A DNA stretch of 64,000 bases, taken from positions 1 through 64,000 of the forward strand of contig JAJYIU010000015.1 in the NCBI GenBank assembly GCA_021789895.1, written 5' to 3'. Of the stretch, positions 1 through 64,000 are shown one piece after another; position 1 is the first letter of the stretch; each line of letters opens with the position of its first letter. The DNA is from Acidobacteriota bacterium (GTDB lineage: Bacteria; Acidobacteriota; Terriglobia; Terriglobales; SCQP01). Under the pieces are notes generated by a model. It made no database searches. It was not told the DNA's origin and saw only the letters and a list, made by a program, of their open reading frames with translations. The position numbers were made by a program, and so were the translations under genes.

Positions 1-166
1 CAAACTGGAGTCCTTCGGCGAGGCGGAGTTGGGCCGGGGAAGGATGGAAGGCGAAGGCCGGCGAGGCGGCGCTGCCGCCGCCGGCGGCATCGGCGGCAGG
101 GGTTTGGGGAAAGCGGGAGAGGTTGCCCACGGCCTTGAGGCCATGGGGTTTGCGGAATCTCAGCAT
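1..166 (-). CDS. Partial CDS running off the left edge (N-terminus MLRFRKPHGLKAVGNLSRFPQTPAADAAGGG...), hypothetical
   Basis: Reverse complement from 166 to 1 is open with no stop; AGGAG six nt upstream of the ATG (reverse strand ...caggagttttttatgctgaga). Not in the ORF track because it is truncated. Confidence 0.6.
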   Translation of the reverse strand, partial: MLRFRKPHGLKAVGNLSRFPQTPAADAAGGGSAASPAFAFHPSPAQLRLAEGLQF

Positions 167-417
167 AAAAAACTCCTGAGCGGCCGGCACGGGAGGCCGG
201 CAGCGGGGTGGCGGACCAATGTTGGGCGAAGCGATAAGCGTCGCATAGCTTCGTTGGTTCGTCGCTCGGCAATCCTCATGTACATCCATGTACACTGCGG
301 TTGCCTCGCGACTCCCGCCTCGCTCTGCTTGCTTCTCCCTTCGCCTTGGCTTTACTGAATCGCGGAGGGTCGGGACCTGACAGGAAATCCCGACTTTCCA
401 CTCGACCTCGGCATATC

Positions 418-447
418 TAACTCCCATCGGTGGACTCGTGGGCCACC
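418..447. repeat. 30-bp dispersed intergenic repeat, copy A
   Basis: TAACTCCCATCGGTGGACTCGTGGGCCACC; 27/30 identical to 10781-10810. Confidence 0.75.
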
Positions 448-523
448 GCTAAAGGAACCTGTCCGCTTTCAGCCGACAGACGACGGCAGAAAGCGGACAG
501 CGGACAGACGCAAAAACACAAAA

Positions 524-552
524 GCCGAACCGGCCGGAAAGGCGGGTTCGGC
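524..552. repeat. Hairpin repeat copy 1 (GCCGAACC...GGTTCGGC)
   Basis: Perfect 8-bp arms 524-531 / 545-552; lies within a ~50 bp sequence repeated at 622-672. Confidence 0.8.
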
Positions 553-634
553 GGAACAGCAGAGCATTCAGCGGACAACTATCAGCTATCAACCATCAGC
601 AGACGGACGACAGAAGACAGACAGAAACACAAAA

Positions 635-663
635 GCCGAACCGGCCGCGATGGCGGGTTCGGC
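635..663. repeat. Hairpin repeat copy 2 (GCCGAACC...GGTTCGGC)
   Basis: Perfect 8-bp arms 635-642 / 656-663; same flanks as copy 1 (acacaaaagccgaaccggcc...ggcgggttcggcggaacagc), only the loop differs (ggaaa vs gcgat). Confidence 0.8.
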
Positions 664-682
664 GGAACAGCGCAGACTCAAA

Positions 683-754
683 CAGACAACGCGGACGAAA
701 CAGACAACGCGGACGAAACAGACAACGCGGACGAAACAAATAACACAGACGACA
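683..754. repeat. 18-bp tandem repeat (cagacaacgcggacgaaa), three exact copies plus one degenerate
   Basis: Units at 683-700, 701-718, 719-736 identical; 737-754 degenerate. Confidence 0.9.
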
Positions 755-1160
755 ATTCAGCGCAGACGAAGAAAGCGGGCTGCGATGCCGGAAGGATCAG
801 GCATCGCCGAGCAACACTTCTACACTGCGGGGGCTCAAACCTGGCCAGCCGGCCCGAGGAAGTGGGCGGCTGCCCTGGCCGGGATCGCGAAGAAGCGATG
901 CGCGGCCGCCGGATGCAGTTTGCCGTCCGGCGCGGGCCGGCAGGGGTATGAGGCCCTGCGTCGCGTGGTTGGGTTCCCGCTTCCGCCGCGGCGGGGCGCG
1001 GCGGAACGCTCATACAGCGGGATGAGAGAGCATGGATGTCTCGCCCATGTCCCATCCCGGGTGACAGTGTCATTCACTGAACACGGCGGCAGTATAGCAC
1101 ACGGAAAATTCCGCCAGGACTAAGATTAAATCCAAGAATATCAAGGAGATGGGCTAATTA

Positions 1161-1177
1161 TGTAACAACAAGTTACA
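1161..1177. promoter_or_regulatory. Palindrome TGTAAC-AACAA-GTTACA upstream of gntR-type gene
   Basis: Perfect 6-bp arms with 5-bp spacer in an AT-rich stretch. Confidence 0.45.
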
Positions 1178-1259
1178 CAAAATGTCACAAAATTTATTTT
1201 TCCTTTATTCTCAGCGACTTGCGTGAGCCCATCCGTAGTGGAATTATTTACATCATGCT

Positions 1260-1282
1260 AGTGTATGCAATGAGCATACACT
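1260..1282. promoter_or_regulatory. Candidate GntR/YtrA-type operator AGTGTATGC-AATGA-GCATACACT
   Basis: Perfect 9-bp inverted repeat 20 bp upstream of the likely gntR start codon. Confidence 0.7.
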
Positions 1283-1302
1283 TTATGCCGGGGAGGAAGG
1301 AC

Positions 1303-1701
1303 ATGCGCCTGACCATCAACGCCCAGGACAAGCGCCCTTTGCATCAACAGGTCATGGACGGGGTGAAGGCGCAGATAGCCAGCGGCAAGCTCCGCGAGGG
1401 CATGGTCTTGCCGTCGGTGCGGCAGGCGGCCGAAGAGTTGGGCGTCAATCTGAACACCATCGCGGTTGCCTACCGCAAGCTGCAGGCGGAAGGACTGGTT
1501 TGGGTACGGCACGGGATGGGGGCAGTGGTGCATTCGCGGCGGGTGGCGTATGCGCCGGCGGAAGAACTGCGCCGATTGCTGCGCAACGCGCTGACGCAAA
1601 TGGTTTTGAGCGGGCGAGAGAAGCGCGAGATCGTCGCTCTGGTGAAGCGGGAGCTGATCGCGGCCGGGCTGATGGGGAGGAAGCGGAGGGGCGGCTATTA
1701 A
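1303..1701 (+). CDS. GntR family transcriptional regulator (YtrA-like, short, wHTH)
   Basis: MRLTINAQDKRPLHQQVMDGVKAQIASGKLREGMVLPSVRQAAEELGVNLNTIAVAYRKLQAEGLVWVRHGMGAVV; AGGAAGG SD before ATG 1303. Track start 1219 would run through the operator. Confidence 0.88.
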   Translation: MRLTINAQDKRPLHQQVMDGVKAQIASGKLREGMVLPSVRQAAEELGVNLNTIAVAYRKLQAEGLVWVRHGMGAVVHSRRVAYAPAEELRRLLRNALTQMVLSGREKREIVALVKRELIAAGLMGRKRRGGY

Positions 1702-1709
1702 TCGGGCGG

Positions 1710-2552
1710 CTACACGTCGTCGCGGTGGCCGCGGCGCAAGGTCAGCATGACCAACTCCGGCGGGCAGCCCCAGCGGAAGGGGACGATGACCTGGCCCAGC
1801 CCGCGGCTGATATACATCTGGGTTTGCTGCATGCGCTGCCAGCCTTCCGGGGCCCAGCGGTCAAAGAGCGGGCGGGCGAAGCGCGGCCGCACCTGCCCGC
1901 CATGGGTATGGCCGGAGAGCACCAGGTGCACGCCGGCGCGCGCCGCCGCCGGCAGCTCGAGCGGGTTGTGGGCCAGCAGCAGGGTGAAATCGGCGCGGGC
2001 GGCATCGGGGCCGAGGGCGCGGCGCAGCACCGGCCGCTGCCGGCGGTCGTCAAGGCCGGCGACGAGCAGCCGCCGGCGCGCGATTTCGCGCCAGGCGGTG
2101 CGGTTGCGGAGCACGCAGATGCCGCGCGCTTCGAGCGCCGCGGTCAGCGTCTCGGCGCCGGCGCGAAAGTCGTGGTTGCCGAGCACGGCGAAGACGCCCA
2201 GGCGGGCGCGCAGCCGTCCGACCATCTCGCTCACCGGGGGTATGAACTGCGGCGAGAGGGTGACGAAGTCGCCGGTAATGGCAATCAGGTCGGGCTGCAG
2301 CGCTTGCGTCAGCGCCAACACCCGCTGCAGGCGGTGGGGAGTGTCGTACAGGCCGTAGTGGAGGTCGGAGAGATGGGCGATGCGCAGCCCGGACAATTCC
2401 CGCGCCAGCCCGGGGAAGGCGAGTTCCAGCCGGGTGATTTGCGGATCGGCAATGCGGCGGCGGTGGGCGTGCAGCCAGCGATGGGCGCGCGGCCAATAGC
2501 GACGGCGCGGCGGGGTATGAAACAACGATTGCATGGGGGTAAACATGCTCAC
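1710..2552 (-). CDS. Metallophosphoesterase (YaeI-like)
   Basis: Motifs HLSDLHYG, ITGDFV, VLGNHD, LSGHTHGGQ. Confidence 0.92.
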   Translation of the reverse strand: MSMFTPMQSLFHTPPRRRYWPRAHRWLHAHRRRIADPQITRLELAFPGLARELSGLRIAHLSDLHYGLYDTPHRLQRVLALTQALQPDLIAITGDFVTLSPQFIPPVSEMVGRLRARLGVFAVLGNHDFRAGAETLTAALEARGICVLRNRTAWREIARRRLLVAGLDDRRQRPVLRRALGPDAARADFTLLLAHNPLELPAAARAGVHLVLSGHTHGGQVRPRFARPLFDRWAPEGWQRMQQTQMYISRGLGQVIVPFRWGCPPELVMLTLRRGHRDDV

Positions 2553-2570
2553 GCAGGCATCGCCGGCCGG

Positions 2571-3410
2571 CTAGCTCCGTCCCGCGGCCAAGCCGGGCAG
2601 CGGCGCTTCGCGCTCGCCGGCGCGGGCCTGCGCGAACAGCGCCTGCGCGGCGGCGTGAATTTTGCCGTTGGTGGCGAGGATCGTGGGGCCGGTCAAGCTA
2701 AACGGGCCGCCCTCGAGGGCGCTGACGCAGCCGCCGGCGCATTCCAGGATGCAGGCGCCCGCCGCCATATCCCAGGGCTTGAGGCCAAATTCCCAAAAGC
2801 CCTCGAAGCGACCGCAGGCGGCATAGCAAAGATCCAGGGCCGCCGAGCCCAGCCGGCGCACGCCGTGAGTTTTCAGCGTGGCGGCGTAATACAGCCAGAT
2901 ATTGGGGTTCTGGGATTGATTCTGGGTGGGGAAGCCGGTGGCGAGCAGGCTTTCCTCGAGTTTTTCCACGGTCGAGACGCGGATCGGGCGTCCATTGAGG
3001 CTGGCGCCGCAGCCCAGTTCGGCGGCGAAGAGCTCTTCCTGCGCGGGGTTATAGACGACGCCGGCGATGCGCCGGCCCTCGCGCTCCAGGCCCAGCGAGA
3101 CGGCGAAGACCGGCACCGAGTGGGCGTAATTGGTAGTGCCGTCGAGCGGGTCCACATACCAGCGGTAGGGAGAGCCGGAGTTATGCTGGCTGCCTTCTTC
3201 GGCGATCAGGTCGTGCTGGGGGAAGGCGGCGCGCAGGCGTTCGACAATCAGCGCTTCGCTGGCGCGGTCGGCGGCGGTGATCAGATCCATGCCGCCCTTG
3301 TACTCGACCCGCACATGTCCGAAGTGGCGCATCAACACATGGCCGGCGGCGCGGGCGATCTCAGCGGCGATCGGGGTAAAGACCGGTTGACTCATGCCCG
3401 GCGGGCTCAT
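2571..3410 (-). CDS. suhB: Inositol monophosphatase family protein (SuhB-like)
   Basis: DLITAADRASE, EEGS, YVDPLDGTTNYAHSVPVFAVSLGLE, KPWDMAAGACILECAGG; start chosen at the ATG overlapping the moaE stop (ATGA). Confidence 0.9.
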   Translation of the reverse strand: MSPPGMSQPVFTPIAAEIARAAGHVLMRHFGHVRVEYKGGMDLITAADRASEALIVERLRAAFPQHDLIAEEGSQHNSGSPYRWYVDPLDGTTNYAHSVPVFAVSLGLEREGRRIAGVVYNPAQEELFAAELGCGASLNGRPIRVSTVEKLEESLLATGFPTQNQSQNPNIWLYYAATLKTHGVRRLGSAALDLCYAACGRFEGFWEFGLKPWDMAAGACILECAGGCVSALEGGPFSLTGPTILATNGKIHAAAQALFAQARAGEREAPLPGLAAGRS

Positions 3411-3886
3411 GCCTGGGCGCATCCGGCGCCGGCCGAGGCGGCGGCGTCATTGACGAGCCAGTCGGCGCCGCCGGCGAAGAATTCTTTTTTCCAGATCGCC
3501 GCCCGGCGTTTCAGCTCATCAATCAGAAAGGCGCAGGCGGCGAGCGCCGGGGCGCGATGCTCGGCGGCGACGGCGGCGAGCACGCTGGCTTCGCCGATTG
3601 CCACACGGCCGAGGCGGTGCTGCAGTCCAATGCCGTGCACCGCCCAGCGGCGGCGGCACTCCTCCGCCAGCTCCGCCATCTGGCGCAGCGCCAGCGCTTC
3701 ATAGGCTTCATACTCCAGGTGCAGCACGGCGCGTCCCCCATTGCGCTCGCGGGCCAGGCCGCTGAACGCGGCGACCGCGCCGTCGGCCGGGGTGGCCACC
3801 CGCGCCTGCAATCGGGCGGCGTTCAGCCGCGCGCGGGTCAGCTCAATCACCGTCGGCCAGGAATTCAATGGCGGCATTGATTTCAT
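3407..3886 (-). CDS. moaE: Molybdopterin synthase catalytic subunit MoaE
   Basis: DGAVAAFSGLARERNGGRAVLHLEYEAYEALALRQM, HRLGRVAIGEASVLAAVAAEHRAPALAACAFLIDELKRRAAIWKKEFF. Confidence 0.9.
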   Translation of the reverse strand: MKSMPPLNSWPTVIELTRARLNAARLQARVATPADGAVAAFSGLARERNGGRAVLHLEYEAYEALALRQMAELAEECRRRWAVHGIGLQHRLGRVAIGEASVLAAVAAEHRAPALAACAFLIDELKRRAAIWKKEFFAGGADWLVNDAAASAGAGCAQA

Positions 3887-3941
3887 TTTAGCAAGGGATG
3901 GCTGCCGCCGAGGCTGTCCGGGCGGCGGCGGGGAAAGCGGT

Positions 3942-4187
3942 TTATCCGCCGCTGACCGGGGGCAACAAGCCCACCTCGTCGCCATCGGACAGCGCCGTTT
4001 GCTCATCCGCCGGATCGAGATTGCGCGCCAGGTGCAGCCGGGCGCGCCAGGCGGCGAGGGCGGGAAAGCGCCGCTCGCACTCGCGCAGGCAGTCGGACAG
4101 GCGGGCGCCGGCGGGCAGTTCCAGCCAATGCTCGCGCCCGCCGCAGGCCTCCGCCAAGGGGCCGAAGAACAAAACATGGATGCGCAT
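3942..4187 (-). CDS. moaD: Molybdopterin synthase sulfur carrier subunit MoaD (ThiS family)
   Basis: 81 aa, MRIHVLFFGPLAEACGG..., C-terminal GG; adjacent to moaE. Confidence 0.9.
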   Translation of the reverse strand: MRIHVLFFGPLAEACGGREHWLELPAGARLSDCLRECERRFPALAAWRARLHLARNLDPADEQTALSDGDEVGLLPPVSGG

Positions 4188-4262
4188 GGCTGTTTCCAGT
4201 TTCGGTTTATTTCGGGCCGAATGCCAGTCCGGGCCAGGGCGGATAAGATCCGCAGTCTGCGC

Positions 4263-4302
4263 GTGGTGCTAAACCGATTTTTAGGGCCAGAGTTAGCACC
4301 AC
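4263..4302. promoter_or_regulatory. Inverted repeat GTGGTGCTAA-N20-TTAGCACCAC
   Basis: Perfect 10-bp arms upstream of moaD and at the left edge of the lower-GC block. Confidence 0.5.
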
Positions 4303-4426
4303 AACCCAAGCGCCGGGGCCATTCCTACAGGGAATCCAACGGCGGCCGCGCCGCCGGATTTTCAAAATCATACTCAGCTTGGTGCGGAGGAGGGGGATCA
4401 GGTCAATGGTAATGGATGGTCTGCTC

Positions 4427-4804
4427 CTACGTGGCGACGCTGAGATGGATTGTCAGCTCCTGAGCCGCATGCTTGTCGATGCGCACCCGGAGCTCATAAA
4501 TGTTCATGCCAGGCGCCGACACTCGGATATAGAAAAGCTTTCCGCTCTTCGCCGGTTCAAGGCAGAAATGCCCCTTCGCATCAGTTTTAGTCGACACGAG
4601 CACATTCTTCCAGTCAGAGCTACGCAGTTCAACTGTCACTCCGTCTGCTGGTTCGTCCATTCCTTTAATGAGTACCCGCCCCGCCAGAGCACGACTCACG
4701 GAGATTTTCTTTTGCACAACAAGCTCCGTCGCGTAGCCGGTCTGCCCAGTCAGGAAGAGGACCAGCACCAGAAGTACCAGTTGCTTAGGAATTCTCATGG
4801 TCAT
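4427..4804 (-). CDS. Secreted carboxypeptidase-regulatory-like/Ig-like domain protein
   Basis: Signal peptide MTMRIPKQLVLLVLVLFLTGQTGYA; VSRALAGRVLIKGMDEPADGVTVELRSS...GHFCLEP pattern. Confidence 0.65.
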   Translation of the reverse strand: MTMRIPKQLVLLVLVLFLTGQTGYATELVVQKKISVSRALAGRVLIKGMDEPADGVTVELRSSDWKNVLVSTKTDAKGHFCLEPAKSGKLFYIRVSAPGMNIYELRVRIDKHAAQELTIHLSVAT

Positions 4805-4807
4805 TTC

Positions 4808-5713
4808 TTAATGATGATCCCCCCTTGCGGATTTGAAGAGATGCATACCGTAGGTAGCCAGGTGCCGACCGCCAAGATAAGCTTCGGTGCGCTGCCAGGC
4901 TCCATTCGACAGCTCGGAGACAATATGGCCACTCAGATCGTAAAGAAATGAAGTGAACGAGGCACATTGGCCGTTGTTGTCCATCGTACATTTGGCGGCG
5001 CGGTGGCCGGCGGCATCGTAAAAGTAATCCACTGCCCCAGGACTCGAACCGTTGCCGCCATTGCCATAAACACAAGCCAGCTGGCCTTCGGCGTCGTAAC
5101 TGAAATTATGTCCCAGGCCGTCATTGAGCAGATCGCCGGAGGCGTCGTAGCTATAATGGTCCATGCGATTGTTGCCGCCATTGAAAGTCAAGCCGGATAG
5201 AGTCAACCCGCTACCCGCGGTGACATTCTGGTCCCAACGGTTGCCGAAACGATCATAATCCCAGCTCAGACCGAAATGGCTGCCGTTCCCATCCGGGCAA
5301 TTCGAAGAGCAATTGGCCGCCAGCAAGCGATTCATATCGTCATAAATATAAACCCACTTGCCATTGACGGCATCGTTAGCTTCGGCGATATCGCCATCGG
5401 GAGCATAGGAAATTTGCAGCCAGTAAATACCCGTAGGCGGAATGGGATCGGCGCCACCGGTTAAGGTTGCGCCGGAAAGCGTTTCGGTAAACGAAGGCGA
5501 GGAAAACCATTGCGTCTGCCAGCTTTCCATTGGCAATAAAAATGCATCCCAGATCTGCTGTCGGCACCGGTCAGAGGGATCGCAAACATGATACGAAATA
5601 CCTACTCCATCTGCACTTATCGACTCAGTGGGCGCATATCCGCGGACGTGAGAAGTCTGGACATTCGCAACAAAGAGGCGTAGACTGCGCGTTGGGACAT
5701 TTCGCCTTGGCAA
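4808..5713 (-). pseudogene. RHS/YD-repeat protein remnant
   Basis: YIYDDMNRLLAAN, WDYDRFGNRWDQNVTAGSG, YSYDASGDLLNDGLGHNFSYDAEGQL, YFYDAAGHRAAK, YLGGRHLATYG; ends before any DPxGL core motif and lacks a long N-terminal part. Confidence 0.7.
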
Positions 5714-6561
5714 ACATATTTTTCATTGATGATGATTGCGCTTCGCAACTCGTTGTTGACAATCTCACACAACGCGGTCACGAAGTACATCGAACGTCCT
5801 GTTTGGAGGACGCACTTCACGATATAGAATGTATTATCAATAGCGACCTTGTTGTTCTAGACTTAATTATGCCTCGATTAGGAAACATACCCACGGACAG
5901 CCCCGATGGCGAACGTTGTGCTGGTATGTTACTGTATCGCGAAATTAGGCGCAAACGGGCCAATCTGCCAATCTTGATATTCACAGCTAACCAGGACCCC
6001 GCTCCGCGGCAGATAATCGATGCTGATCGGCACGCCAGATACATCGGTCGTTGGTCATCTCCGAGCTTTTCAGAATTCATAAGCATAGTCCTCGAGATGG
6101 CTGGCGCCCAAGCATCAACAGGGCGGCTGCGTCCCTTCATTGTGCATGGTCAGGACGAAAAGACCAAGTTAGAACTGAAGAACCTACTTCAAAATACACT
6201 AGGGATGGATGAACCGATTATTTTACATGAGCAGCCAAATCTCGGCCGCACGCTGATCGAGAAGTTCGAAGACTTGGCTACCACTGCTGACCTTGCGTTT
6301 GTACTGCTCACGCCTGATGACAAGCTCGCGAGCCCAGGCGACTTAGAAGCGGACAAACGGCGGGCCCGGCAGAACGTAATCCTTGAGCTCGGATTCTTCC
6401 TGAGTATGATGGGCAGGCATTCAGGTCGCGTATTTCTTCTTTACAAGGGAGCGCTAGATGTTCCGAGCGATCTCAGCGGGATTGTCTATATTGACATTTC
6501 CGCTGGCTTAGCTGCGGCCACCGAAGAGATCCGTCGCGAACTTGCGGCGATTGACCACTGA
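5707..6561 (+). CDS. Receiver (REC) domain fused to TIR-like nucleotide-binding domain (PF10137 / CAP12-Pycsar-type)
   Basis: REC: ANIFFIDDD...SDLVVLDLIMPR...PILIFTAN. TIR-like: FIVHGQDEKTKLELKNLL, IILHEQPNLGRTLIEKFEDLA, DLAFVLLTPDD, RRARQNVILELGFFLSMMGRHSGRVFLLYKG. TTG start at 5707 inferred (track ORF begins 5530). Confidence 0.85.
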   Translation: MANIFFIDDDCASQLVVDNLTQRGHEVHRTSCLEDALHDIECIINSDLVVLDLIMPRLGNIPTDSPDGERCAGMLLYREIRRKRANLPILIFTANQDPAPRQIIDADRHARYIGRWSSPSFSEFISIVLEMAGAQASTGRLRPFIVHGQDEKTKLELKNLLQNTLGMDEPIILHEQPNLGRTLIEKFEDLATTADLAFVLLTPDDKLASPGDLEADKRRARQNVILELGFFLSMMGRHSGRVFLLYKGALDVPSDLSGIVYIDISAGLAAATEEIRRELAAIDH

Positions 6562-6579
6562 CATGTTGATGGAGGCGCA

Positions 6580-7422
6580 ATGAACGTCCAGAGTTCCGAG
6601 GAGCAAATGGCCGCGTTAAAGGAGGAGAATCGTAAGCTAAGAGAGGAACTTGACCGCAGGAATAGAGAACGGATTGAGTACCTTCAGAATGTTTCCCATC
6701 AACTTGTTGCGCCATTGAATGCGATTAAATGGCACATTGAGAACATCACCTCGGCCCGAGTGGGTGTCGAGCGAGCGCAGAAGGTGCTACGTTCTGTGTA
6801 TTCCCAAGCTACGATTGCTGTGCACCTTGCCAAGAACTTTGCGTTGATGTCCAATCTCGAAGCGGATCATGCTTTGAACGCACTCCTCGAACCGCTCGAA
6901 CCTGTAAACCTGTGCCGACTACTGATTAACCTCTCCGACGACTTCCAGCCCCAGGGGTGGGACAGGGAGGTGCAGATTGGCGTTGAAGCAAGGCCGTTAG
7001 AAAGCGCGCCTGATGTTCTGGTTATAAAATCTCTCGTGAGCCAAGTGTTCAGCAATTTAATTGAAAATGCAGTGAAATATGCAAGCAAGGCTTCCGCGAT
7101 TGTCATTGACGGCTCCCATATGCCCACACGCGAAGCCGTTAGCGTAAACGTGCGTAATTATGGCATACCACTCAAGCCGCAAGATATGGAACGCATCTTC
7201 GAGCGCGGGTACCGGACGCAAGAGGCAAAGAACATGTATCCGGCAGGAACGGGCTTTGGGTTGTACATTGCTAAGAAGATTGTTCAGCTCCACGAAGGTA
7301 CGATAACTGTATCCTTCGATGATCGCCGCCGCATCGTGTTTACAGTAACATTACCCATCCGGGCTCTCGAAGGGAAGACCAAAGAACGTGGCCCGAAAGA
7401 CGATTCTCCTCATCGACGATGA
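6580..7422 (+). CDS. Soluble sensor-less histidine kinase (HisKA + HATPase_c)
   Basis: Coiled-coil-like N-terminus, H-box NVSHQLVAPLNAIKW, N-box FSNLIENAVKYA, G-box AGTGFGLYIAKKIVQLHEG; no TM or sensor domain visible; SD ggagg. Confidence 0.9.
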   Translation: MNVQSSEEQMAALKEENRKLREELDRRNRERIEYLQNVSHQLVAPLNAIKWHIENITSARVGVERAQKVLRSVYSQATIAVHLAKNFALMSNLEADHALNALLEPLEPVNLCRLLINLSDDFQPQGWDREVQIGVEARPLESAPDVLVIKSLVSQVFSNLIENAVKYASKASAIVIDGSHMPTREAVSVNVRNYGIPLKPQDMERIFERGYRTQEAKNMYPAGTGFGLYIAKKIVQLHEGTITVSFDDRRRIVFTVTLPIRALEGKTKERGPKDDSPHRR

Positions 7423-7819
7423 GCAAGGATTCCTGGAACCCTTGGAAGATGCTCTGACCTACGAAGGGTATCGTGTCCTCAAGGCCCGCGATGCCAGTAC
7501 CGCAGTCAGAATATTGAGGGAAGAGCAGATTGACCTTGTGTCGGTTGACATAATGTTATCGCCTGGCCCCGACTTTGAAGGCAGCGTCGACGCACAACGA
7601 GCAGGGGTTTACCTATGCGATCTAATTGCGAGACATTACCCGAACCTCGACGCTTTTTGCCTTAGCGTAATAACTGATAAGGAGACCATTCAGCACATAA
7701 AGCAACTCGGAATTAGGTTCCTTCGAAAAGGAGAAACGCCCCTTCGAACGGTGTTGGACCTAATGCGGTCACGGCTTCTTGGCACAGTTTCCTATCGCTC
7801 CCGCCAAAATCCCGGATAA
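7388..7819 (+). CDS. Stand-alone response regulator receiver protein
   Basis: TILLIDDEQGFLEPLEDALTYEGYRVLKA, LVSVDIMLSPG, FCLSVITDK, FLRKGETPL; overlaps the kinase gene by 35 nt. Confidence 0.85.
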   Translation: MARKTILLIDDEQGFLEPLEDALTYEGYRVLKARDASTAVRILREEQIDLVSVDIMLSPGPDFEGSVDAQRAGVYLCDLIARHYPNLDAFCLSVITDKETIQHIKQLGIRFLRKGETPLRTVLDLMRSRLLGTVSYRSRQNPG

Positions 7820-8149
7820 CTCGGCGCAAATTGAACGAGTTCCGATTCGCATAGACTGACCCGGGCAGTCGTGCCAATCTTCACCACACCACCTAGAAAT
7901 CCACATAGCTGCATAACAGCCAAGTCTCTGAATTGACGCATCAAATTCAAAGGCCTTGAAGGATGCACGAGCCAATAATCCATCCTTCGATAAATTCCGG
8001 CGCGCTTTCGAATCCTGGCTGCAATTGCAGCCTCGATCATACGCGCATCTGGCATAGTATCGGAGAATAGATTTTTTCATGGCCGCGCCGGCTCTTACTG
8101 CCGCTTTTCGCCGCTGCGCGCAGGCCGCCGCGCGCGCCGTCAAGCCCAT

Positions 8150-9526
8150 ATGGACGTCAACGAGCAACTCGGGCTGGAGTTTCAAGCGGAGCGGCGGGTG
8201 TGGACGATCTCGGCGCTGGTGGCGCGGCTGCGGCAGCAGCTCGAACACGATTTTTTCGATTGCTGGCTGGAAGGCGAGATTTCCAATCTCAAGCAGTCGG
8301 CGGCGCGGCACTACTACTTCGTGCTGAAAGACGGGCGCGCGCAGTTGCGCGCGGTGATGTTTGCCTCGGCGGCGCGGGGGCTGAAGACGCCGCCGCGCGA
8401 CGGTTTGCTGGCGCGGGTGCGCGGCCGGATCAGCGTGTATGAAGAGCGCGGCGAGCTGCAATGCCTGGTGGAATGGCTGGAGCCGGTGGGCGCCGGGGCC
8501 CTGCAGGCGGCCTTCGAGCAGCTCAAGCAGAAGCTGGAAGCCGAAGGGCTGTTCGCGCGCGAACGCAAGCGGCGGCTGCCGCTGCTGCCGCGGCGGGTGG
8601 GCCTGATTACTTCTCCCCGCGGGGCGGCGCTGCACGACCTGCTGCGGGTGATGCGGCGGCGTTACCCCAATCTCGACCTGCTGCTCTATCCGGTGCAGGT
8701 GCAAGGCGCCTCGGCGGCGGCGGAAATCTGCGCCGCGCTGGACTGGTTTGGCCGGCGGCGGGCGGCCGACGTGCTGATCGTCGCGCGCGGCGGGGGCTCG
8801 CTGGAAGACCTGCAGGCCTTCAACCAGGAAAGCGTCGCCCGGGCCATCGCCCGCTCGCCGCTGCCGGTGATTTCGGCGGTGGGGCACGAGACCGATTTCA
8901 CCATCGCCGATTTCGCCGCCGACCTGCGCGCGCCCACGCCCAGCGCGGCCGCCGAGCTGGTGGTGCGTCCCAAGCAGGACTGGGCGGCCGAGTGCGAAAA
9001 TTTGCGCCGGCGGCTGACGCAGCAGTTGCGCTATCGCCTGGTCGGGCTGCGGCGGCGGCTGGACCTGCTCACCCGTTTCGAGCCCTGGCGGGCGCGGCTG
9101 CGGCAGCAGGCGCAGAGACTGGACGAGCTGAGCTTCCGGATGCAGCGCGGGCTGAGGCGCGGGCTGCAGGCGCGCCGCCGCAGCCTGGAGCGCGCCGCCG
9201 CCGCGGTGCGCGAGCACAGCCCGCGCCGCCGGCTGGAGCGGCTGGAGCAGGCGCTGGAAGCGCGCCAGCAGGCCTGCCGCAGCGCCTACCGCCTGTACCT
9301 GAACGCGGCCCGCCGCCGGCTGGAGCAGGCCGCCGGGCGGCTGGAGGAGCGCAATCCGATCGCCATACTCAACCGCGGCTATGCCCTGGTCTACGACCTG
9401 GAGGGCCGGCTGGTGGCGACTCCGAGCGCGGTCAACCCCGGCGACGGCGTGCATGTGCAGTTCGCCACCGGCTGGCTGGAGGCGGAAGTGAAGCGGCGAC
9501 GGATGGAGCCGCCGCAGACCCGATAG
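8150..9526 (+). CDS. xseA: Exodeoxyribonuclease VII large subunit
   Basis: OB-fold N-terminus WTISALVARLRQQLE, EGEISNLKQSAARHYYFVLKD, DVLIVARGGGSLEDLQAFN, PVISAVGHETDFTIADFAADLRAPTPSAAAEL, LNRGYALV. Confidence 0.95.
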   Translation: MDVNEQLGLEFQAERRVWTISALVARLRQQLEHDFFDCWLEGEISNLKQSAARHYYFVLKDGRAQLRAVMFASAARGLKTPPRDGLLARVRGRISVYEERGELQCLVEWLEPVGAGALQAAFEQLKQKLEAEGLFARERKRRLPLLPRRVGLITSPRGAALHDLLRVMRRRYPNLDLLLYPVQVQGASAAAEICAALDWFGRRRAADVLIVARGGGSLEDLQAFNQESVARAIARSPLPVISAVGHETDFTIADFAADLRAPTPSAAAELVVRPKQDWAAECENLRRRLTQQLRYRLVGLRRRLDLLTRFEPWRARLRQQAQRLDELSFRMQRGLRRGLQARRRSLERAAAAVREHSPRRRLERLEQALEARQQACRSAYRLYLNAARRRLEQAAGRLEERNPIAILNRGYALVYDLEGRLVATPSAVNPGDGVHVQFATGWLEAEVKRRRMEPPQTR

Positions 9527-9548
9527 CGGCTCGGCATCATTCCGGCTG

Positions 9549-9581
9549 TGCAAAATATTCGATGGCATCGTATATTTTGCA
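9549..9581. promoter_or_regulatory. 33-bp near-perfect palindrome TGCAAAATATTCGATG-G-CATCGTATATTTTGCA
   Basis: 16-bp arms with one mismatch around a central G; ends 2 bp before the ATPase start codon. Confidence 0.75.
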
Positions 9582-9582
9582 T

Positions 9583-10743
9583 ATGTGGATACCGCGTACG
9601 ATTGAGCCCCGATTGCTGCGTTCGGTGAAGACGCGGCCGGTGGTGGTTTTAACCGGAGCGAGGCAAGCCGGCAAAACGTCCACCTATTTACATTTATTTC
9701 CACAATATGCGTTTGTTTCGCTCGATTTGCCGGCCGAAGCGGAGCAGGCGGAAAAAGAACCCGGACACTTTCTGCAGCGCCATCCGCCGCCCGTCATCCT
9801 GGATGGGGTTCAATATGCGCCGGGGTTATTCCGGCACTTGAAGATTGCGGTGGATGCCGACCGAAGCCGTCCGGGACAATTTCTACTCACGGGTTCCCAG
9901 AAATTCACATTGATGAAGAACATTTCGGAATCGCTGGCGGGGCGCGCCGATATCATCGAATTGGAAACGCTATCGCTGAAGGAAATTCGGGCGGCCAGGC
10001 CGGAGATCGGGACCGAGACCGCCATGATCCGCGGCGGTTTTCCGGAGCTGTATGCGAACCCGGAGATCGATGCGATCGCTTTTTACAATTCCTATCTCGC
10101 CACCTATCTCGAACGCGACGTGCGTTCGCTGGCGAATGTGGGCAGCTTGCGGGATTTCGAGCGTTTTTTACGGGCCTGCGCGCTGCGCTCGGCGAATTTG
10201 CTGAACAAGGCGGACCTGGCGCGCGACGTCGGCATATCTCCCTCGACGGCGAATCATTGGCTCTCGACGCTGGAAGCGTCCGGCCAGATCGTTTTTCTCG
10301 AGCCCTGGTTTTCGAATCGCACCAAGACGATCGTGAAAAGCCCAAAGCTCTATCTGGCCGACAGCGGCCTGCTTTGCGCATTGTTGAACATACGGTCGGA
10401 GGAGGCGCTGCGGGCATCGCCGGCGGCGGGCGCGGTTTGGGAAACCTTCGTCTTCGCGCAACTGCGCGAACGCGAGCGGCGCGCGGGGCGCGCCGGCAAC
10501 CTGTTCTATTGGCGCGATCGCTCGCGCGAAGTGGATTTTGTAAGCGATGCCGGCGGCCGGCTGGAATTATACGAGGCGAAATGGACCGAATTACCGACGG
10601 CGGGGGACACGGTCAATCTCGACTATGTTCGCCGGGTGGCGGGGGAATCGGGCATTACCGAAGGGGCGATCGTGGCGCGCGCGGCGAACAGCTACCCGCT
10701 GCCGAACGGATTTCGGGTGCTGCCGGTGACGGAACTGGAATGA
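9583..10743 (+). CDS. AAA+ ATPase, DUF4143-containing (AAA_14 type)
   Basis: VVVLTGARQAGKTSTYLHLFP, FLLTGSQKFTLMKNISESLAGR, IRGGFPELY, YLATYLERDVRSLANVGSLRDFERFLRACALRSANLLNKADLARDVGIS, LYLADSGLLCALL, FYWRDRSREVDFV. Confidence 0.92.
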   Translation: MWIPRTIEPRLLRSVKTRPVVVLTGARQAGKTSTYLHLFPQYAFVSLDLPAEAEQAEKEPGHFLQRHPPPVILDGVQYAPGLFRHLKIAVDADRSRPGQFLLTGSQKFTLMKNISESLAGRADIIELETLSLKEIRAARPEIGTETAMIRGGFPELYANPEIDAIAFYNSYLATYLERDVRSLANVGSLRDFERFLRACALRSANLLNKADLARDVGISPSTANHWLSTLEASGQIVFLEPWFSNRTKTIVKSPKLYLADSGLLCALLNIRSEEALRASPAAGAVWETFVFAQLRERERRAGRAGNLFYWRDRSREVDFVSDAGGRLELYEAKWTELPTAGDTVNLDYVRRVAGESGITEGAIVARAANSYPLPNGFRVLPVTELE

Positions 10744-10780
10744 GCCGGCTTATTGCCGGGCGCAAATTCCAACCCCGCGA

Positions 10781-10810
10781 TAACGCCCATCGGTGGACGC
10801 GTGGGCCGCC
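10781..10810. repeat. 30-bp dispersed intergenic repeat, copy B
   Basis: TAACGCCCATCGGTGGACGCGTGGGCCGCC; matches 418-447 with 3 mismatches. Confidence 0.75.
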
Positions 10811-10879
10811 GCCAGGCGATGATAGAAGGACCGGGGCCCGGCGAGCACTTCGATCCGACTCGACCGTTCACGCTCATTT

Positions 10880-12850
10880 ATGCCAGGTTTTCGCGAACAT
10901 TACGATCTGGTCATCGTCGGCGCCGGCCACGCCGGCTGCGAAGCCGCGCTGGCCGGGGCGCGGCTGGGGCTGAAGACGGCGCTATTCACGCTCAATCTCG
11001 ACCTGATCGCGCAGATGTCGTGCAACCCCGCCATCGGGGGCATCGGCAAGGGCCATCTGGTGCGGGAAATTGACGCCCTCGGCGGGGCGATGGGGCGGGT
11101 GATTGACGAGGTCGGGATCCAATTCCGGCTGTTGAACACCAGCCGCGGTCCGGCGGTCTGGTCGCCGCGGGCGCAGGCGGACAAGAAGCAGTACCGCAAC
11201 CGCATGCGGCAGGCGCTGGAAAGCGAGCCGCATCTGCGGATTCGCCAGGCGGAGGTTTGCGATCTGCTGCTCGAGCCCGAAGCCGCGCCGGCGGCCGGAG
11301 AGGGGGCGGGGAACGGGAATCACGGCCGCCCGCGGCGGCGCTGCGCCGGGGTCAAGCTGCGCGATGGGCGCGAGATTTCCGCCGGCGCGGTGGTGATCAC
11401 CACCGGCACGTTCCTGAACGGGCTCATACACATCGGCGAAAACACCTACCCGGCGGGGCGCAGCGGCGAGCCGGCGGCGCATCTGCTGGGGGAAGCGCTG
11501 AAGCGCCTGGGCTTTGCCTGCGGGCGGCTGAAGACCGGCACGCCGCCCCGGCTCGACGCCCGCTCGATCGAGTGGAGCGCGTTCCAGCCGCAGCCCGGCG
11601 ACGCCGAGCCGACGCCGTTTTCTTTTCAGACGGCGTGCATCGAGCGGGAGCAGATCGTCTGCCACCTTGCCTTCAGCAATGCCGCCACCCACGCCGTCAT
11701 CCGCGAAAACCTGGGCCGCAGCCCGCTCTATTCGGGCCGCATACAGGGTTTGGGCCCGCGCTATTGCCCCAGTTTCGAAGACAAGGTGGTGAAGTTTCCG
11801 GAAAAGGAGCGGCATCAGCTTTTTCTCGAGCCCGAGGGGCTGGACACGAACGAGATCTACGTCAACGGGCTTTCGACCTCGATGCCGGCGGAGGTGCAGG
11901 CGCGGCTGCTGGCGACCATACCCGGCCTGGAGCAGGCCGAGATGCTGCGCCCCGGCTATGCCATCGAGTACGATTTCGTGCAGCCCACGGAGCTGACGCC
12001 GGCGCTCGAAACCAAGGCCATCGCGGGGCTGTTTCTGGCGGGACAGATCAACGGCACCACCGGCTACGAGGAAGCCGCCTGCCAGGGGCTGATGGCGGGC
12101 ATCAACGCCGCGCTGCAGGTCGCGGGGCGCCCGCCGCTGGTGCTGAGCCGCACCGAAGCCTATACCGGCATCCTGATTGACGATCTGACCTCGCGCGGCG
12201 CCGACGAGCCTTACCGCATGTTCACCTCGCGCGCCGAATTCCGCCTGCATTTGCGGATTGACAACGCCGACGCGCGGCTGATGCCGCACGCGCACCGGCT
12301 GGGGCTGCTACCCGAGCCGGCCTGGCAGGCTTTCCGGGGGCGGCAGGAGCGGCAGCGCCGGCTGCAAAGCTGGTTTGCGGGCACGCGGCCCGACCTGGGA
12401 GAGCCGGCGGCGGCGGCGATAGCCGCCAAGCTGAACGGGCCCTTGCCCGACCGTCCCAGCGCCGCCCAACTGCTCAAGCGCCCCGAACTGGCTTTTGCCG
12501 ATTTCCTGCCCTTGCTGGCAGCCCAGGAGCCGGAGCTGGCGGCGCGCCTGCGCGAGCTCGATCCCGCCGGCTGGGAAGGCAAGACGGTCGAAACCCAGAT
12601 CAAGTACGAGGGCTACCTGGATCAGCAGCAGCGGCAGATCGAGCAGTTGCGCTCCGCCGAGCGGCATGCCATTCCGCCGGGCTTCGATTATTCCGCCCTG
12701 CCCGGGCTATCGCGGGAAATGCGGGAAAAGCTCAGCCGCGTGCAGCCGCTGACCCTGGGGCAGGCCTCGCGCATCCCCGGCGTCACCCCGGCGGCAATCT
12801 CGCTGCTGCACGTGCAATTGGAACTGGCGCGCCGGGCGGCTCGCGGCTGA
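10880..12850 (+). CDS. mnmG: tRNA uridine-5-carboxymethylaminomethyl(34) synthesis enzyme MnmG
   Basis: [96 protein letters not shown]. Confidence 0.97.
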
Positions 12851-13062
12851 ACCCGCCGCCGGAGGGCCGGTTTTAGCATGGTGGAAATGCCGGGCACTTT
12901 TGGCAAGTAATTCATTTTAAATGACTTATAATTTAATCGAGGTGTTCTGAAAGCTCCGAAATCCCCGGCTTTCGTTGTGTCACAATAATAGGTAGGGCGG
13001 CGGTTCTGGAAGCCGAATCCGGCCGCCGTCGTGGCGACCGCAGTTAAATAGAGGGAGCGCCG

Positions 13063-14367
13063 GTGCCCAGCATGATGACCAGTCCAAGTCTTGCCGGCGC
13101 CGCCGGGATTCAACGCACTTCACTGCCCAACGGGTTGGTGGTGGTGACCGAACGCATGCCGCACGTGCGTTCGATCTCGATCGGGCTATGGCTGCGGAGC
13201 GGGTCGCGGCGCGAGGCCGCGGATGAAAACGGGATTACCCATTTCATCGAGCACATGCTGTTCAAAGGCACCACCAGCCGCAGCGCCGAGGAGATTGCCC
13301 GCTCGGTGGACTCGATCGGGGGCAATCTCGACGCCTTCACCGCCAAGGAAACCGTCTGCTTCAGCGCCAAGGTGCTGGACGAGCACCTGCCGATCGCGCT
13401 CGACGTGCTCGCCGACCTGGTGCAGCATCCGCTGTTCCGCGCCGAGGACATTGACCGCGAGCGGGGGGTCATTCTGCAGGAGATCAAGATGGACGAGGAC
13501 AATCCCGACTACCTCGTCCACGAGCTGTTTACGCAAAATTTCTGGAAAGAGCATCCGCTGGGGCGGCCCATTCTGGGGACCAAGGAAACCATGCGCGCGA
13601 TGCAGCAGACAAAGCTGCTGCGCTATTACGGCGAATGCTTCACCGCGAACAACCTGGTATTCGCGGCGGCGGGGAACCTGGAGCACGCGGCGGTGGTGGA
13701 GCAGGTGGCGCGGCGCTTCGAGATGAAGGCGTCGGCGAACGGGCATGCCAACGTCCCGCCGCGCAATCATGCGCGCATCATACTGCGGAACAAGAAGCAG
13801 CTCGAGCAGGTGCAAGTCTGCCTGGGGCTGCCGGCCTATCCGATCGTGCATGAGCAGCGCTACGCCTGGTCGGTGCTGAACACGGTGGCGGGAGGCGGGA
13901 TGTCGTCGCGGCTGTTCCAGAACATACGCGAGCGGCAGGGGCTGGCGTACGCGGTGTACAGCGATCTGAGCCCCTACAGCGACGCCGGGGTATTCAGCGT
14001 ATTCGCCGGCACCAGCGCCAGCAGCGTGCGCCAGGTGGTGCACTCGATTTTGGAGGAACTGCGCGCCTTTCGCGAGCAGCCGATTCCGGCCGAAGAATTG
14101 CGCCGCGCCAAGGACAATCTCAAGGGCAGCCTGATGCTGGGGCTGGAATCCACCGGCGCGCGGATGTCGAACCTGGCCCGGCAGGAGCTGTATTTCAGCC
14201 GCCATACCAGCCTGGACGAAATGATCGCCCGCATCGAAGCCGTAACCGCGGAAGAAATCCAGGCGCTGGCGCGGGAGTGCTTCCAGGCGGACCGGCTGGC
14301 GCTGGCGGTGCTGGGCAATCTGAACGGGCTGAAGATCAGCCGCGACGAGATGGCCGCGCTCAATTAG
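13063..14367 (+). CDS. M16 family zinc metallopeptidase
   Basis: HFIEHMLFKGTTSRSAEEIA (HxxEH), GGNLDAFTAKETVCFSAKVLDEHL, RERGVILQEIKMDEDNPDYLVHELF. Confidence 0.93.
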   Translation: MPSMMTSPSLAGAAGIQRTSLPNGLVVVTERMPHVRSISIGLWLRSGSRREAADENGITHFIEHMLFKGTTSRSAEEIARSVDSIGGNLDAFTAKETVCFSAKVLDEHLPIALDVLADLVQHPLFRAEDIDRERGVILQEIKMDEDNPDYLVHELFTQNFWKEHPLGRPILGTKETMRAMQQTKLLRYYGECFTANNLVFAAAGNLEHAAVVEQVARRFEMKASANGHANVPPRNHARIILRNKKQLEQVQVCLGLPAYPIVHEQRYAWSVLNTVAGGGMSSRLFQNIRERQGLAYAVYSDLSPYSDAGVFSVFAGTSASSVRQVVHSILEELRAFREQPIPAEELRRAKDNLKGSLMLGLESTGARMSNLARQELYFSRHTSLDEMIARIEAVTAEEIQALARECFQADRLALAVLGNLNGLKISRDEMAALN

Positions 14368-14515
14368 CGCCGGGCGCCGGGGCCAGCAAAATCCATAGCC
14401 GGGCACAAGCTACCACCCTCGAGGCGCGGCCGGGTGCAGCGCCCGGCGCAAGCGGCACGCCTAAGCGCCCACGAGCGGCGCTGCAAACCGGCGCACACAC
14501 CCTACAATAGGGACG

Positions 14516-15565
14516 ATGCAGGCGGTGGTTCATTATGCGCTGGCGCCGGGCGCGGTCGAACTGCGCGAGATGCCGGTTCCGGCGGCGCCGGGCGAGGGCG
14601 AAGCGCTGCTGCGCGTGGGCGCGGTCGCGGTATGCGGCAGCGACGTGCACCAATACCGCAACACCCAGAGCTGGCCGGTGCGGGTGCCGGTGGTGCTGGG
14701 CCACGAATTTTGCGGAACGGTGGCGGCGGCGGGCAAAGGAGAGAAGCATTGGCGGGAAGGCGACCGGGTGGCGTGTGAAACCGCGGCGCGGATTTGCGGG
14801 AGATGCGCGTACTGCCGCCGCGGCGACTATCATTTATGCCCGCAGCGGCTGGGGTTTGGCTATGGGCTGGATGGGGCGATGGCGGAATACGTGCTGGCGC
14901 CGGCGCGCTGCCTGCACCGGCTGCCGGCCGGCCTGCCCTTCGCGCAGGCGGCCCTGACCGAGCCGGCCTGCGTGGCCTTCAACGCGGTGCGGCGGCGGAG
15001 CGAGATCGCGGCGGGCGACGAGGTGATCGTGCTGGGGCCGGGGCCGATCGGGCTGCTCTGCGCGGCGATGGCGCGGCTGAGCGGGGCGGGGCGGGTGATC
15101 GTGGCCGGCTTGCGCGCCGACGCGCCGCGGCTGGCGCTGGCGAAAGCGCTGGGGGCCGATACGGCCTGGACGCTCGACGGCGACGCGAGCGAGTGGCGCG
15201 AAGCGCTGCGGCAGTTGGGCGACGGGCTGGGCGCGGCGGTGGTCATTGACGCCAGCGGATCGGCGGCGGCGCTGGAAACCGCGCTGGCGCTGGCGCGCCC
15301 CGGCGGCCAGATCACCAAAGTAGGCTGGGGGCCGCAGCCGCTGGGCTTCAGCCTCGATCCGCTGGTGCAAAAAGCCGTGACCCTGCGCGGCAGTTTCAGC
15401 CACAATTACCCGATCTGGGAAGAAGTGCTGGCGCTGCTGGCCGAGCGCCAGCTCGATCTCAGGCCGCTGATCTCGCGCGTCGCGCCGCTGGAGGAGTGGC
15501 AAGCCTGCTTCAACAGCATGCACCAGCGGCAATTGATCAAGGCGGTGCTGACGCCGGCGGCGTAA
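14516..15565 (+). CDS. Zinc-dependent alcohol/polyol dehydrogenase (MDR family)
   Basis: VCGSDVHQYRNTQSW, GHEFCGTVAAAG, CGRCAYCRRGDYHLCPQR, VIVLGPGPIGLL. Confidence 0.9.
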   Translation: MQAVVHYALAPGAVELREMPVPAAPGEGEALLRVGAVAVCGSDVHQYRNTQSWPVRVPVVLGHEFCGTVAAAGKGEKHWREGDRVACETAARICGRCAYCRRGDYHLCPQRLGFGYGLDGAMAEYVLAPARCLHRLPAGLPFAQAALTEPACVAFNAVRRRSEIAAGDEVIVLGPGPIGLLCAAMARLSGAGRVIVAGLRADAPRLALAKALGADTAWTLDGDASEWREALRQLGDGLGAAVVIDASGSAAALETALALARPGGQITKVGWGPQPLGFSLDPLVQKAVTLRGSFSHNYPIWEEVLALLAERQLDLRPLISRVAPLEEWQACFNSMHQRQLIKAVLTPAA

Positions 15566-15596
15566 GCCGTTCCCGGCCGATGCCGGCTATCGCGTC

Positions 15597-16523
15597 ATGT
15601 CCACGCCGCGGCTAAAAATCCTCTATCTGGCCAGCAGCGGGCGCAGCGGCAGCACGCTGCTGGCGCGCATCCTGGGCGAATTGCCCGGCGTCTGCAACGT
15701 AGGCGAATTGGGCTTGCAGCTGCTTTTTCAAGACGTGCGGGAATTTCAGGTGGCATGCGGCTGCGGGCTGGAGGAGACGGCGTGCCCTTTCTGGCGGGAT
15801 ATCGTTCCGGAGCGGCCCGGGGCGATGCGGGATTACGCGCGCGATTACCAGACGCGCCATCTCTGGCGCGCCTGGCGGCGCGGGAAAAACCGGCCCGATG
15901 GCTATCCGCAACTGCTGCGGGCGCTGCGGCGGCTTTATGGCGCGATCGCCGAGCGGGCGCAATCCGATTGGATCATCGACACTTCCACCAATGCGGCGAT
16001 CGGCTTATACCTGCGCGATCTGCCGGAGATCGAATTTCATTCGCTGCAGCTGGTGCGCGACGTGCGCGATATCGTCGCCAGCTGGCGCGAGTCGAAGGCC
16101 TATCTGCCGCGGCTGCCGCCGCGGCAGATCGTCGCCGGATGGTGGTTTTCCAATCTGCTGGCGGAATGGCTGGCCCGCGATGCGGGCGCATTCGGGCGAT
16201 TGCGGTTGGAAGACCTGCTGGCGGCGCCGCAGCTCCAGCTCGAGCAAATTGCCGCCCGGCTGCAGAAGCCGATGCAAGGGTTTAGCGTCATCTCCCCGGG
16301 CATGGTGCGGATTGGGGGAAAAACGCAGCATGTATTGCTGGGGAATCCGGACAAATTCCAGTACCGCAGCCAATACGAAATTCCGCTTCAAGCCAGGAAA
16401 AAGCCGCTGCGCCGGATGGACCGGCTGATCACTTCCGCGCTGGCGGGGCCGCTTTTGCGCCGCTACGGCTATGCCTGGGGCGCGGGCGCCGAGGACGAAG
16501 CCACAGCGGCACGACAAGGATAA
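15597..16523 (+). CDS. Sulfotransferase family protein
   Basis: ILYLASSGRSGSTLLARILGELPG (PAPS-binding-type loop), LQLVRDVRDIVASWRESKAY. Confidence 0.8.
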   Translation: MSTPRLKILYLASSGRSGSTLLARILGELPGVCNVGELGLQLLFQDVREFQVACGCGLEETACPFWRDIVPERPGAMRDYARDYQTRHLWRAWRRGKNRPDGYPQLLRALRRLYGAIAERAQSDWIIDTSTNAAIGLYLRDLPEIEFHSLQLVRDVRDIVASWRESKAYLPRLPPRQIVAGWWFSNLLAEWLARDAGAFGRLRLEDLLAAPQLQLEQIAARLQKPMQGFSVISPGMVRIGGKTQHVLLGNPDKFQYRSQYEIPLQARKKPLRRMDRLITSALAGPLLRRYGYAWGAGAEDEATAARQG

Positions 16524-16524
16524 A

Positions 16525-17292
16525 ATGAGCGACCTTTCCGGATGCGCGGCGCTGGTGACCGGCTCGGCCCAGGGCATGGGCGCGGGCATTGCGCGCCGGC
16601 TGCACGCCGCCGGCGCGCGGGTGATGCTGCACGGGCTGGAAGAAGAAGCCGGGCGGCGGCTCGCCGCCGAACTCACCGCCGCCGGGCCGCCGGCCGCATT
16701 TCAAGGCGGGGACCTGACCCGGGAGGACGCCTGCCGTGAATTGATCGAAGCCGCCGCCGGCCGGCTGGGCGGATTGGATTTGCTGGTACACAGCGCCGGC
16801 GATTCCAGCCGCGGCACGCTGGCCAGCACCACGGCCGAGCTCTGGGACCGGCTGTTTGCGATCAACTGCCGCGCCGCCTTTTTGCTGGCGCATTACGCGC
16901 TGCCGCACCTGCGGCGCTCGCCGCGCGCCGCCATGGTGTTTATCGGCTCGGTGAATGCCTATATCGGCGAGCCCAAGCTGATGGCCTATTCCGCCTCGAA
17001 GGGCGCCTTGATGACGCTGACGCGCAATCTGGCCTCGGGCCTGGCGGCGGATCGCATACGGGTCAATTGCCTGAATGCCGGCTGGACGCTGACCGAGGGC
17101 GAAGACCGGGTCAAGCGCGAGCAGGAAGGCCACCCCGGCTGGCTGGCGGAGGCGGTCAAGACGCGTCCGCGGGGCCGGTTGCTGACGCCGGCGGAGATTG
17201 GCGAGGCGGTGCTGCTGCTGGCCGACTCGCCCATTTCGGGCGCGGTGCTCGATTACGAGCAGTTGCCGGTGGGCGCACCGCCCAACTGGTAG
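16525..17292 (+). CDS. SDR family NAD(P)-dependent oxidoreductase
   Basis: AALVTGSAQGMGAGIARRL, LVHSAGDS, AYSASKGALMTLTRNLA; start ATG 16525 just after the sulfotransferase stop. Confidence 0.9.
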   Translation: MSDLSGCAALVTGSAQGMGAGIARRLHAAGARVMLHGLEEEAGRRLAAELTAAGPPAAFQGGDLTREDACRELIEAAAGRLGGLDLLVHSAGDSSRGTLASTTAELWDRLFAINCRAAFLLAHYALPHLRRSPRAAMVFIGSVNAYIGEPKLMAYSASKGALMTLTRNLASGLAADRIRVNCLNAGWTLTEGEDRVKREQEGHPGWLAEAVKTRPRGRLLTPAEIGEAVLLLADSPISGAVLDYEQLPVGAPPNW

Positions 17293-17344
17293 CGGGCCCG
17301 ACCGGAGTCGAAGACGCCAGCCCGGCACTGGTAAGCTGAAACCC

Positions 17345-17455
17345 ATGCAAGCCCGGCCCAGGGGAATGTTACGAGCGATTCTGAGCGACGCGCAGTTTTG
17401 GGCGCCGGTGGCGGTGCTGGCGCTGGGGCTGGCGCTGATCGTGGCACTGCATTGA
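17345..17455 (+). CDS. Small single-TM protein (36 aa)
   Basis: MQARPRGMLRAILSDAQFWAPVAVLALGLALIVALH; ends 9 nt before the next gene's ATG, with SD GAGGAAG at its stop codon. Confidence 0.45.
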   Translation: MQARPRGMLRAILSDAQFWAPVAVLALGLALIVALH

Positions 17456-17464
17456 GGAAGCGGC

Positions 17465-18760
17465 ATGGCGGCGGCCCTCCAAACCCCTAATACCTACCGA
17501 TCGCTGCACCGGCTGGGGGTGGTATGCGGGCTGGCGGCGGGAGCCTGGCTGGGGGCGGCGGAAGCGCCGGTCAAGTTCGTCACGCTGGGGCTTTCGCCGG
17601 TTCTGATTTCTTTTGTATTTGTGGCGGGGGTGTTTGTGGCGCGCTGGACGCTGCCAGCGCTGCTCGCCGGCACGGGACAGGTGATGCTGGACTTGCGCTC
17701 GCGCCCGCACCTAATCGTCTGGGCGGTGCTGGCGGGGGCGCTATGGGCGGTGGCGAACACGCTGACGGTGTTTGCGATACGCGACGTCGGGCTGGCGATC
17801 GCCTTTCCGATCTGGAATATCAACAGCCTGGTGGGGGTGTTCTGGGGCTGGCTGTTTTTTCGCGAATTACGCGCGGCGAGCCGCAGGGAATGGATGCAAG
17901 TGGTGGTCGCGGCGGTGGCGATCGCGGGCGGGGCGGTGATTTTGGCGGGCGCGGCGCGGACCGCCTCGGCGGCGGGGGTGGCGGCGCATGCCGGCGCCGG
18001 CATTGCCGCGGCGCTGGGCGCCGGGTTGCTGTGGGGCACGATGTACGTGCCCTATCGCAAAGCCTATCTGAGCGGGATGAACCCGCTTTCGTTCGTCACC
18101 ATATTCACTTTGGGCGAGGGGGTGACGATGACGGCGCTGGCGCTCGGGTTTCTGGGCGGCGCCTCGGGGCTGGCGGCGGCGCTGGCGCGGGCGCGTCCGG
18201 CGCTGTTCTGGCTTTTTCTGGGCGGCTTCTGCTGGGTGGTGGGCGATTTATTCCAGCAATATGCGGCCAAGTACATCGGGATCGGCCGCGGCATTCCGCT
18301 TTCCAACACCAACCAGCTCTGGGGCCTGGCCTGGGGAGCGCTGGTGTTTGGCGAACTGCGGGGCCTGAGCGGGGCGGCGCGGGCCTGGGTGATAGCCGGC
18401 TCGGCGACGATGATCATGGGGGCGCTGCTGATGGCGGGGGCGTCCGCTTCGGAAGCCGAGCAGGCCTGCTGGCGGCAAGCGGTAGAGCGCGAGTGCCGGC
18501 GCTACGGGCTGCGGCGGGAGGAGGCGCTGCGCGCGCAGCGGGGCGAATTCGCAGCCGCCGAGCCGGCCGCGCCCCGGCGGCGCGCCGGGGACGGGTTGAT
18601 CGTGCTCGCCGCCCTGGGATGTTTTGCCGGCCTGGCGCTCATCGCCCGCCGGCAGCCGCTGGCCGTGCATACGGGGTGGATGGCTGCCCTGCTGGCGGCG
18701 ATGCTGGCGCTGCTGCTGGCGGGCGGGTCGCTGCTCTGGCGGCGCACGCGATTTCATTGA
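17465..18760 (+). CDS. GRP/RhaT-like sugar permease (DMT superfamily)
   Basis: About 10 hydrophobic segments; LAIAFPIWNINSLVGVFWGWLFFREL, LLWGTMYVPYRKAYLSGMNP, GIPLSNTNQLWGLAWGALVFGELRG; extra C-terminal TM extension. Confidence 0.82.
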   Translation: MAAALQTPNTYRSLHRLGVVCGLAAGAWLGAAEAPVKFVTLGLSPVLISFVFVAGVFVARWTLPALLAGTGQVMLDLRSRPHLIVWAVLAGALWAVANTLTVFAIRDVGLAIAFPIWNINSLVGVFWGWLFFRELRAASRREWMQVVVAAVAIAGGAVILAGAARTASAAGVAAHAGAGIAAALGAGLLWGTMYVPYRKAYLSGMNPLSFVTIFTLGEGVTMTALALGFLGGASGLAAALARARPALFWLFLGGFCWVVGDLFQQYAAKYIGIGRGIPLSNTNQLWGLAWGALVFGELRGLSGAARAWVIAGSATMIMGALLMAGASASEAEQACWRQAVERECRRYGLRREEALRAQRGEFAAAEPAAPRRRAGDGLIVLAALGCFAGLALIARRQPLAVHTGWMAALLAAMLALLLAGGSLLWRRTRFH

Positions 18761-18785
18761 CCGGCCGGAGCAGGCGGATGGCCGA

Positions 18786-19835
18786 ATGCCGACGCTCATC
18801 ATCCTCATTTTCATTGGCGCCGCCGCGGCGGTTTTGGGAGCATTGGCGCAGCCGATGGCGCGACGCCGGGAAGACCGGCGGCTGCCGGCGCCGGGCGAAC
18901 TGTATGCAACCGGCGCCGGGCAGCGGCTGCACGCCATCGTTGCCGGCGCGCGGGGGCCGAGCGTGGTGCTGGATGCCGCGCTGGGCGCCACATCGTTGAG
19001 CTGGGCGCGGGTGCAGCCGGAGCTGGCCCGCTTTGCCCGCGTGCTCAGCTACGACCGCGCCGGCTTCGGCTACAGCTCGCCGGCACGCTCGCCGCGAACG
19101 CTGGATGCGATGGCGGCGGAGCTGAAGGCGCTGCTGGAGCGCTCGGAGCTGCCAGCGCCCTACATCCTGGTGGGGCATTCCTATGGCGGGCTAGTGGCGC
19201 GCCGATATGCCCAGCAAAATCCCGAGCGGGTGGCGGGGCTGGTGCTGGTGGATGCGGCGGCGCCGGAACAGTGGGCCCGGCCCTCGCGGGTGGACCGCCG
19301 GCGGCTGAGGATCGGGGCGCGGCTGGCGCGGCGCGGCGCCTGGGCGGCGCGGATTGGCCTGTCGCGGGCGGTGGCCTGGATGGTGGAGCATGGCGTCCGC
19401 CCGCTGGCGCGCGCCTCGGCCGGGGCGGTCAGCGGCGGGGTTTTGCACGGGCGCGCCACGCCACAACACTCGCATGGCGACCTGCTGCTGGCGCCGGCGC
19501 TGCGGCTGCCGCCGGAGCTGCGTCCATACCTGCGGCGCAATTGGGTGCGGCCGGCCTATTATTCCGCGCTGGCCGGCATGATGCAGCATTTACCCGAGGG
19601 CGCGGCAGCGATGCTGGAGGATGCCGGTTACGGCGAGCGGCCGCTGGCGCTGCTGACCGCGGCGGATGCCGATCCGGAACGCGCCGCCGAACAGCAGGCC
19701 TGCGCCCGGCTCTCGCGCCGCTGCCGGCAATGGCGGGCGCGCGCCAGCGGGCATTGGATACCGATTGACGAGCCGGAGCTGGTGGTGGAGGCGGTGCGGT
19801 GGGTGGTGGAAGAAAGCCAGGGCGGCGAGGCCTGA
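18786..19835 (+). CDS. Alpha/beta hydrolase with N-terminal TM anchor
   Basis: VLSYDRAGFGYSSPA, ILVGHSYGGLVARRYAQQNPERVAGLVLVDAAAPEQW. Confidence 0.88.
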   Translation: MPTLIILIFIGAAAAVLGALAQPMARRREDRRLPAPGELYATGAGQRLHAIVAGARGPSVVLDAALGATSLSWARVQPELARFARVLSYDRAGFGYSSPARSPRTLDAMAAELKALLERSELPAPYILVGHSYGGLVARRYAQQNPERVAGLVLVDAAAPEQWARPSRVDRRRLRIGARLARRGAWAARIGLSRAVAWMVEHGVRPLARASAGAVSGGVLHGRATPQHSHGDLLLAPALRLPPELRPYLRRNWVRPAYYSALAGMMQHLPEGAAAMLEDAGYGERPLALLTAADADPERAAEQQACARLSRRCRQWRARASGHWIPIDEPELVVEAVRWVVEESQGGEA

Positions 19836-19918
19836 AATCGCGCCGCCGGGGATGCAAAGGCGGCAGCCATCAATTCGCCGGGCGCCGGCCGGCAGCCAAG
19901 CTGGGATAGCATCGGTTT

Positions 19919-20827
19919 ATGCCTCCCAGCGCTCCACGCCTGGCGGTGATGCCGAAGTGCTTCATGGATCAGATCTGCCGCGAGCGCTCGATGACGCTGC
20001 TGCAGTGGATCGAGCTGGGGGCCACGCTGCCGGTGGACGGCTTGGAGCTCTACAGCGGGTTTTTTCACGGCGCGAGGCCGGAGGAGCAGGCGGCGGAGCT
20101 GCAGGCGGTCAACCAGGCACTGGCGCGGCACCGGCTGGCGATGCCGATGCTCTGCCATTCTCCGGATTTCACGCATCCGGACGCCCGGCAGCGGCAGCGC
20201 GAAATCGAGCGCCAATGGGCGGCGATGGAGCGGGCGGCGAAGCTGGGCGCCGGCGCCTGCCGCGTGCTCTCCGGCCAGCGCCGGCCCGAGGTGACGCGGG
20301 AGGATGGAATCGCCTGGGTGGTGGAAGCGCTGCGGGCGCTGCTGCCGGCGGCCGAGCGGCTGGGGGTGCGACTGGCGCTGGAAAACCATTACAAAGACCA
20401 CTACTGGGAATACCCCGAGTTTGCGCAGGCGGGCGAGATTTTCTGCGAGATTCTCGACCGCTTGCCCTCGCCCTGGCTGGGCGTGCAGTACGACCCGTCC
20501 AATGCGCTGCTGGCCGGCGAGGATCCGATCGGCTTGCTGCGCCGGGTGCGGCAGCGGGTGATTACCATGCACGCCAGCGACCGGCATTTGAAGCCCGGAC
20601 ACACGCTCGCGGAGCTGCGCGCGCTCGACGCCGGCGCCGGCTATGCCGGCATCCTGGAGCACGGCGTGATTGGCGAGGGGGAAAACGATTTCGACGCCAT
20701 CTTCGCGCTGCTGCACGAGGCCGGCTTTCGCGGCTGGGTGTCGATCGAAGACGGCGTGAACGGCATGGATGAGCTAAGGCGCTCGGCCGAATTCCTGCGC
20801 GGCAAGCTCAAGCGGCATTTCGACTGA
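19919..20827 (+). CDS. Sugar phosphate isomerase/epimerase (TIM barrel)
   Basis: LALENHYKDHYWEYPEFAQAGEIFCEIL, VQYDPSNALLAGEDPIGLLRRV, IGEGENDFDAIFALLHEAGFRGWVSIEDG. Confidence 0.88.
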   Translation: MPPSAPRLAVMPKCFMDQICRERSMTLLQWIELGATLPVDGLELYSGFFHGARPEEQAAELQAVNQALARHRLAMPMLCHSPDFTHPDARQRQREIERQWAAMERAAKLGAGACRVLSGQRRPEVTREDGIAWVVEALRALLPAAERLGVRLALENHYKDHYWEYPEFAQAGEIFCEILDRLPSPWLGVQYDPSNALLAGEDPIGLLRRVRQRVITMHASDRHLKPGHTLAELRALDAGAGYAGILEHGVIGEGENDFDAIFALLHEAGFRGWVSIEDGVNGMDELRRSAEFLRGKLKRHFD

Positions 20828-20913
20828 AGGGCGGCTGCGGCGGAAACGCGCCGCGACTGCCCGGCGGCGCGGCACGGCAGAGGGCGATGACGTTTTCCGG
20901 ATGCGGGCACGGC

Positions 20914-22086
20914 TCAACGGTGGGCGGCCTGAACTTGCGGGCCCGACTTGGCCTTCCGCTTTCGCACCTGGCGCGCCGCGACCAGGATGAGCGCGGCGAG
21001 AGTCAGGGCCACCCATCCCGCCGCCCAAACGCCATGCAGCTGCTCGGCGGGTGCGCCGACGTCCTCATTCACATCGCGGGTCAGGAAGGCGAGGCCAAGA
21101 AATACAAAGACCAGATGAGTACAAAAAACCTGCAGCGAAGCCTTGCCGAGCGTGAGAAAAGGTTCGATGAGCACGCCCTGGAGCAGGTAGTTGCGCAGCC
21201 AGTAAAGAGCCAAAGCAAAGGCCGCCAGATTCAGCATACGCAACGGCCCCAAATGCCACTTATCCAGCGACGTGCTTAGCGCATCGCGGGACCAGTGCGA
21301 TCCCAGCCAGCCCCAGCGCACGCCAACAAAAAACAGGCAGACCAGCCAGGCCAGCGCCGCGACCCAGCCCGGAACCCGGCGAACAGGAGAGGCCGGCGCG
21401 GCCGAACGCGCGCCCAGCCAAAGCCCCAAAACCCATAAGGCCTGCCAGGCAAACAGGTTGAAGGCACCCGTCTCCTGCAACGGAATCCGCAGATGGGTCA
21501 CCAGCACCAGCGCGTGATGTGTCCAGCGGCGCAACCCGAACTGGGCCAGCAGCCATACCAGGCCACTGGCGGCGAGCACCTTGCGCCAGCCGCAGCGCAG
21601 GGCCAGCGAGAGCCATAACGGCGTCAACAGCAGGAAAAGCACGAACATGGGCAGGATGTCGAGCAGGGGCGGACAATAGAGCAGCAGCAGCGAGCCGGCA
21701 ATCGCGGTAGCCGGATGGGCAATATAAAAATTGAGCAGGTGGTAAAGGGCGGCTTTATGCGTGTGCACGGCATAGGCCGCAGCCACGGTAAAGGCCAGCG
21801 CCAGCATGACCAGGTGATAGCCGTAAATTCTGAGCGAACGTTTCCAGAGCCGGCGCCGCGCTTCGGCGGCATCGCGCATCCAGAGCCGGATATGGAGCCG
21901 GCCCACGAGGAGCGCGGAAATAAAGACAAACCCCTCGGCCGAGGAAACAAATCCGAAAGTCGAGTTCATGAAATCGCTGAAGTGAGTGGGCAGGTGCGTC
22001 AAGGTCATCCAGACCAGGAACAGGCCGCGCAAGGCATCCAGCTCGGGTTGCCGCTCGAGGCGGGAGTGAGAAGGGGCAGGGGCCAT
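20914..22086 (-). CDS. OpgC domain-containing membrane protein
   Basis: RQPELDALRGLFLVWMTLTHLPTHFSDFMNSTFGFVSSAEGFVFISALLVGRL plus multiple TM segments. Confidence 0.85.
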   Translation of the reverse strand: MAPAPSHSRLERQPELDALRGLFLVWMTLTHLPTHFSDFMNSTFGFVSSAEGFVFISALLVGRLHIRLWMRDAAEARRRLWKRSLRIYGYHLVMLALAFTVAAAYAVHTHKAALYHLLNFYIAHPATAIAGSLLLLYCPPLLDILPMFVLFLLLTPLWLSLALRCGWRKVLAASGLVWLLAQFGLRRWTHHALVLVTHLRIPLQETGAFNLFAWQALWVLGLWLGARSAAPASPVRRVPGWVAALAWLVCLFFVGVRWGWLGSHWSRDALSTSLDKWHLGPLRMLNLAAFALALYWLRNYLLQGVLIEPFLTLGKASLQVFCTHLVFVFLGLAFLTRDVNEDVGAPAEQLHGVWAAGWVALTLAALILVAARQVRKRKAKSGPQVQAAHR

Positions 22087-22324
22087 ACGCCGCCACTCGC
22101 GCCGCCAGGGGCGCCGCTAGGCGCATTAGACGCCGGCGCAAAAACACGGTTGTCCAGTGGAAACATGACGGCCGGCCGGCGCCGGGAGGAATGGCGACAA
22201 AAAATGTGATTGCCTTCGGTCCCGCGGAAGTCGAATGTGAATTGAAACCGCGAGCGGCCGAGGCTTGCCGGGCAGTTTTGCTAGGATAGGTTAACGCCCG
22301 TTCCGTTCGCCGGTTTTCCCGCGC

Positions 22325-25300
22325 ATGCACTCGCTGTTTCATCCGATCGTCGCCGGCTGGTTTGCCGAGCAATTCGGCGAGCCGACCGAACCGCAGGCGG
22401 CCGGCTGGCCGCGCATCGCGGCCGGCGGAGATGTGCTGGTGGCCGCGCCGACCGGCTCGGGCAAGACGCTGGCGGCGTTTCTATTCGCCATTGACCGCCT
22501 GTTCCGGCGCGCGCTGGAAGGCGCGCTGCCGGAAGAGACGCTGGTGGTCTATGTTTCGCCGCTGAAAGCGCTGGCCAACGACGTCCATAAAAATCTCGAG
22601 CTGCCGCTGGAGGGGATATGCCGCCGGGCGCTGGCGGCCGGGCAGCTGCCGGGGGCGATTCGGGTGGCGCTGCGCACCGGCGACACGCTGGCGGCGGAGC
22701 GCGAAGCGCAGTTGCGCCGCCCGCCGCACATCCTGGTCACCACGCCGGAATCGCTTTACCTGCTGCTCACCGCGGGACGTTCGCGGCGCGCCCTGACGGC
22801 GGTGGAATGCGCGATCGTGGACGAGATCCATGCGCTGGCGGGCAACAAACGCGGCGCGCACCTGGCGCTTTCGCTGGCCCGTCTGGAGCAGGGCGTGGGC
22901 GCGGCGAAGCGGGCGCGGCCGCAGCGGATCGGGCTTTCGGCGACGGTGCGGCCGCTGCCCGAGATTGCCGCATTCCTTTCCGGCTGCGAGCCGGCGGAGG
23001 AGGGCAGCGAAGCCGCGGCGCGCAGTTGCGTGATCGTGGATATCGCGCGAAGGCAGGTTCCCGATCTGGCGGTGGAAGTTCCCTCGACGCCGCTAGGCCC
23101 GATTGCCACCAACGAGCAGTGGGAAGAGCGCTACGAGCGGATGGCGCAACTTGCCGGCGAGCAACGATCCACGCTGGTGTTTACCTCGACCCGGGCGCTG
23201 GCCGAGCGCGTGGCGCACCGGCTGGAAGCGCGGCTGGGCGAGGGCGCGGTGGCGGCGCATCACGGCAGCCTGTCGCGCAAGCTGCGGTTGGCGGCGGAAG
23301 AGCGCTTCAAGCGCGGCGAGCTGCGGGTGATGGTGGCGACCGCCTCGCTGGAGCTGGGGCTGGATATCGGCGCGGTGGACCTGGTATGCCAGTTGGGCTC
23401 GCCGCGCGCCCTGAACTCCGCGCTGCAACGCGTGGGCCGCGCCGGCCACGGCCGCGGGCGGCAGCCCAAGGGGCGGTTTTTCGCGCTGACCCGCGACGAC
23501 CTGGTGGAATGCGCGGCGCTGGTGCGCGCGCTGGAGCGCGGCGAGCTGGACCAACTGGAGATTCCGCACTGGCCGCGCGACGTGCTGGCGCAACAACTGG
23601 TGGCGACGGTGGCGGCGGGGCCGGAATGGCCGGCGCCGGCCACGGCGCCCGGGGCACGCGCCGGGGCGGGCCCCGGCGCCGGAAGCGCGGGCGAAGCCGG
23701 CGGCATGGGCGGCGAGCACGAGGGCTGGAGCGAAGCCGGGCTGTTCCGGATGGCGCGCAGCGCCTGGCCTTACCGCCGCCTGCCGGGGAGCGAATTTGAC
23801 CGCATCGTACGGGTGCTGGCGGAAGGGGTTTCGACCCGCCGCGGCCGGCGCGGCGCCTGGCTGCACCGCGACGGCGTGCATCGCAGGCTGCGGCCGCGCC
23901 GCGGGGCGCGGCTGGCGGCGCTGACCGGCGGCGGCGCGATTCCGGAAACCGCCGCGTATATGGTCATGGCCGAGCCGGAAAACCTGCCCGTGGGCTCGGT
24001 TGACGAGGACTTCGCGGTCGAAAGCCATGCCGGCGATATTTTTCTGCTGGGCACGACCTCGTGGAAGATCCGCGGGATCGCCGGCGGGCGGGTGCAGGTG
24101 GAAAACGCGCATGGCGCGCCGCCCTCGGTGCCGTTCTGGCGCGGCGAGGCGCCGGGGCGAACGCCGGAACTTTCGCGCGCGGTGGCGCGCCTGCGGCGCC
24201 AGGTGGCACAGCGGCGGGAACGCTCCGGCCCGGAGGCGGCGGCGGCCTGGCTCGAAGCGCGCTGCCATCTCACTTCCGCCGCCGCGGCCCAGGCGACGGC
24301 TTACCTGGCCGATGCGCAGCGGATGCTGGGGGCGATGCCAACCCGGCGGCATTTCGTCGCCGAGCGCTTTTTCGACGACGGCGGCGGGATGCAACTAGTG
24401 ATCCATGCCCCGCTGGGCAGCCGGGTCAACCGCGCCTGGGGCATGGCGCTGCGGAAAAGCTTCTGCCGCAGCTTCGATTTCGAGCTGCAGGCGGCGGCGG
24501 GGGAAAACGGGCTGGTGCTGTCGCTTTCCGAGCAGCATAGTTTTCCGCTGGAGACCATCTTTCAATTCGTTTCCTCGCTGCGCGCGGAAGAAGTGCTGAC
24601 CCAAGCGGTGCTGCAGGCGCCCCTGTTTCCCACCCGCTGGCGCTGGACGGCGGCGCGGGCGCTGGCCTTGCCGCGCTGGCACGCCGGGCGCAAGCTGCCG
24701 CCACAGATCGTGCGCATGCGCGCGGAAGACCTGCTCGCGTCGGTCTTTCCCGCGGCGGTAGGCTGCCAGGACAATCACGACGGCGACCTGGAACTGCCCG
24801 ACCATCCCTACGTCGCCGAGGCGATGCGCGACTGCCTGGAAGAAGCGCTGGATCTGCCCCGGCTGCTGCAGGCGCTGCGGGCGATGGAAGCCGGCCGCAT
24901 ACGGCTCAGCGCGGTGGATACGCCGGCGCCTTCCGGCCTGGCGCAGGAAATTCTCAACCTGGCGCCCTATGGATATCTCGACGAAGCGCCGTTGGAAGAG
25001 CGCCGGGCGCGGATGGTCAGCCTGCGTTCGAGCCTGCCGGCGGAATTTACCGCGGGCATGCTCGATGCCGCGGCGATGGCCGCAGTCGAGGAAGAAGCCC
25101 GGCCGGCGCCGCTGGATCGCGAAGAGCTGCATGACCTGCTGCTTTCGCTGGTCTGGCTGCCGGACGACGAACTGCCACGGCTTGCCGGCGGCGGCCGGGC
25201 GGCGGCATGGCTGGAAGAACTGCGCTCCGCCGGGCGGGTGGCGAAAGCGCATTGGGGGACGCGGGCCGGCTGGGCGCCGGCCGAGCGCGCCAGCGTGGGC

Positions 25301-26809
25301 GCGGCCGCCGGGCTGAAATTCGACCCTGCCGATTGCGGCGGCATGGCGGGCGAGGGCGCCATGGACGCGGAAGCCGCGATGACCGAAGTGGCGCGCGGCT
25401 GGGCGGAGATTAGCGGCCCGTTTACAGTGCCGGAGATGAGCGCCCGGCTGGGAGTAGCGCGCGAGGGGATGGAAGCGGCCTGCCTGCGGCTGGAAAACGA
25501 GGGGGTGCTGCTGCGGGGCCATTTCCGCGGCCGGCTGGCCGAGTCGGGGCCGGAGCTGGAATTTTGCGAACGCCACCTGCTGGCGCGCATCCATCGCCGC
25601 ACGCTGCAGGCATGGCGGGACGCGATCGAGCCGGCGTCGCCCGAGCACTGGCTGCGCTTTCTGCTGCGCTGGCAGCATCTCGAGCCGGGAACGCGCCTGC
25701 ATGGGGCGCGCGGCCTGGCCGAGGCGATGCGGCAACTGCAAGGGCTGGAAGCCGCCGCGCCGGCCTGGGAAGCGGAACTGCTGCCGGCGCGGGTCGAAGG
25801 CTACCAGCCGGAATGGCTCGACCGGCTGTGCCTGGCCGGCGATTTCGCCTGGGCGCGGTTGACGCCGCCACAATCGCTGCAAAAGGGGGCCGGGATGCGG
25901 CGCGTGCTGCCCACGCGCGCGTCGCCGCTGGCCTTCTTCGCCCGCGCCGAGGCCGCGCCGCTGCTGGCGGCCTGCGGCTGGAGCGAGCCCGAGCGCCGGC
26001 GCGCGCTCAGTCCCGCCGCCGCGCGCGTCTGGGAGGTGCTGGAGCGCCGCGGCGCCTGCTTTTTCCGCGATCTCGAGCTGGCGCTGGCGGCGCCGGCCGC
26101 GGCGGCGGACGGCCGGCTGCTGAAAAGCGAAATCGAGCTGGCGCTATGGGAATTGGCCGCCGCCGGCCTGGCGACCGCGGATGATTTCGACAATCTGCGC
26201 GCGCTCTACGACGCGCAGCGGCGCAACGGGCGCGGGCGCGGGCGGCATGCACGTCCGCGCCAGGCGCGCGGCCGCTGGTCGCCGATCGGCCATCTACTGC
26301 CCTGGACGCCGGCCGGCGGCGCGGCCGCCCCCGGTTTTCCCCCGGCCGCGCCGGCGGGCGGAGAAAATGCCGAGCGGCCCGGCGAGCGCGAGGCGCAGGC
26401 GGAGTTCATGGTCCGGTTGCTGCTGGCCCGCTATGGGGTGTTGTTCCGGGCGCTGCTCGAACGCGAAACGGCCGCGTTGGCGCGGCTGGGATGGCGCGAC
26501 CTGCTATCGGCGTGCCGGCGGCTGGAAGCCCGGGGCGAACTGCGCGGCGGGCGGTTTATAACCGGCTTTGCCGGCGAGCAGTATGCACTGCCGGAGGCGG
26601 TGGAGGCGCTGCGCGCGGTGCGCCACCTGCCGCCGCTGGCCGCGCCCATAAAGTTGAGCGCGCTGGATCCGCTCAATCTGGCCGGCATACCGGTGGCGGG
26701 CGAGCGGGTTGCGGCGCAGCCGGGCCATGCGATTGCGGTCGAGCCGGCGGCTTCCGGGCCGGGCGCGGTTTTTGCCGAAGCCCTGCCGCAATCGCAGCCG
26801 GCGCGGTAG
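22325..26809 (+). CDS. Lhr-family DEAD/DEAH box helicase (1494 aa)
   Basis: GDVLVAAPTGSGKTLAAFLFAIDRL, VVYVSPLKALANDVHKNLE, IVDEIHALAGNKRGAHLALSLARLE, ASLELGLDIGAVDLVCQLGSPRALNSALQRVGRAGH. Confidence 0.95.
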   Translation: MHSLFHPIVAGWFAEQFGEPTEPQAAGWPRIAAGGDVLVAAPTGSGKTLAAFLFAIDRLFRRALEGALPEETLVVYVSPLKALANDVHKNLELPLEGICRRALAAGQLPGAIRVALRTGDTLAAEREAQLRRPPHILVTTPESLYLLLTAGRSRRALTAVECAIVDEIHALAGNKRGAHLALSLARLEQGVGAAKRARPQRIGLSATVRPLPEIAAFLSGCEPAEEGSEAAARSCVIVDIARRQVPDLAVEVPSTPLGPIATNEQWEERYERMAQLAGEQRSTLVFTSTRALAERVAHRLEARLGEGAVAAHHGSLSRKLRLAAEERFKRGELRVMVATASLELGLDIGAVDLVCQLGSPRALNSALQRVGRAGHGRGRQPKGRFFALTRDDLVECAALVRALERGELDQLEIPHWPRDVLAQQLVATVAAGPEWPAPATAPGARAGAGPGAGSAGEAGGMGGEHEGWSEAGLFRMARSAWPYRRLPGSEFDRIVRVLAEGVSTRRGRRGAWLHRDGVHRRLRPRRGARLAALTGGGAIPETAAYMVMAEPENLPVGSVDEDFAVESHAGDIFLLGTTSWKIRGIAGGRVQVENAHGAPPSVPFWRGEAPGRTPELSRAVARLRRQVAQRRERSGPEAAAAWLEARCHLTSAAAAQATAYLADAQRMLGAMPTRRHFVAERFFDDGGGMQLVIHAPLGSRVNRAWGMALRKSFCRSFDFELQAAAGENGLVLSLSEQHSFPLETIFQFVSSLRAEEVLTQAVLQAPLFPTRWRWTAARALALPRWHAGRKLPPQIVRMRAEDLLASVFPAAVGCQDNHDGDLELPDHPYVAEAMRDCLEEALDLPRLLQALRAMEAGRIRLSAVDTPAPSGLAQEILNLAPYGYLDEAPLEERRARMVSLRSSLPAEFTAGMLDAAAMAAVEEEARPAPLDREELHDLLLSLVWLPDDELPRLAGGGRAAAWLEELRSAGRVAKAHWGTRAGWAPAERASVGAAAGLKFDPADCGGMAGEGAMDAEAAMTEVARGWAEISGPFTVPEMSARLGVAREGMEAACLRLENEGVLLRGHFRGRLAESGPELEFCERHLLARIHRRTLQAWRDAIEPASPEHWLRFLLRWQHLEPGTRLHGARGLAEAMRQLQGLEAAAPAWEAELLPARVEGYQPEWLDRLCLAGDFAWARLTPPQSLQKGAGMRRVLPTRASPLAFFARAEAAPLLAACGWSEPERRRALSPAAARVWEVLERRGACFFRDLELALAAPAAAADGRLLKSEIELALWELAAAGLATADDFDNLRALYDAQRRNGRGRGRHARPRQARGRWSPIGHLLPWTPAGGAAAPGFPPAAPAGGENAERPGEREAQAEFMVRLLLARYGVLFRALLERETAALARLGWRDLLSACRRLEARGELRGGRFITGFAGEQYALPEAVEALRAVRHLPPLAAPIKLSALDPLNLAGIPVAGERVAAQPGHAIAVEPAASGPGAVFAEALPQSQPAR

Positions 26810-26827
26810 CCGCCGGGTTTTCCCAGC

Positions 26828-28270
26828 ATGGCAACTTCGTGGGATGCCGTCGTGATTGGCGCCGGGCCGAACGGGCTGGCGGCGGCGATAACGCTGGCCC
26901 GCGCCGGGCGAACGACGCTGCTGCTCGAAGCCCAGCCGGCGCCGGGCGGCGGCGCCAGCACGCAAGAGCTGACGCTGCCCGGCTTTCGACACGATGTCTG
27001 CTCGGCCGTGCATCCGCTGGCGGCGCTATCGCCGTTTTTCCGCAGCCTGCCGCTCGCACGCCATGGGCTCGCCTGGATCGAGCCGCCGCTGGCGTTGGCG
27101 CATCCCTTCGAGGACGGTACGGCGGCAACGCTGGAGCGCTCGCTAGGGGCCACGGCGGCGAAACTCGGGCGGGATGGCGACGCCTGGCGGCGGCGGCTGC
27201 AGCCGGCGATTGCAGCCTGGCCGCGGCTGGCGCCGGCGATCGCGGGCGCGGGAGGAATACCGACGGCGCTGTGGACGGCGCTGCGGCTGGGGCCGCAGGC
27301 CGCGGCGGCGGCTGCGAGCCAGGCAAGGCGGTGGTGGCGCACGCGCAATGCGCGCGGGTTGTGGGCCGGACTGGCGGCGCACTCAATGCTGCCGCTCGAG
27401 CGGCGTCCGAGCGCGGCGTTTGCATGGGCGCTGGCGGCGGCGGCCCATCTCACCGGCTGGCCGATCGCACGCGGCGGCTCGCAGGCGATCGCCGACGCGC
27501 TGGCGTCGCATTTTCGGGAGTTGGGAGGGGAGCTGCGCACCGGCATGCGCGTGGAAAGCTGGGAGCAGATGCCGGCGGCGAAGGTCGTGATCTGCGATCT
27601 TTCCCCACGGCAACTGGCGCGCCTGGCCCCGATTTCAGAGCGCAACCGCAGCCAGTTGCGCGCGCTGCGGCCGGGGCCGGGGGTTTGCAAGCTGGATTGG
27701 GCGCTGCAGGCGCCGATTCCCTGGGCTGCCGCCGATTGCGCCCGCGCCGGCACGGTGCACCTGGGCGGCACGCTGGAGGAGATCGAAGCGTCGGAGCGGG
27801 CGCCGTGGAAGGGCCAATGCGCCGCGCGTCCGTTCGTGCTGCTGGCGCAACCCACGCGCTTCGATCCCACGCGGGCGCCGGCCGGGCGGCATATCGCCTG
27901 GGCCTATTGCCATGCACCCTACGCTGCCGCGGCGGATGCCGGCGAGGCCATCGAGGCGCAAATCGAGCGCTTTGCGCCCGGTTTCCGGCGGCTCATTCTG
28001 GCGCGCAGCGCATGGACGACCGCTGACTTCGAGCGGCATAACGCCAATCTCGAAGGCGGCGACATCGGCGGCGGCGCGCAGACGCTGAAACAACTGGCGC
28101 TGCGGGCGGCGCTGGGCCACACCACCTCGAATCCGGCCATTTTTCATTGCTTCGCCTCGACTCCGCCCGGCGCGGGCGTCCACGGGCTGGGCGGCTATTA
28201 TGCGGCGCGGGCCGCGCTGAGGCGGCTGGAGGCCATGGACGGCCGCCGGCGCCGCAACCCCGGCGGCTAG
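26828..28270 (+). CDS. NAD(P)/FAD-dependent oxidoreductase (phytoene desaturase-like)
   Basis: WDAVVIGAGPNGLAAAITLARAGRTTLLLEAQPAPGGGASTQELTLPGFRHDVCSAVHPLA. Confidence 0.9.
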   Translation: MATSWDAVVIGAGPNGLAAAITLARAGRTTLLLEAQPAPGGGASTQELTLPGFRHDVCSAVHPLAALSPFFRSLPLARHGLAWIEPPLALAHPFEDGTAATLERSLGATAAKLGRDGDAWRRRLQPAIAAWPRLAPAIAGAGGIPTALWTALRLGPQAAAAAASQARRWWRTRNARGLWAGLAAHSMLPLERRPSAAFAWALAAAAHLTGWPIARGGSQAIADALASHFRELGGELRTGMRVESWEQMPAAKVVICDLSPRQLARLAPISERNRSQLRALRPGPGVCKLDWALQAPIPWAAADCARAGTVHLGGTLEEIEASERAPWKGQCAARPFVLLAQPTRFDPTRAPAGRHIAWAYCHAPYAAAADAGEAIEAQIERFAPGFRRLILARSAWTTADFERHNANLEGGDIGGGAQTLKQLALRAALGHTTSNPAIFHCFASTPPGAGVHGLGGYYAARAALRRLEAMDGRRRRNPGG

Positions 28271-28403
28271 CAGCCGGGCCGGCGTCTCGATGCCCCCGCG
28301 GCGGCCACGTTTTCAACAGAATTGTGGGAAAGGTTGTGTAAAAACCGAACCAGGGCGGCGCAACCCCGCCTGGCGATTGCGGCGGGGGAAGGGTGCACCA
28401 TTT

Positions 28404-28853
28404 TCAGGGCAGCGGGGGATGCGGCGTGACGGGCTTGGCCTTGGGCTTGGGCGGCGCCGCCTTGGGATGCGAGCCGGGATAGATCGAGACCTGCGGCTGC
28501 GGGTGTTTCAGGTTGATGTAGATGACTTGCTTAGGGGCGCTCACCCGGTAATAGTTGCCGACGGTATCGTAGCCCGGGGCAATCACCTGGATCAGCACTA
28601 CGCCGGGGACGTAGCCATTGAGGGAGGCAATGCCTTGGGCGTTGGTTTTGATTTCGGCCTGGAAGGGGTTGTGCACCTTGTGCCCGTGCGGATCGGAGTA
28701 CTGATCAATGACGACGCCGGCATTGGGCAGCGGGCGGCCGCCGGGCGTAGCCAGATGCACTTCGACGCGCACGAAGGGGGGATGGGTTTTTTTACCGCCG
28801 AATGGCCACAGGCCCAAGCAGCAGGCCAGCAAGATGCTTACTACAGAAGCCAT
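28404..28853 (-). CDS. Secreted carboxypeptidase-regulatory-like protein
   Basis: Hydrophobic N-terminus MASVVSILLACCLGLWPF; EVHLATPGGRPLPNAGVVIDQYSD. Confidence 0.6.
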   Translation of the reverse strand: MASVVSILLACCLGLWPFGGKKTHPPFVRVEVHLATPGGRPLPNAGVVIDQYSDPHGHKVHNPFQAEIKTNAQGIASLNGYVPGVVLIQVIAPGYDTVGNYYRVSAPKQVIYINLKHPQPQVSIYPGSHPKAAPPKPKAKPVTPHPPLP

Positions 28854-28887
28854 GCGCCCTCTATTGTAGCGCAGCCGCGCGCGGCGC

Positions 28888-29778
28888 TCATCCCCACTTC
28901 AATTTGCGCCGCAATACGTCAAAAAACGAACATTGCGGCAGGTGAATGAGGCTGACATGATCGGGGCTTTTGCGGCAGATGATGCGATCGCCGGGGGCCA
29001 GTTGCACGCCTTCCTGGCCATCGAGGGTGAGGTAGGTGTGCTCGGCGACGGTGCGCATGAGGATGCCGATGCGGGCGGAATCGGGCACCAGCAACGGGCG
29101 GTTGGTGAGGGCGTGGGGACAGATCGGGGTAATCGCCCAGGCGGCGAGGGCGGGATGGACGATGGGGCCGCCGGCGCTGAGCGAGTAGGCGGTGGAACCG
29201 GTGGGGGAGGCGACAATCAGGCCGTCGGCGCGGTATTCGGCGACGCGCTCCTCGTTGACGGCCAGCTCGAATTCAATAATCCGGGCGAGGGTGCCCTTGC
29301 TGACGACGATGTCGTTGAGCGCGTCGAAATGGCCCAGGAGGCGGTCCCCGCGCCATACCTCGGCGGCCAGCACGGTGCGGTGATCGAGCTCATAGCGGCC
29401 GGCGAGCACGTCGTCGAGCCGGGGATAAAGCTCATGAATCGAAATTTCGGCGAGAAAGCCCAGGGTGCCAAGGTTCACGCCCAACAAGGGCACGGGATGG
29501 GGGCGCAGGCTGCGGGCGGCGTGCAGGAGCGTGCCGTCTCCGCCCAGGGCAATGGCCAGATCGGGAGGAGGCAGCAAGCCGGCGGCGGGCGTCTCTCCCA
29601 GCGCGGCGGCGGTGGTTTCGTCGTAGCGCACTTCGAAGCCGCGCTCGTGCAGGCGGTTCGCGATTTCCGTCGCCACGATCGGGACGGCGCGATGGCCGGG
29701 CTTGGAAAAGATAGCGACGCTGGTTTTCAGCGCGAGGGGAGGATCGGCCGTAACGTTCACCGCCTTGGGCATGATCAA
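28888..29778 (-). CDS. nadK: NAD kinase
   Basis: LAIALGGDGTLLHAAR, LLGVNLGTLGFLAEI, RADGLIVASPTGSTAYSLSAGGPIVHP. Confidence 0.96.
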   Translation of the reverse strand: MIMPKAVNVTADPPLALKTSVAIFSKPGHRAVPIVATEIANRLHERGFEVRYDETTAAALGETPAAGLLPPPDLAIALGGDGTLLHAARSLRPHPVPLLGVNLGTLGFLAEISIHELYPRLDDVLAGRYELDHRTVLAAEVWRGDRLLGHFDALNDIVVSKGTLARIIEFELAVNEERVAEYRADGLIVASPTGSTAYSLSAGGPIVHPALAAWAITPICPHALTNRPLLVPDSARIGILMRTVAEHTYLTLDGQEGVQLAPGDRIICRKSPDHVSLIHLPQCSFFDVLRRKLKWG

Positions 29779-29789
29779 TGCACGCGCGA

Positions 29790-30929
29790 TCAGAAGATTT
29801 TCAGGTGGATGGTCAGGTATTTCTTCGGCTGCTTGCGAATCGCCTGAACCAGATTGCGCAAACTGACGGTGAGCGCATTGGCGTTGTGGTAGAGCGTGGG
29901 ATTATTGGCGAGCTGGCCCAGGGTTCCTTTGCCGGCATGAATGCCCGCCAGCAGCGAATCGAGGTTATTGACGCTGCTGCTGATCTTGCGCGCCAACTGG
30001 CGGTTATTCACCAGCTCGCCCAACGTGCCCTGGCTGGAGTTGACCGCCTTCAAGATGCGGTTGAGGTTGAGCGAGACCTGATCGAAGTGCCGGTACAGGC
30101 GCGGATCGTTGATCAGCATGGCGGCGGTGCCATGGCCGGTGCGCACCTGCGCCAGCAACTGGTCGAGCGAATCGAGGGTGTGGTTGAGCTTGTCGTACAA
30201 CGACTTGTTGGTGATCAACTGCCCTACCGTGCCCTGCCCGGACGAGATATCGTGCGTGAGCATGTCCACGTTATGGGCGATGCGGTTGAAGCGGTTGTAC
30301 AACACGTCGGAATAGATCAGGCGTCCGATCGAGCCCTGGCCATTCTGGATCTGGTCGAGGATATTGCCCAGCCGGGTTTCGAGCTCGTTGGCGTTTTGCA
30401 GCACGGTATGGCTGCTGACCATCAATTGCGAAATGCCGGTGGCGACGGCGGCCTTCAAAACCGTGCCATTGACGGCGGGCGGCGACGAAGGGGTGCCCTT
30501 TTGAATATTGACCAGCGCCTGGCCCAGAAAGGTAGTAGTTCCCAGGCTGACCAAGGAGTCGGTGCGCAGCCACTGTCTATGATTCGCCTCCACCTCCATG
30601 TCGATGCGCACCGGCAGGCGGGGATCGGGAGGATGGCGGGCGAGGTGAACCTTCAACACGTTCCCGATGCGAACGCCCTGCAAATCCACTACGGCGCCGC
30701 TACGCAAGTCGGCGGCATTATCCACATAGGAGATGAGATGAATCTTGGGCCGGAACAGGCCGGCCTCGCTGCTCATGGCAAAGAAGACCACCAGCAGGAC
30801 CGTGGCGGCAACCGCCACTAAGATGCCGACCTTCAACTGCGACCATCTCAAATCGGATCGCGATGGCAAACCTGCCCCCCAGCGCCGCTTCCGAAAAGCC
30901 AGACTAGCACGAGCCTCGCCGCGGCGCAT
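29790..30929 (-). CDS. MlaD/MCE domain protein
   Basis: TM anchor QLKVGILVAVAATVLLVVFFAM; YVDNAADLRSGAVVDLQGVRIGNVLKVHLARHP; start uncertain. Confidence 0.85.
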   Translation of the reverse strand: MRRGEARASLAFRKRRWGAGLPSRSDLRWSQLKVGILVAVAATVLLVVFFAMSSEAGLFRPKIHLISYVDNAADLRSGAVVDLQGVRIGNVLKVHLARHPPDPRLPVRIDMEVEANHRQWLRTDSLVSLGTTTFLGQALVNIQKGTPSSPPAVNGTVLKAAVATGISQLMVSSHTVLQNANELETRLGNILDQIQNGQGSIGRLIYSDVLYNRFNRIAHNVDMLTHDISSGQGTVGQLITNKSLYDKLNHTLDSLDQLLAQVRTGHGTAAMLINDPRLYRHFDQVSLNLNRILKAVNSSQGTLGELVNNRQLARKISSSVNNLDSLLAGIHAGKGTLGQLANNPTLYHNANALTVSLRNLVQAIRKQPKKYLTIHLKIF

Positions 30930-30951
30930 GGCGCCCCGGTCCGGCTCTACA

Positions 30952-31926
30952 TTATTTTAATGTCTGAGCCGGTTGCGGCAAACCTGGACCGGGAACCTCA
31001 TCGCAGACGCCAGCAGCCAAGCCGGCCGGCAGCAACAGGCGGCTGAAGAAGATCCAGAGGGCGAAACATTCCAGGGCAAACGGCGGAAAACCAAGAAAAC
31101 CGGGCAGGGGCATGGCAAAGATCTTCCATTGCTGAGCGATGGGGAAAACGTAACGCCAACGAGCGGCCGCCCAGAAATTCCAAAATTCCCAAAAAAAACC
31201 ACACACCAGGCCCGAAGCCAACAAAGCCAGGGCCCGGCCGGGAAGGCCGCGGCGCAAATCGGCCAACAGCGAAGGCCAACCGAGGGCAGCGTTGAGCGGA
31301 TCGAGCAGGAGCACGAAGCCGACCCAGACCAAGCCGAACAAATAGGCGGCGCGATTCGCGGGCAGGAGGAGCGGCACGGCGACCAGCGCGAAACCCAGCC
31401 CGGCCAGCATCGCGCGCAGGAGGCCGCCGGGCCGCCAGGGACGGCAGCGCCAGGCCTGAAAATGCGCGGCATAGAGCAGTTCGGCGGTTAAAAAAATGCC
31501 GGGCAGGATGGTGGCGAAGGCCCAGTTGGCGCCGAGCAGGGAAGCAAGGCCGTTGCGGGGCATGCCGGTATAGATCCAGTTACGCAGGCGAAAGTTATAG
31601 GCTTCGAAAAGATACCAGACGGGAATCGAGAGCAACGCCAGGGCGGCGGCGCGGGCAGGGGATTGGAACAGGGAGCGTCCACGCAGGCGGCGCACTGCGG
31701 CGTCGGCGACGAACAGATATGCGGTCCAGACCAGGGCGGTGAAATAGGTAGAGACCCAACCGACGCGCAGGGCGAGCAGCAGTTCCAACCCGGCCAGGGC
31801 GGCCAAAGCGATCCAGCCGGAGCGGGGAAAAGACGCGGCGGGCTGCGCGCGAAGGCACTCGCGGGCCAGCCCGGCGGCCGCGCCCAGCGCCAGCAAAAGT
31901 CCCGCGGCGATCAACATCGGACCCAT
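30952..31926 (-). CDS. Multi-pass integral membrane protein of unknown function
   Basis: About 8-9 hydrophobic segments from MGPMLIAAGLLLALGAAAGLA...; start placed at ATG 31926 because upstream ORF extension overlaps the divergent gene. Confidence 0.65.
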   Translation of the reverse strand: MGPMLIAAGLLLALGAAAGLARECLRAQPAASFPRSGWIALAALAGLELLLALRVGWVSTYFTALVWTAYLFVADAAVRRLRGRSLFQSPARAAALALLSIPVWYLFEAYNFRLRNWIYTGMPRNGLASLLGANWAFATILPGIFLTAELLYAAHFQAWRCRPWRPGGLLRAMLAGLGFALVAVPLLLPANRAAYLFGLVWVGFVLLLDPLNAALGWPSLLADLRRGLPGRALALLASGLVCGFFWEFWNFWAAARWRYVFPIAQQWKIFAMPLPGFLGFPPFALECFALWIFFSRLLLPAGLAAGVCDEVPGPGLPQPAQTLK

Positions 31927-32004
31927 TGTGACACGGCGGGCGAAGGCGGCGGAAAAGCATGGTAAGCTCAGGCGCATTCGCATTAAGCGGGACGGGGGCT
32001 GGAC

Positions 32005-35000
32005 ATGCCGGTCAAGCTGACGCGGCGCGACATCTGGAAATTGGCGGTCACCGGCGTTGTCATCATCGTTTCGCTGCTGATCGCGCGGCGATACTTTAGC
32101 CGCGCCTTTCCCGAAGCCAGCATCCGCTTCGAGCTTTCCCGCGGGCAGGCGGCGCAGGCGGGGCGGCGTTTTCTCCGCGAGCAAGGCTTGAACCCGGCCG
32201 GCTACCGCCAAGCCACGCAATTTCGATACGACGATAGCGCCAAGACATTTTTAGAGCGCGAGGCGGGGCTGGCGCAGGCGGAGAAACTGCTGGCCGGGCC
32301 GCTGCACCTCTGGCGCTGGCAGACGCGCTGGTTCCGTCCCTTGAGCGCCGAGGAGTTGCGGGTCGCGGTGACGCCGGCGGGCAAGCTGGCGGGTTTCCGC
32401 CATGTGCTGCCCAACGACGCCGCCGGGGCGCGGCTGCCGCCCGCGGCCGCGCGCCGGCTGGCGGAAGCATTTCTGCGCCGCTTTCTGCAACTCCATCCGA
32501 AGGAGCTGAAATTTATAGGCATGCTGCGGCAGCGGCGCCCGCGGCGCACGGACACGACCTTCACCTGGGCGGCGCGCTGGCCGCTCGCGCCCGGCAGCCG
32601 CAACGCCGACCTGCAGCGCGCCAGCTACCGTTATGAGGTCACGGTCGCGGGGGACGTGGTCAGCCGTTACCGCGAATATTTAAAAATTCCCCAGGGGTGG
32701 GAGCGGCGCTACCAGCGCTTGCGCTCCCGGAACGACACCACCGCGCTGATCGCGGACGTTTTTCTGCTGATGCTGATCGCGGCGCTGCTGGCGGTGCTGG
32801 TCGAGCGGCTGCGGCGCGGGGACGTGCATTGGCGGCCGGCATTGTGGATCGCGGCGGCGGGCGGGACGCTGACCTTTTTAGCGCAACTCAACGCGCTGCC
32901 GAGCGCAATCTTCAAATACGACACGACCCAAAGTTGGGCGGTCTTTCTATTGCTGCAGGTCTTGAGCGCGGCGCTGGCGGGCCTGGGGGTGGGCGCATTT
33001 CTCGCGCTGCTGGCGGCCGGGGCCGAGCCGCTCTATCGCCAGCGCTTTCCGGCGCAACTATTCACCGGCGCGTACCTGACGCGGCGCGGCTTCCGCACGA
33101 AATCGTTTTTTTGGAGCGTGACGCTGGGGCTGGCGCTGGCCTGCTTTTTCTTCGCCTACCAAACCGTTTTTTACCTGATCGCCAACCATTTCGGCGCCTG
33201 GGCGCCGGCCGACGTGCCCTACAGCTCGCTGCTGAACACCCGCTATCCCTGGGTATTCATCATGCTGATCGGCTTCTGGCCGGCGATCTTCGAAGAGTTC
33301 ACCTTCCGCATGCTGGCCATACCGTTGCTCGGCCGCTGGTTCGGAGAATGGCGGCCGGGACGGATTCCGGCGGAACGATCGCCATGGCGGCGCGGGCGGC
33401 TGTGGGCGGCGGTGGTTTGCGCGGCCTTCATCTGGGGCTTTGCGCACGCGAACTATCCCAACCAGCCCTTCTACATTCGCGGGCTGGAAGTGGGCCTGGG
33501 CGGAGTGTTGCTGGGCTGGATCATGATCCGTTTCGGGATTTTGACCACCGTAGTCTGGCATTACACCGTGGATGCGGTTTATACCGCCATGCTGCTGCTG
33601 CGGGCGCACAATGCCTACCTGCGCATCAGCGGCGGGGTCTCAGCCCTGATGGCGGTGCTGCCGCTGTTGGTTGCCGCCTTCGCCTACTGGCGGCGCGGCG
33701 GATTCGAGCCGGAAGAAGGCTTGCGCAACGCCGATCTGGGGGTGGCGCCGCCGCTGCCGGCCTCGCCGGCGCGGCCGGCAGAAGCGCCGCCGGCCTATTC
33801 ACCCATACTCCGCAAGCGCTGGGCCTGGGGCGCCGGCATCGCCTTATTGGCGCTGACGGGATGGCTGCTGCCGAAGCGGCCGTGGCCGCAGACGCGCTAC
33901 CGCGCCACGCCGGCAGCCGCGGCCGCCCGCGCCCGCAGCTTTCTCCAGCAGCAGGGATTCTCACTCGACGGCTATCGCGTCAACGTGATCACGGCGCCGG
34001 CCTGGTCGCGGCGGCAGCGGCAGTGGGATGCGGCGCTCAACGCCATTTATCAGCGCCACGGCCTCGCGGCGGCGCAAGCCGCGGCGGCGCGCTGGGGCCC
34101 GGAACTGGGCTGGCAGACGCGCTTTTTCAAGCCGCTGGATGCGGAGCAGTTCTGGGTCTGGACCGATCCCGCGGCGGCGCGCATCGCCGGCTATCGCCAC
34201 GAGGTGCGCGACGCCGCGCCGGGAGCGGCGCTCGCGCCGGGGCCGGCGGAGGCCAACATCCAGGCATGGCTGGCGGGCCAGGGGATCCAACTCGAGGGGA
34301 TGCCGCTGATTCGCCAGCAGGCGAAGCAGCGGGCGGCGCGCCGCGACTATAACTTCGGCTGGCAGGCGACGCCGCCGGCGATCGCTCCGGCCGAAGCGCG
34401 GGTGACGGCGCGGCTGCAAGGGAGCCAGCCGGGTGGTTTTTCCAGCTATTTGCGCCTGCCCCAAGCGGAGATGCGCCGCCGCGAGGCATGGACCGCGCCC
34501 AGGCTGCTGGCCCTGGCTTTGAAAATTCTGGCGGGAATGCTGCTGGCGGCCTGGCTCATCTGGCTGCTATACCGGGCGGCGCGGGGACAGGGCTGGCCCG
34601 GCACTCGTGCGCGCACCGAAGGGACGCGCCGCTCCAGATCGAGGCCGCTATTGATGGCGGCCGCGGCAAGCGCCGGTCTGATCTTGCTGGCTTCGCTGGA
34701 CGGGGTCAACAGCATGTTGGCGCAATATCCCACCGCCTTGCCCTGGGCGGCCTGGCTGGCGACGATTGGGATCAGCCTGCTGGTCATAGCCGGAGCGATC
34801 TATTTCCTGACCGTGATCGCACTGGCGCCATTGGCGGTGGCCGCGCCGCAGGCGCAGGCAGTGCTGCGCCGCTCAGGGTGGCGGAGTTGGGGGCGGGATG
34901 CCGCCGCCGCCAGCCTGCTGGGACTCGGCTGGCTAGCGGGCTGGACGAGTTGGCTGGCCTGGCTCGAACGGCGCTTCCATGCCTGGAGCAGCGTGATGCC

Positions 35001-35469
35001 GCCCTCAGCACCCAGGGTGGACGCCTGGATACCGGGGCTCAGCAGCCTGCTGGCCGCGCCGGTTTATTGCGTATGGCTGGGGGCAGTGGCCGGAACCCTG
35101 GCGGCCAGCCTGCACTGGCTTTGGGGGCGTGGCCGGCGCGGGCTGGCCTGCGCCGCCCTGGCGCTGGCCTGGGGGGCAATCTGGCCGCAGGCCGAAACCT
35201 GGCGCGGGCTGGCCTTCGGCGCCATTACCGCGGCGATCAGCCTGGCGCTGGTGGCGATGCTGGCAGCGTATTTCCTGCGCGGCAACTGCCTGGCATATTT
35301 CTCGCTGGCATTGTCGGCGATGTGGCTGGCCGCGGGCTGGAATTTCTGGCAGCAGCCGCCGGCGCGTTACCGGCTGGCGGGCGGGCTGCTGATGGCCGCC
35401 GCCGCCGCCTGGCTGCTGGCGCTCTGGATCATCGGCAGCCGGCGGCATCCCCAGGCGGAACCTGCATAG
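32005..35469 (+). CDS. Large CPBP-family intramembrane metalloprotease with duplicated extracytoplasmic domain
   Basis: FEEFTFRMLAIPLLGRWFGEWR, AAFIWGFAHANYPNQPFYIRGLEVGLGGVLLGW, VVWHYTVDAVYTAMLL; similar ~200 aa domains before and after the protease core. Confidence 0.85.
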   Translation: MPVKLTRRDIWKLAVTGVVIIVSLLIARRYFSRAFPEASIRFELSRGQAAQAGRRFLREQGLNPAGYRQATQFRYDDSAKTFLEREAGLAQAEKLLAGPLHLWRWQTRWFRPLSAEELRVAVTPAGKLAGFRHVLPNDAAGARLPPAAARRLAEAFLRRFLQLHPKELKFIGMLRQRRPRRTDTTFTWAARWPLAPGSRNADLQRASYRYEVTVAGDVVSRYREYLKIPQGWERRYQRLRSRNDTTALIADVFLLMLIAALLAVLVERLRRGDVHWRPALWIAAAGGTLTFLAQLNALPSAIFKYDTTQSWAVFLLLQVLSAALAGLGVGAFLALLAAGAEPLYRQRFPAQLFTGAYLTRRGFRTKSFFWSVTLGLALACFFFAYQTVFYLIANHFGAWAPADVPYSSLLNTRYPWVFIMLIGFWPAIFEEFTFRMLAIPLLGRWFGEWRPGRIPAERSPWRRGRLWAAVVCAAFIWGFAHANYPNQPFYIRGLEVGLGGVLLGWIMIRFGILTTVVWHYTVDAVYTAMLLLRAHNAYLRISGGVSALMAVLPLLVAAFAYWRRGGFEPEEGLRNADLGVAPPLPASPARPAEAPPAYSPILRKRWAWGAGIALLALTGWLLPKRPWPQTRYRATPAAAAARARSFLQQQGFSLDGYRVNVITAPAWSRRQRQWDAALNAIYQRHGLAAAQAAAARWGPELGWQTRFFKPLDAEQFWVWTDPAAARIAGYRHEVRDAAPGAALAPGPAEANIQAWLAGQGIQLEGMPLIRQQAKQRAARRDYNFGWQATPPAIAPAEARVTARLQGSQPGGFSSYLRLPQAEMRRREAWTAPRLLALALKILAGMLLAAWLIWLLYRAARGQGWPGTRARTEGTRRSRSRPLLMAAAASAGLILLASLDGVNSMLAQYPTALPWAAWLATIGISLLVIAGAIYFLTVIALAPLAVAAPQAQAVLRRSGWRSWGRDAAAASLLGLGWLAGWTSWLAWLERRFHAWSSVMPPSAPRVDAWIPGLSSLLAAPVYCVWLGAVAGTLAASLHWLWGRGRRGLACAALALAWGAIWPQAETWRGLAFGAITAAISLALVAMLAAYFLRGNCLAYFSLALSAMWLAAGWNFWQQPPARYRLAGGLLMAAAAAWLLALWIIGSRRHPQAEPA

Positions 35470-35499
35470 CCGGCCGATGCTACATGCGGCGGGTGGCGA

Positions 35500-36033
35500 T
35501 CAGGCGCTGGCGAGGGCCGGCCGCGACAATGCTTCCGCTTCCTGGCCCGGCTGGGCGGGGCGGGAAGGGCGGGCGGTGAAGACGTCGCAGATGACCGCCG
35601 TCTGATGGCAGTGGCGCAGCTTGGGACAGGTGATGCAATCGCGCATGAACTTGCGCGGCAATTGCGCGATATCGGTCAGCACGAAGCCCTGGCGCAGGAA
35701 GAAATCGGGCGCATGGGTGAGCGAGAAGACCTTCCAGACGCGATGCCGGCGGGCTTCGCGCAGGAGCGCGCGCACCAATGTCCGTCCCAAGCCGACGCCC
35801 TGGCAGTTGGAGAGCACGGCCAGGGACTGCAACTCGGCCATGTCTTCGTCGAAAAAGTGCAAAGCGCCGGAGGCCACGACGCGGCCGGAGGCGTCTTCGA
35901 TGACGGTGAAGTCGCGGATGTTTTCGCAGAGGTAGGAAAGGCTGCGCGGCAGCAGCAAGCCTTGCAAAACGTGCGGCTGCATCAGCGCGTGGATTTCGCC
36001 GGCGTCGCAGAGCCGGGCTTTACGGCATCTCAT
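35500..36033 (-). CDS. GNAT N-acetyltransferase, short ArgA-like N-acetylglutamate synthase
   Basis: KARLCDAGEIHALM, AELQSLAVLSNCQGVGLGRTLVRALLREARRHRVWKVFSLT, FFLRQGF; ATGA overlap with argB. Confidence 0.85.
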   Translation of the reverse strand: MRCRKARLCDAGEIHALMQPHVLQGLLLPRSLSYLCENIRDFTVIEDASGRVVASGALHFFDEDMAELQSLAVLSNCQGVGLGRTLVRALLREARRHRVWKVFSLTHAPDFFLRQGFVLTDIAQLPRKFMRDCITCPKLRHCHQTAVICDVFTARPSRPAQPGQEAEALSRPALASA

Positions 36034-36833
36034 ACGCGCGACTCCCGGGCCGAGGCCAAGATGCGGGTATGGGGATACTCGGCATCGAGGCGCGGCGGCA
36101 GGGCCGCGGCGCCCAGGATCGCGACCTGCGCCACGCCGGCCGCGAGCGCCTGGCGGCAGGCCTGCAGCTTGGGCAGCATGCCGCCGGAAACCTGGCCGGA
36201 TTGCTGCAACGCTTCCAATTCGGCGAGGCGAACGACGTCGAGCCGGCGGCCACCGCGATCGAGCACGCCGGGCACATCGGTGACGAAGAGCAGGCGGTCG
36301 GCCGCGAGCAGCGCGGCGCAGGAGGAGGCGAAGATATCGGCATTGACATTCAGGATTTCGCCGGGGGCGCCGGTTTCCGGCGCCAGACTGGCGAGCACGG
36401 GGATGTAATCCGCCGCCAGCAGGCACTGCAGCAGGCGGGGATCGGCGGGCTGGGTTTCGCCCACGCGGCCGAGTTCGGGATCGAGGCGGCGGGCCTGGAG
36501 GCTGCCGCCATCCAAGCCGGTCAGGCCGACGGCGCGCGGCGGCGCCCGGCGCCCGGCCAGCACCTGGTTGAGGGCGGCCACCAGGCGGGTATTGACGCTA
36601 CCGGCCAGCGCCATCACCGCGGCTTCCAGCGTAGGCGGGTCGGTGACGCGCAGTCCCTGGCGGAATTGCGTGCCGGCGCCGAGCGTGGCCAGCAGCGAAG
36701 TCAGGGTTTTGCCGCCGCCGTGCACGATCACCAGGCGCTCGCCGGCGCAGACCCAGGCGGCGAGGGGGGCCAGCATTTCCGGGCGCACGCCGCCATCGAG
36801 CGTACTGCCGCCGAGTTTGATCACGCTCAGCAT
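36030..36833 (-). CDS. argB: Acetylglutamate kinase
   Basis: VIKLGGSTLDGG, LVIVHGGGKTLTSLLATLG, AVGLTGLDGGSLQA, LLFVTDVPGVLDR, VSGGMLPKLQACRQAL; start ATG 36833. Confidence 0.93.
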   Translation of the reverse strand: MLSVIKLGGSTLDGGVRPEMLAPLAAWVCAGERLVIVHGGGKTLTSLLATLGAGTQFRQGLRVTDPPTLEAAVMALAGSVNTRLVAALNQVLAGRRAPPRAVGLTGLDGGSLQARRLDPELGRVGETQPADPRLLQCLLAADYIPVLASLAPETGAPGEILNVNADIFASSCAALLAADRLLFVTDVPGVLDRGGRRLDVVRLAELEALQQSGQVSGGMLPKLQACRQALAAGVAQVAILGAAALPPRLDAEYPHTRILASARESRV

Positions 36834-37882
36834 GCCAGGCCCGCGGTTTGCGGATAGCCGCACATCAAGTTGGCGTTTTCCAGCGCCTGACTGGCCGCGC
36901 CCTTGAGCAGATTGTCGAGGCAGGTCACGACGACGGCTTCCGGGCGGGCCGGATGCAGCCGGAGGCCGAGATCGCAGAAACAGGTATGGGCCACCGCGCG
37001 CATTTCGGGCAAGCCGTCGTCCAGGATGCGGATGCAGGGCGCATCGCGGTAGGCGTGGTGAAAAAGCGCCAGCACCGCGGCCGCATCGAATCCGGGGCGG
37101 AGATGCACATAGGAGGTGGCGAGCAGGCCGCGGCGCAGCGGCAGCAGGTGCGGGGTGAAGGTCAGCGCGGCGGGATCGAGTCCGGCATAGAGCGCGATTT
37201 CGGGGGTATGGCGATGGGTATAGACGCCATAGGGCTTGCAATTGCCTTCCAACTCGACAAAGTGCAGGTCTTCGCGCAGTCCCTTGCCGGCGCCGCTGGC
37301 GCCGGATTTGGCATCGCACACGACGCGCTGCGGCTCGATGGCGCCGGCGTGCAGCAGGGGCCAGAGGGCGACCAGGGCGGCGGTGGCGTAGCAGCCGGGG
37401 TTGGCGACCAGGCGGGCGCCGGCGATGCGGGAGCGGTGCAATTCCGGCCAGCCATACACGGCCTGCGCCAGGCACTCGCGGGCGGTTTGGGGGACGCCAT
37501 ACCAGCGCTCGAAGACCTCGGGATCGGAGAAGCGGAAGGCGCCGCTCAAATCCACCACGCGCAGCCCGGCGGCAAGCAGCTTCGGCGTCCAAAGCAGCGA
37601 GACTTCGTGGGGGGTGGCGAGGAAGGCGATTTCCGCCCTGGCTGCGGCCACCGCTTCCAGCGAAGGCGGGCCGCAGACGGGCTCGGGCCGGCCGCGCAGG
37701 CGGAAAGCGCCGGCCAGGGCGGGGGCGATTTCCGCCAGCGGCTGGGCGCGGGCCGCGCGGCCGGAGGTGAAGGCGGCGGCGAGGCGGAAGCCGGGATGGC
37801 CGGCCAGCAGGCGCAGCAGTTCCTGGCCGGCATAGCCGCCGGCGCCGAAGACCACCGCGCCCGGGGATGAATAATTATTCAT
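36827..37882 (-). CDS. argC: N-acetyl-gamma-glutamyl-phosphate reductase
   Basis: VVFGAGGYAGQELLRLLAGHPGFRLAA, VANPGCYATAALVALWPLL, SGASGAGKGLREDLHF, THRHTPEI. Confidence 0.95.
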   Translation of the reverse strand: MNNYSSPGAVVFGAGGYAGQELLRLLAGHPGFRLAAAFTSGRAARAQPLAEIAPALAGAFRLRGRPEPVCGPPSLEAVAAARAEIAFLATPHEVSLLWTPKLLAAGLRVVDLSGAFRFSDPEVFERWYGVPQTARECLAQAVYGWPELHRSRIAGARLVANPGCYATAALVALWPLLHAGAIEPQRVVCDAKSGASGAGKGLREDLHFVELEGNCKPYGVYTHRHTPEIALYAGLDPAALTFTPHLLPLRRGLLATSYVHLRPGFDAAAVLALFHHAYRDAPCIRILDDGLPEMRAVAHTCFCDLGLRLHPARPEAVVVTCLDNLLKGAASQALENANLMCGYPQTAGLAC

Positions 37883-37902
37883 CTCTAGTAATATTTATTC
37901 AT
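37867..37902. promoter_or_regulatory. Candidate ArgR operator: tandem ARG boxes over the argC start
   Basis: ATGAATAATTATTCAT (37867-37882) is a perfect palindrome containing TGAAT-WWWW-ATTCA; second degenerate box agtaatatttattcat (37887-37902), centres 20 bp apart. Confidence 0.7.
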
Positions 37903-37973
37903 TTGGCGGCGGGCTGTCAAATGGTTTTCGGCGGCCGCGCCGGGGGCGCGCCCGCCTGTACAATAGAGGCACC

Positions 37974-39302
37974 GTGGCCACCTATTTTTTGCACACGCTC
38001 GGCTGCCGCGCCAACCAGGCCGACGGCTTCGAGCTGGAAGCCGAACTGGCCGCCGCCGGCTGGCGGCGGACGGCGGACTGGCGCGAGGCGGAGGCGGCGG
38101 TGCTGAACACCTGCAGCGTCACGGCGGCGGCCGAAGCGGAAGCGCGGCAATGGGTACGGCGGCTGCGCCGCGGGCGGCCGGAGTGCCGGGTGATGATCAC
38201 CGGCTGCTATGCGGAACGCGCCGCGGAGGAGCTGAAGGAGTTGCCGGGAGTGGACTGGGTAGCCGGCAACCGCGACAAGCCGCGGCTGGCGGAATATCTG
38301 TTGCAGGCGTACGCGCCCTCCTGCCAGGCGGCCGGCGAAGCGTGGCAGGCGGAGGCGCCGGGCGCGCTGCTGCAGATTCAGCCACGGCCGCCGGCGGCGG
38401 CAGCGCCAGCGGCCGAGGCCGAGCGCACGCGTCCGACGCTGAAGGTGCAGGAAGGCTGCAGTCTGCGCTGCTCGTTTTGCATCATTCCTTCCACCCGCGG
38501 GCCGGGGCGCTCGCGCAGCCGGGAGGAAGTGCTGGCGCGGGCGCAGCGGCTGGTGGCGCAAGGCTACCGCGAAATCGTGCTGTCGGGCATCAATCTGGGG
38601 CATTGGGGGCGCGACCTGGCGGGGCAGCCGCGGCTGGCGGAGCTGGTTGAGCTGCTGCTCGAGCGCACGGCGGCCGGGCGGCTGCGGCTGAGCTCGATCG
38701 AGACGATGGATTGGGATGAGCGGCTGATCGGGCTGCTGGCGCATCCGCGGGTGGCGCGCCACGCGCATGTGCCGCTGCAATCGGGCAGCGACGCGGTGCT
38801 GCGGCGCATGCACCGCCGCTATCATCCGGAACATTACGCCGAGCGCATCGCGCGCATTCACGCCGCCGCGCCGGGGGCGGCCATCGGGGCGGACGTGATG
38901 GCCGGCTTTCCCGGGGAAAGCGAGCAGGAATTTGAAGACACGCTGCGGCTGATCGAAGCCCTGCCGCTGACATACCTGCACGTGTTTCCGTTTTCGGCGC
39001 GTCCGGGCACGGCGGCGGCGGAGGCGCTCGCGTCGGGGCGGTGGGCGGCGACGCCGGAGGCGGTAGCGCGGCGGCGAGCGCGGCGGCTGAGAGAGCTGAG
39101 CGCGCGCAAGCAGGCGGCATTTGCGCGCGGCTGGATCGGCCGCAAGCTGAGCGTGATCACGCTGGCCGCGGCAGCGGCGGAGGAGACGCCGGCGCTGAGC
39201 GACAATTACCTAAAAGTCGGGTTGCGCGGCCGGCACGCGCCGCAGCAGATGCTGGAAATCGTGCCGCAGCAATGGGCGTCGGGCCGGCTGCTGGCCGGAT
39301 AA
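37974..39302 (+). CDS. mtaB: tRNA ms2t6A37 methylthiotransferase MtaB
   Basis: TLGCRANQAD, LNTCSVT, MITGCYAE, VQEGCSLRCSFCIIPSTRGPGRSRS (radical SAM CxxxCxxC), VPLQSGSDAVLRRMHRRY. Confidence 0.94.
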   Translation: MATYFLHTLGCRANQADGFELEAELAAAGWRRTADWREAEAAVLNTCSVTAAAEAEARQWVRRLRRGRPECRVMITGCYAERAAEELKELPGVDWVAGNRDKPRLAEYLLQAYAPSCQAAGEAWQAEAPGALLQIQPRPPAAAAPAAEAERTRPTLKVQEGCSLRCSFCIIPSTRGPGRSRSREEVLARAQRLVAQGYREIVLSGINLGHWGRDLAGQPRLAELVELLLERTAAGRLRLSSIETMDWDERLIGLLAHPRVARHAHVPLQSGSDAVLRRMHRRYHPEHYAERIARIHAAAPGAAIGADVMAGFPGESEQEFEDTLRLIEALPLTYLHVFPFSARPGTAAAEALASGRWAATPEAVARRRARRLRELSARKQAAFARGWIGRKLSVITLAAAAAEETPALSDNYLKVGLRGRHAPQQMLEIVPQQWASGRLLAG

Positions 39303-39398
39303 GCCCAAGCGCCCGCAGCCTTCAACCCACCGCAAACGAGCACTCGCCGCCGCGCCCCCGGGGCCGCGAAAAAGCACCACACGGCGGCGCCGGATGGC

Positions 39399-39833
39399 TT
39401 AGCGGCGGGCGAGGGCGGTGCGGCGCAGATGACGGGCGATGCGGCGCGCGCGGCGGCCGGGCGGGAAGAGCCAACGCACCCGGACGCGCACGATTCCCCG
39501 GCCGATCATGCGCAATTTGCCGGCGGCGGCGCGGGAAAGATCGATAATGCGCCGGCCGTAATAGGGACCGCGGTCGTTGATGAGCACCAAGACGCGGCGT
39601 CCGTTGCGCAGGTTGGTGACCCGCGCGATGCTGCCCAGCGGCAAGCTGCGGCTGGCGGCGGTGAGCAGATTGGGGTTGAAGCGCTGTCCAGAGGTCGTTT
39701 CGCGGCCGGCAAAAGCCGAGCCATACCAGGAAGCGATTCCGACCTGCACGCGCGGAGCGGGAGCGGCGGCGATACTCAAACCGCCGGCACAGGCCAGAAC
39801 CACTGCCGCGCGCCAGCTCCAACTCCAGCTCAT
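39399..39833 (-). CDS. Septal ring lytic transglycosylase RlpA family protein
   Basis: GIASWYGSAFAGRETTSGQRFNPNLLTAASRSLPLGSIARVTNLRNGRRVLVLINDRGPYYGRRIIDLSRAAAGKL. Confidence 0.92.
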   Translation of the reverse strand: MSWSWSWRAAVVLACAGGLSIAAAPAPRVQVGIASWYGSAFAGRETTSGQRFNPNLLTAASRSLPLGSIARVTNLRNGRRVLVLINDRGPYYGRRIIDLSRAAAGKLRMIGRGIVRVRVRWLFPPGRRARRIARHLRRTALARR

Positions 39834-40109
39834 GTTTTATTAGATGAATTTATGCAGATACAAAGTTTGATTCACTGACTGGAGTGGAAGCCGGCGGCAC
39901 GGTAAATTCCTGAAGTCACAGGCAACCCGGCGCCGGTTTCAAAATGGGCAACATAGCGCGAAGCCGGCAAGCCGCTGGTTTTTTCGATCCAGCGTGGCTG
40001 TGAAAAAACTGAAGCGGGAGCACGATGCAGTTAAAAACAGGCAACTCACAGGCAATGGTTTCGGCCAGAGACTTAGCCGGAATGCATCGTCCATTTCGAG
40101 CGGCAGGGT

Positions 40110-41513
40110 TTATTTTTCGGGGCGGGAGGCGCGGCGGCGGCGCTCGGCGATTTCCTGCAGGCGGCGGCGGAATTCGGCTTCCTTGCCGGCGGAGCCGGGC
40201 TGGTAGTAATGCCGGCCGGCGAGGTTGTCGGGCAGCGACTGCATATCGGCCACCTGTTCGGGCAGATCGTGAGCGTACTGGTAATCGCGGCCGTAGCCGA
40301 GGCCGCGCATCAGCGCGGTGGGAGCATTGCGCAGCGCCAGGGGCACGGGCAGCGCGGGCTGTTCGCGCACATCCTCGAGCACGCGCCCGTAGGCGCGGTA
40401 AAGGGCATTGGATTTAGGCGCCAGGGCCAGGTACACGCAGGCTTGGGCCAGGGCGAGGGCGCCTTCGGGCAGGCCGATGAATTCGACGGCGGCGCGCGCG
40501 GCGTTGGCCTGCTCGAGCGCGCGTGGATCGGCGAGGCCGACATCCTCGCTGGCGAAGCGCACCAGGCGGCGGGCGACATAGAGGGGATCTTCTCCGGCTT
40601 CGAGCATGCGGCCGAGCCAGTAGAGGGCGGCGTCGGGATCGCTATTGCGCAGCGATTTGTGCAGCGCCGAGATGAGGTTGTAATGCTCTTCGCCCGCCTG
40701 GTCGTAGAGCAGCACGCGGCGCTGCATGGCCTGGCGCAGGCGCTCTTCATCGAGTAAAACGAGCGGCGGGCGGCCGCGGGGGGTGGTGCCGGCGACGGCG
40801 GATTCGAGCAGGTTATAAGCGGCGCGGGCATCGCCGTTGGCGAAGACGGCGATCAGGCGCAGCAGGCGTTCCTGCTCGGCGGCGGCGGCGGCGGGCGGGG
40901 CCTGGGGATCGCCCCAGGCGATTTGCGCCTGCGCCGGCAGCGTGCGGCGGAGGCCGCGGGGCTCATCTTCCAGGGCGCGCCGCAGCAAGCGCACGATCTG
41001 GTCGGGGGTGAGCGGCTCCAGCACATAGACCCGCACGCGCGAGAGCAGGGCGGAGTTGAGCTCGAAGCTGGGGTTTTCGGTGGTGGCGCCGATCAGCCGC
41101 AGTTGACCGCGCTCGAGGTAGGGCAGGAAGGCGTCCTGCTGGGCCTTGTTGAAGCGGTGAATTTCATCAATGAACAACAGCGTGCGGGCGCCGCCGCGGG
41201 CGGCGCGCGCGGCGGCGGCCATCACGTCGCGGATTTCCTTGATGCCGCTGGTGACGGCGCTGAAGGGGACAAACTGCGCCCGGGTGCGGGCGGCGATCAC
41301 TTCCGCCAGGGTGGTTTTGCCCACGCCGGGCGGGCCCCAGAGGATCATCGAGCCGTAATCGTCGCGTTCGAGCTGCACGCGCAGCGGCTGGCCGGGGCCG
41401 AGCAGATGCTCCTGGCCGACGATTTCATCGAGCGTGCGCGGGCGCATGCGGTCGGCCAGCGGCCGCAGCAACGAGCCGGGTTCGGCGGCGGGCTCGAGCG
41501 GAAACAGCGACAT
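40110..41513 (-). CDS. rarA: Replication-associated recombination protein A (RarA/MgsA AAA ATPase)
   Basis: [81 protein letters not shown]. Confidence 0.95.
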
Positions 41514-41518
41514 GGGGA

Positions 41519-42430
41519 TCAAGCCATGATAGCGCCGCCCTCGGGGGGAGCCGGGTCGGGCGGGCGGCCGCGCCAGGCGAGATAGAGCAGGACGGCGCCG
41601 GCGACGGCGGCGTTGAGCGATTCGGCCTGGGGGCGCATGGGCAGGCTGACGGCGGTGGCGGCGCGCTCGAGGGCGCGCGGCAGGCCGGCGCCCTCGCCGC
41701 CGATGAGGAGACAAATCCGGCCGCTCCAGGGCAGCGACTCCGGCGGCCGGCCGCGGCGGGGGACGGCGGCCAGCAGCGCCGCCTCGCGGCGGCGGCAGAA
41801 ATCGAGCCAAAGCCCGGGCTCGACGCCATCCAGCACCGGCAAGCGGAAGAGCGCGCCGGCGCCGGCGCGAATGGTTTTTGGGCGCCAGCAACTCACGCTG
41901 CCTTGCAGGGTGACCAGCGCCTGGGCGCCGAATGCCTCGGCGGCGCGCGCCAGGGTGCCCAGGTTGCCGGGGTCTTGCAGGCCGGCGGCGGCGACCACCA
42001 GCGCCGGCCCGGCGGCAGGCGAAGCCCAGATTTCTTCCAGGCGCGCCTGGGGCGGATGCGCCAGGGCGGCGACTCCGGCCGGAGTCTCGACCTCGACGCA
42101 GGAACGCAAGACAGATTCTTCGACCAGGCCGACGGTGGTGTGCTTGGATAATTGCGCGCCGAGCGGCGCGCCATGCTGGCGCCAACCCGCGGGCGTGAAC
42201 AAGACCGTTTCCAGCTTCATGCGGCTGCGCAAGGCATCGCCAATCAGCTTGGGGGTTTCGAGCAGGATGAGCACCGAGGCCTCGCGGCCGGCATGGCCGC
42301 GCAGGGCCTGATGAAACGCGCGCACCAGGGCATGCTGGCGTCCCAGACGCTGCGGTTCCAGCCGCGATGCGGGCGGCATTACGCTGCCGGGGGCGCCGGA
42401 AGGCGGGGGCGAAGCTGGAGCGCGGGCCAT
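41519..42430 (-). CDS. TrmH/SpoU family RNA 2'-O-methyltransferase
   Basis: [66 protein letters not shown]. Confidence 0.93.
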
Positions 42431-43877
42431 GCCACGAGTCTACCGCGGAGAGGCGGCAACCCTTTACAATTCCCATGCGACCTTGAATTGGAGTCAGGAA
42501 ACAGATTTGCCCGCAACGGACAACATTCCGGCACCGGCGGCGGCGCGCTCCGCCTATATCTATTGGATCGCCGGGGTCGCGGCGACCGCCGGGCTGCTAT
42601 TCGGCTTCGACATTGCGGTCATCAACGGCGCGCTGGTTTTCCTGCGCCAGCAGTTGCACCTGACCGAGTTCGGCACCGAGATCGCCGCCTCCAGCCTGCT
42701 GCTCGGCTGCGCAGCCGGCGCCGGGATTGCGGGCTGGCTGAGCGATCGTTTCGGACGCCGCCGCGTGCTGCTGCTGGCGGCGGCGCTGTTCGGCGTTTCC
42801 TCGCTGGCAGCGGCGCTGCCGCGCAATTTGAATGAATTCGTAGCGGCCCGCCTGCTCGCCGGGCTGGCGACCGGCATCGCTTCCGTACTCGCTCCGCTCT
42901 ATATCTCGGAAAACGCACCCGCCGGCATCCGCGGGCGGCTAGTCACCTTCGACCAGTTGGCGATCGTGGCCGGCATCCTGCTTTCCTATGTCGTCAATTG
43001 GAGCCTGGCCGGGCTGGGGCCGAGCAGTTGGCGCTGGATGTTCGCGGCCGCCGCCGTGCCCGCGGCCGGGCTCGGCCTGGCGCTGCTGTTCGTTCCGGAA
43101 AGCGCGCGCTGGCTGGTGAAGGAAGGCCGCCGGGGCGAGGCGCTGGCGGTGCTCACGCAACTCCAAGGGGCGCAGCAGGCCGGGCGCGAGCTGGCCGAGA
43201 TCGAGCAGGCGGTGCGCGAGGAGGCGGGCTCGTTTTGGGAACTGTTCAGCCCCGGCCTGCGCCGCCCGCTGGGCCTGGCGCTGGCGCTGGCCGTGCTGCA
43301 GCAGATTACCGGGGTGAACACGGTCTTTTACTACGGCTCGCTGATTTTTCAGGACCAGGTGAAAAGCAGCAGCTCGGCCGCGCTCGGGCTCGACGTCTAT
43401 ATCGGGCTGGTGAACCTGCTGGTGACCCTGGTGGCGATCTGGGTGATTGACCGGCTGGGGCGCAAGCCGCTGCTGATGCTCTCCTCGGGCGGCATGGCGG
43501 TCTGCCTGCTCTTTCTCGGCCTGGAATTTCACGCGCCGAAGGTTTCGGTGCTGCCCGTGCTGCTGCTGATGCTGGCCTATGTCGCCAGCTTCGGCATTGG
43601 CCTGGGTCCCGGGGTCTGGGTGGTGCTCTCCGAACTATTTCCCACCCGCCTGCGCGGCCGCGCCATGGGCCTGGCCACCGTCTGTCTCTGGCTGGCATCG
43701 CTGCTGCTGACGCTGACCTTCCTCTCGCTGGTCAGCGCGCTGGGCCCGGCGGGCGCGTTCTGGATCTATGCCGGCCTGTCGCTGTTCACCTGTTGGCTGG
43801 TCTGGCGCGGCTTGCCGGAAACCAAAGCCCGCAGCCTGGAGCAGATCGAGCAGTTCTGGAAAACGCGCCGCCGATGA
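42429..43877 (+). CDS. Sugar porter family MFS transporter
   Basis: GLLFGFDIAVINGALVFL, GWLSDRFGRRRVLLLAA, RLLAGLATGIASVLAPLYISENAPAGIRGRLVTFDQLAIVAGI, VPESARWLV; true start is probably internal. Confidence 0.92.
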   Translation: MPRVYRGEAATLYNSHATLNWSQETDLPATDNIPAPAAARSAYIYWIAGVAATAGLLFGFDIAVINGALVFLRQQLHLTEFGTEIAASSLLLGCAAGAGIAGWLSDRFGRRRVLLLAAALFGVSSLAAALPRNLNEFVAARLLAGLATGIASVLAPLYISENAPAGIRGRLVTFDQLAIVAGILLSYVVNWSLAGLGPSSWRWMFAAAAVPAAGLGLALLFVPESARWLVKEGRRGEALAVLTQLQGAQQAGRELAEIEQAVREEAGSFWELFSPGLRRPLGLALALAVLQQITGVNTVFYYGSLIFQDQVKSSSSAALGLDVYIGLVNLLVTLVAIWVIDRLGRKPLLMLSSGGMAVCLLFLGLEFHAPKVSVLPVLLLMLAYVASFGIGLGPGVWVVLSELFPTRLRGRAMGLATVCLWLASLLLTLTFLSLVSALGPAGAFWIYAGLSLFTCWLVWRGLPETKARSLEQIEQFWKTRRR

Positions 43878-46800
43878 AGATTCACCGGCCCAACTCCACC
43901 CCGCCGCCGGCGGCCGGCGTTCGCGCCTGGGAACAGCCGCTGACGATTCCCACCTACGCCGCCGGCGCGCCCGAGCCCTACCCGATGTTTCTCGAAACCC
44001 GGGTGTACCAGGGCAGCAGCGGCCGGGTTTATCCCCAACCCATCACCGAGCGCATCGCCGACGGCAAAACCGAGCGCGAATATCGCGCGGTGTATCTGGA
44101 AAACGAATACGTGCAACTGCTGATCCTGCCCGAAATCGGCGGGCGCATCCATGCCGGGCTGGATAAGACCAACCAGTACGACTTTTTTTACCGCCAGCGG
44201 GTGATCAAGCCGGCGCTGGTGGGGCTGCTGGGGCCGTGGATTTCCGGCGGGGTGGAGTTCAACTGGCCGCAGCATCACCGCCCCTCGACTTTCATGCCGG
44301 CGCATGCAGCCATCGAGGAACGCGCCGACGGCGGGCGCACGGTATGGCTGGGCGAGCACGATCCGATGGAGCGCATGAGCTGCCGCCTGGGAATCACGCT
44401 CTGGCCCAGCAAATCGCTGATCGAAGCCCAGGCGCACATCTTCAACCGCACCCGCCAGACGCAATCGTTTCTCTGGTGGGCCAACGCCGCGGTGCACGTG
44501 CATGACGAGTACCAGGCCTTCTTTCCTCCCGACGTGGCCTGGGTGGCCGATCACGCCCGCCGCGCGGTCACCCGCTATCCCATCGCGCGCGGCATTTATT
44601 ACGGCGTGGATTACCGCCCCGGCACCGACATATCCTGGTGGCGGAATATTCCGGCGCCCACCTCCTACATGGTCACCGCCTCGAATTACGACTTCATGGG
44701 CGGCTACGATCATCGCCGGCAGGCCGGGGTGGTGGCCATCGCCGATCGCCACATCGCGCCCGGGAAAAAGCTGTGGACCTGGGGCAACTCGGAATTTGGG
44801 CGCGCCTGGGAGCGCAATCTCACCGACGCCGACGGCCCCTATATCGAGCTGATGCTCGGCGCCTATACCGATAACCAGCCCGATTTTTCCTGGCTGCGTC
44901 CGTACGAAAGCCGCGAATTCGCGCATTATTGGTATCCAATCCAGCGCATCGGCCCGGTCAAAAACGCCAACCGCCGGCTGGCGGTGAACCTGGAAGTGGA
45001 GGCGGGGCGGGCGCGGGCCGGCGTCTGCGCCAGCGAGCGGATCGCGGCGCGCGTCGAGCTATGCGCCGCTTCCGGGCGGCTGTGGGAAGAGGAATGCGAG
45101 ATCGCGCCCGGCCGGCCCTTCGTGCGCGAGTTCGAGCCGGCCAGCGGCCGCGCGCCCGAGGAATATCTGCTGCGGGTCCTGGACGGCGAGGGCAGGGAAC
45201 TGATCCGCTACCGGCCGCTCCCGCCGGTGGACGCCGCGCCGCCCGCAGACGGCGGCCGGGAGGGGAAGGGGCGCGCCAAGGCCATCGCGGCCCGCTGTGA
45301 CGGCGCAACCGCTCAGGCTACGCCCGCCACCGAGCCGCCGCCGCCGGCGGAGGTCGCGAGCAACGACGAGTTGTACCTGACGGGCATGCACCTGGAACAA
45401 TACCGCCATGCGACGCGCGCGCCCGAGCCTTACTGGCAGGAAGCCGTGCGCCGCGACGGCGGCGACAACCGCGCCCACCTGGCCCTGGGCCGGCGGCGCC
45501 TGCGGCAGGGAGAATTCAGCGCCGCCCTGGAGCATTTCCAGGCGGCGATTGCCCGGCTGACCGCACGCAATTCCAATCCCGACGAGGGCGAAGTTTTTTA
45601 CCAACTGGGCGTGGCGCTCCATCATCTCGGCCGCGACGATGAGGCGTATATCGCTTTTTATAAAGCGGCCTGGAATGCGGCCTGGCGCGGGGCCGCGTTT
45701 TATTCACTGGCGGAAATCGCCGCCCGGCGCGGCGAATTGGCCGCCGCGCTGGAGCACCTCGACCACTCCCTTGCCGCCAATGCCGCCAATTTCAAAGCGC
45801 GCAATCTGAAAACCGCGCTGCTGCGGCATTCGGGCGAAACGGAAGCGGCGCGGCGGCTGGCGGCGGAAGCGATGGCGAGCGACTGGCTCAATCCGGGAGC
45901 GCGCCATGAAGCGCGGCTGCTGGGGATTGCGGCGGCCAGCGCGCCGGGCGCAGCGCCGCCGGCGCCGGGACGGCTGCAAATCCATATGGCGGCGTTAGAC
46001 GCCGATTTCCAGCTTGCGCTCGATGCCGCCTTCGACTATGCCGCCGCCGGACTTTGGCAGGAAGCCCGCGATCTGCTGCTGCCGCATGGCCGCGCCGAGC
46101 GGCCCCATCCGATGGCGCTCTATGCCAGCGGCTATTTTGCCGCGCAGGCGGGCGAGGCCGCGGCGGCGCGGGCATGCTATCGCCGCGCGGGCGAGGCTCC
46201 GGCGGATTATTGTTTTCCGGCGCGGCTGGACGAGATGCTGGTTCTGGAGGCGGCGCTGGCTGCGCTGGACGATCCGGCCGGGGCCGAAAACAACGATTCC
46301 GGCGCGGCGCGGGCGGCGGAGCTTCGCGCCGCCGCGCGGGCGCATTATTACCTGGGCAATCTCTATTACGACAAGCGGCGGCGCGAGGACGCCGCCCGGC
46401 ACTGGGCCGAAGCGGCGCGGCTGGCGCCGGAATTCGCCCCGGCCTGGCGCAATCTGGCGATCGCCGCCTACCGGCTGCGCTATCCGCCAGAAGAAATCCG
46501 CAACTATTCCCGCCAGGCGTTTACCGCCGGGCAGAAGGATTCCCCGCCGGCGGCTGCGACCCAGGCCCGGCTGTTGGAAGAGCTCGACCAGTTGGAAAAG
46601 CGCCTGGGCGCCGCGCCCGCCGATCGCCTGGAACGGCTCGAGCGCTTTCCGCAGCTTCTGGCCGAACGCGATACGCTGGCGCTCGAGCGGGCGGCGCTAT
46701 TGCTGCGCCTCGATCGCCCGCAGGCAGCGCTCGAACAGCTTGCCGCCCGCCGTTATCATCCCTGGGAAGGCGGCGAAGGATTGGCGAGCGAAGTTTATAC

Positions 46801-47371
46801 CCAGGCGCACCTGCGGCTGGCGCAGGCCGCGCGCGAGGCCGGCGCGGCTGCCAACGCCCTCGAGCATTGCCGCGCGGCGCGCCGCCTGCCGGAAAATTTG
46901 GGCGAGTTCCGCCATCCGCTGGCTTCGCTCGCCGCGGTTGATTACCAGGCCGCGCTGGCTCACCAGGCGCTGGGGCAGGCGGATGAGGCGCGGGCAGATT
47001 TCGAGCGCGCTGCCGCTGCCGTCGAGGCCGCGCCCGCGGCGTCCGACTATTGGCGCGCATTGGCGCTGCGCGCCCTCGGCCGCGAAGCCGAGGCGAGGGC
47101 CTGCCTCGAGCGCCTGCGTGAATTCGCCCGCGCCCGCCGCGCCGCGCCGGGCAAGCCGGATTATTTCGCCACTTCAGCGCCGGATTTCTCCGTGTTTCCC
47201 CAGGATTTGAGCATGGCGCATGCCATCGAAGCCGATTGGCTGGAGGCGCTGGCGCTACTCGGGTTCAACCAGCGGAAAGAAGCACGGCGCGGCCTGGAAG
47301 CCGTGCTGCGGCTCGATCCATCCCACCCGGCCGCCGCCTTTCTGCGCGAACTCGAGGCCGCATCCGGCTGA
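43874..47371 (+). CDS. DUF5107 domain + TPR protein (carbohydrate-related)
   Basis: LENEYVQLLILPEIGGRIHAGLDKTNQYDFFYRQRVIKPALVGLLGPWISGGVEFNWPQHHRPSTF; C-terminal TPR-like helices; ATGA overlap with the sugar porter gene. Confidence 0.85.
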   Translation: MKIHRPNSTPPPAAGVRAWEQPLTIPTYAAGAPEPYPMFLETRVYQGSSGRVYPQPITERIADGKTEREYRAVYLENEYVQLLILPEIGGRIHAGLDKTNQYDFFYRQRVIKPALVGLLGPWISGGVEFNWPQHHRPSTFMPAHAAIEERADGGRTVWLGEHDPMERMSCRLGITLWPSKSLIEAQAHIFNRTRQTQSFLWWANAAVHVHDEYQAFFPPDVAWVADHARRAVTRYPIARGIYYGVDYRPGTDISWWRNIPAPTSYMVTASNYDFMGGYDHRRQAGVVAIADRHIAPGKKLWTWGNSEFGRAWERNLTDADGPYIELMLGAYTDNQPDFSWLRPYESREFAHYWYPIQRIGPVKNANRRLAVNLEVEAGRARAGVCASERIAARVELCAASGRLWEEECEIAPGRPFVREFEPASGRAPEEYLLRVLDGEGRELIRYRPLPPVDAAPPADGGREGKGRAKAIAARCDGATAQATPATEPPPPAEVASNDELYLTGMHLEQYRHATRAPEPYWQEAVRRDGGDNRAHLALGRRRLRQGEFSAALEHFQAAIARLTARNSNPDEGEVFYQLGVALHHLGRDDEAYIAFYKAAWNAAWRGAAFYSLAEIAARRGELAAALEHLDHSLAANAANFKARNLKTALLRHSGETEAARRLAAEAMASDWLNPGARHEARLLGIAAASAPGAAPPAPGRLQIHMAALDADFQLALDAAFDYAAAGLWQEARDLLLPHGRAERPHPMALYASGYFAAQAGEAAAARACYRRAGEAPADYCFPARLDEMLVLEAALAALDDPAGAENNDSGAARAAELRAAARAHYYLGNLYYDKRRREDAARHWAEAARLAPEFAPAWRNLAIAAYRLRYPPEEIRNYSRQAFTAGQKDSPPAAATQARLLEELDQLEKRLGAAPADRLERLERFPQLLAERDTLALERAALLLRLDRPQAALEQLAARRYHPWEGGEGLASEVYTQAHLRLAQAAREAGAAANALEHCRAARRLPENLGEFRHPLASLAAVDYQAALAHQALGQADEARADFERAAAAVEAAPAASDYWRALALRALGREAEARACLERLREFARARRAAPGKPDYFATSAPDFSVFPQDLSMAHAIEADWLEALALLGFNQRKEARRGLEAVLRLDPSHPAAAFLRELEAASG

Positions 47372-47565
47372 GCGCGATTCCCACATTGGCCAGGGAAACA
47401 GGCTGCGCTTATCGGCTTTCACACCGACGGCCTGATGCCACTACACCCTGCGGAATGGACGGCTGAAACGCGGGCCGCGCGGGAGGAATCTATTTTAAAA
47501 AGAGGGCAGCGCAAAAGGTACGTGGAAGGGCTTGACGCCACGCACCGGATCAGGTACAGGAAGGC

Positions 47566-48243
47566 ATGGCGGAACTATTGCGGGAACCCCTGCGGCATTT
47601 ATTTTTACAATTGGTGGAAAAGAATTATTCCAGCATCGGCCTGCGCGATGCCTATTTGACACACTACGTTGCCGGCATGCTGGAGGAATTCGCCTCCACG
47701 CGCCAGCTTTACCGGCTGCGGTCGGCGGCGGGCAAGCCGCTGGAGACGGTGGCGGAAATGCTCTCCAGCTCAAACCCTATTTCCAGCTCAGGCGGGAACG
47801 CGCACGGGGATGCAGGCGAGGCAGGATCGCGCGAGCGCGAAGTGAGGCAGCACGTCGGCGACTTCGCCCTGTTTTTTACGGGCATGTTTCCAGAAAGCCT
47901 GAATCGCAGCCGGCGGCGCCATGCCCTGCTGCTGGGCGCGAATTATTTTGCGGACACTTTGCTGGATTATGTAGCCGCGGGGAAAGAGTCGTACCGGATG
48001 GTGAGCGATTACGAGCGCAGCCAGGCGACGGAGCCGAGCCGGCAGGCGGCAGAGGCGGGCGGGTGCACGGAACGGCAGGAGACCCGCGGCAGCGGCCCCT
48101 ATGCAGGCGTGCTGTTTGCCATGCTGGCGTCGGAATTCGAACGCTGCATGCACGGGCTCAACTGTTTGAAAAGCGAGCTGGAGAGTTTCCAAGATCCTAT
48201 CTACATGGAAGCGCGAAAGATTATGGGCGGCGATTTAGCCTAA
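47566..48243 (+). CDS. Hypothetical protein (225 aa)
   Basis: Long ORF with non-random composition, no recognised domain. Confidence 0.5.
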   Translation: MAELLREPLRHLFLQLVEKNYSSIGLRDAYLTHYVAGMLEEFASTRQLYRLRSAAGKPLETVAEMLSSSNPISSSGGNAHGDAGEAGSREREVRQHVGDFALFFTGMFPESLNRSRRRHALLLGANYFADTLLDYVAAGKESYRMVSDYERSQATEPSRQAAEAGGCTERQETRGSGPYAGVLFAMLASEFERCMHGLNCLKSELESFQDPIYMEARKIMGGDLA

Positions 48244-48570
48244 TCAACGCTTGGCCGGGCCGGCGCCATTGGATGAAGGGGCAGCCGGGGAGGCGGCGGG
48301 AGCTGCCGGCTTGGATTCCGTTTTCCCGGTGGAATCCGCCGGTTTGGCATCGGATGAGGCCGGCTTGGCATCCGCAGGCCGGGCGCCGCCACTACGGGCA
48401 TAGTCGGTGACATACCAGCCACTGCCTTTGAACTGAATTGCGGGCGGCGACACCAGGCGTTCGAGCGAGCCTCCACAGGCGGGGCATTGCCGCAGGGGCT
48501 CATCGCGGAAGGATTGGATTTTTTCCAGCCGGCGCCGGCACTGGGTGCATTCATATTCGTATATAGGCAC
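48244..48570 (-). CDS. FmdB family zinc ribbon protein
   Basis: MPIYEYECTQCRRRLEKIQSFRDEPLRQCPACGGSLERLVSPPAIQFKGSGWYVTDY. Confidence 0.93.
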   Translation of the reverse strand: MPIYEYECTQCRRRLEKIQSFRDEPLRQCPACGGSLERLVSPPAIQFKGSGWYVTDYARSGGARPADAKPASSDAKPADSTGKTESKPAAPAASPAAPSSNGAGPAKR

Positions 48571-48658
48571 TGGGTTTATCCTCGCCGGCGGTTAAAGAAA
48601 GCCAGCGTGCTCTCCATTCAGTTTAGCAGAAGGCGCCAGCCGGAGGCTGCCCGGCGGA

Positions 48659-49606
48659 TCAATCCAGGCGATAGCGCCGGCGCTTTTCCAGCAGCGTTTT
48701 CCGGCTGATGCCGAGGATGCGCGCGACCTCGGTTTTATGCCCGCGATGGCGCTGCAGCACATGGGCGATATAATCGCGTTCCACTTCCGCCAGAGTGCGT
48801 TCCGGCGCGGAGTCGGCTTTTCCCTGGGGTCCCAAATCCAAGGGCAGGTCGCGCAGCCGTATGAGATTTCCATCGCAATGGATCACGGTGCGCTCGATGA
48901 TATTGCGCAGCTCGCGCACGTTCCCGGGGAAAGCATAATTTCGCAGCGCCGCCAGGGCCGGCGGCTCGAGCTGCATGGAGGGGCGGTGGTGCAGGCTGCA
49001 CATGCGTTCGAGAAAATGAGCGGCCAGCGGGGGAACATCGTCCGGGCGCAGCCGGAGCGGAGGAATCAGCAGCGGCACCACATTCAGGCGGTAGAACAGG
49101 TCTTCGCGGAAGGTGTGCTGCGCCACCGCGCGCTCCAAATCCACGCTGGTCAGCGCGACCATGCGGGCCTGTATATGCAGGCTGCGATTTCCGCCCAGGC
49201 GCTCGAACGATTTTTCTTCCAGCACGCGCAACAATTTGGCCTGCAAGGGCAGCCCCAAGGCGGCGACTTCATCGAGCACCAGGGTTCCCTCGCCGGCCAA
49301 TTCCAGGCGGCCGGGCTTGGTATGCTCGGCGCCGGTGAAGGCGCCGCGTTCGTAGCCGAACAACTCGCTTTCGAGCAGTTCTTCCGGCAGGCTGGCACAA
49401 TCAATTTTGATCCAGGGCTGGCCGGCATTCGGGCCGAGCAGGTGCAAGATTTGGGCCAGCAATTCTTTGCCGGCGCCACTCTCGCCGCGGATCAAAACGG
49501 TGGAGGGGGTGCCGGCGATCTTGCGAGTCAGCTCCAAGAGCCGATGCGAAACCGGATCTCCCGCCACCCAGGCGGAGAGGGGATCGAGGGCGGGAGCGGG
49601 GTTCAT
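48659..49606 (-). CDS. Sigma-54-dependent activator, AAA+ + Fis HTH, no N-terminal sensor domain
   Basis: GESGAGKELLAQILH, ELFGYERGAFTGAEHTKPGRLELAGEGTLVLDEV, FREDLFYRLNVVPLLIPPLR, FPGNVRELRNIIER, HRGHKTEVARILGISRKTLLEKRRRY. Confidence 0.93.
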   Translation of the reverse strand: MNPAPALDPLSAWVAGDPVSHRLLELTRKIAGTPSTVLIRGESGAGKELLAQILHLLGPNAGQPWIKIDCASLPEELLESELFGYERGAFTGAEHTKPGRLELAGEGTLVLDEVAALGLPLQAKLLRVLEEKSFERLGGNRSLHIQARMVALTSVDLERAVAQHTFREDLFYRLNVVPLLIPPLRLRPDDVPPLAAHFLERMCSLHHRPSMQLEPPALAALRNYAFPGNVRELRNIIERTVIHCDGNLIRLRDLPLDLGPQGKADSAPERTLAEVERDYIAHVLQRHRGHKTEVARILGISRKTLLEKRRRYRLD

Positions 49607-49965
49607 GAGAGCAAGGCCAACTTCGGCGCATTGCGCCAAAGCCGTTCCAATCCATAGAAATTACGGGTTTTAGCGCTAAAGATATGCACAACGATCTGGA
49701 AGTAATCGAGCACGATCCAATCCGCGCGGCGGAAGCCTTCGAGGTGCGGACTGGACATGCCCGAGCCCGCCAGCGCGCGCTCGATAGCCTCGGCAATCGC
49801 CTGGTTCTGGCGGTTATTGGCGCCATGGCAGATCATAAAGTAATCAGTCAGCGACGTTAATTGGCGCACATCCAAGACCACGATCTCCTGGGCCTTTTTC
49901 GATTCGGCAGCCTGCAAAGCGCGTTTTAACCTGGTTCGGAGCTGGCGATCGGTAAGCTTGCTCAT
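49603..49965 (-). CDS. rsfS: Ribosome silencing factor RsfS
   Basis: ALQAAESKKAQEIVVLDVRQLTSLTDYFMICHGANNRQNQAIAEAIE, EGFRRADWIVLDYFQIVVHIFSAKTRNFYGLERLW. Confidence 0.94.
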   Translation of the reverse strand: MSKLTDRQLRTRLKRALQAAESKKAQEIVVLDVRQLTSLTDYFMICHGANNRQNQAIAEAIERALAGSGMSSPHLEGFRRADWIVLDYFQIVVHIFSAKTRNFYGLERLWRNAPKLALLS

Positions 49966-50029
49966 AGGCAATGCTGAACCATCATAATATGCGGGCGTGA
50001 CTTTGGCACATTTTGTAACAATTCCAATT

Positions 50030-50686
50030 CTAATAGAGACCGGCGCGGAGGGCATATTCGGCCACACGGGGAGGCAGTGATTGGGACAAACCGGAAAGGG
50101 AGCGGGCGCGAGCCAGGCGGCGTATGCCACTGGAAGAGAAGGGCTGATTGAAGCGCGGCAGCCACCAGACGCTGCTATGGCGCAGGCGCAAGCCCTGGCG
50201 CCGGGTCTGGCGCAGCCAGGCAGCGGGGACGACCTCGGTGGCGCTCAGCGGGAGGCTGCCGCGATGGGCAACGATCCAATCACAGCGGTCGAGCAGCGCG
50301 GGAAATTTATGCCAATGCGGCAGGTCATGGAAGGCATCGGCGCCGAGGAGAAAAAATAAGCGGGCGCGGGGATGGCGCAGGTGGACCCAGGCCAATTCGT
50401 CCCAGGTAAAAGATGGGCGGCCACGGTCGGGCAGGGCGGCGGGCACGGCCCAATCCAAGCCGCAAAGCGCCAGCGCCAGCATGGCAAAACGGTGATGAAA
50501 ATCGGCCTGGGGACGCGGTTTATGCCAGGGGCGGCGGGCAGGCAGGAAATATACCCGGTCGAGCTGAAAGCGCCGGCGGGCGAGCCGGGCCAAACGCAAG
50601 TGGCCGAGATGCACCGGGTCGAAGCTTCCGCCCAGGACGCCAATGCGCCGCAGACCGGCGGACGATGAACGGGGCGGGGCATTCAT
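50030..50686 (-). CDS. nadD: Nicotinate-nucleotide adenylyltransferase
   Basis: [58 protein letters not shown]. Confidence 0.93.
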
Positions 50687-51735
50687 GACAGCGGAGGAGC
50701 CGGTTCCGGTTTTTGCAAATCGCCGCCGGGCGCCAATTCCGGCGCGGCCCGCAGCCGGCCGGCCATGGCCCGCACCAGGGGCTTGAGCCCGGCGCCGGTG
50801 ACGGCGGAGATGGGAAAGAAATCCAGATGACGGCGGCGCGCCAGGCGCTGCAGCGCGCGCAGCCGCGCCGGATCGGCGACATCGCATTTCGAGGCGACCA
50901 ACAGCATCGGCTTGCGATCAAGCCCGGCGCCGAAGCGTTGCAGCTCTTGGGCAATGATGTCGAAGTCATGCGCCGGGTCGGCGGCGGCGGCGGGGGAGAC
51001 ATCCACCAGATGCGCGAGCAGGCGGGTGCGCTCGAGGTGGCGCAGGAATTGCGTTCCCAGGCCATGGCCGGCATGAGCGCCCTCGATCAAGCCGGGCACA
51101 TCGGCGACCACGAAGCTGAAATCGTCATCGGCGGAGACCACGCCCAGGTTGGGTTCGAGGGTGGTGAAAGGATAATCGGCGATTTTGGGGCGGGCGGCGC
51201 TGATATGCGCGATCAAAGTGCTTTTGCCGGCGTTGGGCAGGCCGACCAGGCCGACATCGGCGAGCAGTTTCAGTTCCAGGCGCAGGCGGCGGGATTCGCC
51301 CGGCTCACCCGGCTCGACCCGGCGCGGGGCGCGGTTGGTGGAGGTGGCGAAACGGGCGTTGCCACGGCCGCCGCGGCCGCCATGCGCGATGACGATCTGC
51401 TGATCGGGGCAGGTAAAATCCGCCAGGCGCTCGCCGGTAACAGCATCGTAAACGACCGTACCGACCGGGACCGGAAGCACCAGCTTGCGGCCGACGCGCC
51501 CCTGCCGGTTGGAGCCTTCGCCGTGCCGTCCCCGCTCGGCCTTGTGCTCGGGGTTGAAGCGGAAATGCACCAAGGTATTATGGCGTTCCGAGCTGGATAA
51601 AACGATATCGCCGCCACGGCCGCCGTCGCCTCCGCTGGGGCCGCCGCGCGGCACAAATTTCTCCCGCCGGAAGGCCAGACAGCCGTTGCCGCCTCCGCCG
51701 GCCTGCACGCGAATCTCGGCTTCGTCAACGAACAT
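50683..51735 (-). CDS. obgE: GTPase ObgE/CgtA
   Basis: [84 protein letters not shown]. Confidence 0.96.
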
Positions 51736-51750
51736 AGGGCTGATAGGCAG

Positions 51751-51773
51751 AAAAGGCGGCCGTGAGGGCCGCC
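51751..51773 (-). terminator. Candidate intrinsic terminator/attenuator between rpmA and obgE
   Basis: Reverse strand GGCGGCC-CTCAC-GGCCGCC followed by TTTT; perfect 7-bp GC stem, ~16 nt before the obgE ATG. Confidence 0.6.
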
Positions 51774-51837
51774 CGGATCCAATTGTAAAAAAAACTCAGC
51801 CCGCGCCCGCGGCGCGCGGCAGCGAACGCCAGCGCGG

Positions 51838-52101
51838 CTAGGCCGGCGCGACCGGGGTTACCTGCACGAATTTGCCGGCGCGTCCGCGATCCACGTAGGC
51901 GACAATGCCCGCCAGCCGGGCGTATAAGGTATCGTCTTTGCCGCGCCCGACATTGGCGCCGGGTTTCAACGGGGTGCCGCGCTGGCGGACGAGGATGGCG
52001 CCGCCCTGGACTTTTTGACCGGCAAAGACCTTGACGCCCAAGCGCTGCGCATTCGAATCGCGCCCGTTGCGCGAACTGCCCAATCCTTTTTTGTGTGCCA
52101 T
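51838..52101 (-). CDS. rpmA: 50S ribosomal protein L27
   Basis: [61 protein letters not shown]. Confidence 0.98.
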
Positions 52102-52133
52102 AAAGAATCCTGATTCCGATCGAGGGCAGCCGT

Positions 52134-52439
52134 TCAGGCGCCGGGTATGATTTCGTCTATGCGCACGCGGGTATAGTTTTGGCGATGCCCCGCCAGTTTC
52201 TTATACTGCTTCTTGCGCTTGTAGTGGAAAACCTTGATCTTGTCGCCCTTTTCGCGGCCGAGCACGGTGGCCTTGACGAGCGCGCCGGCGGCAGCCAGCA
52301 GCTTGCCATCGTCTTCCGACACCGTCAGGACCTGCTTGAATTCCACCGCGCCTTCCGACTGGGGCAGCTTCTCAACGCGCAACTCCGCACCGGGAGCGAC
52401 GCGGTATTGCTTGCCGCCACTACGTATGACTGCCTGCAT
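52134..52439 (-). CDS. rplU: 50S ribosomal protein L21
   Basis: [26 protein letters not shown]...[33 protein letters not shown]. Confidence 0.98.
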
Positions 52440-52656
52440 TTGAGTGATCTCCGAGGTTAATCCTAAATTCTACGGGAGCCGGGTTGCCGGCGTCAACCCG
52501 ATGCCGCGGCGGGGGGGTGCGGGAATGGCAGCGAATTTCCAGATTAGCCGCAGTCATGCCGGCCCGGAAGGCAAATTTCACGCATTCAAATTTCTTTGCC
52601 GCGCGGGCGGGAGGCGCCGATTAAACTAACCTGGATTCTTTGCCGGAAAATGGAGT

Positions 52657-53826
52657 ATGAGCGACCTGGCCACCACCGATATTCCCCTGCCGCCCTTTCC
52701 GGCGGGCAGCGTGGCGCTGGTGGGAGCGGGGCCCGGCGACGCCAGCCTGCTGACGCTCAAGGCCGCCGACCGCCTGCGGCAGGCGGACCTGGTGCTGTAC
52801 GACGAGTACTGCAACCGCGCGCTGCTGGCGCTGGCGCCGGCGGCAGCGAGCCGGATCTATGTCGGCAAGCGCGCCGGCTGCCATGCCATGCCGCAGGCGG
52901 AAATCATTGGCCTGATGCGGGAGCATGCCCGGCAGGGCAAGCGGATCGTGCGGCTGAAGGGCGGCGATCCGTTTGTGTTTGGCCGCGGCGGCGAGGAAGC
53001 GCTGGCGCTGGCCGCCGCCGGCATCGCATGGGAACTGGTGCCGGGCGTGAGCGCGGGATACGCCGCGCCGGGCCTGGCGGATATTCCCGTGACCCTGCGC
53101 GGCACGGCCTCGAGCGTGGCCTTCATGAGCGGCCACGGCGCCGGCGGCGAGCCGGAGGCATTGCCCCGCGCCGATACGCTGGTGGTTTTCATGGGGCTGG
53201 CCCGCCTGGAAGCGCTCTGCCGGCGGCTGGTCGCCGGCGGCTGGTCGCCGGACACGCCGGCAGCGGTCGTGGCCAGCGCCAGCCTGCCCGAACAGCGCGT
53301 AGTGAGCGCGCCGCTGGAGCATCTGGCGGCCGCCACCCGCCGCGCGGAAATGGAATCGCCCGCGCTGGTGGTGGTGGGACAGGCGGTTGGAGCGCGGCAG
53401 CGGCTGCGGCGGCCGGAGGGGGCGGAAGCGGCGGCGAAGCCCGCGGACGCGGCGCAGAAGACAGGCCTGGTGCTGATCGCGCACGGATCGCCGTTAACCG
53501 AGTGGCATGCCAGCGTGGAGCGGCTGCTAAGCGAATTGCGCCCGGCTTTCGGCTTTTGCGAGGCGGCCTACCTGGAGCCCGCGCGGCCGCGGCTGGAAGA
53601 GGTGGTGGAGCAAGCGGCCGCCACCGGCCTCGGCAAGCTCACGGTCGTGCCCTATTTTCTCGCCGCCGGCCTGCACGTCACGCGCGACATTCCGGCACTG
53701 GTGGAGGCGGCGCGGCAGCGCTTTCCGGAATTAAAAATTGCGCTCAGCGACTGCCTGGAAGGGCATCCCGGACTGCGCACGGCGGTGCTTTCGCGCGCCC
53801 GCAACGGCGGCGGGGCGCCGCGCTAA
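52657..53826 (+). CDS. Uroporphyrinogen-III C-methyltransferase fused to CbiX-like chelatase domain
   Basis: SUMT: VALVGAGPGDASLLTLKAADRLRQADLVLYD, RLKGGDPFVFGRGGEEALAL, VPGVSAGYAAPGLADIPVTLR. CbiX-like: LVLIAHGSPLTEWHASVERLL, KLTVVPYFLAAGLHVTRDIPALV. Confidence 0.9.
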   Translation: MSDLATTDIPLPPFPAGSVALVGAGPGDASLLTLKAADRLRQADLVLYDEYCNRALLALAPAAASRIYVGKRAGCHAMPQAEIIGLMREHARQGKRIVRLKGGDPFVFGRGGEEALALAAAGIAWELVPGVSAGYAAPGLADIPVTLRGTASSVAFMSGHGAGGEPEALPRADTLVVFMGLARLEALCRRLVAGGWSPDTPAAVVASASLPEQRVVSAPLEHLAAATRRAEMESPALVVVGQAVGARQRLRRPEGAEAAAKPADAAQKTGLVLIAHGSPLTEWHASVERLLSELRPAFGFCEAAYLEPARPRLEEVVEQAAATGLGKLTVVPYFLAAGLHVTRDIPALVEAARQRFPELKIALSDCLEGHPGLRTAVLSRARNGGGAPR

Positions 53827-53851
53827 AGCGATCGTTGCCGCCCCGCGGCGG

Positions 53852-54463
53852 TTACGGCTGATGCGGCTTGGGCGCCGGCGCCGAAGCCGGGGCGGCCGGC
53901 ACGGAAACGGGATATTTCTGGTTGTACAGGTTGACGATTACCTGGGTGATATCAATCGTGGGCGTGGCGTAGAGGATCGGGTTCTGCGGCCATTGCAAGC
54001 TATGATCGAGCACCATCGAGAGATGGTGCAGCTTGGCATAATTGGCCAGGATCAATACCATCTTCTGGCCAATTTTGTTGATCATATCGTTCATCGCATT
54101 CTGATAATCGTTGCGAGTATCGGCGACGTCGTTGCGCAGCTCCTTCTGCTTGGTGGCGATGGTGCTGGCCAGATCGGATTTGGCTTCCGGGCTGAGGGTA
54201 TCGCCGCCGGCCTGCAGCTTTTTCTGCAGCGCGGTAATCGCCGCGCTCTCGGCCTGCAGCCGTTGCTGCTGCGGAGTAAAGCGAGTTTTCAGCGCGGCTT
54301 CGTCGGCTTTGCCTTCCTGGGTATTGGCAATCGCGATCTGAATGTTGATGATGCCGATCCGGACCGCCGGATGAAGCCCCGAAGCGGCGGCGGGGGTTTG
54401 GGCCTGTCCCCGGCCGAAGGCGGCGAACAGGCAAACTGCGGCAAACAGCGTCGAAAATTTCAT
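53852..54463 (-). CDS. OmpH/Skp-like periplasmic chaperone (paralog 2)
   Basis: Signal peptide; IGIINIQIAIANTQEGKADEAALKTRFTPQQQRLQAESAAITALQKKLQAGGDTLSPEAKSDLASTI. Confidence 0.88.
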   Translation of the reverse strand: MKFSTLFAAVCLFAAFGRGQAQTPAAASGLHPAVRIGIINIQIAIANTQEGKADEAALKTRFTPQQQRLQAESAAITALQKKLQAGGDTLSPEAKSDLASTIATKQKELRNDVADTRNDYQNAMNDMINKIGQKMVLILANYAKLHHLSMVLDHSLQWPQNPILYATPTIDITQVIVNLYNQKYPVSVPAAPASAPAPKPHQP

Positions 54464-54566
54464 ACGTTCCTCAAAGGTTTTTCAACTTGAAATTGGCGCA
54501 AGTTGTGAGCGCCTAAGTATAACAAAAAAAAGGGTTGGCGCGTTGCCCGCCGGCTCCGGTCCGGGC

Positions 54567-55193
54567 TCAGGGGCGATGCGCCGGACGGGGTTGGGCGGCG
54601 TGGCGAACAGGGTGCCGGCGGACGGGATGGCTGGCCGGGGTTGCAACCGGATAGCGCCGGTTATAGAACCGCACGACCTGGGGGGTGATGTCAATCGTGG
54701 CCTGGGAAAAGAGGATCGGGTTCTGCGGCCAGCGCAGGCTGCGGTCGAGCACCATGGAAAAATGATGCAGCTTGGCATAAGCGGCCAGCACGCCGACCAT
54801 TTTCTGGCCGATGCGGTTGACCATGTCGTTGTAGGCATTGCGGAAGTCGTTATTGGCGTCGGCGAGATCGTTGCGCAAGTTCTTCTGCTTGGTATTGATG
54901 GAGCTGCTCAGCTCGGCTTTGGCTTCGGGGCTGAGGGTATCGCCGCCGGCCTGCAGCTTTTGCTGCAAGGCCTTGATGGCGGCGCTCTCGGCCTGCAACT
55001 GTTGTTGCTTGGGAGCGAAGCGGGCGCGCAATTGGGCGGTCTGGGCTTTACCTTCCTGGGAATTCAGGATGGCGAACTGAATGTTGACGATGCCGACGCG
55101 AAACTGCGGCGCCGGGGCGGTGGGGGTTTGAGCCTGAGCCGCGGCCAGGGCGACGGTCAGACCCAAGGCGGCGAGAAGAGGGGTGGTTCTCAT
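54567..55193 (-). CDS. OmpH/Skp-like periplasmic chaperone (paralog 1)
   Basis: Signal peptide; VGIVNIQFAILNSQEGKAQTAQLRARFAPKQQQLQAESAAIKALQQKLQAGGDTLSPEAKAELSSSI. Confidence 0.88.
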   Translation of the reverse strand: MRTTPLLAALGLTVALAAAQAQTPTAPAPQFRVGIVNIQFAILNSQEGKAQTAQLRARFAPKQQQLQAESAAIKALQQKLQAGGDTLSPEAKAELSSSINTKQKNLRNDLADANNDFRNAYNDMVNRIGQKMVGVLAAYAKLHHFSMVLDRSLRWPQNPILFSQATIDITPQVVRFYNRRYPVATPASHPVRRHPVRHAAQPRPAHRP

Positions 55194-55226
55194 GCGATCC
55201 TCGAAGGAGCGAGCCGGTAGGCTGCT

Positions 55227-58200
55227 TTAGAAAGTTCGTCCGATCGTAAAGCGGAATACATGCGGAGCTTCAGAATAATGGAAGCCGGGCTGGGCGGCCA
55301 AGTAGTGTTGAGTAAACGTTAAAGCATTTTGCACGGCGGCATCGGTCTGGAAAGCGGCCGGGATGCCTTTGAGGAAATCGCTGCGCGTGAACAGGACCGG
55401 GGGCGTCAACGTCGTATCCAGGCGCGAGGGGTTCCAGGCAAAGTATAACCGCAACGGCACCTGGAACATGGGCAAGATGACCTGCAACTCCAGGCCGGTG
55501 GACACACGGACCAGCGAATTGGTGCCGGGCGCGAGCACGACATGGGGATCGAACTTGCGGCCGAAGGCGGTTTGGAGGCTATTCAAGGCCGCGTCATTGA
55601 TCTCCATCTGATTGGGCAAGCTGATGCGGTTGACGCCGGCGTCCACAAAGTAGGCCAGCGTCACCGGGCCGATGATCGGGTGGCGATACTCGAAATTGAA
55701 GACGCCTTCCGTATCCCCGCCGGGCGTCACCGGCTGGTATTCGGGCAGATTGAGGTTAAAAGTGATGGGGATGGTGTTGTTGGGATTGGTCGGCGTGGGC
55801 TCGGCGACCGTTTCGGTAAAGCAGGCGCTGGGATTGGTGGGATCGTGCAGGCAAACCGCTTGGATGGTGGGCTCGTAAGCGAAGGGCGTGACCGCCATCA
55901 GGTCGAAGCCGCGGATGGTATCTTCGCCGCCGATGTAGAAGCGGTCGAAGGTGGGCGGGGAATTTGGCTCCGCGCTGCCGGTAATCAAGCTGTTGTGCGA
56001 TCCATAGCCGGTAATGAAAGCGCCCACAAAACGGAAGCCGAGCGTATCGTGGCCCCACGGCGCAGGACGGAAATAGCGGAAGGTGAAATTCGGGCGCAGG
56101 ATTTTCACGTTGCCGCCGAGGCCGGAGATCTGGGCGGCGAAATCCAACTCATGGCCGGCGGTGGGGTTGTAAACGCCATTGACAGTGTTGAAGGTGAGGC
56201 TGGGAGTAATACTGCTGGTGCGGATGCCGGTGAGGCTATTGGGGCCGCTGAACTGCTCATAAGGCGAGGTATTGAACAACAGCTTGGCCTGATTGCTGAA
56301 GGAAGTCAGCGAGGAATCGTCATAGCCATAGGTCAGGCCCACGCGGGTGAAGTTCCGGAGCGGATAACTGGACCCGATGGTGAAGCCTTTGCTCGACTGG
56401 GCATAGTTGAGGTAATTGTTCGAACCGAGGGCCTGGAACAGCGGGGTCAGGTTTTCGCCATAAAAGATGGACGCTTCCTTGGCCTGATCGAAGTGGAAAT
56501 CGGTGTCGTAGACGGAAAACCCGAGCTGGATGGGGCGATCCATGAAATAGGGCTGGGTAAAGCCGAAGTTGATGGATTGTTGCAGCGAGCCCCATTCGGT
56601 GGAGATCGAGAGCGTCTCGCCCAAGCCGAGGAAATTGTTGGTCTGGTAATTGACGCCCAGGAAGCTGCCGGTGATGCCGCTGACGCCGCCGGTCATGCCG
56701 ATGGTGTTTTTCCCCTTTTCGCTGACGTGCAGATTGATATCCACGTGGCCGATCGGGCCGGTATTGTCCTGGGTAATGGTGGCGTCCTGCGGGGTGAGCT
56801 TGTTGAAGTAGCCGAGTTGGTTGAGGCGCAGCAGGCTGTTTTGCCAGGCGACGGAATTGAAGCGCTCGCCTTCCTGCACCAGCAGCGAGCGGCGGATGAC
56901 TTTGTCGCGGGTCGTGGAGTTGCCGGTGAATTCGATGCGGCGGATGTAGTAGGGCTTGCCTTCATGCACGTGGAAGGTGATATTGACCACGCGCCGGGCT
57001 TCCACCGGCTGGATGCTGGGATCGGCGACGAAATTGATATAGCCAAACTGGCCATACAACTTGGTCAGGTTTTTCAGTCCCTTGCGGACCTTAGAAACAT
57101 TGAGGATGTCGCCCGGCTGCATTTCGAAGACGTGCAGCAGCAGGGTTTTGTTGGTAATGAAATGATTGTTGACAAAATTGACCTGCCCCACCCGGTAGCG
57201 CCGGCCTTCGACGATGGGGATATGGATATTCACGCTTTTCGCCACATGCCCGCCCCAGAACAGGAAATGGAAGGTATGGGAGGTGCGCAGCTTGAGGGTG
57301 GGATCTTCAACCACGGCGGTGAAGTAGCCGCGGTCCCGATAGGCTTCACGGATGCGTTCCAGGTCTTCGGAGAGCCCCGCCTGGCTGTAGGTTTTGCTGA
57401 ACAGATTCTCCAGGAACAACGAATAAGGAATGCCGATCGGGCGCATGTTTTTCATGCTGCGAACCAGGGTTTCGCTCCCGATATGGCGATTGCCGGTGAA
57501 TTTAATTTGACCGACTTTGACCTTGGGGCCTTCATTGATGACGAAGGTGAGGGCCACGGAACTGGGCGGCAGCGGGGTGGTCTTCAGACTAATCGTGGCG
57601 TATTGGCGTCCATGCTCGGCCAGCAGTTCCCGGATGGCGTCTTCGGCGTGTTTGGCCACGGTCGGATCGAACTGGCTGTCCATATCCAAGTGGACGTTGC
57701 GGGCCTTGTAGGCGTCCATCACATCGGATTCGGTGACCGACTTCAGGCCCTGATATTTGATGGAACGGATCAGCGGGCGCTCGGTGACGTAAATTTCGAG
57801 AAAGATGCCGTGAGGAGTCTGGGTGCTGCCGATGCGGACATTATCGAAAAAGCCGGTATTCCACAACGACATGAAATCGCGATTGACCTGCGCCAGGCTG
57901 TAAATATCGCCCGGTTTGGTAAAGATCCGGGTTTTGATGGTGGAGCAGGGGACGCGATGATTGCCATGGCAGCGCACTCCAATCACGATTTGCGGAGGCG
58001 CCGCCGGGGGCGGAGGAGCGGCCGGCGACTGGGCCGCCAAGCCGAGCGATGCGGCCACAAGCAGCCACATGGCGGCCCGCCAGAATCCGCCGGCGGCTGG
58101 CGCCAGACGGTAGCGACGCAAAAAAAAGCAAACACTCACCAAATAAAACCTTTTCCCCCGCTGGACCAGCGTGGCTCGATGGGAAGTAAAGCGTCCATTA

Positions 58201-58343
58201 TATATGGCTTGCGGCGGGTACAGGGGTAGTTTTGGCACAAAGAGCCCGCGATCGGGGGGATTTTGTTTTCGGGTTGACAGCTTTCGCACGGGATCATTCA
58301 TCTGATAAAAGAAAAGCGAAATGGGGTACGATATGGCGGCCAT
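55227..58343 (-). CDS. bamA: Outer membrane protein assembly factor BamA
   Basis: Serial POTRA-type segments and C-terminal barrel ending VFRFTIGRTF; GGEDTIRGFD motif; first ~60-90 residues of the ORF are probably not translated. Confidence 0.92.
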   Translation of the reverse strand: MAAISYPISLFFYQMNDPVRKLSTRKQNPPDRGLFVPKLPLYPPQAIYNGRFTSHRATLVQRGKRFYLVSVCFFLRRYRLAPAAGGFWRAAMWLLVAASLGLAAQSPAAPPPPAAPPQIVIGVRCHGNHRVPCSTIKTRIFTKPGDIYSLAQVNRDFMSLWNTGFFDNVRIGSTQTPHGIFLEIYVTERPLIRSIKYQGLKSVTESDVMDAYKARNVHLDMDSQFDPTVAKHAEDAIRELLAEHGRQYATISLKTTPLPPSSVALTFVINEGPKVKVGQIKFTGNRHIGSETLVRSMKNMRPIGIPYSLFLENLFSKTYSQAGLSEDLERIREAYRDRGYFTAVVEDPTLKLRTSHTFHFLFWGGHVAKSVNIHIPIVEGRRYRVGQVNFVNNHFITNKTLLLHVFEMQPGDILNVSKVRKGLKNLTKLYGQFGYINFVADPSIQPVEARRVVNITFHVHEGKPYYIRRIEFTGNSTTRDKVIRRSLLVQEGERFNSVAWQNSLLRLNQLGYFNKLTPQDATITQDNTGPIGHVDINLHVSEKGKNTIGMTGGVSGITGSFLGVNYQTNNFLGLGETLSISTEWGSLQQSINFGFTQPYFMDRPIQLGFSVYDTDFHFDQAKEASIFYGENLTPLFQALGSNNYLNYAQSSKGFTIGSSYPLRNFTRVGLTYGYDDSSLTSFSNQAKLLFNTSPYEQFSGPNSLTGIRTSSITPSLTFNTVNGVYNPTAGHELDFAAQISGLGGNVKILRPNFTFRYFRPAPWGHDTLGFRFVGAFITGYGSHNSLITGSAEPNSPPTFDRFYIGGEDTIRGFDLMAVTPFAYEPTIQAVCLHDPTNPSACFTETVAEPTPTNPNNTIPITFNLNLPEYQPVTPGGDTEGVFNFEYRHPIIGPVTLAYFVDAGVNRISLPNQMEINDAALNSLQTAFGRKFDPHVVLAPGTNSLVRVSTGLELQVILPMFQVPLRLYFAWNPSRLDTTLTPPVLFTRSDFLKGIPAAFQTDAAVQNALTFTQHYLAAQPGFHYSEAPHVFRFTIGRTF

Positions 58344-58545
58344 CGAGGCATATCAGGTCAAGTGCGGGCGTTGCGGCCGGAAATTTCTCACGCCCATGGG
58401 GCAGAAATTGCATCATTTCAGCATCTATCGCGCGCTCTGCCCCTTGTGCGGCTGGCCCGGACGCTACCTGGCCTCGGAGCTGCATCCAGCCAAGGTGGTG
58501 CCGCCGAGTTCGCCGCCGAAGCCACCCCGCGAGCTTTGGAAATAA
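58321..58545 (+). CDS. Small zinc-ribbon-like protein (up to 74 aa)
   Basis: YQVKCGRCGRKFLTPMGQKLHHFSIYRALCPLCGWPGRYLA: two CxxC pairs. Confidence 0.5.
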   Translation: MGYDMAAIEAYQVKCGRCGRKFLTPMGQKLHHFSIYRALCPLCGWPGRYLASELHPAKVVPPSSPPKPPRELWK

Positions 58546-58727
58546 ACCTCCGGTTTCGATTCCATCCCCAACTTGACCGCCCGTCTGCCTGGGCGGCCGC
58601 GGCGCGCCCACGGCAATGTGCTAAGTTCGGAAGGTAAAAAACGGCGCAGCCGATCGCCGGCGTGCTCCGGGCGGAATCCGATTTTCTCCGCGCCGGCGCA
58701 GGCTCGCGGGCTGTGCAGGAGCCTGGC

Positions 58728-59951
58728 ATGCCGAAATTCCCATTAACTCCAGTCTCTCCCCGCCGCCGCAAGCTGTTGGCCAGCATGGCCGGTGCGCTCG
58801 GCGCCTGGCCGCTGTTGGGGCGGAGCGCCCAGGCCGGAACGCCGGCCGGAGTTGCAGGAGCGGGGCCCGAACTGGGGCCGGCACAGTTGCGGCCCGGCAC
58901 CTCACAAAAAGCCTCCAGCTATGACCGCACCGGCGGGAATGCCGATGCCTACACCATCGCGCCGGGAAAAACGCTGACCGTGCTGGCCGCCAACGGCCCC
59001 GGGATTATCCGCCACTGCTGGTTCACGATTGCCGCTGGCCCCCATCATCTGAAGGACTTGGTTTTGAGAATGTACTGGGACCAGGAAACCGCGCCCTCGG
59101 TGGAAACGCCGATCGGCGATTTTTTTGGGCTCAGCCTGGGCGATTATTTTACTTACGCCTCGCAAGCCATGACGGTGGCGCCGATGAAAGCGTTGAACTG
59201 TTATCTGCCGATGCCTTTTCGCAGCTCGGCGCTGGTGACCGTCACCAACGAAGGCCCGGCGCCGGTGGCGGCCTTCTACGCCAACCTGGATTATGAACTG
59301 GTGCCGCAGCTCCCCGCCGACACCCTCTATCTGCACGCGCAATATCGCCAGGCGGCGCCCTGCACCGGATGGACCGACGATTGGCAATCGAACGGCGACC
59401 CCATCGTGCTGCGCCAGACTAATCTGTATGGCGAGGGCAACTATGTGGTGATGGAAGCCACCGGGCAGGGCCAATACATCGGCACCAGCCTGGGCGTGCT
59501 GCAAAACCAGGAGGGTTGGTGGGGGGAAGGCGACGACATGGTGTTCATTGATACCAACCCCGGGCAGCGCGTTCTGCCGACCATCAATGGCACCGGCTCG
59601 GAAGACTACTTCAATGGCGCCTGGGATTTCGGCGATCGCAGCTTCGCTTATCCCTTTAACGGGGCGCCGCTGGTGGTCAATCCGGAACGGGTGGGCGGGC
59701 GCTGGTGTGTGTATCGCTGGCATCTGCCCGATCCGATCCGCTTTCGCCAATCCCTGCGGATGACGCTCGAGCATGGCCACGCCAATGCCCGTTCGGATAA
59801 TTACTACAGCGTCGGCTACTGGTATCAAAATGAGCCGCATGCGGCTTTTCCGGCGCTGCCTTCCGCGCTCGACCGCCACCCGCAGTTGTTTGCCGTGGGC
59901 GGGCCGAGTGAAACCCCGCTGCCGGCGGCCAATCCCAACCCGCTGCCCTGA
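58728..59951 (+). CDS. DUF2961 / glycoside hydrolase family 172-like protein with Tat-like signal
   Basis: MPKFPLTPVSPRRRKLLASMAGALGAWPLL; GPGIIRHCWFTI, TINGTGSEDYFNGAWDFGDRSFAYPFNGAPLV. Confidence 0.87.
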   Translation: MPKFPLTPVSPRRRKLLASMAGALGAWPLLGRSAQAGTPAGVAGAGPELGPAQLRPGTSQKASSYDRTGGNADAYTIAPGKTLTVLAANGPGIIRHCWFTIAAGPHHLKDLVLRMYWDQETAPSVETPIGDFFGLSLGDYFTYASQAMTVAPMKALNCYLPMPFRSSALVTVTNEGPAPVAAFYANLDYELVPQLPADTLYLHAQYRQAAPCTGWTDDWQSNGDPIVLRQTNLYGEGNYVVMEATGQGQYIGTSLGVLQNQEGWWGEGDDMVFIDTNPGQRVLPTINGTGSEDYFNGAWDFGDRSFAYPFNGAPLVVNPERVGGRWCVYRWHLPDPIRFRQSLRMTLEHGHANARSDNYYSVGYWYQNEPHAAFPALPSALDRHPQLFAVGGPSETPLPAANPNPLP

Positions 59952-59990
59952 TCGCCGCCCTACCGGCGGGCATCGCAAGGCCAGGACGGA

Positions 59991-61316
59991 TTAAGGTTGC
60001 GGCTGCCAGTGCAGGCCGCCGTCGCGGGTGCGCCAGAAGCTGGCGCCGGCGCGGAGTTCCCCCTGACGGCCGTGCATGCGCAGATAGGTAATCGGCGCCA
60101 GCAGCGGCTGGCCGGCGGCATTGCGCAACTGCACCACCTGCCAATGTTCGCCGCCATCGCGAGTAAAGAAGAGGCGGCCATCGTCACTGCCCGCCCAGAG
60201 GGTGGATCCATTGCCGGTCAGGCTGCGGAAACGAACTTCGCCGGCCGAAATCGGTTCCCAATAGCGGCGGCCGACCAGGCTGCGCTGTAATTCGCCATGC
60301 CAAAGCCGCCAATGCGCCGTGGTAAAAGCTGCAGGGGTGGTTTCAGAGCCGCCGGCCGGCAGGGAATCCAACATGCCGGCCGGCGGGTTGGCCACCAGCG
60401 TATTTTGCGGCTGCATCCCCTCGCTGGCGAGCGCGAAATTCAGCGCGCTCGCATGCGCATGCCCGGCCAGGGCCGTGTTCCAGGCATCCTGCAACAAGGG
60501 CGATCCCATGCGCCGGAGCGTAAACAACGCGGTGAGGATGCCATGCCCGCCATTCTGACGGGAGGCCAGGGTGGCGACCGGCTGGCTGGCCATCGCCGGC
60601 GGCGCGGCCGTCATTTCCACGGTTTTATTGCCAACCGGCGCGGCGGGAAAATTCAAGGCCGCATAGGTGCGCTTGGGAAAGGGAAGGGCGACTGCGATTC
60701 CCGTTTCGGCGGCGATGCGGCGGCCGGCTAAACTGGGCCGCGAAATGGCGGCGGTTGCATTGTTTCCGGCGGAAGCCGCGGGCTCGGTGGTGATGGCCAA
60801 CTGGGTGGGCGCGGGTAAAACGAGGGGCCGGGCCGGGCGGGCGGGAGGCGGCGCTGCGGCGAGGCGCGCGCCCGGGGTTAATCCCGCCTGGCGGCGCGCC
60901 GGCGCAAGCCGCGGGAGGACGCGCGCAATCCGGCGGACCCGGAGTGGGGGCGCCGAATTGGCCGCCGGCGAATGGACCGTCAGCGGCAGCCGCATTCGCC
61001 ACCAGACGGCGCTGCCAATCAGCAACAGCGCCGCCGCCGCCGGCGCCCAGCGGGGAACGGGAGAATGCAGCGAGAAGACGCGCCCGGAGCTGCGGCGCGG
61101 TTCGGGCAGGCCGCTTTCTGCAGCCAGCACGGAAGCCAGGCGGCAGGTTTCACACCGGCTGAGATGGCTCCAGACGGCGTCGGGGGCGGAGCCGGCGACT
61201 AGATCTGCGAGTTGGTTGGCATCCAGATGGGGCGATTCCGGCGTTCGATTCTGCAAGACGCGCGGCAGGCAGGCCCAGGGCCTCCGCTGCGGTTTTAATT
61301 CGGGATGAGGTCGCAT
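59991..61316 (-). CDS. Anti-sigma-like membrane protein (zf-HC2-type N-terminus, TM, C-terminal BNR/Ycf48-like motif)
   Basis: HLDANQLADLVAGSAPDAVWSHLSRCETCRLASVLAAE; TM WAPAAAALLLIGSAVWW; TLWAGSDDGRLFFTRDGGEHWQVV. Confidence 0.7.
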   Translation of the reverse strand: MRPHPELKPQRRPWACLPRVLQNRTPESPHLDANQLADLVAGSAPDAVWSHLSRCETCRLASVLAAESGLPEPRRSSGRVFSLHSPVPRWAPAAAALLLIGSAVWWRMRLPLTVHSPAANSAPPLRVRRIARVLPRLAPARRQAGLTPGARLAAAPPPARPARPLVLPAPTQLAITTEPAASAGNNATAAISRPSLAGRRIAAETGIAVALPFPKRTYAALNFPAAPVGNKTVEMTAAPPAMASQPVATLASRQNGGHGILTALFTLRRMGSPLLQDAWNTALAGHAHASALNFALASEGMQPQNTLVANPPAGMLDSLPAGGSETTPAAFTTAHWRLWHGELQRSLVGRRYWEPISAGEVRFRSLTGNGSTLWAGSDDGRLFFTRDGGEHWQVVQLRNAAGQPLLAPITYLRMHGRQGELRAGASFWRTRDGGLHWQPQP

Positions 61317-61329
61317 GGTTCCACACACA

Positions 61330-62343
61330 TTAAGAACGGGAGAGGCCGAAAGGCATGGCCGGCCTCTCCCGGCGGTCAGGTTGCTGTGTCTTTGATTTAG
61401 AGAACGATGCGGCGGAGGAAGCTTGCAGGTTATCGGCGGGGGCGGGCTGATTTTCGTCGAGGGCCACATCCGCCGGCCGGCTGTGGGCGCGCTGGCGCAG
61501 CGACCAGCGGCGCAACAGCGAACGGAAACGGGAGGGGATGTCGCGCACATCCGCCTGCATCAGCTCTTCGATTTGCCGCAGCGAGCAGTTGCGGGCCAGC
61601 AACTCCTTGCGGAGCCCGCGGCGCAGGCCGCGCAGCACCCGGCCTAAGCGGCGGCTGATGGTGGCTTCGTGCACGCCGTACAGAGCGCCAATGGCGGCGA
61701 GGGTCTGGTGATCGAGGAAATAGAGCGCCAGCAGAGTGCAATCTTTGGGCGGCAACTGTTCCAGGACGGCCGCGAGCGCCAGATCGAGCGGCGCGGCCAA
61801 CTGGCGAAGCAGGGGAGGAGCTTCGAATTCGGGGTCGTGGACGGCATGCGCTTCCAGGGGGGCTTCGTCGAAAGGAATCTGGGGGCGCTGGCGCCGGATT
61901 TGGTTGACGCGCATCTGGGCCAGGAGCGCGCGCAGCCAGCCGAGCAGGGGCCCTCTGCCGGAGTAGAGGCGGAACTTGGAGCGCAGCCGGCTCGGATCCG
62001 GAGCTGCAGAATCATCCCCCCGCCGCAGCCCATAAAGGTCGCCATACAAATCGGAGACCAGTTCGCGGGCGGCCTCCGGATCGCGGGTCAGCCGGGTCGC
62101 CATCGCCATCAAGCGGGGCTCGTAGCCGGCGATAAAGTGGCGCCATGCGCCATCATGGCCGGCGGCGCAGGCCCGGGCTAAAACCCGGTCGGTCAGCCAG
62201 TTGCCGGTCTCGCCGCCGGATTCGGCTTGCAGTTGTTCGAGGATGGCCTGCAACTGTTCCGCGCCCAAGCCGATTTTTTCGGCCAGGTCGTCCGGCCGGA
62301 AGGCCTCGGCCGCAGCATCGGGTTGAGGCAAGGTGGTCTGCAA
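61330..62343 (-). CDS. RNA polymerase sigma-70-family (ECF-like) sigma factor
   Basis: Region 2-like ATRLTRDPEAARELVSDLYGDLY...LLGWLRALLAQMRVNQIRRQR; region 4-like LEQLPPKDCTLLALYFLDHQTLAAIGALYGVHEATISRRLGRVL. Confidence 0.85.
   Translation of the reverse strand: MQTTLPQPDAAAEAFRPDDLAEKIGLGAEQLQAILEQLQAESGGETGNWLTDRVLARACAAGHDGAWRHFIAGYEPRLMAMATRLTRDPEAARELVSDLYGDLYGLRRGDDSAAPDPSRLRSKFRLYSGRGPLLGWLRALLAQMRVNQIRRQRPQIPFDEAPLEAHAVHDPEFEAPPLLRQLAAPLDLALAAVLEQLPPKDCTLLALYFLDHQTLAAIGALYGVHEATISRRLGRVLRGLRRGLRKELLARNCSLRQIEELMQADVRDIPSRFRSLLRRWSLRQRAHSRPADVALDENQPAPADNLQASSAASFSKSKTQQPDRRERPAMPFGLSRS
61338..61370 (-). promoter_or_regulatory. Strong hairpin at the sigma / anti-sigma gene junction
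   Basis: GGGAGAGGCC (61338-61347) / GGCCTCTCCC (61361-61370): perfect 10-bp arms, 13-nt loop. Confidence 0.6.
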
Positions 62344-62407
62344 TCCAACAATCTCCCCGGTTAGAATGCGGCAAGCGCCGGAAGTTGCAGAGAATTTTTC
62401 GGCCGGC

Positions 62408-64000
62408 TTAAAAACGGAACCACAGCCCGGTTTCCAGCCGCCGCCCGGGGCTGGCGGCCAGCGCGTGTCCGAAAAAGGGCGAGCTTAGAACGCCGTCAAA
62501 GTTGGTCAAATTGACGTGATTGAAGACGTTGTAGGCTTGCAGGTACAGTTCCATATTATAGCGGTACTCGGAATTGCCGCCGCCGCGGAAAAAGAAGCCG
62601 CCGCGCGGGCCGCCGCGCCGGGGCCCTCCGCCCCGCATTCCGCGCATGCCCCCGCCTCCGCCTTTGCCCCAGTTGATGGAGTAGCTGAGGCGGGTATCGA
62701 GGGTCCAGGAGCCGGCGCCGCGCGCGCTATCGCGTCCGACGCCCGCCGGGCGGGCGTTGGTTTGCCCGTTCTGGCTGACCTGGCCCAGGGTGATGTTGTA
62801 GGGGGTCGCGGTATTGGCGCGAAACATATTGAACCAGCGCAGTGAATTGGTCAGTCCATAACTAAAGATGCCGAAAAAGCGGTCCCGGGCATCGTTGGCG
62901 GAGGGGCCCCAGTCGGCGTGCAGGTCGTAGTTGTTCGAGGGCAGGCTGAGCGCGCCGCTGTTGTCGTCCAACGATTGCGCCAGGGCGTAATTGACGGCGA
63001 AGAAGAGTTTCGGCGAAAAATGCATCACCCCGATGCGCATGGCTTGATAGAACGAATTGCCGATGGAATTGATCTGATCCAGGTTGCCCAGGGCCGGGTC
63101 GGGAACCTGTCCATTGGGCAGCGGCGCATTCAGGTTGACGCTGCGCAGCGAATGGACGCCACGCTGCACGAAGTAGCCGCCGAAGAAGCGGAAGGAATTG
63201 GCAAACGTGCGCGACACCATCAGCGAGCCCTGCTCCCGGTAGGGAAGGCGCATTTGGGGGTTATAGGCGATGATGCTGGGCGGCAAGGTGCGCGCGGTGC
63301 CGCCGCTGGCGGCAGTGGGGTAGCCGGGGTTCAGGATGGTGATGTCGTATTGCTGCACCCCGTTGTCAAGCAGGGTTTGGCCGTAAGTGCTGGCGTCGAA
63401 CCATTCATTAAACAGCCCGAATCCCAGCCGGAAAACGGTTTTGCGATCGTGAAAGGGCGCAAACGAAAGCATGGCGCGGGGCGACCAGAAGCCGCCGTTG
63501 ATATGGGATTGGCGCTCATAGCGCAAGCCCAGGCTGAATGAAAGCGTGTCGCGGATTTGCCAATCGTCCTGGGCGTAGCCGGCCCAATCGTGCTGCGTAT
63601 ATTGAATCCAGGGATCGCCCAGGCGCTGGCTGAACAGGCTGGGCTTGCCGGCCAGGTAATCGGCGAGATTTAAAAAAGTGAACGTGCCGTACTGATTGCC
63701 GGCGTTTTCCAGCCGGGCGGTCGTATCGTCGTAGCGCCCGCCGAAATGCAGCGTATGGTGGCCGTCCACCCAATCGAGGTTTTCATTCAAATACCAGCCA
63801 TGATCGCGATTGATGGATTCCACTCCCGCGCCGCCGGTATTGAAGGCGCCCAGGACGTCAATGCCCGGCGCCAGGGTGTTGGAATGCGAGCCGCCGTCGG
63901 TCAAGTCGCCCTGGAATTGCAATTGGTTCAAGACCGTGTTGCCAAGCGGGCCTTCGAGGGAAAGGCGGAAGAGATGCTCGAAGTTGCTGGAAAAATAGGC
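62408..64000 (-). CDS. TonB-dependent/Oar-like outer membrane receptor, 5' end beyond the window
   Basis: HTLHFGGRYDD, AGYAQDDWQIRDTLSFSLGLRYE, LEL YLQAYNVFNHVNLTNFDG-type C-terminus ending GLWFRF; frame stays open to the right edge. Confidence 0.88.
   Translation of the reverse strand, partial: AYFSSNFEHLFRLSLEGPLGNTVLNQLQFQGDLTDGGSHSNTLAPGIDVLGAFNTGGAGVESINRDHGWYLNENLDWVDGHHTLHFGGRYDDTTARLENAGNQYGTFTFLNLADYLAGKPSLFSQRLGDPWIQYTQHDWAGYAQDDWQIRDTLSFSLGLRYERQSHINGGFWSPRAMLSFAPFHDRKTVFRLGFGLFNEWFDASTYGQTLLDNGVQQYDITILNPGYPTAASGGTARTLPPSIIAYNPQMRLPYREQGSLMVSRTFANSFRFFGGYFVQRGVHSLRSVNLNAPLPNGQVPDPALGNLDQINSIGNSFYQAMRIGVMHFSPKLFFAVNYALAQSLDDNSGALSLPSNNYDLHADWGPSANDARDRFFGIFSYGLTNSLRWFNMFRANTATPYNITLGQVSQNGQTNARPAGVGRDSARGAGSWTLDTRLSYSINWGKGGGGGMRGMRGGGPRRGGPRGGFFFRGGGNSEYRYNMELYLQAYNVFNHVNLTNFDGVLSSPFFGHALAASPGRRLETGLWFRF

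Follow-up and report, generated by a model that had tools for sequence, protein, structure and literature searches.

The closest described counterpart of the operon analyzed here is Detocs, outlined in PMC11728103 as a kinase (DtcA), a buffer protein that absorbs phosphate (DtcB), and a response regulator (DtcC); its best-described effector, according to PMC11249213, is PNP, which cleaves ATP. The TIR domains of CAP12 and Pycsar, in turn, become NADases via oligomerization (PMC13142454). The logic of a kinase, a buffer receiver, and a receiver-effector is not new, having already been published for Detocs. Here we describe an operon that, like Detocs, consists of three genes, for a kinase, a lone receiver, and a receiver fused to a predicted nucleotide-destroying effector; this effector is PNP in Detocs but a TIR domain (PF10137) in our operon. 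Our literature search, mostly of papers outside subscription journals, found no description of a fusion of a receiver (REC) to TIR accompanied by a kinase.

The operon lies between a ThiS-like gene and xseA in a window of 64,000 nucleotides (the whole stretch of DNA that was analyzed). It shares a stretch of low GC content with an RHS-repeat fragment:

4200-8100, strand not applicable: low-GC stretch with the operon and an apparent RHS-repeat remnant; GC about 0.48-0.56 versus mostly 0.65-0.75 in flanking genes
4808-5713, minus strand: RHS-repeat fragment, immediately upstream of the operon and within the low-GC stretch listed above
5707-6561, plus strand: REC-TIR fusion gene, 284 aa, TTG start
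6580-7422, plus strand: sensor-less histidine kinase gene, 280 aa, ATG start
7388-7819, plus strand: lone receiver gene, 143 aa, GTG start

A preliminary description, made from the DNA sequence of the window, had proposed three genes on one strand, with an 18-nt gap between REC-TIR and kinase and a 35-nt overlap between kinase and lone receiver, and the open reading frames in 5707-7819 bear out this layout. All three frames are intact, and their start codons are consistent with the N-termini of relatives in sequence comparison.

The first gene had been described as a receiver joined to a TIR-like domain, with a profile search suggested as the means of placing the C-terminal domain. In Pfam, this half is PF10137 (residues 144-265; E 1.6e-30), at 106 bits against a curated cut-off of 24.7, and the N-terminal half matches PF00072 at residues 5-99 just below the cut-off (28.7 versus 30.2 bits; E 1.6e-6). 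The receiver, spanning about residues 3-130, was recognized by family profile and predicted fold: the N-terminal half of a four-sequence REC-TIR profile aligns with solved receivers, and in an AlphaFold2 model (mean pLDDT 83.5, pTM 0.63) this half is predicted to adopt a receiver fold, with a TM-score of about 0.75-0.8 (normalized by target) to receiver structures. Given the pTM of 0.63, the placement of REC relative to TIR in the model is uncertain. Since receivers filled the list of the fold search, the TIR half rests on Pfam and on sequence matches to solved structures, namely Cap12 and PycTIR.

Across the four operons that we identified (see below), D9, D10, and D52 of the receiver and H147, G148, E185, R221, N223, and E227 of the TIR domain are invariant. 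E227 (RARQNVILELG), the putative catalytic Glu, is also invariant in 21 other PF10137 proteins. The acid pair, the phospho-acceptor Asp, the Thr/Ser, and the Lys of a receiver are all present in the other three REC-TIR members. In the window copy, D9, D10, D52, and T93 are kept, and R115 stands where the three relatives have the conserved Lys. In CheY, a K109R change still permits phosphorylation but blocks signaling; judged from the alignment, R115 is a real caveat for the window REC-TIR.

The reading of the second gene as a HisKA/HATPase kinase without a sensor also stands. HATPase_c is found at 74 bits (1.4e-20, Pfam), and HisKA is weak (16 bits, 0.013, under the Pfam cut-off), yet the H-box NVSHQLVAPLNAIKW is plain. 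PhoR/WalK-type kinase models of NCBIfam align with the protein over residues about 24-260, and its build is soluble, with an N-terminal coil, a DHp domain with H40, and a HATPase domain. No sensor domain is visible in the operon kinase of any of the four genomes. The window kinase is 40-58% identical to its relatives, with the H-box and N-box invariant (H40; N159, E162, N163, and K166). In place of DxGxG, the G1 box of three members reads N-x-GIP and that of the fourth S-F-GIP; since all four kinases have a variant G1 box, we regard it as a family feature and not as damage to the window copy.

The third gene encodes, as described, a lone receiver (PF00072 at 42 bits, 1e-10, Pfam) with the acid pair (D10 and D11), phospho-acceptor Asp (D54), Thr/Ser (S93), and Lys (K114, in LRKGETPL). 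These five residues and E12 are invariant across the four operons. A 170-position PADLOC receiver profile that is weakly similar to the operon lone receivers, PDC-M43A, had no match in 198 genomes, nor in any control. As a side observation, three of the four lone receivers (P0003, P0012, P0006, and P0008) are weakly similar to the PADLOC profile of SduA (Shedu), at best 2.3e-6, and the lone receiver of another locus, on contig L045, is weakly similar to its first 100 positions. This similarity suggests that some Shedu proteins may carry a receiver-like N-terminus.

The preliminary description had proposed examining whether the kinase and the lone receiver are conserved beside REC-TIR, and we found the same three genes in three other genomes, of another phylum. 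On a contig of a Syntrophaceae MAG (L002), the REC-TIR, kinase, and lone receiver are 49%, 58%, and 57% identical to those of the window; the gene order matches that of the window, and the genes overlap slightly. When 396 genomes of the phylum of L002 were searched with a kinase profile, two further operons emerged, L039, with the gene order of the window, and L040, ordered HK, lone REC, REC-TIR. Full-length matches to a REC-TIR profile among these 396 genomes were confined to the same three, and when the window REC-TIR was searched against 396 genomes of the window's phylum, its own genome was the sole one with a full-length match. Syntrophaceae belong to the Thermodesulfobacteriota, and we take the window and L002/L039/L040 to represent different phyla because the two phylum samples share no genome handle. 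The total is thus four operons, plus one variant (G388). Kinase matches of 1e-32 in two genomes (G460 and G614) were discarded as membrane PhoR-type kinases adjoining PhoB-type regulators, not operon relatives. Viral contigs searched with the kinase yielded no further operon, and two receiver matches in them were ordinary receivers. On plasmids, no close ortholog of the kinase or the lone receiver was found, the matches being generic (28-39% identity).

As a control, we scanned flanks of roughly 1.5 kb around 21 other PF10137 loci in the two phyla. In this family, each of the four REC-TIR genes has the family kinase beside it, as against none of the 21 other PF10137 genes, so the kinase and lone receiver track the receiver-fused TIR and not TIR alone. 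PF10137 is common with other N-termini: by Pfam, a single control protein has a receiver domain (at L014), and a weak lone-receiver match (6.4e-6) likewise adjoins one of the 21 loci, again L014. None of our other results argues as strongly as this control for use of the receiver. Together with the four conserved operons, it rules out chance clustering; the three-gene set is an evolutionarily conserved unit.

The L014 exception comes from genome G388, in which genes for a GAF kinase, a 275-aa receiver protein, a REC-TIR, and a SpoIIE phosphatase follow one another on one strand (L075:3867-8430). Its REC-TIR scores 96 bits with PF10137 and 40.5 bits with PF00072. As in the window, a REC-PF10137 fusion has a kinase and a second receiver as neighbors; unlike in the window, the REC-TIR is divergent (29% identical to that of the window), the kinase has GAF sensors, the receiver protein is longer, and a phosphatase is added. 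It is the only operon of its type in 150 genomes of its class. The two assemblies suggest that the REC-TIR design may have arisen or been recruited more than once, common ancestry being also possible.

How does this operon relate to the TIR systems already described? CBASS Cap12/TIR-STING and Pycsar PycTIR belong to the same Pfam TIR family as the window REC-TIR, but their regulatory domains are STING or cyclic-nucleotide domains, whereas here it is a receiver. Pfam recognized no STING or cyclic-nucleotide domain in the window REC-TIR, and no CD-NTase or cyclase was recognized in the operon or the flanking genes scanned; we therefore rejected membership in CBASS or Pycsar for lack of a recognized cyclase there. 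PDC-S35, a PADLOC single-gene candidate comprising PF10137 proteins, matches the REC-TIR at 3.2e-44 over the TIR half only, whereas the N-terminal half of PDC-S35 proteins is not a receiver and no kinase of the window family is linked to them.

For Detocs, we compared the operon with one locus in genome G439 (L045:5433-10610), which matches the PADLOC profiles PDC-M60A/B/C and encodes a REC-PNP (located by PDC-M60C), a lone REC, and a 1167-aa kinase candidate matching PDC-M60A. From the architecture of this locus, PDC-M60A/B/C appear to be DtcA/DtcB/DtcC under a candidate name. Its gene order differs from that of the window operon, and its 1167-aa kinase candidate is without a Pfam match, whereas the window kinase is a conventional 280-aa HisKA/HATPase protein without a sensor. 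Could the window operon nonetheless be a Detocs by descent, with homologous DtcA/B/C and the effector swapped from PNP to TIR? The three-part logic is the same, the receivers of both loci have extra residues after the phospho-acceptor strand, and Detocs homologs with non-PNP effectors have reportedly been found. But the two kinases gave no real alignment (hhalign E 0.35 over 22 columns), and PDC-M60A did not match the window kinase. Receiver comparisons with this one Detocs-type locus gave E 1.5e-4 for the lone REC and 0.002 for the REC-effector, at low probability, and the lone receivers matched PDC-M60 profiles at best at 0.0033; the receivers thus seem to match only at superfamily level. 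Hence we rejected membership by homology on the negative kinase comparison with that locus, and consider descent from Detocs improbable. By analogy, the window operon, sharing the logic of Detocs, would operate in the same way, but with TIR as the effector and a kinase of minimal build.

The genome context bears on how the operon was acquired and on whether it serves defense. In a genome of the same genus, both flanks of the operon are kept with unrelated DNA between them. Because of the low GC, this operon-free site, and the patchy distribution, the stretch at 4200-8100 was probably acquired horizontally. The RHS-repeat fragment at 4808-5713 looks like the remnant of a larger gene. Between xseA and mnmG lies an AAA_14/DUF4143 ATPase gene (9595-10740, plus strand) with a GC content below that of its neighbors, likely a separate insertion. 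The preliminary description had raised the question of a defense island, and no defense genes were recognized beside the window operon among the flanking genes scanned. Upstream of the L039 operon are AbiV (4.4e-19) and DUF4238 (3.6e-30) genes. That first reading was right on PF10137, the conserved unit, and the key residues, but it left the Detocs precedent unmentioned, and the window copy lies in no recognizable defense island.

What the sequences show are the domains, the phosphotransfer and putative catalytic residues kept throughout the family, and the conserved linkage of the three genes; phosphotransfer and its direction, the TIR activity, the anti-phage and buffer roles, and the signal are what we infer from here on. 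Receivers commonly dimerize on phosphorylation; this and the oligomerization of CAP12 and Pycsar TIR domains lead to a simple model running from kinase to REC to TIR to NAD+ loss. A signal linked to infection, possibly entering through the N-terminal coil of the soluble kinase or through a partner protein, would increase autophosphorylation at H40. The phosphate would pass from H40 to D52 of the REC-TIR, and the resulting change in the receiver would bring TIR domains together. The oligomerized TIR would then degrade NAD+ or a related nucleotide, and the cell would stop before phage release. The lone receiver, sharing the kinase, could drain stray phosphate, like the DtcB buffer of Detocs, and so set a threshold against self-activation. 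A phosphorelay is plausible, and gating of TIR by REC phosphorylation is the most economical reading. As a whole, we favor the reading that the operon is a Detocs-like antiviral system of phosphorelay-gated suicide or dormancy, at about an even chance.

One rival serves no immunity at all: a metabolic or stress signal would lead the TIR-like domain to bind or process a nucleotide, with the lone receiver as the true output. PF10137 proteins are often annotated merely as nucleotide-binding, the window operon has no recognized defense neighbors, and the SpoIIE phosphatase of the G388 variant is typical of stress signaling. We nevertheless find this unlikely in view of the patchy distribution (one and three of 396 genomes), the low-GC insertion, the AbiV and DUF4238 genes beside one copy, and the resemblance of the TIR domain both to PDC-S35 and to the effectors of CBASS and Pycsar. 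Gating might also be inverted, constant phosphorylation by the kinase keeping REC-TIR off until loss of ATP, kinase, or phosphate in infection frees the TIR. This is a serious rival because the kinase is sensor-less: none of the four genomes shows a sensor domain on it, and under this reading it would need none. However, Detocs is switched on by phosphorylation, receivers in general dimerize when phosphorylated, and the lone receiver would be left without an obvious role; we judge it about as doubtful as a non-immune function. R115 and the adjacent RHS remnant could hint at a chance neighborhood or a decayed, functionless fragment, but the three intact frames, the conservation of the set across phyla, and the exclusion of chance already given make this highly improbable.

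The operon could represent a separate, convergently assembled form of phosphorelay immunity, in which a sensor-less kinase and a buffer receiver gate a CAP12-type TIR NADase independently of Detocs, perhaps once more in the G388 type. We offer this tentatively, as somewhat short of an even chance. Were it true, the His-Asp phosphorelay would be a general wiring for bacterial immune effectors. The known switch of CAP12-type TIR immune enzymes is a cyclic nucleotide; in this operon, a member of that enzyme family is joined to a switch worked by phosphate, whose own kinase and spare receiver stay together across phyla. This raises the question of how a kinase without a visible sensor detects infection. 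If confirmed, phosphorelay immunity would be modular and extend beyond Detocs with its ATP-cleaving effector.
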